A stretch of DNA of 45,125 nucleotides from Melioribacter sp. (GTDB lineage Bacteria; Bacteroidota; Ignavibacteria; Ignavibacteriales; Melioribacteraceae): the NCBI GenBank assembly GCA_003155655.1, contig PMDS01000063.1, positions 92,838-137,962 of the forward strand, given 5' to 3'. Shown piece by piece: positions 1-45,125 of the stretch (positions are counted from its first letter, which is position 1; the number at the start of each line of letters is the position of its first letter). The position numbers and the translations under genes are program-made. The notes under the pieces were generated by a model. That model had not been told where the DNA came from. It was given only the letters and a program-made list of their open reading frames with translations, and did not search any database.

Positions 1-1473
1 AGCACGTGCAAGGGTTGACCGCTGCTTTTGTCCCCCGGATAAAGTAAGTCCGCGCTCACCAAGAATTGTTTCATATCCGTTTGGAAAATCATTTACATCT
101 TTTGAAAGCTGCGCTATTTCAGAAACATGAGATATTAATTCCTTGTCATATTTATCAATTCCATAAACAAGGTTGAGCGCAAGTGTATCTGAAAAAAGAA
201 AAGTATCCTGGGGAACAATTCCAATATGTTTTCTTAAAATCTCCAATGGAATTTCTTTTACATTATTTCCATCTATTAAAACTTCCCCGCTTATAGTGTC
301 ATATAATCTTGGTATTAAATTAATAAGAGAAGTTTTACCCACGCCTGTATTCCCTATAAAAGCAACTGTCTGCCCTTTATTAATAACAAAGCTTACATCA
401 TTAAGAATAAGCGGGTAATTTTCTCCATATCTAAAAGTGACATTCTTAAACTCAATCGTTCCGTCAATTTTATTAATGCTGTTATTTGTCAGGCTGCTGT
501 CGGATATTTCATAAGGTTCATTAAATATTTTGAGAAGGCGTTTCATACTTGCTTCCGCCTGCTGAATCATATTAGCTACCCAGCCGAAAGAAATCATTGG
601 CCAGATTAGCATTCCAAGATATGCCATAAAAGCGGCTAGTGTACCTAAAGTCAATTCATTATTCATTATCATTTTGCCGCCTATCCATACTATCACAATA
701 AGTGATAACCCGGCTATCAAAAATAATAATGGTTGAAAAATTGCCTGCAGGCGTACAAGATCCATTTTTCTTAACAAATAATTATTGCTCAAATCGGAAA
801 ATTGGTCTATTTCGTATTCTTCCCTGTTGTATGATTTAATAACCCGGATCCCGGACATGTTTTCCTGCGCGCGGGTTGTTAACTCTGAAAATTTTTCCTG
901 GATTTTTGTATAACGCACATGTACTTTCTTCATTACAAGGTAAACAAGAAACGAAAGTATTGGTAATGGCAATAGAGAATATAAAGTGAGTTTTACATTA
1001 AGTGAAAACATAATTGCAAGAACCATCAAAAAGAGTGAACCGTTATCAACCGTATACATTACAGATGGACCTACATACGAACGGACTGAATTGATATCAT
1101 TAGTGGCATGAGCCATTATATTACCAATTGAGTTGTTCTGGAAAAATCTAAGCGGTAGTTTTTGAATGTGATCCCAGAAATCTTTTCTTAAATCAAATTC
1201 AATTTCTCTGGAAACAACAATTATTGTTTGGCGGACTAAAAATCCAAAAAATCCTGCGACAGCAGTAGTTGCAACAATATAAATGGCATTTTTGATTATC
1301 AAATCTGCAGTAATTGCAGATTTTAAACTCCCTAATCCATCAATACTGCCTTTAACTAAAAGCGGAACATATACTGTTCCAACATTGGCTAGAATTATGA
1401 ATAAAACACCAAGTGAGAGTTTGCCTTTATACCGTGCAAAATATTTTTTTAAAGTAGCGAGACTTCGAAACAA
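1..1473 (-). CDS. ABC exporter, fused permease-ATPase (MsbA/LmrA type), 3' part cut off by the window edge
   Basis: This is a half-size ABC exporter: an N-terminal six-helix transmembrane domain followed by an ATPase domain, expected to work as a dimer in the inner membrane and export a lipid, drug or peptide. The visible 491 codons include the permease domain, a Walker A motif GNTGVGKTS, the Q-loop IVPQDTF and the ABC signature LSGGQKQR. The window ends just after the signature, so Walker B and the H-loop lie outside. No ATG exists near the N terminus. The best start is TTG at 1473, with an in-frame TAA just upstream and an AGAAAGGA ribosome-binding site about 12 bases away. The gene follows serS on the same strand after about 140 bases. 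The substrate cannot be told from sequence. Confidence 0.93.
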   Translation of the reverse strand, partial: MFRSLATLKKYFARYKGKLSLGVLFIILANVGTVYVPLLVKGSIDGLGSLKSAITADLIIKNAIYIVATTAVAGFFGFLVRQTIIVVSREIEFDLRKDFWDHIQKLPLRFFQNNSIGNIMAHATNDINSVRSYVGPSVMYTVDNGSLFLMVLAIMFSLNVKLTLYSLLPLPILSFLVYLVMKKVHVRYTKIQEKFSELTTRAQENMSGIRVIKSYNREEYEIDQFSDLSNNYLLRKMDLVRLQAIFQPLLFLIAGLSLIVIVWIGGKMIMNNELTLGTLAAFMAYLGMLIWPMISFGWVANMIQQAEASMKRLLKIFNEPYEISDSSLTNNSINKIDGTIEFKNVTFRYGENYPLILNDVSFVINKGQTVAFIGNTGVGKTSLINLIPRLYDTISGEVLIDGNNVKEIPLEILRKHIGIVPQDTFLFSDTLALNLVYGIDKYDKELISHVSEIAQLSKDVNDFPNGYETILGERGLTLSGGQKQRSTLARA

Positions 1474-1537
1474 TTTAAATTAAAATCCTTTCTATTATCT
1501 AACAAATGATCTCTGAAAAAAATTCCTTTATGCGTGG

Positions 1538-1576
1538 AGAGTGAAGAGCGTAGAACTTTTATTAATTCTTCACTCT
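1538..1576. repeat. Inverted repeat between serS and the ABC exporter gene
   Basis: Ten-base perfect arms AGAGTGAAGA (1538-1547) and TCTTCACTCT (1567-1576) enclose a 19-base loop. The stretch to about 1612 continues with degenerate copies of CTTCGTTCTA. The same wording recurs at 21221-21258, so this is a dispersed intergenic repeat rather than a gene-specific site. It could act as a weak transcription terminator or an mRNA-stabilising hairpin. Confidence 0.6.
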
Positions 1577-1614
1577 ACATTCTTCGTTCTAAACTCTTCG
1601 TTCTACACTATTGT

Positions 1615-2889
1615 CTAGCCTATAAGTTCAAATCCGGTATATTTTTGCAGTGCTTTTGGCACAATTATTTTCCCTTCAGGAGTTTGATAATTTTCTAAAA
1701 GCGAAACCATCAAGCGGCTTGTTGCCAAACCGGAACCGTTAAGTGTATGAACATATTCTATTTTTTTATCTTCTTTACGGAATCGGATATTAGCTCGTCG
1801 TGCCTGGAAATTTTCAAAATTGCTGCATGATGAAGCTTCCAGCCATTTATTTTCTGCAGGAGACCAAGTTTCAATATCGTAGCATTTTGCCGCTGAAAAA
1901 CTTAAATCTCCTGTGCAAAGCATTAAAATCCTGTATGGAATTTTCAGTGCCTGAAGAATATCCTCTGCATCTTTTACCATTGCTTCTAGTTCATCGTAAG
2001 ATCCTTCGGGTTTTACGAACTTTACCATTTCAACTTTATTGAATTGGTGAACGCGTAAAAATCCTTTTGAATCTTTTCCGTAGGAACCTGCTTCCCTTCT
2101 GAAACAGGGTGAATAGCCTACATACCTGATGGGTAAATCTTTTTCCGCAAGAATTTCATCGCGGTGAATATTAGTTATCGGCACTTCCGCAGTCGGAACC
2201 GGAAAGAGATCATCTTTCTCAATGAAATACATATCATCTTCCATTTTAGGAATCTGTCCCGTGCCCTTCATTGATTCCCTGTTCACAAGAATAGGTGGAA
2301 ATATTTCAAGGTAGTTATGTTCATGAAGGTGAATATCGAGCATATAATTAATAAGGGCGCGTTCAAGTGTAGCTCCTTTGCCCATGTATAAAGGGAAACC
2401 TGAACCTGAAATTTTTGTCCCTCTTTCAAAATCTAATATCGAATGTTTTTTCCCAAGTTCTATATGATCTAAAACTTTAAAATCGCTTTTAAAAGAAAAC
2501 CCTTCCGGCAGCCATTGGCGTACTTCAACATTTTGCTCTGCACTCCTTCCAACCGGTACGGAGGAATGGGCAAGATTAGGTGTATAACGCAAAATGTTTT
2601 CCAGTTTTTCTTCAACTCCGCGCAGCTGCCCATCCAGCATTGCAATCTCGTCGCCAACGCGTTTCATCTCAGCAAAAACTACAGATGTATCCTGCCCGGC
2701 TTTTTTCATTTGAGGAATTTGAGATGACACCTGGTTGCGCTTAGCTTTTAATTCATCATTCTTAAGTATAATCGTTTTGCGTTCATCATCTGCCGCAAGA
2801 ATTTCATCGACAGCATCTTTTGAATTTTTGTTTAAAAGCCCTTGCCGGACTAATTCAGTATTTTCTCTTATAAATTTAACGTCTAGCAT
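1615..2889 (-). CDS. serS: Seryl-tRNA synthetase
   Basis: This class II aminoacyl-tRNA synthetase charges tRNA-Ser with serine in the cytoplasm. The 424-residue length is normal for bacterial SerRS. The first ~110 residues form the long charged antiparallel coiled-coil arm that contacts the tRNA. The catalytic core carries motif 2 ([11 protein letters not shown] followed by GFLRVHQF) and motif 3 ([10 protein letters not shown]); the usual LNGSGLA.GR is slightly altered to ATSR. The ATG at 2889 is preceded by AAAAAGAGGAAT, a good ribosome-binding site. It lies 41 bases downstream of leuS on the same strand, so the two synthetases may be co-transcribed. Confidence 0.98.
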
Positions 2890-2930
2890 TATTCCTCTTT
2901 TTACTTCTATGAATTAAACTAATATTCCGG

Positions 2931-5384
2931 TTATTTGATAACAATAGTATATATTTTATTCGGCACGTAAATCTCTTTAACAATTTGTTTGCCATCGGTA
3001 TATGATTTTACCTTGGCATCGGCATAAACAATTTTTTTCACTTCTGCTTCGGTTGAATTTGCAGGAAGATCAATTTTAGATCTCACTTTTCCGTTTATCT
3101 GCACAACAACGGTAACTGTATCAACATTTAAAGCTTTTTCATCAACTTCAAATAACACAGGACTTTCAAAAATTGATTTTTCTTGGCCTAATATTTCCCA
3201 GCATTCCTCTCCAAAATGCGGTGCTAATGGTGCAATCATTACAGAAAATCTTTCGAGTGAGTAAGTCTGCAAATCTTGTCTGCATTCATCAATATTTTTC
3301 AATTCGTTCGAAAGTTCCATCAGCATAGCCACAGCAGTATTGAATCTGAAATTGTCTATCTCAATATCAGTCTTGCTTAAAGTCAGATTAACTTTTCTAT
3401 AAACCGACTTTTCAACTTCGCTCAATTCGGAAATTTCATATTTGGATTTTGCGGGGCTGCTTTTTGATATACCGGCATGAGCTTCAAACATTGAGTAAGC
3501 TCTCTGAACAAAACGTTCTATGCCTACAATTCCTTTATCGCTCCAATCGCCGCCCAGCTCATATGGACCCATGAACATCAAATACATCCTGAAAACATCC
3601 GCTCCGTAATTCTCCATAAAGGAATTCGGATCCACAACATTTCCGCGGCTCTTAGACATCTTTGCGCCCTGGTTTGTAATTGTTCCCTGGTGAATCAGCC
3701 TCTGGAAAGGTTCATCACTATTCACAAGTTTTATATCGCGTAAAAATTTATGAATAAAGCGGGCATATAATAAATGCATTACAGCATGCTCTGCCCCGCC
3801 AACATAAGTGTCAACCGGTGTCCATGCATTCGCTAATTCTATATCGAACATTCCCTTATCATATTTTGGATTCATATAGCGCAAATAATACCACGACGAA
3901 TCAACAAATGTATCCATTGTATCAACATCGCGTTTTGCTTCGCCGCCGCACTTAGGGCATTTTGTGTTGACAAACTCCTGGCTGCTTGCAAGTGGTGAGC
4001 CGCCATCAGGTTTAAAATTAACATTATATGGAAGTTTAACAGGAAGCTGATCTTCTGGAACTGGTACTTCACCGCACTTGGCACAATAAATAATTGGTAT
4101 TGGGGTTCCCCAATATCTTTGGCGTGAAATTAACCAGTCTCTTAAACGGTAATTGATTGTTCTTTTACCAATCTTTTTCTCTTCAAGCCAATTAATCATT
4201 TTTTCTTTTGCTTCTTTTACATAAAGCCCGTCCAAAAATTCACTGTTAATTGCAGGACCATCTTCAACGTATGCCTTGCCGTTAAAACCTTCTGCAGGCT
4301 GAACAGTTCTGATAATCGGTAAGTCAAATTTTTCTGCAAATTCCCAATCGCGTTCATCCTGCCCGGGTACAGCCATAATTGCACCTGTGCCGTATGTTGT
4401 TAAAACATAATCAGCTATCCAGATAGGAATCTTTTTATCATTCACAGGATTAATTGCAAAAGCTCCTGTAAAAACACCAGTTTTTTCTTTTACTGTTGAA
4501 GTTCTGTCAATTTCGGACATGGATTTTATTGAATTCTTGTACTCTTCAACTTTTTGTTTGTTCTCTTTTAAAGTTAATGTTTCAACAAGCATGTGCTCCG
4601 GTGCAAGCACCATATAAGTTGCGCCGAAAAGTGTATCCGGTCTTGTAGTAAATATTTTTATTATGTCGCTTGAACCGTCAACTTTAAAATCGACTTCTGC
4701 TCCAAAACTTTTCCCGATCCAGTTTACCTGCATCGTTTTTGTTTTTTCAGGCCAGTCAATTTTATCAAGGCAGTCAAGAAGTTCATCAGCATAAGAAGTA
4801 ATTTTGAAAAACCACTGTGTTAAATTTTTCTGGATTACAGTTGTGCCGCATCGTTCGCATGTGCCGTCGTTTAAAACCTGTTCGTTTGCTAAAACTGTCT
4901 GGCATGAGGGACACCAATTAACAGGTGCATTCTTTCTATAAGCCAATCCCTTTTTATAAAGCTGCAGAAACAGCCACTGGTTCCATTTGTAATATTCAGG
5001 AACGCACGTCATCAATTCCGAATCCCAGTCATACATACCGCCCATTTGTTTTAACATATCGCGGATATCGGAAATATTTTTTAATGTGCTGTCCTGCGGA
5101 TGTACACCGGTTTTGATAGCATAATTTTCTGCCGGTAATCCAAACGCATCATAACCCATGGGTTCAAAAACATTAAAGCCTTTTAATTTTTTAAACCGCG
5201 CCCATGAATCGGTAGGTCCGTAATTATACCAGTGCCCAATGTGCATTTTAGCCGCTGATGGATATATAAACATAACCAGTGTGTAAAGTTTCTTCTTAAG
5301 ATCAGTCAGATCAGTCTTATGGACTTTCTTATCAATCCAGAATTTTTGCCATTTCGGTTCGATTTCCTTAAAGGGATACTTCAT
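2931..5384 (-). CDS. leuS: Leucyl-tRNA synthetase
   Basis: This class I synthetase attaches leucine to tRNA-Leu and hydrolyses mischarged products in an inserted editing domain. Visible hallmarks are HIGH (residues 48-51), KMSKS (575-579), the editing-domain threonine-rich TTRPDTLFG and the TYGTGAIMAVP / DERD signature of the CP1 domain. There are two Cys-x2-Cys zinc-ribbon-like elements, one around WCPSCQ...CERCG and one around YCAKCG...CPKCGG. The 817 residues are slightly shorter than in enterobacteria but within the family range. The C-terminal tRNA-binding domain is present. Transcription runs toward serS, and the gene is divergent from zwf across about 150 bases. Confidence 0.98.
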   Translation of the reverse strand: MKYPFKEIEPKWQKFWIDKKVHKTDLTDLKKKLYTLVMFIYPSAAKMHIGHWYNYGPTDSWARFKKLKGFNVFEPMGYDAFGLPAENYAIKTGVHPQDSTLKNISDIRDMLKQMGGMYDWDSELMTCVPEYYKWNQWLFLQLYKKGLAYRKNAPVNWCPSCQTVLANEQVLNDGTCERCGTTVIQKNLTQWFFKITSYADELLDCLDKIDWPEKTKTMQVNWIGKSFGAEVDFKVDGSSDIIKIFTTRPDTLFGATYMVLAPEHMLVETLTLKENKQKVEEYKNSIKSMSEIDRTSTVKEKTGVFTGAFAINPVNDKKIPIWIADYVLTTYGTGAIMAVPGQDERDWEFAEKFDLPIIRTVQPAEGFNGKAYVEDGPAINSEFLDGLYVKEAKEKMINWLEEKKIGKRTINYRLRDWLISRQRYWGTPIPIIYCAKCGEVPVPEDQLPVKLPYNVNFKPDGGSPLASSQEFVNTKCPKCGGEAKRDVDTMDTFVDSSWYYLRYMNPKYDKGMFDIELANAWTPVDTYVGGAEHAVMHLLYARFIHKFLRDIKLVNSDEPFQRLIHQGTITNQGAKMSKSRGNVVDPNSFMENYGADVFRMYLMFMGPYELGGDWSDKGIVGIERFVQRAYSMFEAHAGISKSSPAKSKYEISELSEVEKSVYRKVNLTLSKTDIEIDNFRFNTAVAMLMELSNELKNIDECRQDLQTYSLERFSVMIAPLAPHFGEECWEILGQEKSIFESPVLFEVDEKALNVDTVTVVVQINGKVRSKIDLPANSTEAEVKKIVYADAKVKSYTDGKQIVKEIYVPNKIYTIVIK

Positions 5385-5535
5385 AATTTTCTATGTATTT
5401 TGATAAATGTATGGCAAATTATGGAAATTGTGAGGGGTTATCAAGAAAAGTAGTACAAAATGGAGAGCTAATTTACTTTGGGAACTAATTAAAGAGTCAA
5501 ATGATTTTATATTTACAGCTAAAGTTGAGATTTAT

Positions 5536-7056
5536 ATGACTAAATCCGAAGATCATGTCTTTGTAATATTTGGGGCTTCCGGCGATTTAACAAAAAGAAT
5601 GATTGTTCCCGCGTTATATTCACTTTATTCTCAGAAATTACTGCCCGATAATTTTGCTTTACTGGGTGTATCACGGACAGAATATTCCGATGTTTCGTTC
5701 CGCGAGAAAATGAAAGAAGCTCTGAATGAATACAAGGTAATTGATGATCTTTCACAAACAGACGAATTTATTAAAAAGATTTTTTACCTGCCGCTCAATC
5801 CTCAAAACAGCGCTGAATTTGATTTGTTAGGTAAAAAATTGAATAGCCTAAGAACTGAAAATAATATTGCCGGGAATACAATCTTTTATCTTTCCACTCC
5901 GCCGAACCTTTATCCCATCATACCTAAAAATCTTGCTGCCTCAGGAATGAATAAGCAAAATGACGGTTGGAAAAGATTGATTATTGAGAAACCGTTTGGA
6001 TATGATTTTGATTCCGCCGAAAAATTAAAAAACGGCTTAATGGAATCGTGGAACGAAGAACAAATATACCGTATAGATCATTATCTAGGTAAGGAGACAG
6101 TACAGAATCTGTTGGTTACAAGATTTTCCAATGGTATTTTTGAACCATTGTGGAATAGAAATTTTATTCATCACGTGGAAGTTACCGCTGCCGAAAGTAT
6201 AGGGGTTGAAGAACGCGGCGGCTATTATGATTCATCGGGTGCATTACGTGATATGGTACAGAACCATTTATTGCAGATGGTAGGACTGACTGCCATGGAA
6301 CCGCCTTCATCTCTTGACCCGCTATCCATTAGAAATGAAATTTTAAAAGTGTTCCAATCATTCCGCACAATACAATACGAAGATGTAAAGAACAATGCTA
6401 TCAGGGGGCAGTACACAGCATCAAAAATTAAAGGTGAAAGTATTACAGGATACAGAGAAGAGAAAGACGTAAATTCAAACTCAACTACAGAAACTTTTGC
6501 TGCGATAAAATTTTTTATAGATAATTGGCGCTGGGGCGGAATTCCGTTTTACATTAGAACAGGAAAAAGACTGCCGACACGCGTTACCGAGATTGTTATT
6601 AGCTTTAAGCCTACTCCGCATTTTCTTTTTAGCAAAGATGGAAACCAAAACTCATGCAACCAATTGGTATTAAGAATTCAACCGGATGAAGGAATACTTT
6701 TAAAATTCGGTATGAAAATTCCCGGCACCGGGTTCGACGTTCAAACTGTAAATATGGATTTCCATTATTCCAGTCTGTCGGTAAAACGAATCCCGCCGGC
6801 ATATGAAAGACTTCTTTATGACGCAATGAAAGGTGACTCCACATTGTTTGCAAGAAGTGAAGAGGTGATGGATGCATGGAAGTTTTTGATGCCTGTTATT
6901 GATGCTTGGAAAAATGACAAAAGTATTCCTCTGCATGGCTACCCGGCGGGCACTTGGGGTCCTGAAAAAGCCGATGATTTAATTGAAGGACAAAATATGA
7001 CCTGGCGGTATCCGTGTAAAAATTTATCAGACGATGGAATTTATTGTGAACTCTAA
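5536..7056 (+). CDS. zwf: Glucose-6-phosphate 1-dehydrogenase
   Basis: This enzyme oxidises glucose 6-phosphate to 6-phosphogluconolactone with reduction of NADP+, the entry step of the oxidative pentose phosphate pathway. The N-terminal Rossmann motif is IFGASGDLTKRM. The family active-site signature RIDHYLGKE (substrate-binding His and Lys) is intact. The 506-residue length is typical. The ATG at 5536 has only a weak upstream purine stretch. The 3' end overlaps the start of the lactonase gene by about 20 bases, which indicates an operon and translational coupling. No 6-phosphogluconate dehydrogenase gene is in the window. Confidence 0.98.
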   Translation: MTKSEDHVFVIFGASGDLTKRMIVPALYSLYSQKLLPDNFALLGVSRTEYSDVSFREKMKEALNEYKVIDDLSQTDEFIKKIFYLPLNPQNSAEFDLLGKKLNSLRTENNIAGNTIFYLSTPPNLYPIIPKNLAASGMNKQNDGWKRLIIEKPFGYDFDSAEKLKNGLMESWNEEQIYRIDHYLGKETVQNLLVTRFSNGIFEPLWNRNFIHHVEVTAAESIGVEERGGYYDSSGALRDMVQNHLLQMVGLTAMEPPSSLDPLSIRNEILKVFQSFRTIQYEDVKNNAIRGQYTASKIKGESITGYREEKDVNSNSTTETFAAIKFFIDNWRWGGIPFYIRTGKRLPTRVTEIVISFKPTPHFLFSKDGNQNSCNQLVLRIQPDEGILLKFGMKIPGTGFDVQTVNMDFHYSSLSVKRIPPAYERLLYDAMKGDSTLFARSEEVMDAWKFLMPVIDAWKNDKSIPLHGYPAGTWGPEKADDLIEGQNMTWRYPCKNLSDDGIYCEL

Positions 7057-7771
7057 AATTATTATTTCAAGTACAATCGAAGACCTGTCTGATACGTTTG
7101 CCAAACTCATCATTGACGGTATAGGAAAATGTGAAGGCTATTTTTACCTGGCTTTATCAGGGGGTTCCACACCGAAGTTTATTTTTGAATATTTAGTAGA
7201 AAATTATAAAACAAAAATTAACTGGAATAAGCTCAGATTATTTTGGGGTGATGAAAGATGCGTTCCGCCGGATAATGCAGACAGTAATTACAAAATGGCT
7301 TATGACTCGCTGATTTCAAAAATTAATATCCCGCAAGAAAACATCTTTAGAATAAAAGGCGAATTAAAACCGGATGAAGAAGTTAAAAATTATTCTCATA
7401 TTATAAGCGAAAAAGTCCCTTTTCATAGCGGCTTTCCGCAATTCGATTTAATTATGCTTGGTTTGGGAGAAGATGGGCATACAGCTTCAATCTTTCCCGG
7501 GAACCAAAATCTATTTCATGTAAAAGATATTTGCGCTGTTACCGAACATCCGGTTACTAAACAAAAAAGAATAACAATCACCGGGGAAGTAATTAATAAT
7601 ACAAAGTTAATTGTATTTCTTGTCGTTGGTGAGAACAAAAAGAATATAATAGATGATATTCTAAACTGGAAAAATGATTTTAAGAAATTCCCGGCATCAT
7701 ATATTGATCCGCACAATGGAAAGCTAATCTGGTTGATTGATAAAAATGCAGGAAGGTTGCTTACTCATTAA
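7034..7771 (+). CDS. pgl: 6-phosphogluconolactonase
   Basis: This lactonase hydrolyses 6-phosphogluconolactone to 6-phosphogluconate, the step after Zwf. Motifs of the SugarP_isomerase/DevB family are visible: SGGSTPK near the N terminus, WGDERCVPP with the conserved acidic and Arg residues, and GLGEDGHTASIFPG with the active-site Glu, Asp and His. Its 245 residues match the family. The ATG at 7034 overlaps the last 23 bases of zwf. A GTG five codons later (7046) is also possible, and neither start has a clear ribosome-binding site, so translation probably couples to zwf. Confidence 0.97.
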   Translation: MEFIVNSKIIISSTIEDLSDTFAKLIIDGIGKCEGYFYLALSGGSTPKFIFEYLVENYKTKINWNKLRLFWGDERCVPPDNADSNYKMAYDSLISKINIPQENIFRIKGELKPDEEVKNYSHIISEKVPFHSGFPQFDLIMLGLGEDGHTASIFPGNQNLFHVKDICAVTEHPVTKQKRITITGEVINNTKLIVFLVVGENKKNIIDDILNWKNDFKKFPASYIDPHNGKLIWLIDKNAGRLLTH

Positions 7772-7886
7772 TGCTGTTTCATTTAATATTAGTTTTCTTA
7801 CTTTTCCAAATGGATATTGTTCATTTCTATTTTATTTTTTCACATATAAAAATTCTAAAAAGCTAGAATAATTGAAATTGTGAAAG

Positions 7887-7905
7887 ATGTTAATCTAATT
7901 AACAT
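7887..7905. promoter_or_regulatory. Perfect inverted repeat upstream of the ATPase-TOPRIM pair (operator candidate)
   Basis: ATGTTAAT and ATTAACAT form perfect 8-base arms separated by CTA, ending 33 bases before the ATG of the ATPase gene. The geometry suits a dimeric repressor. No regulator is encoded next door, so the binding protein is unknown. This is inferred from the symmetry and position only; an AT-rich palindrome can arise by chance. Confidence 0.35.
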
Positions 7906-7938
7906 TTCGTAAATTTCAGCAGTAGAAATGAGGTAAAT

Positions 7939-9009
7939 ATGATAAGAGAACTGACTGTGAAAAATTTTAGGGGCTTTGAACATTTGGAGATACCATCCCT
8001 TTCAAATTTTAATTTAATTATTGGTAAAAACAATGTTGGTAAGACTGCGTTATTAGAGGCTGTTTTTTTAAATGTTGGACAATTAAATACCGCAACACCA
8101 ATAAAAATTCAAAGTTTTCGCGGTATAAACGCACAAAAACTTAGTAATGAATTTCTCTGGGGTTTTATGTTCAATAAAGTCAATCTCAGCGAGACCATAG
8201 AAATTACTTCAATTGATAATATAAATCATATAAGAGCATTAAAAATCAACTTTGAAAGAAGTAATATTTCAAAAGGTCAAGCTAATCCAAAAATAAATGA
8301 GGTAGTTGCATCCGAGTCAGTACACTCAACTGATATTTCAAATGACGTATTAAAATTTACATTCAGAAAAGACAATGACCCATCCGAATATAGTTATGGT
8401 AAAATTCAAGATGGTGAAATCATTTATGATAATCTAAAAACATCTGATCTATATGGTATTTTTTGTACTTCTAATCGACAAGGAAGATCAACCGAGAATG
8501 CTGAAAGGTTTTCCTCTATCGATATTAAAGGACAACAAACAGATCTAATTAATATTTTACAAAAACTTGAACCGCGTTTGAAAAGATTATTAACTGTTCC
8601 GATTGGACCAGCATCATATATTTTTGGCGAATTAGATTTCGGGAGAGCAATACCTATCCAATTAATGGGTGAAGGAATTTCTCAATTAATTACAATTGCA
8701 CTAGCTATTATGACAGCTAAAGGTGGAATAGTCATGATTGATGAAATAGAAAATGGAATTCATTACAGTGTTATGCCAATAATTTATGATTCAATAATTG
8801 AATTAGCTAAAAGACAAGGCGTACAAATCTTTGCTACAACCCATAGTTATGAAACTATGAAATCTTTATTCCGCGTTTTTGAGAAAAAGGATTTAGAAAA
8901 TTTCTCTATTATAAGGTTAGATAGAAATGATAATAAGATTGATACAAAAGTTTACCATGATAAGAACGACTTAAAAATAATTTTTGATGAGAATTGGGAG
9001 ATAAGATGA
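7939..9009 (+). CDS. AAA/ABC-type ATPase of a two-gene ATPase-TOPRIM module (OLD/RecF-like)
   Basis: This is a 356-residue cytoplasmic SMC-like ATPase of the AAA_15/AAA_21 kind. Walker A is GKNNVGKT (residues 29-36), preceded by the usual LTVKNFRGF start. An ABC-like signature region GEGISQL lies near 247, Walker B is VMIDEIE (265-271), and the switch His is in TTHSY (His302). There is no TOPRIM domain in this chain; it is supplied by the next gene, whose ATG overlaps this stop codon as ATGA. That split resembles class 4 OLD systems such as PARIS, where an AriA ATPase holds an AriB TOPRIM effector. The start at 7939 follows GAGGTAAAT. Flanking genes are ordinary metabolism, so the pair looks like an acquired cassette. 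A role in phage defence is inference. Confidence 0.85.
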   Translation: MIRELTVKNFRGFEHLEIPSLSNFNLIIGKNNVGKTALLEAVFLNVGQLNTATPIKIQSFRGINAQKLSNEFLWGFMFNKVNLSETIEITSIDNINHIRALKINFERSNISKGQANPKINEVVASESVHSTDISNDVLKFTFRKDNDPSEYSYGKIQDGEIIYDNLKTSDLYGIFCTSNRQGRSTENAERFSSIDIKGQQTDLINILQKLEPRLKRLLTVPIGPASYIFGELDFGRAIPIQLMGEGISQLITIALAIMTAKGGIVMIDEIENGIHYSVMPIIYDSIIELAKRQGVQIFATTHSYETMKSLFRVFEKKDLENFSIIRLDRNDNKIDTKVYHDKNDLKIIFDENWEIR

Positions 9010-9614
9010 GTCTAAAAATCGAAAAGGAAAAAATTCTTATCGTCGAAGGGACTGATGAAGAAAGGATTTTCAATGTTCTAATTGGAAAACATTTAAATAA
9101 TTCCGATATTCAAATTCTTCCTATCGGCGGTAAGACACAATTAATAAATAAATTACGGATACTCTGTTCAGTAAGCGAATTTAATAAGGTAAGATCCCTC
9201 GGAATTGTAAGGGATGCTGACGAGGACTTTAATGGTGCATTTGAAAGTGTTTGCGATTCTCTAAGAGCTAATTCATTATCAATTCCATCTGGACCATTTA
9301 TTAAAACGAATTCAACACCGTCGATTTCGGTCTTTATAACTCCAAATAATTCAAGTAATGGTGCAATTGAGAATATTTTTTGGGAAGTAATAAATCAAAC
9401 TAATATTTCATCATGCATAACAAATTATTTCCAATGTATTCTTACAAATACTGGTTCAAATCCACGATCAATTTATAAAGGTTATATGCATGCTTATTTA
9501 TCAGCTAATATTGATAACCCAAGCCTTAGATTTGGAGAATCTGCAGAGAATGGTCTATGGGATTTTAATGATAATTGTTTTAATCTAATAAAATCTTTTA
9601 TTGCTAATATTTAA
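9006..9614 (+). CDS. TOPRIM-fold protein, DUF3226-like, partner of the upstream ATPase
   Basis: A 202-residue protein with TOPRIM hallmarks: the N-terminal strand ILIVEGTDEE with the metal-binding Glu14, and VRDADED with the DxD acidic pair at 70-72. The remaining sequence looks like DUF3226-type proteins, a family known mainly for this TOPRIM-like fold; the family name is a recognition by eye. The ATG at 9006 overlaps the TGA of the ATPase gene (ATGA), with a GGGAG ribosome-binding site 5-8 bases upstream. A TTG at 8994 in the same frame is a worse choice. TOPRIM proteins cut or bind nucleic acid, so this is probably the effector of the module, by analogy with AriB of PARIS (which is DUF4435, not this family). 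Confidence 0.8.
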   Translation: MSLKIEKEKILIVEGTDEERIFNVLIGKHLNNSDIQILPIGGKTQLINKLRILCSVSEFNKVRSLGIVRDADEDFNGAFESVCDSLRANSLSIPSGPFIKTNSTPSISVFITPNNSSNGAIENIFWEVINQTNISSCITNYFQCILTNTGSNPRSIYKGYMHAYLSANIDNPSLRFGESAENGLWDFNDNCFNLIKSFIANI

Positions 9615-9700
9615 AAAACAGCATCTACGCGCAAACTCCTTTAATTTGCTATTACCTTTTTATAATTTGCTAGCAAAATTATGAACTAATCGAGGTTCTT

Positions 9701-11740
9701 ATGAAAAGATTTTCCATTCTTTTGTTATTTATTATAACAACCATATCCATTTTTGCACAGCAGAAACATGCAATGACCATTGAAGATATGTGGAATATGA
9801 AACGCATTGGCGGTTATGATGTTTCTCCCGACGGAAAAACAATAGCGTTTGCTGCTACCTTTTACGACATGGAAAAAAACAAAGGCAATTCAGATATATA
9901 TTTAATTGATTCGGACGGAAAAAATTTACGCGTACTTAAAAATTCAGACGCCGCTGAAAGTAACCCCAAATTTTCACCCGATGGGAAAAAAATCGCCTAC
10001 GAATTCAAAAACGATATTTGGATTTGCGACCTGGACGGGAAAAATGAAGCACAGCTAACCAATCTTTATACAGGCGCTTCCGGTATGGTTTGGTCTAAAG
10101 ATGGGAAATCAATTTTATTTGTTTCCAGTGTATACCCCGATTGCACTACACAAGATTGCAATGAACAGCGTGACAAAGCTGAAGAGCAAAGCAAAGTAAA
10201 GGCAAAAATATTTACACAGTTAATGTTCAGGCATTGGAATGAATGGCGTGGTGATAAGCGCAGCCATTTATTCTTTATGAATCTTAATACAAAACAGGTT
10301 ATGGATTTAACGCCGGATAGCTATGCGGATGTTCCCCCGCTTGCGCTTGGTAGCGATCAGGATTATTCGTTCTGCCCAACTGATATGGAAATCGCGTTTA
10401 CATTTAATATAGATGCCTGGAAGAAAAACAGCGATACAAAACTTGCATACAGCACTAATAATGAAGTTGCCATAATAAATCCAGGTAATGGCTTTCCTTA
10501 TGATAAAATTTCTACAAGTCCGGGAAATGATAACCAGCCTGTTTATTCTCCTGATGGGAAATACATTGCCTACCGCTCTATGGCACGTGCCGGATTTGAA
10601 TCAGATAAACAAAGCATTATTCTTTTTGAAAGAGCAACACGCAAACAGACAAGTCTGACGGCCAATTTAGATATCTCGATAGGACAAATTTTATGGTCAC
10701 CTGATGGGAAATATATTTATTATGATGCCGACCGTGAAGCATTTCATTCAATATATAAGTTCAAAATTGCTACAAACGAAAACACTCTGCTGTTGAAAGA
10801 CGGTTATAACACAGAGATGAAAATCTCTGCCGACGGAAATACAATATTTTTCAAAAGACAAAAAACAACTTTGCCGACAGAAATATTTTCAATGAATTCA
10901 AATGGCGGGGACGTAAAGCAGGTAACAAACATTAACGGGGCTTTACTTTCGCAAATTCAATTCGGTGAATTCGATACATTCTGGAGTGCCGGTGCAGCCG
11001 GTGCAAAAGTTCAATCAATTATTGTTAAACCGCCTTTCTTTGATGCTAGTAAAAAATATCCATTGATATTTTTAATTCACGGCGGACCGCAGGGTAAGTG
11101 GCCTGATGAATTTCACTACAGGTGGAATCTTCAATTATTCGCCTCGAAAGGATATGTTGTTGTTGCACCCAACCCGAGAGGAAGCACTGGCTACGGACAA
11201 AAATTTACAGATGAAATTTCAGGTGACTGGGGTGGCAAGGTTTATGCAGATTTGATGAACGCCTGCGACTATGCAATTAAAACGTATGAATTCATAGATC
11301 CAAAAAATACTTTCGCTGCTGGCGCATCTTACGGCGGATATATGATTAATTGGTTAGAGGGACACTCAAATAGATTCAATGCCGTTGTTTCTCATGACGG
11401 AGTATACGATATCGAAAGCATGTATGGTTCTACAGAAGAACTATGGTTCCCGGAATGGGAATTGAAAGGTGTGCCGTGGCAGAACAGAACCCTGTATGAA
11501 AAATGGTCGCCAAACCGTTTTGTTAAAAATTTCAAAACACCAATGCTTGTTGTTCATGGCGCATTGGATTTCCGTCTTTCAGAAACCCAGGGATTCGAAC
11601 TTTTTACAGCTTTACAGCGAAAAGGTGTTGAAAGCAAATTACTTTACTTCCCTGATGAATATCACTTTGTAGCAAAACCTCAAAACGCACGTTTGTGGTG
11701 GAATACAATTTTCAACTGGTTTGAAGAACATAAAAAATAG
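9701..11740 (+). CDS. Exported S9 family serine peptidase, DPP5-like
   Basis: This 679-residue prolyl-oligopeptidase-family enzyme releases dipeptides or short peptides from the N terminus of oligopeptides. It starts with a classical signal peptide (hydrophobic FSILLLFIITTISIFA, then QQK), so it acts in the periplasm. Residues ~25-400 form a WD40-like beta-propeller with repeated SPDGKxIxY units. The C-terminal alpha/beta hydrolase has Ser543 in GASYGGY, Asp623 in HGALDFRL and His655 in DEYHF. Spacing and length resemble DPP5 of Porphyromonas gingivalis, but specificity is not proven. It is followed after 8 bases by the YkvA-like gene. Confidence 0.93.
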   Translation: MKRFSILLLFIITTISIFAQQKHAMTIEDMWNMKRIGGYDVSPDGKTIAFAATFYDMEKNKGNSDIYLIDSDGKNLRVLKNSDAAESNPKFSPDGKKIAYEFKNDIWICDLDGKNEAQLTNLYTGASGMVWSKDGKSILFVSSVYPDCTTQDCNEQRDKAEEQSKVKAKIFTQLMFRHWNEWRGDKRSHLFFMNLNTKQVMDLTPDSYADVPPLALGSDQDYSFCPTDMEIAFTFNIDAWKKNSDTKLAYSTNNEVAIINPGNGFPYDKISTSPGNDNQPVYSPDGKYIAYRSMARAGFESDKQSIILFERATRKQTSLTANLDISIGQILWSPDGKYIYYDADREAFHSIYKFKIATNENTLLLKDGYNTEMKISADGNTIFFKRQKTTLPTEIFSMNSNGGDVKQVTNINGALLSQIQFGEFDTFWSAGAAGAKVQSIIVKPPFFDASKKYPLIFLIHGGPQGKWPDEFHYRWNLQLFASKGYVVVAPNPRGSTGYGQKFTDEISGDWGGKVYADLMNACDYAIKTYEFIDPKNTFAAGASYGGYMINWLEGHSNRFNAVVSHDGVYDIESMYGSTEELWFPEWELKGVPWQNRTLYEKWSPNRFVKNFKTPMLVVHGALDFRLSETQGFELFTALQRKGVESKLLYFPDEYHFVAKPQNARLWWNTIFNWFEEHKK

Positions 11741-11748
11741 GGGTCAAA

Positions 11749-12093
11749 ATGAATTACGATTATGACGTAAATCAGTTTAATGAGCAGTATGACAATGAAG
11801 AAAAAGTAGAACAGGCAACCACGTTTGTTGAAGAACGTCTCTGGGAAAAAACAGCACGGGTCGGAAGTAAAATAAGATTTGCAAAAGATGTTAGAGCGCT
11901 CTATAGGTACATGCGTGATAAGAGTGTGCCATGGTATAAAAAATCCGTTGTCGTGGGCGCTTTGATTTATTTTATTACTCCGATTGATTTGATCCCGGAT
12001 TTCATTCCAATTTTTGGTTACCTGGATGATCTTGGAGTAATTATGGCTACGATTAAATTTCTTGGAAAAGAATTAGTACCGTACTATGAATAA
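11749..12093 (+). CDS. YkvA family protein (DUF1232), small membrane protein
   Basis: A 114-residue protein with an acidic, hydrophilic first half and the DUF1232 core in the second half: a hydrophobic segment VVGALIYFITPIDLIPDFIP followed by FGYLDDLGV. The PIDLIPDFIP and DDL residues are the family signature. It probably inserts as a membrane hairpin. No biochemical role is established for the family. It starts 8 bases after the S9 peptidase stop, preceded by GGGG, so the two are likely co-transcribed. Confidence 0.88.
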   Translation: MNYDYDVNQFNEQYDNEEKVEQATTFVEERLWEKTARVGSKIRFAKDVRALYRYMRDKSVPWYKKSVVVGALIYFITPIDLIPDFIPIFGYLDDLGVIMATIKFLGKELVPYYE

Positions 12094-12133
12094 TGGAGAA
12101 TGGAGAATGAAGAATTTAACAGTTTCAGGTGGA

Positions 12134-12156
12134 TTGAGAATTAATTCAATTCTTAA
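12134..12156. repeat. Short inverted repeat of the TTGAGAATT family
   Basis: TTGAGAATT (12134-12142) and AATTCTTAA (12148-12156) pair with one mismatch just upstream of the lipocalin gene. The same TTGAGAATT/AATTCTCAA wording recurs at 12760-12797, around 16425, near 29525 and near 36510, marking a dispersed repeat family. The preceding 12094-12120 contains tandem TGGAGAA copies. Confidence 0.45.
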
Positions 12157-12176
12157 TTAACGGTTAAAAAGGTATT

Positions 12177-12722
12177 ATGAAATTAAAAATAATTTTACAA
12201 AGAATATTTTATTTGGGAGCAATTATGGGTTTATTCAGATGCGGCTCTACAGATTACGCTCCTCTTGATGTTGTTGATAAGGTTGATGTGCAGAAATACA
12301 TTGGCAAATGGTACGAACTTGCCCTGCTTCCAAACAGCTTTGAGAAAGGATGCAATTGCACTACTGCCGAATATAGTGTTATTGATTCTGAAACAATCCG
12401 CGTAATAAATACCTGCAGAAAAGATTCTTCCAAAGGAGAAATAAATCAGGCAAAGGGCAAAGCATTTGTAGTTGAAGGATCTAATAATGCCAAATTGCGT
12501 GTGCAGTTCTTCTGGCCGTTCAGAGGGGACTATTGGATAATTGATTTGGATAAAGAAAATTACAAATACGCTGTTGTTGGTGCGCCAAATAGAAAATATT
12601 TATGGATTCTTTGCCGTACCCCAAAAATGGACGAAGTACTTTTCAACTCGTTAGTAAATAAGTGTGCGGTAAAGGGGTTTGATGTTTCTAAACTTATTAA
12701 AACAAATCAGGATTGTAATTAA
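12177..12722 (+). CDS. Bacterial lipocalin (Blc-like)
   Basis: A 181-residue lipocalin, a beta-barrel that binds hydrophobic ligands such as lysophospholipids at the cell envelope. The lipocalin signature G-x-W appears as YIGKWYELALLPNSFE, followed by alternating strands ending in the family C-terminal helix. The N terminus is hydrophobic (IILQRIFYLGAIMGLF) and ends in RCGS. Cys27 could be a lipidation site, but the preceding LFR is a poor lipobox, so lipoprotein status is uncertain. Extra cysteines (CNC, CR, C) are unusual and suggest disulfides. The ribosome-binding site AAAAAGGT precedes the ATG. Confidence 0.88.
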   Translation: MKLKIILQRIFYLGAIMGLFRCGSTDYAPLDVVDKVDVQKYIGKWYELALLPNSFEKGCNCTTAEYSVIDSETIRVINTCRKDSSKGEINQAKGKAFVVEGSNNAKLRVQFFWPFRGDYWIIDLDKENYKYAVVGAPNRKYLWILCRTPKMDEVLFNSLVNKCAVKGFDVSKLIKTNQDCN

Positions 12723-12759
12723 TATGAACTATTAAGAAATTGAGAACGGCGAACTATTT

Positions 12760-12797
12760 AATTCTCAACCAGCCTATCGGAAGGCGGATTGAGAATT
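12760..12797 (+). terminator. Probable terminator hairpin after the lipocalin gene, also a dispersed repeat
   Basis: AATTCTCAA (12760-12768) and TTGAGAATT (12789-12797) form 9-base arms. The 20-base interior contains an inner GCCTATCGGAAGGC hairpin. A run of Ts follows directly (ATTTTTTTAAA), which fits intrinsic termination of the S9-ykvA-lipocalin run. The same motif set occurs near 16425-16460, 29525 and 36482. Confidence 0.55.
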
Positions 12798-12985
12798 ATT
12801 TTTTTAAAATTATTTCAATTCTCCTTTTTTTTAATTAAATATTATTAAGAAATATCCCTTCCACATTCTAAATTGGGAATAACTGAATAATTTTAATACA
12901 ACGGGGTATTTTGTTGAAGTGAGTCGTGGCGTTTCAGAATGCTGAATATAATTAAGTCAATTTTACATAATTAAATGGACTAGTT

Positions 12986-15900
12986 ATGAGCCAACAAGAA
13001 ATCGAAAAACAAATTAAATCCATTCCTGGTAATGAACCGGTTCTTGAAAAACTTTATGAGCTTCTTGATTCAGAAAACGCTATTGCATTTGTTGGTGCTG
13101 GTGCCTCTGCTGGGTTATGGCCAATGTGGGATGAGTTTCTCAAAAATTTTATTGAATATACTTTAGTTCTAGGAAAAATAAACCAGCCTGAATCCGAATA
13201 TTTTTTAAAAAAATATTCTCAAGAACCTTTGAAAATTGCTCAGCAATTGAAAAATAAAATAGGAGAGCCAAATTATTTCGATTATCTCCATAACACTTTT
13301 AAGGATAAACTTTCTCAACAGACAGGTGGTGCCTTTACTTTAAATCATAGATTATTATTACAACTTCCAATACACAATTATGTAACCTTAAACTATGATG
13401 CCGGGTTAACAAATGCCAGAGCTGATTTATATCCCAAAGCCACAACCTCTTATTTTTTCTGGGATCAGGAAGAGATTAGAAAAATTCGTGAACGTGGTTA
13501 TGAAAGATTAGTATTACATGCTCACGGTCGTCATGACAGAGCTAATTCTATTGTATTGACATTAGATGATTATAGAAGAGCCTATGACAACTCCGCTTTC
13601 GTGAGGTTATTAAATGATATTTTTAATTATGAACAATTATTGTTCGTTGGTTTCGGAATGGGCGACCCGTATATAAATTATTTGTTCAATAACATCAAAA
13701 AAGATAGTTCCAAAACATCCTTTCGGCATATTGCTCTTGTTGGTTTAAATAATATGGAAATGCAAGTTGCACATCTACACAGGGACGGTATTGAAATGAT
13801 TTATGGTGCAAGTGTTTTGTTTTATCCCATAGAGAACCAACACAAGGCTTTACAAGAATGGTTGATTATGTTGGCAGAGAAATATAAGACCTCTCCCGGA
13901 AGCAGCACTGCAAAAGAGACTATACCATTACCGTCTTCACCAGAAATAAAAGCTGCGATCAAAGATAAATACATTCATAAACCGACAGATGATGAAAATT
14001 TTAAAGGTAGGTCACAGGATTTTATTACTTTGAATCGTTGGGCTAATGATCCGGATACACGAACAATTGCTATAACCGGAATTGGCGGGCAGGGCAAAAC
14101 TGCTTTAACCGGACGCTGGTTAAAACAGGAGCGAATTGAAAATCTAAAAAATGTTCCTGTTCTTTATTGGAGTTTTTATGAAGATTTGGACGTACAAAAA
14201 TTTTTAGAGGAAGTCGTAAATTTTTGTTCACCGATAGTTAGGATAATCGGCAAGCCCAAAACTGAACCTGTCTCATTTATTCTTAGTGTGGTTCAGCAAG
14301 CCCGCTTGTTATTAGTATTGGATGGTATCGAAGTGCTGCAGGAAGATGTCTCAAGTCCCAATCATGGAAGAATAAGTCATCCTTTATTATTTCCGTTCCT
14401 ACAAAATTGGGTAAGGATACCACATAAGGGATTGATGATTTTAACAAGCCGTTTCCATTTCCCTCAACTACAACAATACAGCGGTATTGGTTTTCACCAT
14501 TTAGACCTTTTTAGGTTAAGTCAAGAAGAAGGTGTTGCATTACTAAAAAAATTAAATGTCATCGGTGATCAACAAATTTTAGGAAATTATGTTGAAAGAT
14601 TATTTGGACATCCATTAGCGTTGCGTGTTCTTGCTAGTGCAGTAAAGAGAATCTACTTCGGTGATCTTTCTCAGTTTAATGGCGAACAGCTATTAAGTGA
14701 TGAAGATGACAACAGATTAAACGAAAAGTTAAAACATTTACTGAATTTTTATGAAAAACAATTAAAGGGCGGACAAAAAGAATTGCTTGGCATTATTAGT
14801 CTCTTTAAACGCCCTGTTGAAATAAAAAGTTTTGTAACCCTGTTAAGCAAAATGAAATCTCTTGAGAACACACCTTTGGCAAAAGCTGATGTTTATACAG
14901 TAGAAGAACAAATTAAAGTATTGATAGATGATTTCCTAATTGAAAAGACAAAAGATGGCATTACTACACACCCTATAATTCGTGACTATTTCCGTTCTGG
15001 TTGCAAAATAACAGGCTCCAGACGTGAAGTAGCTGATTTTCTAAAATCCAGACCTGGTGCAGAAAGACCAAAGAATATTGAGGAAGTGCATGATCTTGTT
15101 GAAGCAGTACAATTATTATGTGACGAAAAAGAGTTTAAGGCGGCTGAAAATTTATTTACAGCACGATTGGCACAAGGAGGTTATGGATTTAACGTATTCC
15201 TTAGTCTTCCCGCTATTATTGAAGGTTTGGAATGTGTTCTGGCATTTGTTGGCGCTCAAGATAAAATAATTAATGTTGAAAAGATCTTAGGGAAAAGTTT
15301 TGTTGCATTTCATTGTACTGGTGTTTCTCTTTATAATTATTATCTTGGAAATCTTGAAAATGCAATTGAATGGTGTCATCAATCGCTGGAAATCAACAAA
15401 CAATTAAATTTTATATCTGCTCAAACTATTAATTTGTATGCAATATCATCAATTGAATTATCAATGGGTAATATTAAAAAGGCTATTGAAACAGTATCTC
15501 TAGCATTAACATGTTCTTTTGAGATCAAAGATTTAAATAATTTTAGGAGTGAATTTGCATACAAAGCATATTATCAATTTCTTTTAGGTAACTCCAAACA
15601 GGCATACAAAGATTTTGAATTTGCCCTCCTCTGTACACAAAAAATAAAATCTAATGCAAAACAATTGTCATCCATTTGGGGAAATCAACAAGCTGAATTT
15701 TTCATCCGTATTCATGCCTGGAAACAATTTAAAGAAGTAAATGCTCGGAACATTAAAGTTTGTACCGAATATCTATGGAACGATACATATGCATTTTGCT
15801 ATTTTCTCCAGGGCTGGTATGAAATTTACAATAATCAATTAATCAAAGCAGAAAATGAATTGTCCAAAGCAGAACAGATTCTGCGACCTTCCGGCATGCT

Positions 15901-16393
15901 GGAACATATTTGTAGATTAGACTGGGTCTGGGCTTTACTTGCAGAAGCAAAAGAAGATTACCAAAAGGGTTTGAAACATGTCAATGATGCATTACTTGTT
16001 TGTGCTGATAAAGGATTTCGTTTATGGCAGGCTGATAATTTTGTTTTACGTGGGCGTTTATATCTATTACAATTCAATAAAGAGAATAAACAAAATAGAG
16101 ATCTGTTGGAAAAAGCCGGAGATGATGGCAGGAGAGCTTTAGAAATTGCTGAAAATACGGGCTATATTTGGGCTAAAGTGGACGCGATAAAACTACTTAG
16201 TTCCTACCATCAAACAAGAGAACGGATTCCAGATATAGATAAAGAAAAGGAGAAAGAATTTGCCCAACGTCATTCTAAAGAGGCAGCTGAAATAGAAAAA
16301 GGGCTGTACCTAACAGAAAAAGAAATGGAGGAGCTTAAAGAGCAGGCAAGAAAGGAATTCGAAGAACAAACCAAAGATTGGGACAAAAAATAA
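12986..16393 (+). CDS. SIR2-STAND NTPase-TPR protein, Avs5-like antiviral sensor candidate
   Basis: A 1135-residue three-part protein. Residues ~25-290 are a SIR2-like NADase domain: FVGAGAS (35-41), TLNYD with Asn136, HAHG with His180, and VGFGMGDP (221-228). Residues ~340-680 are a STAND/NB-ARC NTPase: GIGGQGKT Walker A (365-372), LLLVLDG Walker B (441-447), LTSR sensor (486-489) and GHPLALR (541-547), followed by a winged-helix region. The rest is TPR-like helical repeats with a charged coiled tail. Known SIR2-STAND proteins (Avs5) recognise phage proteins through the TPR part and then deplete NAD+. All SIR2 and NTPase key residues are present, so it looks intact. It stands alone, with repeats on both flanks. 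The phage trigger is unknown. Confidence 0.88.
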   Translation: MSQQEIEKQIKSIPGNEPVLEKLYELLDSENAIAFVGAGASAGLWPMWDEFLKNFIEYTLVLGKINQPESEYFLKKYSQEPLKIAQQLKNKIGEPNYFDYLHNTFKDKLSQQTGGAFTLNHRLLLQLPIHNYVTLNYDAGLTNARADLYPKATTSYFFWDQEEIRKIRERGYERLVLHAHGRHDRANSIVLTLDDYRRAYDNSAFVRLLNDIFNYEQLLFVGFGMGDPYINYLFNNIKKDSSKTSFRHIALVGLNNMEMQVAHLHRDGIEMIYGASVLFYPIENQHKALQEWLIMLAEKYKTSPGSSTAKETIPLPSSPEIKAAIKDKYIHKPTDDENFKGRSQDFITLNRWANDPDTRTIAITGIGGQGKTALTGRWLKQERIENLKNVPVLYWSFYEDLDVQKFLEEVVNFCSPIVRIIGKPKTEPVSFILSVVQQARLLLVLDGIEVLQEDVSSPNHGRISHPLLFPFLQNWVRIPHKGLMILTSRFHFPQLQQYSGIGFHHLDLFRLSQEEGVALLKKLNVIGDQQILGNYVERLFGHPLALRVLASAVKRIYFGDLSQFNGEQLLSDEDDNRLNEKLKHLLNFYEKQLKGGQKELLGIISLFKRPVEIKSFVTLLSKMKSLENTPLAKADVYTVEEQIKVLIDDFLIEKTKDGITTHPIIRDYFRSGCKITGSRREVADFLKSRPGAERPKNIEEVHDLVEAVQLLCDEKEFKAAENLFTARLAQGGYGFNVFLSLPAIIEGLECVLAFVGAQDKIINVEKILGKSFVAFHCTGVSLYNYYLGNLENAIEWCHQSLEINKQLNFISAQTINLYAISSIELSMGNIKKAIETVSLALTCSFEIKDLNNFRSEFAYKAYYQFLLGNSKQAYKDFEFALLCTQKIKSNAKQLSSIWGNQQAEFFIRIHAWKQFKEVNARNIKVCTEYLWNDTYAFCYFLQGWYEIYNNQLIKAENELSKAEQILRPSGMLEHICRLDWVWALLAEAKEDYQKGLKHVNDALLVCADKGFRLWQADNFVLRGRLYLLQFNKENKQNRDLLEKAGDDGRRALEIAENTGYIWAKVDAIKLLSSYHQTRERIPDIDKEKEKEFAQRHSKEAAEIEKGLYLTEKEMEELKEQARKEFEEQTKDWDKK

Positions 16394-16397
16394 TAAT

Positions 16398-16417
16398 TGA
16401 GCCCTTCGGCAAGCTCA
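16398..16417. repeat. Dispersed hairpin repeat after the SIR2-STAND gene
   Basis: TGAGC and GCTCA enclose CCCTTCGGCAA. It starts 5 bases after the gene's stop codon. It is followed at 16425-16462 by TTGAGAATT and AGCCTACCGGCAA pieces that match the element at 12760-12797 on the other side of the gene. It may act as a weak terminator, though no T-run follows. Confidence 0.45.
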
Positions 16418-16548
16418 GGGTAAAAATTGAGAATTGCGAATTGAGATCAGCCTACCGGCAATGTATTGTTTAGCAATTCGATCAACAGAACTATATATAA
16501 TTCAACCTTGTTTTATATTATAATACCAATTATAAAATCAGCTGGTTT

Positions 16549-17373
16549 ATGCAAAGATTAAATGACCTAAAAAATTTTAGTGAGGGGCTTCCTACACAGG
16601 AAAAGAAAACACCTCTTCTTTTTGTAGGGCATGGCAGCCCGATGAATGCTATTGAGGAAAACGAATTCAACAAAAAATGGGAAGCACTTGGAAATGAAAT
16701 TGAAAAACCAACCGCAATACTATGCATATCCGCACATTGGGAAACAAACGGTACATTTGTTACAGCGATGGAGATACCAAGAACAATTCACGATTTTTAT
16801 GGCTTTCCAAATGAGCTATTCAATGTTGAATATCCAGCGCCGGGAAATGTCTCTCTTGCACTCGAGACAAAACAAACGATTAATAAAACAGAAGTAATGC
16901 TTGATAATGAATGGGGACTTGACCACGGAACCTGGAGTGTGCTAAAACATTTTTATCCAAATGCAGATGTGCCGGTTGTTCAGTTGAGTATTGACCACAA
17001 TAAACCCGCCAAGTGGCATTACGAACTTGCTAAGGAAATTTCTTGCTTGAGAAATAAAGGTGTGCTTATTATGGGCAGTGGAAATATTGTACACAATTTA
17101 AGTCTGGTTGACTGGCATAATCCTAATAATGGATATGACTGGGCAATAAATATCAGTGAAAAATTTAAATCATTAATTGAAGAAAATAATCATGAAGAAC
17201 TTATTAATTACAGTAATCTTGGAAAAGAAGCGCAATTGGCAATTCCAACACCTGAGCATTTTCTGCCTCTTCTTTATGTTCTGGCTTTAAAAGGAAAAGA
17301 TGAAACAATAAATTTTTTCAATGACTCAATTGTTATGGGGTCTCTTTCAATGACTTCGTTATTAATTAGCTAG
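16549..17373 (+). CDS. ygiD: DODA-type extradiol ring-opening dioxygenase (YgiD-like)
   Basis: This 274-residue protein belongs to the LigB/DODA superfamily, whose E. coli member YgiD is a zinc-dependent 4,5-DOPA extradiol dioxygenase. Conserved metal-site histidines are visible: VGHGSPM (His28), SAHWET (His63) and GNIVHNL (about His183), with a further His in PTPEHFLPL and the TIHDFYGFP motif. The natural substrate in this organism is unknown, and many homologues are annotated only by family. The start at 16549 has a weak ribosome-binding site. There is no clear operon partner. Confidence 0.88.
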   Translation: MQRLNDLKNFSEGLPTQEKKTPLLFVGHGSPMNAIEENEFNKKWEALGNEIEKPTAILCISAHWETNGTFVTAMEIPRTIHDFYGFPNELFNVEYPAPGNVSLALETKQTINKTEVMLDNEWGLDHGTWSVLKHFYPNADVPVVQLSIDHNKPAKWHYELAKEISCLRNKGVLIMGSGNIVHNLSLVDWHNPNNGYDWAINISEKFKSLIEENNHEELINYSNLGKEAQLAIPTPEHFLPLLYVLALKGKDETINFFNDSIVMGSLSMTSLLIS

Positions 17374-17560
17374 AAATTCCAGGGGTGAAATAACTGCTCA
17401 CATATGCGCAAGAATTAAAAAAATATGGTTTATTCACAAACTTTAGTAGAAAACCCAAACGTAATTCTTACACAAATGATATATTTGGAAGTAAAATAAT
17501 AGAAAATATTTTCCCTAATAAATCACAAACAAATTTTTGAATTGATAAAGGAGTATTTTT

Positions 17561-18547
17561 ATGAATACAAGAACACTTGGCAAAGATGGTCCTGTTGTGT
17601 CAGCTTTAGGACTTGGCTGCATGGGCATGTCGGAATTTTATGGGAAAACCGATGACGATGAATCCATAGCAACCATTCACAGGGCGCTTGAACTTGGGAT
17701 ATTTTTTCTTGACACTGCCGACATGTATGGTGTATGCAAAAATGAAGAGCTGGTAGGCAAAGCAATTAAGGGAAAGCGCGATAAAGTTTTTCTTGCAACA
17801 AAATTCGGAAATGTGCGCGGTCCAAATGGTGAATTTCTTGGCGTGAACGGCAAACCGGAATACGTTCGTTCTGCATGCGATGCCAGCTTAAAACGTCTTG
17901 GCACTGATGTGATCGATCTTTATTACCAGCATCGTGTAGATACTACAGTGCCGATTGAAGAAACAGTTGGAGCTATGGCTGAACTTGTGAAAGAAGGCAA
18001 GGTAAAATATCTTGGACTTTCGGAAGCTGCACCTCCAACAATACGCCGGGCAAACAAAGTGCATCAAATTACTGCTCTTCAAACTGAATATTCTTTGTGG
18101 ACACGCGATGTAGAAATTGAAATTCTTTCAACATGCCGTGAGCTTGGAATTGGCTTTGTTGCTTACAGCCCGATAGGCCGCGGATTTTTTGCATCAAGAT
18201 TCAAATCTGAAAATGATTTTGGCGAGGAAGATTTCAGGAAAAACCACCCGCGTTTTCACGGTGAGAATTTTGAACATAATTTAAAATTCCTGAATAAAAT
18301 TGAAGATATAGCAAAAGAAAAAAATTGTACACCGGCACAGCTCTCGCTTGCATGGCTGCTTGCACAGGGACAGGATATAGTTCCAATACCCGGAACCAAA
18401 AGAATTAAGTACCTGGAGGAAAATGCGAAAGCAACCGGAATAAAATTAAGCCAGGATGATCTTCAAAAAATTAACGAAGCAGCCCCCATTGGTATTACTG
18501 CAGGACTGCGCTATCCGGAAAGGTCTATTAATACAGTGAATAAATAA
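17561..18547 (+). CDS. Aldo/keto reductase
   Basis: A 328-residue NADPH-dependent TIM-barrel oxidoreductase that reduces aldehydes or ketones. The catalytic tetrad is visible: Asp51 and Tyr56 in DTADMYG, Lys81 in ATKFGN and His in YYQHRVD. The C-terminal cofactor region VPIPGTKR is conserved. The overall sequence looks like the AKR13/YajO-type group ([20 protein letters not shown]). A strong AAAGGAG ribosome-binding site lies ahead of the ATG. The substrate is not predictable. Confidence 0.95.
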
Positions 18548-18588
18548 TTTGTCAATAATAAATTGTTCAAATAATTAACTTTATAAAT

Positions 18589-19467
18589 ATGTTTTCTATC
18601 ATACGCACATCAAGTGAAAACAAAGATTTTCGTGAACTTATTATTCAATTAGATAACGATTTAAATGCGCGTTACGGAAAAGAGCAGTCTGAATATGACA
18701 AACATAACGTTATTGAATTAATTGATACAGTAGTTGTCGCTTATGACGGTAATCAGCCTGTTGGATGCGGATGTTTCAAACAATACGGCAATGAAACAAT
18801 TGAGATCAAACGGATGTTTGTAAAAAATGAAATGCGCGGCAAAGGGATCTCTAAAATGATATTAAAAGAATTGGAATATTGGGCGGAAGAAAAAGGTTAC
18901 TTGTATTCCATTCTTGAAACGGGTATTGGTCAGCCTGAGGCAATTGGCCTTTATGAAAAATTTAACTATAAAAGAATTGATAATTACGGTCAGTATGCAA
19001 ATATGCCAAATAGTGTTTGTATGAAGAAAACACTTGTTAAAAGAATTAACTACAAAATTGTTGACGGCTATAACAAAATGGATTTTTCACGCGTCACAGA
19101 AATGCTTTCAAAATCTTATTGGAGCCCGGGAATTAAAATAAATGAGGTTGAAAAGGGCGCGCTGAATTCTGCTCTTGTAGTAGGTGTCTTTACAATTAAG
19201 GGAGTACAAATAGGTTATGCACGTGCAATTTCTGATAAAACACGCTTTGCATACATTCTGGATGTTTATGTGGACGAAGGTTTCAGAAAAAATGGTATCG
19301 GACAGGAAATGATAAAATATATTCTTAACCATGAAGAATTAAAGGATGTATACAATTGGACGCTGATTACCAAGGATGCTCATGAAGTTTATAAAAAAGT
19401 TGGTTTTGAAGTAAATAATCGCCCAAACGATTGGATGGTAATAAAAAAAGAAAGACCGGAGCGATAA
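18589..19467 (+). CDS. Tandem GNAT acetyltransferase (two GNAT domains fused)
   Basis: A 292-residue protein made of two complete GNAT folds that transfer acetyl groups from acetyl-CoA. The N-terminal domain (~1-145) has the motif A loop MRGKGISKMIL; the C-terminal domain (~150-292) has FRKNGIGQEMI. The halves are of similar length but diverged, so this is either an old duplication or a fusion of two genes. One domain may have lost activity. No ribosome-binding site is clear. The substrate is unknown. The gene lies 42 bases after the aldo/keto reductase and 58 before the Nudix gene, all on the plus strand. Confidence 0.9.
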   Translation: MFSIIRTSSENKDFRELIIQLDNDLNARYGKEQSEYDKHNVIELIDTVVVAYDGNQPVGCGCFKQYGNETIEIKRMFVKNEMRGKGISKMILKELEYWAEEKGYLYSILETGIGQPEAIGLYEKFNYKRIDNYGQYANMPNSVCMKKTLVKRINYKIVDGYNKMDFSRVTEMLSKSYWSPGIKINEVEKGALNSALVVGVFTIKGVQIGYARAISDKTRFAYILDVYVDEGFRKNGIGQEMIKYILNHEELKDVYNWTLITKDAHEVYKKVGFEVNNRPNDWMVIKKERPER

Positions 19468-19525
19468 TTACATTTTGTACAATTCAATCAAATAAAATTC
19501 CTATAAATAAATATTAGAGGTTTTC

Positions 19526-20050
19526 GTGAATTTTAAGGTAATAAGAAAAAATACAGTCTACCAGGGAAAAGTTTTTGATGTAAATGTTGATGAAATAGAA
19601 TATTATAAAACGGGAAATAAAACTAAACGGCAGGTTGCACACCATCCGGGCGGAGCTGTTATAGTTCCTATTAAAAGTGACGGTAAGATAGTTTTAATTT
19701 CGCAATACCGTTATCCGCATAACCAGGCAGTAATTGAGTTTCCCGCGGGCAAATTAGAAGCGGGTGAAGACCCCCTCGACTGTGCAACACGGGAACTGGC
19801 TGAAGAAACAGGTTACACTTCAAATAAGATTTCCAAGCTTGGCAAGATTTATACGACGCCCGGCTTTTGTGATGAAATACTTCATATCTATCTGGCAGAA
19901 GATATTATCCCCGGCGCTCATGCCCGTGAGGAAGGCGAAGAAGGCATGGAGATTTTAGAACTAACAATTGATGAAATTGAAAAGAAAATTAGTGATGGTG
20001 AAATTGTTGATGCAAAAACTATTTGCGGAATTCATTTTCTTAAAAAATAA
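19526..20050 (+). CDS. Nudix hydrolase, ADP-ribose pyrophosphatase type
   Basis: A 174-residue Nudix enzyme that cleaves nucleoside diphosphate-linked compounds, most likely ADP-ribose. The Nudix box GX5EX7REUXEEXGU is complete, from GKLEAGEDP to RELAEETGY. The YRYPHNQAVIEFPAG stretch before it is typical of the ADP-ribose pyrophosphatase (NudF) branch. The start codon is GTG, with TTAGAGG upstream. It is convergent with the DUF4932 gene, whose stop is only 10 bases away. ADP-ribose is a product of SIR2-type NADases, but any link to the SIR2 gene upstream is speculative. Confidence 0.93.
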   Translation: MNFKVIRKNTVYQGKVFDVNVDEIEYYKTGNKTKRQVAHHPGGAVIVPIKSDGKIVLISQYRYPHNQAVIEFPAGKLEAGEDPLDCATRELAEETGYTSNKISKLGKIYTTPGFCDEILHIYLAEDIIPGAHAREEGEEGMEILELTIDEIEKKISDGEIVDAKTICGIHFLKK

Positions 20051-20060
20051 TTTAAATTAT

Positions 20061-21173
20061 TTAAAGAAGAGAATTAAATAGAGCAACAATACTCGGGTAA
20101 AAACTTTCGAATGTCGGATATGTATCACGGTGATTTTCATATTCGAACATTAAACTATCAAGTTTTTGTATATATATAAAACCATTGTTTAGTTCCTGGT
20201 TGATCACCGTATTTTTATAAGCTTCTCCCCTCAACTTCAAAGCTAATCTTGCAACAACAGTTCTTACTAAATGTTCATTTACACAGGTTTGCCAATCGGA
20301 ATACGCCTGCTGCTGCATTTGAGTTTTAATAGGTGTAAACAATGCTGTTGAATTGTTGATTTGGTCTGAAAATTTAGCTGTTACAGGATTGACAAACGAA
20401 TGGCTAAACTCGTGAAGCAAAATATAAAGCAAATAGTCTTTATTACCGAATGAGAGGTCGCCATTAGAATAAGACATTGGACCGGCAACATTAAAAACAT
20501 CTAATCCTTCCTGGGTTTGAACCTGCGGTCCGTAACCACCGTTATGAAACAGTGGCGCAGGTAAAATATTATAGCTGTGTTTTATCTCTCCATAATAATC
20601 TTCCAGCAACTTTGTATAATTTGTGTCGCCAATTGTTTTAATAATATTGTTTTGAATGTGATTATAAAATTTTTGGTGGTCATTATAGAATTTCATAAAA
20701 TTTGTTTCTTTTACAAAAGCTCGAAGTTTATCTGCAAAATCTTTTAAAACAGATTCACCCCCGGCACGCATAATTAAATCTTTAGAATAAGGTGTTATTT
20801 GCTCAAATTCCGGGGGATTATTATGAAAAAGTACTAATGTCACCGGGGCATCATAAATAAAATTACTATTAGTTAATTCCTGCGATTTCTGTACTGCCGG
20901 ATGATTAGAAAAATTTGCAAAGTATTTATCAATGTCGTGTTTATAACCAATATCAAATTTTGTATGCCGTACGCTCGCCCATGTTGTAAAGTGTTGAACC
21001 ACTGCAAGCAATTCCATACGCGGGTCTACTTTTACATTTAACCCGGGAGGATTAGCTAATGAATAATCATCTACATTATCAATTGGATTACTATCAGTTA
21101 TTCCTTCATTTTTAGAACAACTGGAGGAAAGAAGAATTACAAACGAAATAGCAAATAAAAATTTCCGTTTCAT
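20061..21173 (-). CDS. DUF4932 lipoprotein, putative metallopeptidase
   Basis: A 370-residue secreted protein with a lipoprotein signal peptide: a hydrophobic core FAISFVILL and the lipobox LSSSC with Cys19, so it should be anchored in an outer or inner membrane. The sequence resembles DUF4932 proteins of Bacteroidota. A zinc-peptidase motif HEFSH (HExxH) sits around residue 250, with a downstream NEH that might supply the third ligand. Peptidase activity is therefore plausible but unproven. It lies downstream of murI on the same strand. Confidence 0.8.
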   Translation of the reverse strand: MKRKFLFAISFVILLSSSCSKNEGITDSNPIDNVDDYSLANPPGLNVKVDPRMELLAVVQHFTTWASVRHTKFDIGYKHDIDKYFANFSNHPAVQKSQELTNSNFIYDAPVTLVLFHNNPPEFEQITPYSKDLIMRAGGESVLKDFADKLRAFVKETNFMKFYNDHQKFYNHIQNNIIKTIGDTNYTKLLEDYYGEIKHSYNILPAPLFHNGGYGPQVQTQEGLDVFNVAGPMSYSNGDLSFGNKDYLLYILLHEFSHSFVNPVTAKFSDQINNSTALFTPIKTQMQQQAYSDWQTCVNEHLVRTVVARLALKLRGEAYKNTVINQELNNGFIYIQKLDSLMFEYENHRDTYPTFESFYPSIVALFNSLL

Positions 21174-21220
21174 AACGCCTCCTAATTTTTAACGAAGAAC
21201 GCAGAACGAAGAATAATAAT

Positions 21221-21258
21221 AACGAAGAGTGTAGAATTTAAATTCTTCACTCTTCGTT
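21221..21258. repeat. Inverted repeat between murI and the DUF4932 gene
   Basis: AACGAAGAGTG (21221-21231) and CACTCTTCGTT (21248-21258) are perfect 11-base arms around a 16-base AT-rich loop. Flanks carry more GAACGAAGAA-type copies. This is the same repeat wording as at 1538-1612. It could stabilise or terminate the murI transcript. Confidence 0.6.
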
Positions 21259-21284
21259 CTACATTTTGCACTCATTCAAGTTCT

Positions 21285-22112
21285 TCATTCATTAGTAAGT
21301 TCTTCTAATTCAACTTTATGAAGATGTATAATTTTCCTTCCTAAGAACCTTTCTGCAATTTCACGGAATTTTGCCGGTACGTCACTTACATAAAACTCAC
21401 TTATCCCCTGATGCACTGATTGATTTCTAAGCTGGCGGCCATTCAAATAATCTTCAACTAGATGCGCAGCAGGGGTACCGGAATCAATTAGTTTAACATT
21501 TTTCCCGATCACTTTTTGTATTATATCCTGGAGAATTGGATAGTGCGTACATCCCAGAATAAGGCTGTCGATATTTTTTTCCTTTAGTTCCTTTAAATAT
21601 TCTTTTGCTATCATTTCAGTTACTTTATGATCGAGCCATCCTTCTTCTGCAAGGGGTACAAATAACGGGCATGCCCGTTCGTAAACCTTAGTGCGCGGAC
21701 TAATTTTCTTCAACTCATTTGCATAAGCCCTGTTACTAATAGTTGCACGCGTGCCTATAACTCCCACTATACCGTTCCTTGATTCCTGTATTGCCATTTT
21801 AGCGCCGGGTTCAATCATACCAATTACCGGAATAGTTAAAAATTTTTTTAGATCTTTCAAAGCAACTGCAGATGCAGTATTGCATGCAACAACAAGGAGC
21901 TTAATATTTTTTCTTAAAAGAAAATTTGCCGCCTGGAGAGAATATTCAATTACTGTTTCATTTGATTTAGAGCCGTAAGGAACCCTTGCAGTATCGCCAA
22001 AGTAAACAATGTTTTCATTTGGCATCAAACGTAAAATTGATTTGACTACCGTCAGTCCTCCGATACCGGAATCAAAAATTCCTATCGGGTTGGTTCTGTT
22101 CATGAAATTCAA
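21285..22112 (-). CDS. murI: Glutamate racemase
   Basis: This enzyme interconverts L- and D-glutamate and supplies D-Glu for peptidoglycan. The two-cysteine active site is visible in VACNTASA and LGCTHYPIL, and the N-terminal GIFDSGIGGLTV is the substrate-binding Asp-Ser motif. The 275 residues are normal. The reading frame can start at TTG 22112, four bases after AGGTGG, or at ATG 22103, thirteen bases after it. Neither spacing is ideal; the protein differs by only three residues. It starts 8-17 bases after the glnD-like stop, so the two are probably co-transcribed. Confidence 0.97.
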   Translation of the reverse strand: MNFMNRTNPIGIFDSGIGGLTVVKSILRLMPNENIVYFGDTARVPYGSKSNETVIEYSLQAANFLLRKNIKLLVVACNTASAVALKDLKKFLTIPVIGMIEPGAKMAIQESRNGIVGVIGTRATISNRAYANELKKISPRTKVYERACPLFVPLAEEGWLDHKVTEMIAKEYLKELKEKNIDSLILGCTHYPILQDIIQKVIGKNVKLIDSGTPAAHLVEDYLNGRQLRNQSVHQGISEFYVSDVPAKFREIAERFLGRKIIHLHKVELEELTNE

Positions 22113-22120
22113 TTTGCCAC

Positions 22121-24715
22121 CTATAACATTTCTTCTATTGTTTGATTTAGTTCATGTGTAATTAATTCGTAAACATCAGTTGAGATTTTTTTCCTATTCC
22201 GGTCCAGGATATAGAATGAATCCACCACGTCATCAGCCTTTGTAGAAATCTTTGCAAAATAAATTGAAAGCCCAAGTTCATTCATTTTTCTTGTTACCTG
22301 GTAAAGCAGGCCAAGCCGGTCGGGGGAATAAACGTCAATTATTGTGTATTTATCATGCTTCTCATATTCTATTTTAATTTTACCTTTCCGTTTAAATAGT
22401 TTGTTCTCGATACGCCACCACTTTGATTTTATCTGGCTGAATTCCCTTGTAATTTGGAGTTCGTTTTCGATTGCCAGTGTAATGTCGTTTGCAATTTTCT
22501 TATATTTTTCTTTATTAACCAACGAATTCGTTCTAAAATCCGAAATATTGAAACTGTCAATTACAATTCCATCCTTTCGCGTAAATATTCTTGCATCATG
22601 AATATTAAGATCATTTATTGAAAGCGCCCCGCACATTCTGGAAAGGAGCGCTTCAGAATCCCGGGTTATCACAGATACCGTTGTAAATACACTGTCTTCC
22701 TTAAAGAAAACTGAAACAGGAGAACCTTTTTCAATTTCTTCAATATGCTGGTTAATTTCTTCAGTAGAAAAATGCTGCAAATAACTTAAATCATTAATTG
22801 ATTCTAGATGGTCTTTGAAAGATTCCTCGGAATAAATATCCGAACCGCTAATAATTTCTCTTAAACTATTTGAAAGCAGATCGTGCCCGCTAATACTTTC
22901 GTCCAGCATAGTTTTCGTCTTCCGGTATAATTCATTTAAAAGATCGCTTTTCCACTGCGTCCAAACAACCTGCGATACTGCGGAAAGATCTGCATAGGTA
23001 AGAAGATATAACAAGTCAAGCAGTTCCGAATTAGGGAAAAATTCGGTAAAATTATTTAAAGTTGAAGGATCATTCAAGTTGCGGCGAAAAGCAACCTGTT
23101 CCATTGTAAGATGATGACGTACTAAAAATTGTACTTTCTCTATTTCACTAAAACCATAACCAAGACGTTCCATAATTGAGGATCCAATTTCACCTCCAAT
23201 AATTTCGTGTCCTGAAACACTTATTGGCTTTGCAATATCATGAAAGAGAACTGCAAGGTATAAAATATCCTTATTGCGTATAACCTGGAATAATTTTCCA
23301 AGTACTGAATTTACTTCGGATAATTTTTCAAGATTATTAAGCGCTAAAAGAGTATGCTCATCGGCAGTATAGCAGTGATAAACCCCGGGCTGGAAAAACC
23401 CTACCAGCTCTTTGAACTCGGGAAGAAACGCACCTAAGACACCCAGCTCATTCATAGTTGTTAAAGTTTTGCCAACTTGCTTGGGAAGTTTCAATATTTC
23501 CCTGAAAAATACAGATGATTTAGGCTCAAAAGTTTGTTCTTCCTCATGATCAATAACTGCTTCAATAATCTGGCTTCTCAGGTTTTCATCAAAAGTGGCA
23601 TTATGCAGCGCAGCATAATAGAAAGCGCGCATAATAGTTGAAAGTGTGATCTTGATTTCACGCGTTAGATAAATATCAGTTCCTTTAAGAGAAAAATCAT
23701 CGTCAAGCTGAATTGAAAGATAGTCGCTTATAGGAGGCGTAATTTCTTCATAAAAACGTTTCATCATTGTGCTTGTAAATCGTTTAATTACATTTGCCGA
23801 ATCAAAATATTTGCGCATATAACTATGCCAGCCATCGGAGCCCATACCATGTACTTTTGCAATATTTTCCTGGAAAGAAAATTCAAGCCGGTCGTTTTTT
23901 CGTCCGCTTAGCAGATGGAGATGATTTCGGGCGTCCAACAAATAGCGGTAACTTTCCTGCAAGCGGGATAATGCACGGGGGATAATTATTTTTTCATGCT
24001 TCAAGATGCTAAGGAAATGCTGCGTCTGTGTCATTTCTTCCTGGGATGTAAGCAGCAAATTATTTTTTAAGGAATATATCCATTCTATCATCTGCAAATC
24101 TCTAAGCCCGCCGGCAGTATACTTAATGTTAGGTTCAAGTACTTTTGCAGATTCACCGTACTTTTCATAACGAGCATGAAGATCGTCAAAATATTCGCGT
24201 ATCAAACGCAGTTTATTCTTTTCCGAAAGAGGTGCAAGTACCTTTGAGTTCCATTCATTATAAATTTTTTCGTTCCCAAAAATATAACGTGTTTCAAAAA
24301 ACTGTGTAAAAGCTTCAAGGTCTTCATCAAGAAATCTCTTTACATCAGAAAATTCACGTACAGTATGAGAAACTTCAATTCCGGAATCCCAAAGCTGCGT
24401 TACGCAGTCTTTAATTAGCTGATCTTTCCCCTGTACTTTATCAAAGATAAACATCATATCAATATCAGAAAATGGGGAAAGTTCGCGGCGGCTGAAACTT
24501 CCAACAGAAGCAACTGCACATTCAAGCTTCATCCCTTTTAAAACTCTTTGAACATACTCCTCAACCAGAACGCTCCACTTGACGCAGAACTTATACGGAT
24601 CTTTTAGAAGTTCCTCGTCGTGAAAAATCTGGTCTCTATCCTGAAAAAATATTTCTTTTAGTTTAAGTGGTTCCATATAATATAAATTGGGCGAGTTAAC
24701 TCGCCCATAATACAT
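22121..24715 (-). CDS. glnD: GlnD-like [protein-PII] uridylyltransferase / uridylyl-removing enzyme
   Basis: GlnD senses glutamine and adds or removes UMP on PII proteins to control nitrogen metabolism. The domain order matches the family: a nucleotidyltransferase with GSFSRRELSPFSDIDMMF (G-S and D-x-D), a helical UTase region, an HD hydrolase domain with LFHDIAKP and RHHLT, and two C-terminal ACT domains (SPDRLGLLYQVT marks the second). The length is about 860 residues, as expected. The start is uncertain: ATG at 24715 or ATG at 24676 (MEPLKLKEIF). The 18-base palindrome at 24689-24706 lies between them, which favours 24676. No PII or glutamine synthetase gene is nearby. Confidence 0.93.
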   Translation of the reverse strand: MYYGRVNSPNLYYMEPLKLKEIFFQDRDQIFHDEELLKDPYKFCVKWSVLVEEYVQRVLKGMKLECAVASVGSFSRRELSPFSDIDMMFIFDKVQGKDQLIKDCVTQLWDSGIEVSHTVREFSDVKRFLDEDLEAFTQFFETRYIFGNEKIYNEWNSKVLAPLSEKNKLRLIREYFDDLHARYEKYGESAKVLEPNIKYTAGGLRDLQMIEWIYSLKNNLLLTSQEEMTQTQHFLSILKHEKIIIPRALSRLQESYRYLLDARNHLHLLSGRKNDRLEFSFQENIAKVHGMGSDGWHSYMRKYFDSANVIKRFTSTMMKRFYEEITPPISDYLSIQLDDDFSLKGTDIYLTREIKITLSTIMRAFYYAALHNATFDENLRSQIIEAVIDHEEEQTFEPKSSVFFREILKLPKQVGKTLTTMNELGVLGAFLPEFKELVGFFQPGVYHCYTADEHTLLALNNLEKLSEVNSVLGKLFQVIRNKDILYLAVLFHDIAKPISVSGHEIIGGEIGSSIMERLGYGFSEIEKVQFLVRHHLTMEQVAFRRNLNDPSTLNNFTEFFPNSELLDLLYLLTYADLSAVSQVVWTQWKSDLLNELYRKTKTMLDESISGHDLLSNSLREIISGSDIYSEESFKDHLESINDLSYLQHFSTEEINQHIEEIEKGSPVSVFFKEDSVFTTVSVITRDSEALLSRMCGALSINDLNIHDARIFTRKDGIVIDSFNISDFRTNSLVNKEKYKKIANDITLAIENELQITREFSQIKSKWWRIENKLFKRKGKIKIEYEKHDKYTIIDVYSPDRLGLLYQVTRKMNELGLSIYFAKISTKADDVVDSFYILDRNRKKISTDVYELITHELNQTIEEML
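24689..24706. promoter_or_regulatory. Perfect 18-bp palindrome between tnaA and the glnD-like gene
   Basis: GGGCGAGTTAACTCGCCC is its own reverse complement. It lies 63 bases after the tnaA stop and 13 bases before the downstream ATG at 24676 of the glnD-like gene. It could be a repressor-binding site, or a GC-rich hairpin ending tnaA transcription, although no T-run follows. It is much more GC-rich than its surroundings. Confidence 0.45.
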
Positions 24716-24769
24716 TTCTTTTCATTCTAATTCCAGAGCAGCAGCTTTATTTTGAATATAATAGAAATG

Positions 24770-26158
24770 CTACAGTTTTTTAAATCTTGCCTGGAAAAAT
24801 CTTAAATGTTTTGGTTCATAAACCATTTTTAACCCATTAATCTTTTTTCTATCCTCAAAAACCTGGGCAATAGATTCAACAGTAACATCAATATGCGCCT
24901 GGGTATAAACACGCCGCGGAAAAGTTAAACGGACCAGTTCCAATTTTGGGTAACGGTGTTTTCCGGTTTGCGGATCGCGTCCGGCAGATACAACACCGCG
25001 TTCCATTCCTCGCACACCGCTGTCTATATAAATCTCTGAGGCAAGCGTCTGGGCCGGAAAAACGTCCTGATTTAAATGAGGCAGAAATCTTTTTGCGTCA
25101 ACAAAAATTGCGTGCCCGCCAAAGGGGTATACAAGCGGAATATTATACTTTTCAAGCTGTTTTCCGCAGTATTCTACCTGTCCTATGCGCGCTTTAACAT
25201 TATCGAAGAGAACCATCTCTTCCATACCTCGGGCCATTGCTTCCATATCGCGCCCTGCCAAACCGCCGTATGTATGAAGCCCTTCATAAATAACAACCAT
25301 GTTGCGGGCTTCTTCATAAAAATATTTATTCCGGGTAGCAAGAATTCCGCCAATATTAACCATTAAATCTTTTTTTGCACTCACCCAAAGCCCATCAAAA
25401 TACGAGCAGATTTCTTTTAGAATTGCTTCAATAGATTTTTTCTCAAATCCTTTTTCGCGTATCTTAATAAAATATGCATTCTCTGTTGCACGTGTGGCGT
25501 CAAGCCAGAGTTGTATTCCATTCTTTTTGAGAAGCGCAGAAACTTCCTTCAAATTTTTCATTGAGAACGGCTGACCGCCTGCCATGTTAACCGGTCCAGC
25601 CATAAAGACATAAGGAATTTTAGAAGCGCCGACTTTTTTTATTAAGTCTTCAAGTTTATTTACATTAATGTTACCCTTAAACGGATGAGTATTCTGAGGA
25701 TCATGAGCTTCATCTATAATAACATCAACGAACTTTCCGCCTGCAAGCTCAATGTGTTCCCTTGTGGTTGTAAAATACATATTGCCCGGGACTACTGAAT
25801 CTGATTTAACCAATATTTTTGCTATCAAGTGTTCTGCAGCTCTTCCCTGGTGAGTAGGAACAAAATAAGGCATCCCATAATATTTTTTTACATTATCCCA
25901 CAGGTAATAAAAATTCCTGCTGCCCGCATAAGCTTCATCACCAAGCATCATACCGGCCCATTGATAATCGCTCATAGCATTAGTGCCGCTGTCCGTTAGC
26001 AGATCAATGTAAACATCCTTACTTTTTATTAAGAAAGTATTATAGCCCGCATCCTTAGCCGCCTTTTCTCTTTCTTTTCTCGATGTCATTTTTATAGGCT
26101 CTACCATTTTTATCTTGAATGGCTCAGCCCAGCTTCTTTTTATTATTTTTTTTGCCAT
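24770..26158 (-). CDS. tnaA: Tryptophanase
   Basis: This PLP-dependent lyase splits tryptophan into indole, pyruvate and ammonia. The PLP-binding lysine is in SAKKDLMVNIGG, and the surrounding TPTHQGRAAEH, GGKFVDVIIDEAHDP and GLHTYGGLAGRDMEA segments are typical of tryptophanase and tyrosine phenol-lyase; the distinction cannot be made with certainty by eye. ATG at 26158 is chosen because GGAGAAA sits 6 bases upstream and the resulting 462 residues fit the family (E. coli 471). The frame stays open upstream to 26302 with no stop. Pyruvate and ammonia production suits an amino-acid fermenter. Confidence 0.93.
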   Translation of the reverse strand: MAKKIIKRSWAEPFKIKMVEPIKMTSRKEREKAAKDAGYNTFLIKSKDVYIDLLTDSGTNAMSDYQWAGMMLGDEAYAGSRNFYYLWDNVKKYYGMPYFVPTHQGRAAEHLIAKILVKSDSVVPGNMYFTTTREHIELAGGKFVDVIIDEAHDPQNTHPFKGNINVNKLEDLIKKVGASKIPYVFMAGPVNMAGGQPFSMKNLKEVSALLKKNGIQLWLDATRATENAYFIKIREKGFEKKSIEAILKEICSYFDGLWVSAKKDLMVNIGGILATRNKYFYEEARNMVVIYEGLHTYGGLAGRDMEAMARGMEEMVLFDNVKARIGQVEYCGKQLEKYNIPLVYPFGGHAIFVDAKRFLPHLNQDVFPAQTLASEIYIDSGVRGMERGVVSAGRDPQTGKHRYPKLELVRLTFPRRVYTQAHIDVTVESIAQVFEDRKKINGLKMVYEPKHLRFFQARFKKL

Positions 26159-26352
26159 GATTTTCTCCAAAATTTTTTGATAACAATTGGTACACCAATA
26201 ATTCCTATCTTTTTCATTTATCATTATTGCAAGCTCATGAGTAAGAGCTAGATTAAGATTAAGAGCAAGATTATAATTAAGAACAAGAATATTAAATAGC
26301 ATTATTTAACTAAAATCATACTTACAGTTAAAATAATTCCCTATCATTATAT

Positions 26353-26727
26353 TCAGATAAATTTTTTCTTTAATTTTTTTCTTTTCTGTTCTGCAATAAT
26401 TTCTGAAGAAATACCTCCGCGTGTGTTAAATCTTGCGGTAATTTTTATATAACGGGGTTTCATCACTCCAACAAGATCGTCTAAAATTTTATTTGTTACT
26501 GCTTCAAAATAAATTCCATCATTACGGTACGACTGCAAATAAAATTTATAGCTTTTGAGTTCCACGCAAATTTTATCTGCTATGTATTCTAAAATTATTG
26601 TTGCAAAATCCGGTTGACCTGTAACCGGGCAGACAGAAGTAAATTCCGGCGCAGTATGTATTATTACATAATCTCTTTCAGGATTAGGATTAGGAAACGT
26701 TACAAGAAGTTTTTGTTTGGGATTCAT
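26353..26727 (-). CDS. queF: NADPH-dependent 7-cyano-7-deazaguanine reductase
   Basis: QueF reduces preQ0 to preQ1, a late step in making the tRNA base queuosine. It is a short single-domain type (124 residues), as in Bacillus. The catalytic Cys33 and Asp40 sit in TSVCPVTGQPDFA, seven residues apart as in the characterised enzyme. The QueF signature ELKSYKFY binds NADPH. Its ATG overlaps the stop of the upstream small gene (ATGA). QueC, which makes preQ0, is encoded about 2.8 kb upstream on the same strand, separated by a restriction-modification system. Confidence 0.97.
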   Translation of the reverse strand: MNPKQKLLVTFPNPNPERDYVIIHTAPEFTSVCPVTGQPDFATIILEYIADKICVELKSYKFYLQSYRNDGIYFEAVTNKILDDLVGVMKPRYIKITARFNTRGGISSEIIAEQKRKKLKKKFI

Positions 26728-26921
26728 ACGTCTTTCTCTACTCCTTTTAGCTGCAAATCATCAAATGCAAGTGAAATTCCATCAGCCCAATTTATATAAT
26801 CGCCCATTCTATTAATCACTTTTTTCATCTCTTCTTCATTTAATTCACGATCTAAATCTTGCAATGCGACTTCTTGTACATCATTAATGTCAATCCAATA
26901 TACTTTTTTATTCCTTCGCAT
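26724..26921 (-). CDS. Small protein of unknown function, translationally coupled to queF
   Basis: A 65-residue acidic protein with no signal peptide and no family I recognise. It has a conserved-looking start KVYWIDINDVQEVALQDLD and a C-terminal NWADGISLAFDDLQL. The preferred start is ATG at 26921, because GGAG lies nine bases upstream; an in-frame ATG at 26936 lacks a ribosome-binding site. The TGA overlaps the queF ATG as ATGA, so the two are translated together. It might be a QueF partner or simply ride in the operon. Confidence 0.65.
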   Translation of the reverse strand: MRRNKKVYWIDINDVQEVALQDLDRELNEEEMKKVINRMGDYINWADGISLAFDDLQLKGVEKDV

Positions 26922-27097
26922 ATTTTTTTTCTCCATTATTGAAAGAAAATGTTTTCTCTATGCCAACTCATTGAATTGTTATGTGGAAATATTTTTTTGG
27001 AAAGTGGCAAACATATTTTAGAATTATTATTTGTCATTTCTTTCTTAATTTCTCTTTCGCAAGGTTTATATTACCTTTTTCGCAGTAATTATTACCA

Positions 27098-27931
27098 TTA
27101 TAGTAAATATTCTGTTTTTTCTTTAGGCGGTTCGATTTCTAAAAATTCTCGATATATTCTATCCTTATAAACTTTTCCTAGTTTATTTATCTCTTCAATG
27201 AACAATCTATAGGTGCCTTTTCCGCCAATAAAATCCCAGAATTCTTCGCCGATAAGGACAACTTTATCTTTACGCATATCAAACCAGCGAGATGGGAATG
27301 ACCAAGCATAATTTTCTTTTTTCCCATATGGATTATAAGGTAATACAAAAAATGCATCAGCTATTATTTTTGGTTCCATACTGTAAAGTTTTAAAATCTT
27401 TTCTTTACTAACTTTAGTAATATCACTATTAGGAAGCGGGGATTTCAATTCAAAAGCATATTTCTTTTTATTAACTGTATCTTCGGCATATACATCACAA
27501 ACAATTCTTGTAGGTAAAAGTTTTCCCTTTCCTTTTAGTATATATTTTAATTCTTCCTCCCAATTAGGAGTCTGCCTTTTCTTACCTTCAATTGGATGTT
27601 CTAAAAGAGCAAGAATTTCCGAAATTCTTCTCAATCTTTCTTGTGGAATATTTCCAGAAATAGTTTTACCAGTTTCAGAATAACCCAAACCGGATTCCGC
27701 AGATAATTTTGCAAGTTTTTCCCACACACCTCCGAAGGGTGTTACAAATCTTCTTTCGAAGTGTGAACCTTTAAAAATCTCGTCAGGAACAAGCGCTGCA
27801 TAAAGAGGTTTATTGGCTCTATGATCTTCAACAATAAAAGGATCTTCCTCAAGAACTCGGATCATTACTCTATCCATTAGTGCTTTCACTAATTCTCTAA
27901 TAGCTTGAGATATTTTTTCGGCTTTGCTCAT
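27098..27931 (-). CDS. Type II restriction endonuclease, TdeIII/MjaII-like
   Basis: A 277-residue protein recognised as resembling the TdeIII/MjaII restriction enzyme family (members cut GGNCC). The PD-(D/E)xK nuclease core is visible: RIVCDVYAED followed about 11 residues later by AFELKSPL, giving Asp and the Glu-x-Lys pair. The N-terminal region with FGGVWEKLAK is typical of the family. The gene begins two bases after the stop of the methyltransferase gene, the normal arrangement of a type II pair. Specificity for GGNCC is inference from family. No control (C) protein gene is seen. Confidence 0.75.
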   Translation of the reverse strand: MSKAEKISQAIRELVKALMDRVMIRVLEEDPFIVEDHRANKPLYAALVPDEIFKGSHFERRFVTPFGGVWEKLAKLSAESGLGYSETGKTISGNIPQERLRRISEILALLEHPIEGKKRQTPNWEEELKYILKGKGKLLPTRIVCDVYAEDTVNKKKYAFELKSPLPNSDITKVSKEKILKLYSMEPKIIADAFFVLPYNPYGKKENYAWSFPSRWFDMRKDKVVLIGEEFWDFIGGKGTYRLFIEEINKLGKVYKDRIYREFLEIEPPKEKTEYLL

Positions 27932-27933
27932 CT

Positions 27934-29514
27934 TTATTTCTCTTTGAAATGAAATATACTTTCCGAGTACGCATTTTTATCTTTTTCCGTTCTGTTAAGA
28001 ACTGGTCTTTTAAATTCTTTGACAATTCTCATTCCTGCTTTTTCAGCAATAATTGGATACATTTTATACTTATCGTTTGCTACAAGAAAGATATTATAAT
28101 CTTCAGCTAAATACTTCTTACAATTATTCAACACAGCTGAAATTCCTTCGATGTAAGATACTTTAGCTTCTTTTCCTTGCCCTTTATAAAGTGATCCTAT
28201 TTCCAATTTATCATTCCTCTTAAAACCAAATAAGTCGTAAGCGTAAGCATGCTGTTCATGATAGTTTATTAAACCAACATATGGTGGACTAGAAAATATG
28301 CCACTTATTTTATTCTCTTTTAATTGCTTAGCAAAAGCGAGATTTTCTTTGTCCAATTCGTTCAAAAAATCAATATTTTTACTGTCACCAGAAAAGCAAT
28401 GTTGATATGTATTTGTTCTTAACGCATTAAATTCAGATAGCCGTTTTAAAGTATCAACAGAATATCTTTCCCACCAACCTACAATTGAAAATAACGGTTT
28501 GCATATTTTGGCATGTTTTGAACAATAGTATGTAGTCGTGATTGGTTCAAGTAAAGTCGCTAAATCTGAATGCGTTGTAGCACGGCAGGAACGAATTGTT
28601 CTGCTAAGAATAATTGTTGTAACTTTTTTTATTTCAGGATTTTTAATTTTCTTTATCAGATCAAAAACAAAATCAATTTCGTCTCTAACATGTTTCAAGA
28701 ACCATATATCTAAAAAAGTCTCTGACTTTTCCTGTTTTAATTCAATGTCATACTTTTTAATTAGTTTTTTATAAATAGGCGAAAAAGATTTTTCTTTTTC
28801 ACGACAATAGACATCTTCATCAACTTGATCATTTATTATTTTGATTTTAAAATCAGGTGATGGGAAAAATTCATTATTGAACTCAAAAAGCTTGTCAAGT
28901 AATTCTTTTTCAAACTCCACTGTTTTCGAATCAACAATAAATTCTTTTAGTAATTCTGTAATCTTTTTTAATTCACTATTTAATTCTACTAAATTGTATT
29001 TACCAACTTTTACATTACTCATCAATGAATTAAACAAAGAGACATCAACCCCCAAAGCATGAATTCCTAATTCATTTGCTTGAACCAAAGTTGTTCCACT
29101 GCCACAAAAAGGGTCTAAAACAATATCGCCTTTTTTAAAATAAACTTCCTTCTTGAATTCATCTGTATTATTATCTAAAAAATATTCCACAAGTTGCGGA
29201 ATGAATTTACCTTTATATGGATGAAGTCTGTGAACATGTTTTGTTGTTTCTGCTTCTTTAAATTTTTCAAATGAGAGATGCCAATCTATATCACCACCAA
29301 GTTTCTCTTTCCAGTTTAATTGCCTCTCACCATAATAAGATTTATAATAGCTTAAAATCTCCGCCTTACTTACAAAAGTATTACCATTTTCCCCATATTT
29401 ATTTATTCTGCCATAATTCAATAAATATGAAATGTTCGATGATGTAACATTTCTGTTTAGCTCAAGACTAATCCATTCGCTTGCTTCTTTAATTGTCAAC
29501 AGTTCATTCTGCAT
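27934..29514 (-). CDS. DNA methyltransferase of the type II R-M pair, probably N4-cytosine
   Basis: A 526-residue DNA amino-methyltransferase that would protect the host sites of the adjacent nuclease. Residues 1-60 look like a helix-turn-helix module (LTIKEASEWISLELN... VSKAEILSYY), a possible DNA-binding or autoregulatory part. The AdoMet site is DPFCGSGTT (134-142) and the catalytic motif is SSPPY (408-412). The SPPY form and the I-before-IV order point to N4-cytosine methylation. A long 260-residue insert between the motifs probably holds target recognition. It lies 46 bases after queC and two bases before the nuclease gene. Confidence 0.9.
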   Translation of the reverse strand: MQNELLTIKEASEWISLELNRNVTSSNISYLLNYGRINKYGENGNTFVSKAEILSYYKSYYGERQLNWKEKLGGDIDWHLSFEKFKEAETTKHVHRLHPYKGKFIPQLVEYFLDNNTDEFKKEVYFKKGDIVLDPFCGSGTTLVQANELGIHALGVDVSLFNSLMSNVKVGKYNLVELNSELKKITELLKEFIVDSKTVEFEKELLDKLFEFNNEFFPSPDFKIKIINDQVDEDVYCREKEKSFSPIYKKLIKKYDIELKQEKSETFLDIWFLKHVRDEIDFVFDLIKKIKNPEIKKVTTIILSRTIRSCRATTHSDLATLLEPITTTYYCSKHAKICKPLFSIVGWWERYSVDTLKRLSEFNALRTNTYQHCFSGDSKNIDFLNELDKENLAFAKQLKENKISGIFSSPPYVGLINYHEQHAYAYDLFGFKRNDKLEIGSLYKGQGKEAKVSYIEGISAVLNNCKKYLAEDYNIFLVANDKYKMYPIIAEKAGMRIVKEFKRPVLNRTEKDKNAYSESIFHFKEK

Positions 29515-29534
29515 TCTACATTCTCAATTCTCAA

Positions 29535-29549
29535 TCCGCCTGAGGCGGA
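29535..29549. repeat. Short GC hairpin at the queC-methyltransferase junction
   Basis: TCCGCC and GGCGGA flank TGA. It is preceded by two AATTCTCAA-like pieces at 29520-29534, the same wording as the repeats at 12760 and 36482. It marks the edge where the R-M pair meets queC. Confidence 0.45.
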
Positions 29550-29560
29550 CAAGTTCTAAA

Positions 29561-30250
29561 TTATAAATATTTCGGTTTAACTTTATAAACTATCGGGTCT
29601 TCAACACCCGCCTGCTGAAATCCGCGCAGACGGAAAGCGCAGCTATCGCAAACACCGCATGCTTCATCTTCATTTTGATAGCATGACCATGTTAAATGAA
29701 GAGGAGCTTTTAACTCAATTCCTTCTTTAACAATTTTTGATTTGGAATAATGAATAATTGGCGTTTTGATTTTTATTTTTGTTGCAGGCTTAGTACCCAA
29801 ATTGACCATTTTTTCAAACGCTTTAAAAAATTGCGGACGGCAGTCCGGGTAACCACTTGCATCTTCGTATACGGCGCCAATAAAAACCGCGCTGGCTCCA
29901 ATAACCTCTGCCCAGCTTACACACGCGCTTAATATATTGGCATTACGGAATGGAACATATGAACTTGGAATTTCCTTATTTGTTAAATCTGCCTTGGCAA
30001 CCTCAATTGACTTATCAGTCAAAGATGATCCGCCAATTTTAGTAAAATGCCCGAAATCGATTACCAGTTTTTTTTCAACTTTATAAAAATCGGCTACATC
30101 ATTAAAAGCTTTTAGTTCGCGAGTCTCGGTACGCTGACCGTAGTTTATGTGAATTAATGCCAGCCGATATTTTAGATTTGCAATTGCGGCAGTTACACAA
30201 CTATCCATTCCCCCGCTTACGGCAACAACAGCCAATTTTTCTTTTTTCAT
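29561..30250 (-). CDS. queC: 7-cyano-7-deazaguanine synthase
   Basis: QueC converts carboxy-deazaguanine to preQ0 using ATP and ammonia. The PP-loop ATP-binding motif is SGGMDS (12-17). A C-terminal zinc site of four cysteines is intact: C-x8-CGVCDSC. The 229 residues match the family. QueF further down the same strand takes its product. QueD and QueE are not in the window. preQ0 can also feed DNA 7-deazaguanine modification in some bacteria, but no dpd genes are visible. Confidence 0.97.
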   Translation of the reverse strand: MKKEKLAVVAVSGGMDSCVTAAIANLKYRLALIHINYGQRTETRELKAFNDVADFYKVEKKLVIDFGHFTKIGGSSLTDKSIEVAKADLTNKEIPSSYVPFRNANILSACVSWAEVIGASAVFIGAVYEDASGYPDCRPQFFKAFEKMVNLGTKPATKIKIKTPIIHYSKSKIVKEGIELKAPLHLTWSCYQNEDEACGVCDSCAFRLRGFQQAGVEDPIVYKVKPKYL

Positions 30251-30357
30251 TATAAATCTTACTTATTTACTACGGTAAAATAACGAATTGCTGTTTGAGA
30301 AGGAAAAGGCATTATTATGGGTGGTTGACTTTAAGGAGGTTAATTTTGGAATCAGGA

Positions 30358-31236
30358 TTAACTTTTTTTAGAGTGCGGATATCCCTGCTCTATGGGCAAA
30401 GAAAAATCCCTTGACCATTCGTTCCAGGATCCAAAATAATTTTTAACGTTGGTAAAACCTACAATTTTAAGGGCAATAAACATGTTGGAAGTTCTTGCCC
30501 CTTTGAAACAATAGATATGAAGTTTACTATTTTCAGTTATTCCTGAGTTATTAAAAAGTCTGCGTATTTCATCAGGCGGTTTGAACCAGGGAATATTATC
30601 TCTGTAATGCATAGTGTTATACCATTCAATCCAAACGGCACCTGGAATTCTACCCTTGCGCGGGGCAAAATCCGGTCCATATGGAGATGAGCTTATTCCT
30701 ACCCATTCGGCACGGTCGCGGCAATCCAATATTACTATTTCGGGATCATTAAGTGAAGCGAACATTTCTTCCTGCGTAAGCATCATTGAATCATTAAGAT
30801 TAACCGGAAAGACTTTCTTCTCTACTTCAGGAACAATTTTCGTTACCGGCATTCTTTCATTTATCCATGATTGGAATCCGCCGTGGAGTATTGACACATT
30901 CGAATAGCCAAGATGAGAAAGAATAAAGTAACCCCTGCAGGATCTTCCATAGCCATTATCCATTGCATCTTCATAAATAAAAACTCTTTCTTTACCGGAA
31001 ATGCCTGCATTGCCAAATAGTTTGGCAAAATGTTCCTGCATGGCTTTATAACCGCCATTCTCTTTTGTAGAAAGGTAACAGAATATATCGTAAATATTAA
31101 TTGCGCCCGGAATATGTTCAATAATATAATCTTCCGGCTCGCGTGTATCTATAATTACAACATCTTTTTTACCTATAAACTCAACCAGTTCTTTGGCGTT
31201 TACCAAAAAATTATATCCACAAATTTCATTTATCAA
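30358..31236 (-). CDS. Two-domain rhodanese-type sulfurtransferase
   Basis: A 292-residue thiosulfate- or mercaptopyruvate-type sulfurtransferase made of two rhodanese domains. The first (about 1-130) has the rhodanese entry motif VIIDTREPEDYIIEHIPGAI but lacks an active-site cysteine. The second ends in the active loop CFKGART with Cys243. The loop is six residues long and differs from both CRKGVT and CGSGVT types, so donor preference is unclear. The C-terminal NYFGSWNEWSRD is typical. No signal peptide is present. Confidence 0.93.
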   Translation of the reverse strand: MINEICGYNFLVNAKELVEFIGKKDVVIIDTREPEDYIIEHIPGAINIYDIFCYLSTKENGGYKAMQEHFAKLFGNAGISGKERVFIYEDAMDNGYGRSCRGYFILSHLGYSNVSILHGGFQSWINERMPVTKIVPEVEKKVFPVNLNDSMMLTQEEMFASLNDPEIVILDCRDRAEWVGISSSPYGPDFAPRKGRIPGAVWIEWYNTMHYRDNIPWFKPPDEIRRLFNNSGITENSKLHIYCFKGARTSNMFIALKIVGFTNVKNYFGSWNEWSRDFSLPIEQGYPHSKKS

Positions 31237-31412
31237 ATTGAATGCTTCTTTTATTAATGAATTATTAGGAATAACGATCTATAATTTACTATCGATAACA
31301 GGAAGGATTTATTTATACCGCGTTAAAGAATATTTTGGGGAAAATTTAGGCGTGGTTTTTAATTTTTTGCTCTCTTTTGCAGCTGGTTTTGAGCTTTATT
31401 CTGCAGGAATGA

Positions 31413-32570
31413 TCATTTCTTTACGAAAAGAAGGGCAAGAGAAACTAAAAGACTTACAATAGAAGAAATGGCAAACGGAACAAGTGGACCAAAAGCATCC
31501 CACAAAATTCCTGTAAGGAATGAACCAAGCATAACTGCAAAACTTGAAAGCATAGTAAGCAACCCTATTGCCGATCCCCGGAATTCATCTGTGATCAAAT
31601 CAGAAACCCAGGCTTTTGTAACTCCTTCTGCAGTTGCAGCATAAATACCATAAAATGCAAACAGCAGCCATACTAAATAAAAATTTTGATTAAGCGCAAA
31701 GCCCAGGTACACCGCTGAAAAGATCATCATTCCAATGATGAAAATATTTTTTTTACCAACCTTATCTGCCAACAATCCAATTGGGTATGATGCAAGCGCG
31801 AATATTAAATTATAAAATACATAGCCAAGAATAGCTGTAGAATCTGAATGAGTTACCTGCTTTGATCTCAAAATTAAAAATACATCGCTGCTGTTGACAA
31901 AAGAGAATGCTGTAAAAAATAAAAGAAGAATTTTGAATTCTCGTGGAGAAGAATTCCAAAATTGAGCATAACTTTTTTTCTTTTTCGAACTTACTTTTAC
32001 CTCAGCATCTTTAACAACAAATGTAAAACCAATTGCAAACAAAGATGGAATAAGAGCTAGCAGGTATATCCACTGGTATTTCCCCGGGAAAAATGATAGA
32101 AATACAATTGCTATGATAGGACCTATTACCGCACCGAGTGTATCCATGCCCCTATGAAAACCAAATACCGCCCCTGTATTTCCCTTTGCGTAACTTGCAA
32201 GCAACGCGTCGCGAGGGGAAGTTCTAATTCCTTTTCCAATTCTATCAAGTATTCTTGATGAAACGACAACCGGTATCGCAGCAATAAATCCCGGCAAAGA
32301 TTTAATAAAACCGGATAATCCATAACCAATAACAATAAAAATTGACCTTTTACCAAGCCTATCCGAAAGCGCTCCGAAATACCCTTTCAACAATCCGGCT
32401 GTTACCTCTGCAATTCCTTCAATAATTCCAACAACAGCCATTGAAGCGCCAAGTATAGAAGTTAGAAAAATTGGAGTAACCGGATACAGCATTTCACTTG
32501 CAAAATCTGTGAAAAAACTTATCAAGCCAAGAATTATTACTGAACGGGATATATTTTTGAATTTTAACAT
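31413..32570 (-). CDS. MFS transporter
   Basis: A 12-helix major facilitator protein of about 385 residues in the inner membrane. The loop between helices 2 and 3 carries GALSDRLGKRS, the MFS motif A (G-x3-D-R-x-G-R/K), repeated in the second half as GLLADKVGKKN. A charged cytoplasmic linker (KVSSKKKKSY) separates the halves. The N terminus ISFFTDFASEMLYPVTPIFL resembles a group of uncharacterised MFS exporters. ATG at 32570 is preferred over TTG at 32588; neither has a ribosome-binding site. The substrate is unknown. Confidence 0.92.
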   Translation of the reverse strand: MLKFKNISRSVIILGLISFFTDFASEMLYPVTPIFLTSILGASMAVVGIIEGIAEVTAGLLKGYFGALSDRLGKRSIFIVIGYGLSGFIKSLPGFIAAIPVVVSSRILDRIGKGIRTSPRDALLASYAKGNTGAVFGFHRGMDTLGAVIGPIIAIVFLSFFPGKYQWIYLLALIPSLFAIGFTFVVKDAEVKVSSKKKKSYAQFWNSSPREFKILLLFFTAFSFVNSSDVFLILRSKQVTHSDSTAILGYVFYNLIFALASYPIGLLADKVGKKNIFIIGMMIFSAVYLGFALNQNFYLVWLLFAFYGIYAATAEGVTKAWVSDLITDEFRGSAIGLLTMLSSFAVMLGSFLTGILWDAFGPLVPFAISSIVSLLVSLALLFVKK

Positions 32571-32746
32571 TTTATTAAATTTGGTCAAATTAAATTAAAA
32601 ATCAAATAATTATTTTAGTTGACTATTTGATTAGAACTCGTTTTCTTTAGGTAGAACATTCCACGACACACCAGATGTATAACAGCAAAATAGTCTCCAC
32701 AGTTTAATTCTATTGAATAACAACATAATTACAAAAGGAGTAATCA

Positions 32747-33370
32747 ATGGAATATTATGAATTGCATCCTGTAACGCCTCAAATGAGGTATATTAATAAA
32801 GCAGTAGAAGTATTAAAAAATGGCGGGGTAATAATTTATCCTACTGATACAGTTTACGGCATAGGCTGCGACATTTTTAATAAGGCAGCTCTTGAACGTA
32901 TTTATTATATTAAGCAGGATACAGGCACAAAATTGTTCAGTTTTATTTGTCCAAACTTAAAAGATATAGCCAAGTATGCCAAGGTATCGGATTACGCTTA
33001 CAAAGCCATGAAAAAATTAATTCCGGGACCTTATACATTTGTTCTGCCTGCCGCCCGTGAAGTTCCAAAAACCTTATGGACAAAAAGAAGAACAGTTGGT
33101 ATCAGGGTACCAAACAATAATATAGCTCTTACGCTGGCAAAGGAATTAGGAAATCCAATAGTAAGCACAAGTGTAACAACCCGGAAAGGTGAAAATTTAT
33201 ATGATCCTGCCGAGATGCAGTCAATTTTTAATCTGCAAGTTGATTTAATGCTATCTGCCGGAGCTCTTGAGGGAAAACCTTCAAGTATAATTGATCTAAG
33301 CGGTGATGAACCCGAAATAATTAGAGAAGGTGCGGGCGATATTAGTATGTTTCTTTTAAAAACAGCGTAA
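32747..33370 (+). CDS. yciO: YrdC/Sua5-domain protein, YciO type
   Basis: A 207-residue YrdC-fold protein. Proteins of this fold bind ATP and RNA; Sua5/TsaC members make threonylcarbamoyl-AMP for tRNA t6A. The sequence pattern (IYPTDTVYGIGCD, then FSFICPNL, PGPYTFVLP, RRTVGIRVP and STSVT) and the length match E. coli YciO rather than TsaC. The usual K-R/KP-S residues of TsaC are partly changed. A t6A role is therefore possible but not certain. A strong AAAGGAG site precedes the ATG. Confidence 0.9.
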   Translation: MEYYELHPVTPQMRYINKAVEVLKNGGVIIYPTDTVYGIGCDIFNKAALERIYYIKQDTGTKLFSFICPNLKDIAKYAKVSDYAYKAMKKLIPGPYTFVLPAAREVPKTLWTKRRTVGIRVPNNNIALTLAKELGNPIVSTSVTTRKGENLYDPAEMQSIFNLQVDLMLSAGALEGKPSSIIDLSGDEPEIIREGAGDISMFLLKTA

Positions 33371-33388
33371 AGTATTTAATAGAAATAA

Positions 33389-33415
33389 GGTCATCCCGAC
33401 AAAACCGGGATGACC
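33389..33415. terminator. Bidirectional terminator between convergent yciO-like and SDR genes
   Basis: GGTCATCCCG (33389-33398) and CGGGATGACC (33406-33415) form a perfect 10-bp stem with an ACAAAAC loop. It lies midway between the two converging stop codons. The flanks are A/T-rich on both sides but lack a long T-run. Its CCCGAC core resembles the hairpin repeats at 39036-39276. Confidence 0.7.
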
Positions 33416-33421
33416 CTAAAT

Positions 33422-34198
33422 TTAATCATCAGCTCTATAAGAGATTGTTGCTGATGCCTGTCTTGCAGCAAGCAGTGTAATCTCTGCAATATTAACATGC
33501 GGTGGACGGGTTGCACAATAAACAACTGCATTAGCAATATCATCTCCGGTTAACGGGGTTAGACCTTTATAAACATTCTTTGCTTTTTCTTCATCACCGT
33601 TAAAACGAATTTTGCTGAAATTAGTCTCTACCAGTCCCGCATCTATTGTGCTAACTAAAATATTTTTATCAATAATATCCATTCTTAATGATCTGGTAAT
33701 TGCATCTACCGCATGTTTGGAAGCGCAATAAACCGCACCTTTTGGATATGCTTCATGCCCTGCGATTGAACCAATGTTAATTATATGCCCAAATTTTCTT
33801 TCAATCATTCCCGGCAATATAGCATGTGTGACATAGAGTAATCCTTTAACATTTGTATCTATCATTTCTTCCCAGCCATCAGGATTATCTTCATAAAATT
33901 TATTTAATCCGCGGGCAAGCCCTGCATTATTAATAAGGATATCAATATTTTTAAATTCTCCGGGTAATGAGTTAACAAAGCCAATTACATCCATCCTCTT
34001 TGTAACGTCTACCTTACCTGCATAAATTTTTACACCAAATTTTTTACTAATATCATCAGCAACTTCATCTATTAAATTTTTTCTGCGGGCACTTATAACA
34101 AGATTTGCTCCTTTTTGAGCAAAAACATAAGCGCATGATTTTCCTATGCCGGAAGAAGCGCCAGTAATAAAAATAATTTTTTCTTTTAATGAATTCAT
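33422..34198 (-). CDS. Short-chain dehydrogenase/reductase
   Basis: A 258-residue classical SDR. It has the Rossmann motif TGASSGIGKS, NNAG in the fourth strand, the catalytic Ser in NIGSIAG and the YCASK (Tyr-x3-Lys) site. The sequence resembles the YdfG group of NADP-dependent 3-hydroxy acid dehydrogenases (VDAITRSLRMDI, GLVETNFS). The exact substrate is unknown. It converges with the yciO-like gene. Confidence 0.95.
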   Translation of the reverse strand: MNSLKEKIIFITGASSGIGKSCAYVFAQKGANLVISARRKNLIDEVADDISKKFGVKIYAGKVDVTKRMDVIGFVNSLPGEFKNIDILINNAGLARGLNKFYEDNPDGWEEMIDTNVKGLLYVTHAILPGMIERKFGHIINIGSIAGHEAYPKGAVYCASKHAVDAITRSLRMDIIDKNILVSTIDAGLVETNFSKIRFNGDEEKAKNVYKGLTPLTGDDIANAVVYCATRPPHVNIAEITLLAARQASATISYRADD

Positions 34199-34423
34199 AA
34201 TCTCCTCAAATAAGTGTTACAAAATTAATATTATTCTTTCAACATTTAAATTTTCTAAAAAAAAAGAATTTATTCTCACAAAAAACGACTGGATAGACCT
34301 GAGTTTATTAAACTCCAACATATCTAAAATAAAATGACGCAGATCATCTTTTACAAAATATGCTCGACTCTAAGTTTTATTTTCTTAATTTTCAGATTAT
34401 AAATCATTTTATGATTGTCACAG

Positions 34424-35035
34424 ATGCAAAAATCAATAATTCAACGAGTTGAAGATTACGTTCAATTACTAATTACTGAAAAAACGCCCTCCGGTAATTT
34501 TTATCACAACCTGGAACACACAAAGGACGTTGTGAACAGCGCAATAGAAATTGCCCTGGGAGAAAAAGTTAATCCGGATGATATGGATATTATCCAGATT
34601 TCTGCCTGGTTCCACGATGCCGGTTATGTTGAAAAATCCAACGGGCATGAAGAATTGAGCGCGATGTTCGCAAGTAATTTCCTTACAGAAGAAAATTACC
34701 CGTCCGAAAAAATTGAAGAGATAGTCAATTGTATTTTAGCGACCAAAGTTCCTCAAGAACCTAAAAATCATTTTCAAAAAATTATTTGTGATGCCGATTT
34801 AAATCACATTGGAAGAAAAATATTCTTTTTACGAAATGATAAATTTAGGATGGAATTTCAAAATCATTCCAACCGCAAACTTACAGAGTATGAATGGCTG
34901 ACAAAGACTATTGACTTCGTTACCCATCATCACTTCTTTACAGATTATGCAATAAAGACTTTTTTGAATCAAAAGAATGAAAACATTAAAATTCTCCAGG
35001 AACAGCTGGATAAAGTATTAAACCAAACCAGGTAA
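34424..35035 (+). CDS. HD-domain phosphohydrolase
   Basis: A cytoplasmic protein of about 203 residues with an HD metal-dependent hydrolase fold. The histidine and Asp ligands are in FYHNLEHTKDVV, WFHDAGY (the HD pair) and CDADLNHIG. Such proteins hydrolyse nucleotides or cyclic nucleotides; the specific substrate is not predictable. An ATG at 34424 and a TTG at 34415 are both possible, neither with a clear ribosome-binding site. It is followed by the SixA-like gene after 25 bases. Confidence 0.88.
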   Translation: MQKSIIQRVEDYVQLLITEKTPSGNFYHNLEHTKDVVNSAIEIALGEKVNPDDMDIIQISAWFHDAGYVEKSNGHEELSAMFASNFLTEENYPSEKIEEIVNCILATKVPQEPKNHFQKIICDADLNHIGRKIFFLRNDKFRMEFQNHSNRKLTEYEWLTKTIDFVTHHHFFTDYAIKTFLNQKNENIKILQEQLDKVLNQTR

Positions 35036-35060
35036 TTCTTCACCGGCACAAAAACTTGTT

Positions 35061-35549
35061 ATGAAAAAACTGTACATTATACGCCATGCAAAATCAAGCT
35101 GGGAAGATTCAGACCAGCCTGATTTTGAACGCCCCCTTAATAAACGTGGCGAGCATGATGCAGACAAAATTGCGCAAAAATTAAAAGTAGAAAAAGTCTC
35201 CCCTGAATTGATATTAAGCAGTCCGGCAAAACGAGCTTTAACTACAGCTAATATTTTTGCTGAAAAGCTAAATTATCCTATTGAAAATATTGTTACTGAT
35301 ATAAATATTTATGAAGCCGGTTTGAAAGAGTTAACTTCCGTACTACACAACTTAGAAAATACATCAAAAAATGTTATGCTTTTTGGACACAACCCGGGTT
35401 TAACCAGCCTGGTAAATATGCTGGGCGATAAACCGGTTCCTCATCTGCCAACCTGTGGTGTGGTTGGCTTGAAACTTAATATTGAATCCTGGGAAAAACT
35501 TGAAAGGTACAGCGGTGAAATATTTTTATTTGAATTTCCTAAAAAATAG
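35061..35549 (+). CDS. SixA-like histidine phosphatase
   Basis: A 162-residue small histidine phosphatase. The phospho-accepting His is in IIRHAKSSW, followed by FERPLNKRG, LSSPAKRA with the second Arg, and FGHNPGL with the second His. E. coli SixA dephosphorylates a histidine-phosphotransfer domain and the PTS protein NPr. The target here is unknown. A broken histidine kinase lies just downstream on the other strand, which may be coincidence. Confidence 0.93.
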   Translation: MKKLYIIRHAKSSWEDSDQPDFERPLNKRGEHDADKIAQKLKVEKVSPELILSSPAKRALTTANIFAEKLNYPIENIVTDINIYEAGLKELTSVLHNLENTSKNVMLFGHNPGLTSLVNMLGDKPVPHLPTCGVVGLKLNIESWEKLERYSGEIFLFEFPKK

Positions 35550-35553
35550 GTAT

Positions 35554-35840
35554 TCATTCCGGAATTGCTTTTGGCAGCAGACACTCTACTTTAGTTCCCT
35601 CTCCAAGTTCACATGAAATAGAAATCTTACAATTATTTTTTTTCAAAGAATCAGTCCCAACTCCGAACCTCTTTCGCCTGCAGTTCCTTTCTCAGAAGAT
35701 TTAAATTCGATCCTAAATATATTTTCCAAATTTTCTTCTGATATTCCGATTCCGCTATCGATGATTTTTAATTTAACGAACCCGTTTCCTTCATATTTTT
35801 TTTCGTCACTAAAAAAATAATTTCAGCATATTGGGAAAAA
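35554..35840 (-). pseudogene. Histidine-kinase ATPase-domain remnant, frameshifted
   Basis: Reading the minus strand gives pieces of a HATPase_c domain in order: YAEIIFF, then SDEKKYEGNGFVKLKIIDSG with IGIS (the G1 box), GTAGERGSELGLIL (the G2 region), and after a break KISISCELGEGTKVECLLP, the usual C-terminal end, followed by TGA at 35554. A one-base change in a T run near 35806 and a stop plus frameshift near 35640-35645 break the frame. There is no start, sensor or dimerisation domain. This explains the 336-base space between the SixA-like and isochorismatase genes. Confidence 0.75.
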
Positions 35841-35885
35841 ACGAAAGGCAGTTAAACAGTCAGGTAATGAAATGTGCTTTATTAA

Positions 35886-36443
35886 CTATTTAATAATTTT
35901 TGAAATCATTTTAAATTCATCAGTACCGCAGACATTCAGCATTTCAAAAAGGATCGATTCAGTAAGACTAATATGAGCGCCATTTTTTTCCATTCTCCTT
36001 AATGCAATTTCAAAGTCAAATTTTCTTCGCGATGAAACAGCGTCCGAAGCAATATGGACATGAAATCCGTTAGCAATTAGATCAAGCGCCGACTGCAAGA
36101 CACAAACGTGAGACTCAACCCCGCATACAACAATATTTTCAATACTATTTTGCTTTAAATCAATTAATAGATTATCATTTCCGCAGCAAGAGAAAGTCAT
36201 TTTGTTGATAGGCTGAATATTTTCCAGGGCAGATTTTATTTTTAATTCTGTATGACCCAGTCCTTTTGCATATTGTTCAGTATAATAAACAGGAACGTTT
36301 AGAATGTTAAATCCATTAATAAGCTTTAATGTATTATCAATAACACGCTGAGATTCCCAAATAACCGGAAGAATTTTTTCCTGGATATCAATAAGAAGCA
36401 GCGCAGATTTTTCTTTTTGAAGTAAATTATTACTTTTATTCAT
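35886..36443 (-). CDS. Isochorismatase-family cysteine hydrolase
   Basis: A 185-residue hydrolase of the YcaC-like group. The catalytic triad is visible: Asp in LLIDIQEK, Lys in INKMTFSC and Cys in CGVESHVCVLQ. Family members hydrolyse amides or esters, for example nicotinamide, but the substrate of this branch is unknown. It lies 74 bases downstream of the C39-like peptidase gene on the same strand, with a repeat hairpin between them. Confidence 0.92.
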   Translation of the reverse strand: MNKSNNLLQKEKSALLLIDIQEKILPVIWESQRVIDNTLKLINGFNILNVPVYYTEQYAKGLGHTELKIKSALENIQPINKMTFSCCGNDNLLIDLKQNSIENIVVCGVESHVCVLQSALDLIANGFHVHIASDAVSSRRKFDFEIALRRMEKNGAHISLTESILFEMLNVCGTDEFKMISKIIK

Positions 36444-36481
36444 TCAGCAATAATCAATTTTTAATTTCCCGAATTATTCTC

Positions 36482-36505
36482 AACCTGCCTACCGGCAGGC
36501 AGGTT
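36482..36505. repeat. Dispersed hairpin repeat
   Basis: AACCTGCCT (36482-36490) and AGGCAGGTT (36497-36505) are perfect 9-base arms around ACCGGC. It is bordered by ATTCTCAA-type sequence on both sides, like the copies at 12760-12797, 16425-16462 and 29520-29549. It may stabilise or terminate the peptidase mRNA. Confidence 0.55.
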
Positions 36506-36517
36506 CTAAATTCTCAA

Positions 36518-37354
36518 TTAATAGATGGGGTTCATTCCGTACTTGCCGCAAGAATACATCATCAAAATTGAAGCAACATCAATAGCAGCGCGTTTTTCAT
36601 CATCTTCCGGTACAATAAGATCATACACTTCGGCAATAAATTTCATATTGGCAAGTATTTTTTTCAATTCAGAGTAAGTTGGCTCGCCATGCCAGTTGGC
36701 AATCCGCTTGGTTAAATTTTCTTCATTACGCCTTAAAAATTCAGAAAATGTAATAATGTTATAACTCAACTTAGTTCTGGGTTTACAAATATTTATTAAA
36801 TCATTTGTGTACTGGTCCCACTTTTTTGCAATATCTTCATTTTTATCATACATGACTTCTTTTGCATTATCCAAAGAAAACTTTGCGCGTGTCTGAACTT
36901 TAAATTTTGGAATTAAAGCATAACCGTCATAACTTTTAATACCTGTTCCCTTCTCAATATACTTCCAGCGTCTTACAAGTGAACTTGCAGTTTGAATTGA
37001 AACAACTTTATCCAGTTCGCTGTCAATTACAACAAATTTCCCTTGTTGATAATTAACAACGGTGCACCAATGTTCCCAATTTTTAACACTCAAGATGCAT
37101 GGATGTCCTTTCTTCAATTCATTAATTAACATGCGGCGCGCATCATCAGGATTACTCGACTGGAAATGCTTGAGCTTGCAATTAAATCTTCGCGCTGCGC
37201 GTGAAAGTCCAATTTCATCTGTGCCGGCCCACCAGGTGCTGCCGGCAATTATACCGATTTGATCCTCATCCTTAAAAATTCCTAACATAACCAGCGCATA
37301 TTTTAATGCAAAGGGTCCACACTGATATTTGTTTGGCTGCGGATAAAAACTCAT
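36518..37354 (-). CDS. C39-like cysteine peptidase, cytoplasmic
   Basis: A 278-residue protein. The first ~145 residues look like a papain-like C39 fold: Gln11-Cys12 in YQCGPFAL, His95 in NWEHWCTVV and Asp111 in VVIDSE, the normal order of oxyanion Gln, Cys, His and Asp. Unlike bacteriocin-processing C39 domains it is not fused to an ABC transporter, and there is no signal peptide. The C-terminal half (~150-278) is helical and not recognised. It is divergent from the ATP-grasp ligase gene across about 97 bases, so the two may share regulation. It may process a peptide made by that ligase, or act as a transglutaminase-like enzyme; this is inference. Confidence 0.75.
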   Translation of the reverse strand: MSFYPQPNKYQCGPFALKYALVMLGIFKDEDQIGIIAGSTWWAGTDEIGLSRAARRFNCKLKHFQSSNPDDARRMLINELKKGHPCILSVKNWEHWCTVVNYQQGKFVVIDSELDKVVSIQTASSLVRRWKYIEKGTGIKSYDGYALIPKFKVQTRAKFSLDNAKEVMYDKNEDIAKKWDQYTNDLINICKPRTKLSYNIITFSEFLRRNEENLTKRIANWHGEPTYSELKKILANMKFIAEVYDLIVPEDDEKRAAIDVASILMMYSCGKYGMNPIY

Positions 37355-37451
37355 CTTAAATATTCTCTTGCTTGATGGTTGAGCAAAAATAAGAAAACTT
37401 TTGATATGCTAAACAAATTTGTCTAATTTTCGAAAAAAAAATTACCTTGCC

Positions 37452-38504
37452 ATGAAAGTTGCAATAGTCTTTAATGAAGTAAACCCTGAATTATACATGA
37501 AAAAGCACCGCAAAGCTAAAGATCTGGACTTTAAGCCGGTCTTTAGCTTAACGGGAAGTGACCCTCTATCTGAATATGAGGATATGGCTAAAGCGCTCTC
37601 CAAAACAGGTTGCGACGCTTATACATTGAATATAATGGACAATTTGAACACTTTTATTAAGGACTATGAAAAAAATAAGCCAGACGTGGTTTTTAATCTT
37701 GTGGAATTATTTAAAGAACAGCCGCGCCTGGAAATGAGTTTTACAGGGATTCTGGAATTACTTAACGTGGCTTATACTGGCGCACCGCCGCTAGCGCTGG
37801 GTACATGTCAGAATAAAACTTTAACTAAAAGAATTTTAAGTACACTAGGAATCCGCACACCTTGTTATAAAATAATTAAAAGTATGGAACGCTCATTCCG
37901 GCTTGGTTTGCGCTACCCGTTAATTGTTAAACCGGCTTGGGAAGATGCCAGTGTTGGAATTGATAATGACTCAATTGTTGACAACGTTGACCAGTTAAAG
38001 AAACGTGTTGAATATGTATTTAATTCTTTTAAGCAGCCTGCCCTGGTAGAAGAATTTATTATTGGAAGAGAACTGAATTTAGCTGTCTTTGGCGATAAAG
38101 AACCTATAGTATTACCAATTAGTGAAATTGACTTTTCTCAAATGCCGGATAATTTACATCCAATCGTTAGTTTTCAGGCTAAGTGGGATCCAATGCATGA
38201 AGCTTATCATAAAACTATTCCAATATGCCCCGCAAAACTTGATGATGAAACACGTAAGGAAGCCGAAATGATGGCTTTGCAGTGTGTACGTGCAGTAGGC
38301 ACACGTGATTATTCCCGTGTAGATATGCGATTATCTAAAGATGATAACAAGCTGTATGTTTTAGAAGTAAATCCGAATCCTGATTTAACCGAAGATGCCG
38401 GTTTTATGCGTTCTGCAAAACAGGCCGGATATTCATATAAGAAAACTATGAAGATGATTGTTGATTTTGCGTATGAAAGGAATAAAACAGCAGTGGTTCA
38501 TTAA
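37452..38504 (+). CDS. ATP-grasp ligase, D-alanine-D-alanine ligase-like
   Basis: A 350-residue ATP-grasp enzyme that joins a carboxylate to an amine using ATP. The lysine-bearing strand YPLIVKPAWEDASVGI and the metal-binding VDMRLS...LYVLEVNPNPDL are characteristic of the D-Ala-D-Ala ligase C-terminal domain. The N terminus VAIVFNEVNPE differs from true Ddl, which usually has a GG-S motif, so this is probably a paralogue with another substrate. ATG at 37452 (MKVAIVFNE) is preferred over the in-frame TTG at 37419, which adds only a basic 11-residue tail. It is divergent from the C39-like gene. Confidence 0.85.
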   Translation: MKVAIVFNEVNPELYMKKHRKAKDLDFKPVFSLTGSDPLSEYEDMAKALSKTGCDAYTLNIMDNLNTFIKDYEKNKPDVVFNLVELFKEQPRLEMSFTGILELLNVAYTGAPPLALGTCQNKTLTKRILSTLGIRTPCYKIIKSMERSFRLGLRYPLIVKPAWEDASVGIDNDSIVDNVDQLKKRVEYVFNSFKQPALVEEFIIGRELNLAVFGDKEPIVLPISEIDFSQMPDNLHPIVSFQAKWDPMHEAYHKTIPICPAKLDDETRKEAEMMALQCVRAVGTRDYSRVDMRLSKDDNKLYVLEVNPNPDLTEDAGFMRSAKQAGYSYKKTMKMIVDFAYERNKTAVVH

Positions 38505-38522
38505 TTTAGGAATATACAGATT

Positions 38523-38717
38523 TTAAGCATTGTTGCCCTTCTTCATCGATAATTTTCTGTCCTTCACTTTTTCCATGACTATTTTCTTTTGCTCATCCGC
38601 TGATGTATACCAGCCAATTATCTCATCAATTGTTCTAAAACAGCCGACACATAGTTGTGTATCTGAGTCAATGTTACAATTACCATCGCATGGTGATTCG
38701 ATTGTAGATGACTGCAT
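38523..38717 (-). CDS. DUF1289 small cysteine-motif protein
   Basis: A 64-residue protein with the DUF1289 pattern: SPCDGNCNIDSDTQLCVGCF then RTIDEIIGWY. The four cysteines likely bind a metal. The function of the family is unknown. It is convergent with the ATP-grasp gene, 18 bases apart. The start is ATG at 38717. Confidence 0.85.
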   Translation of the reverse strand: MQSSTIESPCDGNCNIDSDTQLCVGCFRTIDEIIGWYTSADEQKKIVMEKVKDRKLSMKKGNNA

Positions 38718-38924
38718 TCATTGTCTTTCTATATTTTCAATAATAAATGGAAAAATGAAAGAGAAAGTTCCATATAAGATTGGTTATTTGAAAACTGTAT
38801 TACTTCAGAAATTCGGTAACGGTTCTAAGTCCCGTGAACATCAGGGTTTTTTGTCATTCTTATAATTTTTTTTCAGAACCTTTTTTGCAAATAATATAAA
38901 TTCTCCTTTTAATGCCGGTCCTAA

Positions 38925-39034
38925 GTTTTCCAACAATTTTCACCAATTTCCACCCGGTTTTTATGCCAATTTTCACCATGTTTTCACCCTATTTTTATCC
39001 CATTTTTGGTCTGTTTTTATCCCATTTTTATCCC
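38925..39034. repeat. Ten-unit array of 11-bp T-tract repeats
   Basis: Ten consecutive units of 10, 11 or 12 bases fill exactly 110 bases. Each unit is a purine, four or five Ts (three in one unit) and then C/A-rich sequence, consensus RTTTTYAYCCH. Examples are ATTTTTATCCC (38991), GTTTTTATCCC (39013) and ATTTTTATCCC (39024). The units start at 38925, 38936, 38946, 38957, 38969, 38980, 38991, 39002, 39013 and 39024. T-tracts repeating every 11 bases lie on nearly the same DNA face and should curve the helix. It is followed directly by the first hairpin element at 39036. No gene reads through it convincingly. Confidence 0.8.
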
Positions 39035-39035
39035 G

Positions 39036-39060
39036 CTTGTCCCGATGTTTTTTGTCGGGG
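39036..39060 (+). repeat. CTTGTCCCG hairpin element, copy 1
   Basis: CTTGTCCCGATG, a T-run and GTCGGGG; arms CCCGA and TCGGG. It is followed by six Ts, so it could also terminate transcription on the plus strand. One of five copies in the same orientation. Confidence 0.65.
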
Positions 39061-39155
39061 TTTTTTCACCATTAGGCATCAATGGAATAGTCAGTATGTC
39101 AAAGAACTTTTCACGGTAAAATATTCAAATTTTTTCCCCCTCTCCTTTTTTTAAG

Positions 39156-39179
39156 CTTGTCCCGTGCTTTTTGCGGGGG
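39156..39179 (+). repeat. CTTGTCCCG hairpin element, copy 2, inside a CTCTCC/GAGAGGG repeat
   Basis: CTTGTCCCGTGC, a T-run and GCGGGGG; arms CCCG and CGGG. The left flank ends CCCTCTCC plus Ts and AAG, and the right flank continues GAGAGGGTTGGGG, so the element interrupts another hairpin repeat. Confidence 0.65.
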
Positions 39180-39251
39180 AGAGGGTTGGGGTCAGGTTCT
39201 TCGCGAATATGCAAAACTTCTTTTAAAAATAATTTTGAACTGTTCAAAATA

Positions 39252-39276
39252 CTTGTCCCGACGTTTTTTGTCGGGG
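39252..39276 (+). repeat. CTTGTCCCG hairpin element, copy 3
   Basis: CTTGTCCCGACG, a T-run and GTCGGGG; arms CCCGAC and GTCGGG, the best stem of the set. It is directly followed by the hairpin at 39280-39304. Confidence 0.65.
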
Positions 39277-39279
39277 ATT

Positions 39280-39304
39280 TCCCCTCCTTTTTTCAAGGAG
39301 GGGA
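39280..39304. repeat. CCTCC/GGAGG hairpin
   Basis: TCCCCTCCTT and AAGGAGGGGA are perfect 10-base arms with a TTTTC loop. It belongs to the same C-rich/G-rich hairpin family as 40457-40481 and 40521-40543. Confidence 0.65.
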
Positions 39305-39314
39305 ATTAAAAGAG

Positions 39315-39349
39315 CTTGTCCCGCGTCCGTTTACTAACGGATTTGCGGG
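39315..39349 (+). repeat. CTTGTCCCG hairpin element, copy 4, longer loop
   Basis: CTTGTCCCGCG and TTGCGGG enclose an inner hairpin TCCGTTTACTAACGGA. It sits between AAAAGAG and AGGTGGTC, again as an interruption of a purine-rich repeat. Confidence 0.6.
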
Positions 39350-39499
39350 AGGTGGTCTGCACAACTTTTTTTGTACACTAAGTTATTTATAAAACATAAC
39401 TCCTGTGTTACCGGAATAATGAAGAATTATACTTTGGCGTGGCCTCGTCTCTACTTCAATTTTCTAGTGCGCGTTGGTATACTATGGCGAGTTTAATAA

Positions 39500-39898
39500 T
39501 TAAGAATTGTAGTAATCTATATCTAAGTCCGCATTTAGTTCAGAAATAATTTTAATTATTTTTTTATCAAACCAGAGTGCCGGACTATTTGGTTCTTCCG
39601 TATATACAATGCATTGTATTTCAACTTCTAGATTAAATAATGAAATAACCTCTTTTATTTTGCTTAACACTGGATTTAGCTTCTCAAATAATTGTTCAAG
39701 TGGTTCTTGAATATCTAGTGTTTCAATTTTATTTGTAGACAGCATCCATCCATCATGTTTATAAGTCAACTTTGATGTTAGAATTTGATCATTCTCTTTC
39801 CATTGTTTTGTAGGATCTAATCCAATGCAGCGTGTCAATTTAGAATGTTCAATATTTTTCCCTGACAATACAAGTGCCGCATATATTTGAGTTGCCAT
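39500..39898 (-). CDS. DUF4279-like protein
   Basis: A 132-residue cytoplasmic protein resembling DUF4279: an IYAALVLSG start strand, a GLDPTKQW segment with ENDQ, then a GWMLST strand, and a helical leucine-rich region LEQLFEKLNPVLSKI. The function of the family is unknown; some members occur near toxin genes as possible immunity proteins. ATG at 39898 is preferred over GTG at 39904. It is an isolated gene in the repeat field. Confidence 0.7.
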   Translation of the reverse strand: MATQIYAALVLSGKNIEHSKLTRCIGLDPTKQWKENDQILTSKLTYKHDGWMLSTNKIETLDIQEPLEQLFEKLNPVLSKIKEVISLFNLEVEIQCIVYTEEPNSPALWFDKKIIKIISELNADLDIDYYNS

Positions 39899-40170
39899 TA
39901 TCACTACGTTTTTTCTGTGATTACAAGACTTTTCTTAAAGAAATCCTATGAGGACATCCTTGATGTTTTATTAATAACATATTCAGTGCTTCTGAACATT
40001 AGGAAATCTATTAATTGAATTATCTCCACGAAAACCCCAAATTGCGGTAAAACTTTATTTATGAAAAACATACTAAAAAAACTAAACATGTTTTTCAATA
40101 TCCTCGACCACCCTCCTGCTAAAAACGCGAGACAAGCCTCAACTTCCTAATGCTGTCAGGCTAATTATAG

Positions 40171-40352
40171 TATAACTCCGCCGTTCACGGCGGAGGCAAA
40201 AATCAACAACAAAGACTGGGGCTTTAGCCCAATTCTTTGTTTAATAGAAACATAATTTCGTCATTAGCCTTTATCTTCATCTATTTTCTTTGGGCTGAAG
40301 CCCTTTTTCTTTTATGTTATCTTTATCCTCCGCCGTGAACGGCGGAGTTATA
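40171..40352. mobile_element. MITE-like element, 182 bp, 26-bp perfect terminal inverted repeats
   Basis: The left end 40171-40196 and right end 40327-40352 are exact reverse complements over 26 bases. Each end is itself a hairpin, CTCCGCCGT/ACGGCGGAG. The inside has a second inverted pair, GGGCTTTAGCCCAA near 40219 and TTGGGCTGAAGCCC near 40300, differing at one base. No ORF is present, so it must be moved, if at all, by a transposase in trans. No clear target-site duplication was seen. With the hairpins it accounts for most of the 689-base gap 39905-40593. Confidence 0.7.
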
Positions 40353-40421
40353 TTAATAACCATGTTCTTTCAGGACAACGAACAGCGGAGTTATTTTTAT
40401 AACCACGTCCTTCAGAGCCCA
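40337..40421. repeat. Imperfect direct duplication at the right end of the MITE-like element
   Basis: GAACGGCGGAGTTAT from 40337 and GAACAGCGGAGTTAT from 40380 start two copies about 40 bases long with a 43-base period. Both continue through ATAACCA.GT.CTTTCAG-like sequence. The second copy lacks the palindromic partner. Confidence 0.55.
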
Positions 40422-40456
40422 ATGTTGTCAAGTTCCTATGAACTCAACCCCTATCT

Positions 40457-40481
40457 CCCCTTCTCTTTTTAAGAGAAGGGG
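40457..40481. repeat. CCCCTTCTCTT hairpin
   Basis: CCCCTTCTCTT (40457-40467) and AAGAGAAGGGG (40471-40481) are perfect 11-base arms around TTT. Confidence 0.65.
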
Positions 40482-40520
40482 ATTAAGGGGATGAGTTATT
40501 TTTGTTAACTTGGCATTTCT

Positions 40521-40543
40521 CCCTCTCCTTAATAAGGAGAGGG
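40521..40543. repeat. CCCTCTCCTT hairpin
   Basis: CCCTCTCCTT (40521-40530) and AAGGAGAGGG (40534-40543) are perfect 10-base arms around AAT. Copy 5 of the CTTGTCCCG element starts six bases later. Confidence 0.65.
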
Positions 40544-40548
40544 CTGGG

Positions 40549-40574
40549 CTTGTCCCGACGTCTTTTGTCGGGGG
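40549..40574 (+). repeat. CTTGTCCCG hairpin element, copy 5
   Basis: CTTGTCCCGACG, TCTTTT and GTCGGGGG. The flanks GGGCTGGG and GGTGAGGT read as one continuous repeat tail if this element is removed. It lies just downstream of the stop of the first S46 gene. Confidence 0.65.
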
Positions 40575-40593
40575 TGAGGTAAAAATAATTTCA

Positions 40594-42747
40594 TTACTTT
40601 AGTTTTCCATCTTTCAGTTCATCTGCAAGACGGTCGGCTTTGTAAACTTTTTTAATTCCTTCCCAAATTCCTTTGGAATCAACGCCAACAGTTCTATTGC
40701 TCTTTGATAAATAAATAAAATTACCCTGCAGACTTTCAATATCACCGTCAAAAGCCAAGCCGATAATTTCAGCATTCTTATTAATAATTGCGCTGCCGGA
40801 ATTACCGCCAACAATATCATTTGTTGATACAAAATTGAACGGCGTACTTAAATCAAGATCTTTGGGAACAGTCTGCCATCTTGCGGAAAGATTGAACGGA
40901 TATTTTCCTTCAAATCCAAAATACCTGTCGTATAAGCCAAAGTACGTTGTTTTAACAGGTGCGACCGTTCCATTATATTCGTATCCTTTTAATACACCGT
41001 CGCTAATTCTAAGAGTTCTGTTTGCATCTGGAGTAATTGAAGTTCCATACATTTTATAAAGGATTTGTCCCAGCATTCCGAAGGAAATATTTTCGGTATC
41101 CAACACTTCCTTCTGCTGTTTTCTTAAAGCTGCCGCCTGCTTAAAAATTTCGGCATAATATTGTATGAACGGATCTTTCAATGCAAAAATTTCTTCCGGT
41201 GATTTATTGAGTAGTTCCTGAACTGCTGCCTTATCCTTTAAAATAGTTTTTGAGATCAAATTATTAGCAATTTCCTTAACTGATTTTCCTGAAAAGTATT
41301 TTTTAACCAGCGGATCATTTTTGCCAAGGTTCATAATTATATATTCAATATTGATCTCAAGCTTTGCTTCTTCAAGAATGCTGTCAAAATTATCAGGGAA
41401 AAGATTATCTCTGAAATTTTGACCTCTTCTTTGACCGCCGGGGCCGCCTTGACCGGGCAATGGCTGTTTTTCATCTTCCGGTAAAGATTTATTCTTTGCG
41501 TCGGTTACGAGATAATTTGCAATTGTCATATAACGTGAAAAATAGATCGGGTTGACCGAAAATGCCGCCAGTTTTGTATCGGTCTTTTTCAATTCATTTC
41601 GTGTAGTTTCGATTGTTTTCCAAACATGACCATATTCTTTTTTAAGATCCGGTGAAGAATTAACAAAGTCCATAATTTTCTTTTCAAAATCTCTTTTACG
41701 TGCAAAAAGATATGAATCATTCAAGGCTTTGAATGTATTTGAGATATTTTTCTGACTATTGCTAAAAGATAAACGCAGTGCTTCATATTCTTCCGCCCTG
41801 GAAGGATTTACTGTTTTTAGCTGGTCTAATTTTGCATAATAATTATCCGCTAAAAAAGAACTGTTGCGGTATTGAACGTCTCTTAAATATTCCAGCTGAG
41901 CTAAAGTTCTCAACCTGTTTGTTGTTCCCGGGTTGCCAACAGTAAAAACTAATTCATTAGCCGATGCGCCGTTTGCACTCCATTTAAAATAATGATCTGA
42001 TTTTAACGGCTTGCCGTCATCATAAATTCTAAAGAAAGTACAGTCCAAATTATAACGCGGGTAAGTAAAATTATCCGGATCACCGCCGAAATATGCAATT
42101 GTTTCTTCAGGCTCAAACACCAAACGAACATCTGTATAAGTTTTAAATCCCTGTACAAAAAATAAACTGCCGTTGTAATATGAAATTACGTCGCATTTAA
42201 GATTTGTTTCTTTGTCATATTTGTCCTTAAGTTCTTTCATTTTTTCGTCACGCAGCTTAATTTTTTCCTTTTCATTTTTTCCTTCTTTTAATGCGGAGGA
42301 AACTTCACCTGTTACATCTTTTATATAAACCAATTGTTCCGCAGTAAAATTTGGCACCTTTCTTTCATCAGCCAAGGTGGGAGCATAAAAACTATTTTTG
42401 GCTATATCTTCTCCTTCCTTCTGAATAAACCTTCTATAGCCTCTTGCACAATGATTGTTAGTCATGATCAAACCGTCACCGGAGACAAAAGAAGCAGTAC
42501 ACCCGGGAATTCTTAGAGCAGATAAACGTACGTTATCGAACCATTGCTGATCCGGTGTGAAATTATAAACCTGCTTAAAATATTCAAATGGAGGAAATTC
42601 GAAAGTCCACATTTTGCCGGTATCATATTTCTGTGATTTGGCCGTATCAGCAAGGAATTTAACTTGTGCATTTACTTGTAAAACAAAAAGAAGAACAAAT
42701 AGAAATGGAACAAGATTAAAACTTTTGAAATGAAATATTTTTTTCAT
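40594..42747 (-). CDS. S46 family dipeptidyl-peptidase, DPP7-type
   Basis: This 717-residue exported serine peptidase removes dipeptides from the N terminus of peptides in the periplasm. The signal peptide (VPFLFVLLFVLQVNA) ends near residue 27. The trypsin-like triad is visible: His99 in MTNNHC, Asp in PRYNLDCTFF and Ser650 in GGNSGSA. Gly668, 18 residues after the Ser, corresponds to the specificity position 673 of characterised enzymes, where Gly (DPP7) prefers hydrophobic P1 and Arg (DPP11) prefers acidic P1. A Gly/Gln-rich stretch PGQGGPGGQRRGQ near 430-445 is an unusual insert. It is a tandem paralogue of the next gene. Confidence 0.95.
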   Translation of the reverse strand: MKKIFHFKSFNLVPFLFVLLFVLQVNAQVKFLADTAKSQKYDTGKMWTFEFPPFEYFKQVYNFTPDQQWFDNVRLSALRIPGCTASFVSGDGLIMTNNHCARGYRRFIQKEGEDIAKNSFYAPTLADERKVPNFTAEQLVYIKDVTGEVSSALKEGKNEKEKIKLRDEKMKELKDKYDKETNLKCDVISYYNGSLFFVQGFKTYTDVRLVFEPEETIAYFGGDPDNFTYPRYNLDCTFFRIYDDGKPLKSDHYFKWSANGASANELVFTVGNPGTTNRLRTLAQLEYLRDVQYRNSSFLADNYYAKLDQLKTVNPSRAEEYEALRLSFSNSQKNISNTFKALNDSYLFARKRDFEKKIMDFVNSSPDLKKEYGHVWKTIETTRNELKKTDTKLAAFSVNPIYFSRYMTIANYLVTDAKNKSLPEDEKQPLPGQGGPGGQRRGQNFRDNLFPDNFDSILEEAKLEINIEYIIMNLGKNDPLVKKYFSGKSVKEIANNLISKTILKDKAAVQELLNKSPEEIFALKDPFIQYYAEIFKQAAALRKQQKEVLDTENISFGMLGQILYKMYGTSITPDANRTLRISDGVLKGYEYNGTVAPVKTTYFGLYDRYFGFEGKYPFNLSARWQTVPKDLDLSTPFNFVSTNDIVGGNSGSAIINKNAEIIGLAFDGDIESLQGNFIYLSKSNRTVGVDSKGIWEGIKKVYKADRLADELKDGKLK

Positions 42748-42834
42748 AAAACACCTGTATTATTGGTAAAAGATACTTTCAAAAAATAAGTTAGCGGGTA
42801 TTTATAACCAAGAAAGATTTGATGTAGAAAAGAA

Positions 42835-42863
42835 AAAAAGGCCGCCCGTTTGAGGCAGCCTTT
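42835..42863 (-). terminator. Intrinsic terminator after the second S46 gene
   Basis: On the minus strand AAAGGCTGCC, a short loop TCAAACG and GGCGGCCTTT form a 10-bp stem with one G-U pair, followed by more Ts then CTTTTC. It lies 14 bases beyond the stop of the 42877-45000 gene, so the two S46 genes are probably separate transcripts. Confidence 0.8.
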
Positions 42864-42876
42864 AAGGAAAGATCGA

Positions 42877-45000
42877 TTATTTCAGTTTGCCAGCTTTTAA
42901 TTCGTCGGCAATTCTTTTTGCATTTGTAATATTATTGAGTATCTCAAGAATACCCTGTGAAGAAACCGATACTGTACGGTTAGCTTCGGTTGTAAAAATA
43001 AAATTACCTGCTAAACTTTCCATGTTGCCGTCAAATGCAGCGCCGACAACTTCTCCTTTTGTGTTGATTACCGGGCTTCCGGAATTTCCGCCGATAATGT
43101 CATTTGTACTAATGAAATTGTAAGGAGTACTATAATTAAATTCCGGGGCAGGCTTTGTCCATCTTGCAGGCAGATCCCACGGATATTGTTTCTTGTGAGA
43201 ATAATACCTGTCGTACAATCCATAAAAGGTTGTAATTGTTGGAGCAATAGTTCCGTTGTAAGAATAGCTTTGCATAACACCATCACTAATGCGTAAAGTA
43301 AATGTAGCATCCGGTGGAATTGATGTTCCATAGACAGCAAAAAGAACCTGACCAAGCTGGCTTTCTAAAGCCTGCTCTGTAGTTGTAATTTCTTTTATTT
43401 TTGCTGCATATTCTTTTGCTTTATCCTGTGTTGAAACCACATAGAATATAAAAGGATCATCTGATTTTAGTATTGCATCAGGATCTTTTTTAGCAAATTC
43501 CAACAAACTTTCTTTTGAAGTTAATGCGCTGTTTTTCAATGCAAAATCAGCAGCAGCTTTTCCGACTAATCCATTAAACATTTTCTTAACAAGCATATTA
43601 TCTTTTCCAAGATTCATTATCATATAATCTGCCAGCATAGCAACAAGTTTTTGTTCAAAACTTTTACTCACTTGTGCCGGAAATAAATTATTAATAGTAG
43701 CTTCAAGTTTGTCTGCTTTATAATCTGCATCCCTGTCAGCTTCAGGCTTTTTCAGATTTGATGCAAGGGTAACAACTTTACGGGCAATTTTAACATAGGC
43801 TGATGTCATAAACGGACTCAATGTATATGCCGCGTTTTCATAAGCAAATTTTCTTATTTCATTTCTTGTTCCCTGGATTCCTTCCCAGAGATGTCCGTAC
43901 TTTTGTTTCAATTCGGCATTATTATTAACTGCCTCTTGAAGTTTTTTCTGAAAATCCTTTTTACGGGCCATAAAAGAAGGATCGAGCAGACCGGCTAAAA
44001 CTCCTTTATAAACTTTTGCGCTGTTGCCGATAAAAAATTGCTGTCCCCTGTATTCATCAGCCTTAGCAGGTTCTTCAGCAATTAGTTCATCATAAATCGA
44101 AAACAACCTGTTAAGCAGGAATGACCCATTGCGGTACGTGATATCTCTATAATATTCAAGCTGGGCAACAGTTTTTAACCTTTGGGATGAACCGGGGTTG
44201 CCGACAACAAAAAGCAGTTCATTCTCTTGAGCGCCGTTTTGGCTAAACTTGAAATAGTTTTCAGTCTTTAATGGTTTTCCGGTTTCGTCATAAGCACGCA
44301 AGAAAGCAAAGTCTGCATCATAACGCGGATAAGTAAAATTATCGGGATCACCGCCATATAATCCAACAACTCTTTCGTTTGAATAAGCCAGGCGGATATC
44401 GTTATAGGTCTTATATCCATAAAGAGAATACTTTCCGCCATTATAAAGTGAGGTTATTTTACAATTAAGTCCTGTTTGTTGATTGTATGATGCTTCAAGT
44501 TCTTTAATTTTAGCGTTTTTCTTTTCAATTTTTTCTGCATCTGTTTTACCAGAGTTCAGAGCTTCAAGTACAGGAGCAGTTACATCTTCAATAAGAGCAA
44601 GCTGATCAACAAAAAGATCCGGCACCTTTCTTTCATCGGCAAGGGTGGGCGCAAAAAATCCATCTTTGGGAATATTTTCACCTTCCTTCTGTACAGACTC
44701 TAAAATTCCATCAACACAATGATGGTTTGTCATTATCAATCCATCTTCAGAAACAAAAGAAGAAGAACATATATTTCCAAATCTAATAGCTGAAAGCCTA
44801 ACTTTTTTTAACCATTCCTCTGAGGCGCTGAAACCATAAGTTGATTGGATATAGTCTTGTGGAAAGTATTCAAATGTCCACATCTTACCTGTATCAAATC
44901 TTTGTGCCTTTACAGTATCAAGGTTTACCTGTGCGGTTAGAGGAGAGATAAACGCGCATAGAATCAACACTAAAGTTGAAATGAATAATATTTTTTTCAT
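42877..45000 (-). CDS. S46 family dipeptidyl-peptidase, DPP7-type, second copy
   Basis: A 707-residue paralogue of the neighbouring S46 gene. The signal peptide (ILFISTLVLILCAFISPLTA) ends before QVN. The triad is His94 in MTNHHC, Asp in PRYDADFAF and Ser640 in GGNSGSP. Gly658 at the specificity position again predicts DPP7-like hydrophobic P1 preference. It lacks the Gly/Gln-rich insert of its partner. Both begin with QV(N/K)..DT and FDTGKMWTFE, so they arose by duplication, but the sequences have diverged clearly. It has its own terminator and an upstream region of 125 bases in the window. Confidence 0.95.
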   Translation of the reverse strand: MKKILFISTLVLILCAFISPLTAQVNLDTVKAQRFDTGKMWTFEYFPQDYIQSTYGFSASEEWLKKVRLSAIRFGNICSSSFVSEDGLIMTNHHCVDGILESVQKEGENIPKDGFFAPTLADERKVPDLFVDQLALIEDVTAPVLEALNSGKTDAEKIEKKNAKIKELEASYNQQTGLNCKITSLYNGGKYSLYGYKTYNDIRLAYSNERVVGLYGGDPDNFTYPRYDADFAFLRAYDETGKPLKTENYFKFSQNGAQENELLFVVGNPGSSQRLKTVAQLEYYRDITYRNGSFLLNRLFSIYDELIAEEPAKADEYRGQQFFIGNSAKVYKGVLAGLLDPSFMARKKDFQKKLQEAVNNNAELKQKYGHLWEGIQGTRNEIRKFAYENAAYTLSPFMTSAYVKIARKVVTLASNLKKPEADRDADYKADKLEATINNLFPAQVSKSFEQKLVAMLADYMIMNLGKDNMLVKKMFNGLVGKAAADFALKNSALTSKESLLEFAKKDPDAILKSDDPFIFYVVSTQDKAKEYAAKIKEITTTEQALESQLGQVLFAVYGTSIPPDATFTLRISDGVMQSYSYNGTIAPTITTFYGLYDRYYSHKKQYPWDLPARWTKPAPEFNYSTPYNFISTNDIIGGNSGSPVINTKGEVVGAAFDGNMESLAGNFIFTTEANRTVSVSSQGILEILNNITNAKRIADELKAGKLK

Positions 45001-45125
45001 ACTGGACCTTACATTATTGATTAAAAAATTTAACTTGTATCAAAAATATAACAGTTCAGTATCATAACCAAAATACCGTTCGTGTAATTCCAGCTGAAAG
45101 AATTATTAACTCACCTTACGCATAA

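Follow-up and report, generated by a model that had tools for sequence, protein, structure and literature searches.

The 45,125-nucleotide stretch of Melioribacter sp. DNA analysed here (the window) carries a long gene whose product, P0001, has a SIR2 effector, a STAND NTPase and a TPR-type sensor. An earlier note on this DNA had read it as an intact, solitary, Avs5-like gene with a variable sensor, which raises the question of whether P0001 is an Avs5 protein at all, or another kind of SIR2-STAND protein, and what it does in the cell. The open reading frame starts with ATG and runs for 1135 amino acids without an internal stop, so the gene is intact, as had been claimed. A search of the organism's own genome (4.62 Mb in 137 contigs) retrieved a single match to P0001, of full length and lying inside a 1140-residue open frame. 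Given its length and the existence of near end-to-end relatives in distant lineages, the frame is not a chance one. Its features are collected in Table 1.

Table 1. Features of the P0001 gene, with positions in the window.
Feature	Position	Strand	Basis
SIR2-STAND(NB-ARC-like)-TPR gene, P0001, 1135 aa	12986..16393	+	ORF, Pfam, own-genome search
SIR2_2 NADase-type domain, residues about 1-300 (Pfam match 132-256)	12986..13885	+	Pfam, ThsA alignment, profile search
GAGAS NAD-binding motif, residues 37-41	13094..13108	+	Invariant in five-sequence alignment
Asn136 (TLNYD), predicted catalytic	13391..13393	+	Aligned with ThsA Asn; 5/5 proteins
His180 (HG motif), predicted catalytic	13523..13525	+	5/5 proteins
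STAND NTPase and winged-helix region, residues about 336-680, looks NB-ARC/AP-ATPase-like	13991..15025	+	Profile comparisons
Walker A GIGGQGKT, residues 365-372	14078..14101	+	367, 368 and 370-372 identical in 5/5; 365 and 369 vary
Walker B Asp446 (LLLVLDG)	14321..14323	+	5/5 proteins
TSR, residues 487-489; Arg489 candidate nucleotide-sensing arginine	14444..14452	+	5/5 proteins; role inferred
GHP, residues 541-543	14606..14614	+	5/5 proteins
Arm and TPR-type sensor, residues about 681-1100	15026..16285	+	Pfam, profile matches; helical in low-confidence model
Fast-changing sensor core, residues about 781-960	15326..15865	+	Sliding windows; bounds chosen post-inspection

A Pfam scan of P0001 detected SIR2_2 (PF13289, E = 4e-18), the one sirtuin family listed at E ≤ 1. 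The GAGxS, TxNYD and HG residues of defence SIR2 domains (ThsA-type NADase) are all present, and D138 is also among the motif residues. In a phmmer alignment, N136 pairs with the ThsA Asn, which is Ala in PDB chain 8bto. We compared P0001 with four relatives (P0002, G391 and G428, which like P0001 are of full length, and P0003, which is shortened C-terminally), and all 24 SIR2 and STAND motif residues checked proved identical in the five proteins. The Asn136 and His180 named in the earlier note are thus present and invariant, and so are the checked positions of its NTPase motifs, Walker A, Walker B, TSR and GHP; the last we take to be the GxP-type motif of STAND proteins. When the five-row SIR2 profile was searched against solved structures, 18 matches were obtained at E ≤ 10. 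The best were ThsA of Thoeris, a SIR2_2 NADase (2.4e-15), and FAM118B (4.2e-15), followed among others by KomC, named "NADase" (1.5e-9), the 9v0g chains, named "NAD-dependent protein deacetylase" (3.6e-9), a chain labelled DSR2 (3.7e-6) and chain 9jap, an 869-aa "SIR2-like domain-containing protein" (1.4e-4). Chain 9jap may be an Avs5 protein, which is a guess; it was absent from the best 60 of the 179 matches listed for an nSTAND3 set.

The rest of P0001 matched Pfam below the curated cut-offs: NACHT at 25.0 bits (cut-off 26.7), NB-ARC at 13.7 (23.5) and TPR_12 at 23.8 (30.1). The repeats are clearer in P0003, where TPR_12 reaches 32.7 bits and exceeds its cut-off, and profile searches with the C-terminal half retrieved TPR chains of LGN/GPSM2 (best E 2.6e-12) and the TPR part of PH0952. 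As the earlier note had it, SIR2, STAND and TPR parts are therefore combined in one protein. NACHT outranked NB-ARC in P0001 and P0003, NB-ARC outranked NACHT in P0002, NB-ARC alone was found in G428, and neither was found in G391.

The class of the NTPase bears directly on the Avs5 label, since the PaAvs5 proteins that have been tested are reported to combine PF13289 with PF20720 (nSTAND3) and repeats (PMC12931631). P0001 has the N-terminal SIR2_2 effector and a C-terminal repeat sensor, the latter not specific to Avs5. However, hmmscan of the protein gave no nSTAND3 match at E ≤ 1, and a genome search that gave 88 matches elsewhere, run with a tool that pre-filters, returned none at the P0001 locus at E ≤ 10. 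PADLOC gave no Avs match for P0001 at E ≤ 0.01, the presence of an Avs5 model in its library being unconfirmed. Using hhalign, the STAND region of the family aligned with an NB-ARC-WD40 protein of Nostoc at a probability of 99.3 over 326 residues, a comparison biased by the choice of this comparator from among matches to P0001. Against ten nSTAND3 proteins, mostly Mrr-type and not Avs5, the value was 74.5 over 61 residues located away from the P-loop; it was 8.4 against a NACHT-HEAT protein of the same genome and 19.3 against a Hymenobacter SIR2-STAND protein, with NB-ARC and NACHT each represented by one protein. In a tblastn search of plasmids with full-length P0001, the matches in 18 of the 20 plasmid records listed (46 matched) fell on proteins annotated NB-ARC or WD40.

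Independently of the Nostoc comparison, the five-row STAND profile was searched against solved structures and matched PH0952 best (3.9e-4), followed by the NB-ARC part of the plant NLR Sr35 (CNL9; about 0.006, profile positions 25-126), both weakly. Sr35 also has coiled-coil and LRR parts. PH0952 again came first in a PDB search with a full-length structure model, which carries little weight because the models are poor (pLDDT 47.4 for the full length and 49.5 for STAND alone). Judged by these comparisons, the NTPase of P0001 looks NB-ARC/AP-ATPase-like. Since tested Avs5 proteins are reported to carry nSTAND3, which was not found in P0001, and the NTPase appears to be of another class, "Avs5-like" is not supported as a family label and we rejected membership in Avs5, the two being set apart by the published description of tested Avs5. 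The motif at His180 is HG in P0001 and NG in PaAvs5-1, the two forms being reported as about equally common in Avs5 (PMC12931631).

We looked for an authentic Avs5 sequence in genomes and plasmids and obtained none. Searching with PF20720 gave matches in 12 of 395 genomes. Twelve of the 13 stretches so obtained contained an ORF of at least 700 aa with a P-loop, and a GAGxS motif near the N-terminus was flagged in none of these 12 ORFs. Of the first 15 plasmid SIR2 loci, 14 encode proteins about 260-490 aa long; the remaining one encodes the 1179-aa Hymenobacter protein, in which SIR2_2 is accompanied by a STAND that matched weakly. A 1319-aa SIR2 protein of Methylorubrum had no STAND match at E ≤ 0.001. 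Reading of ORFs at five further plasmid loci revealed no SIR2 protein. One ORF there fits a loose GAGxS pattern, which we took as chance.

Other known systems resemble P0001 in part. ThsA matches it over the SIR2 part only, and ThsA is activated by a signal molecule. DSR1 and DSR2 are large proteins with an N-terminal SIR2_2 domain, but the PADLOC Dsr1 model covers residues 9-265 and 176-301 of P0001 only. PADLOC matches were all partial, the ThsA, Dsr1 and LmuA models covering the SIR2 part and a TPR model matching weakly, and NCBIfam gave none, so annotation tools would miss the gene. PH0952 and MalT are described as combining a NOD with a TPR sensor (PMC6468293), and PH0952 matches both the STAND and the TPR profiles of P0001, but they lack a SIR2 effector. 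Close in layout is the TIR-NLR of P4-like satellites, a TIR-STAND-TPR protein reported to defend E. coli against phage, in a source according to which the TIR of such STAND-repeat proteins can be exchanged for SIR2 (PMC9122126). This protein and the SIR2-STAND-repeat proteins share with P0001 an NAD-acting N-terminal domain, a central STAND and C-terminal repeats in one polypeptide (PMC9122126); the tested protein has TIR where P0001 has SIR2, and both are likened to P0001 by description, not by sequence. Related conflict systems have also been described (PMC8195603). No SIR2-NB-ARC-TPR lineage was described in the titles or abstract openings of the open-access PMC papers listed by our searches. 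The distance of P0001 from known systems is modest, since defence proteins of the TIR- and SIR2-STAND-repeat kinds have been published.

Scanning of genome contigs retrieved two relatives. One, at locus L004 in a metagenome-assembled genome (MAG) labelled Pseudomonadota, is 68% identical over residues 1-1128 of P0001; the other, at L003 in a MAG labelled only "bacterium", is 49% identical over residues 1-1034 and lacks the C-terminal end, which is lost near an ORF read as a transposase. Both MAGs come from sparsely represented lineages: one of the five genomes of the L004 order matches, in a phylum with nine genomes in the searched set, and one of the two genomes of the L003 class. More distant are G391 and G428 (27.5% and 27.8% identity over 1146 and 1143 columns). 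Using a three-row profile, we found matches in 1/164 genomes of the order of Melioribacter and in 4/395 of its phylum, its own genome included in both counts; the other three belong to one family, in an order in which 3 of 98 genomes match. With P0001 alone as the query, two of 79 genomes of its own family matched, the second over residues 16-301 only (26% identity). A search of a phage collection (E ≤ 1e-5) gave no match, and neither did two scans of viral contigs. The gene is thus rare and scattered among lineages. From this patchy distribution and the 68% identity between different phyla, we infer horizontal transfer.

The gene lies 263 bases from a lipocalin gene and 155 bases from a LigB-type dioxygenase gene. 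At six loci of relatives (L003, L004, L029, L030, L031 and L032), the gene itself was the sole window ORF to be matched; a conserved partner gene was therefore rejected, and the gene is solitary at the loci examined, as previously claimed. G428 and G504, from one genus, have an AcrB-type gene in common on the upstream side, which fits shared descent; on that side G391 has CAP-domain and TRCF genes and L004 has a Uma2 gene. The window also contains an AAA_21 and DUF3226/TOPRIM-type pair (positions 7939-9614; nearest models AbiLi, PDC-M38 and AriA/AriB) and a TdeIII-type (type II) restriction-methylation pair (positions 27098-29514). Since the remaining proteins scanned in the window mostly have housekeeping or metabolic roles, these are separate defence loci rather than a dense island. 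Further defence-type loci, judged from ORFs, are present elsewhere in the genome. LigB homologues occur in six of 12 genomes of the genus, own included, and the LigB stretches from four of the five others had no other window ORF in common at E ≤ 1e-8, so no insertion boundary was found. The GC3 of the gene is 0.258, against 0.277-0.349 in seven neighbours, a weak signal.

Sequence divergence is distributed unevenly along the protein. Between G428 and G391, the non-synonymous difference is 0.22-0.35 in sliding windows at G428 residues 782-991, versus 0.007-0.121 up to residue 720; between P0001 and P0002 the contrast is weaker (0.24-0.32 at 751-990 versus 0.10-0.28 up to 690). Values for G504C and G428 are 0.29-0.38 in most sensor windows, and G504C and G391 give a mixed picture in which one sensor window has a value of 0.092. 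Counted as residues, excluding 301-335 and those beyond 1060, differences between P0001 and P0002 affect 84/180 positions of the core versus 237/845 of the other segments, and between G428 and G391, 81/179 versus 104/876. The core was more different in all five pairs tested, which overlap, with p values from 2.5e-22 to 0.018 that are post hoc because the bounds 781-960 were set after viewing the sliding windows. In the two P0003 pairs with a value for the C-terminal end (0.57 and 0.58), this end has diverged almost as far as the core. Thus, in these alignments the core, within its post hoc bounds, is the fastest-changing part, in line with the variable sensor proposed earlier. In most comparisons with P0001 dS is saturated; for G428 and G391, pS rises as well, from 0.25 in SIR2 to 0.58 in the sensor, so exchange of the sensor by recombination is an alternative to selection.

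Taken with the domain order, these observations make it likely, in our judgement, that P0001 is a stand-alone NLR-like SIR2-NB-ARC-TPR NADase that senses infection, and its gene is probably a defence gene. A scheme for its action can be modelled on TPR-sensor STANDs, which are described as doubly autoinhibited (PMC6468293), and on the TIR-NLR of P4-like satellites (PMC9122126). The arm and the TPR sensor would hold the NB-ARC-class NOD closed with ADP, as a monomer, until the variable TPR core binds a ligand derived from an invader. The NOD would then open and exchange ADP for ATP, protomers would multimerise, and the clustered N-terminal SIR2 domains would hydrolyse NAD+ via N136 and H180, the loss of which may stop growth of the infected cell or kill it. 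A filament is one form that the assembly may take, as filament formation is reported to activate ThsA and Avs5 (PMC12700824).

P0001 could instead be a true Avs5, though a divergent one, and respond to a phage protein, for instance JADA of nucleus-forming jumbo phages. Avs5 has the same order of domains and is likewise encoded by a single gene, and since Avs5 clades are reported to be only 18-21% identical, with poorly conserved NTPase and repeats (PMC12931631), an nSTAND3 profile match might have been missed. The failure to find nSTAND3 in the protein (E ≤ 1) or at the locus (E ≤ 10), and an hhalign alignment so much shorter and lower-scoring with the (mostly Mrr-type) nSTAND3 set than with NB-ARC, make this improbable. 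We give equally little credence to a regulatory STAND of the MalT or PH0952 kind with host proteins as the targets of modification or deacylation by its SIR2 domain. PH0952 is indeed the closest solved STAND, many neighbouring genes are metabolic, and one solved SIR2 match (9v0g) is named a deacetylase; yet SIR2_2 is the sole sirtuin family listed by Pfam at E ≤ 1, ThsA and FAM118B are the best solved SIR2 matches, and presence in one of the order's 164 genomes is unlike a core regulator.

A different question is what the machine would respond to. Plasmids, conjugation or host damage, instead of a phage protein, might be the trigger of the same machine. No phage-borne copy was seen in the collection and scans above, and the window holds the AAA and TOPRIM-type pair and the type II restriction-modification pair; restriction-modification acts on several kinds of invading DNA. 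On the other side, the tested TIR-STAND-TPR protein is anti-phage (PMC9122126), and we consider a non-phage trigger rather unlikely. More tentatively, the NLR-like NADase may represent a separate bacterial resistosome lineage, in which a SIR2 NADase takes the place of TIR on a TPR-sensing NB-ARC NOD. Such a lineage would have been passed horizontally between groups that are seldom sampled, while pressure from ligands that differ from those of Avs1-5 drove its TPR core to diversify or to be exchanged.

For the family, the fast-changing core offers a bounded region for tests of ligand binding. Two kinds of protein that are easily confused as "SIR2-STAND", Avs5 with its nSTAND3 and an NB-ARC-like, NLR-type lineage, can be set apart, and it seems that different NTPase switches have been combined with one type of effector.

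Besides the SIR2-STAND-TPR gene, the window houses a type II restriction-modification pair and a putative two-gene PARIS/AbiL-like defence system, for which the closest PADLOC models are AbiLi, PDC-M38A/B and AriA/AriB. On another contig of the same genome, a NACHT protein whose number of HEAT repeats may be variable is a second NLR-like candidate, and adjoining mcrBC-like genes were read on a third.

Coordinates of defence-related genes and of SIR2-STAND proteins
Feature	Location	Strand	Remark
AAA_21 ATPase (356 aa) and DUF3226/TOPRIM-like (206 aa) genes	window 7939-9614	+	genes overlap
TdeIII-type restriction endonuclease and DNA methyltransferase genes	window 27098-29514	-	adjoining
NACHT protein, 1068 aa	L037:4200-7406 (own genome, contig 73)	+	numerous HEAT repeats, closely alike
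Putative McrB (P-loop NTPase) and McrC genes	L038:2992-6229 (own genome, contig 2)	+	adjoining; ORF reading
SIR2_2 and STAND protein, 1179 aa	L052:3977-7516 (Hymenobacter canadensis plasmid)	+
Relative, 49% identical	L003:2363-6184
Relative in genome G428	L030:5995-9378
Relative in genome G391	L029:6957-10352

The Hymenobacter canadensis protein, whose STAND region weakly matches both NB-ARC and nSTAND3, represents a further SIR2-STAND lineage; integrase and recombinase genes adjoin its gene. The 49% identical relative lacks its C-terminal end beside a transposase-like ORF, and this copy may therefore be disrupted. When the relatives from G428 and G391 were compared, the synonymous difference (pS) was 0.25 in SIR2 and climbed to 0.58 in the sensor, which suggests that the sensor was swapped by recombination.
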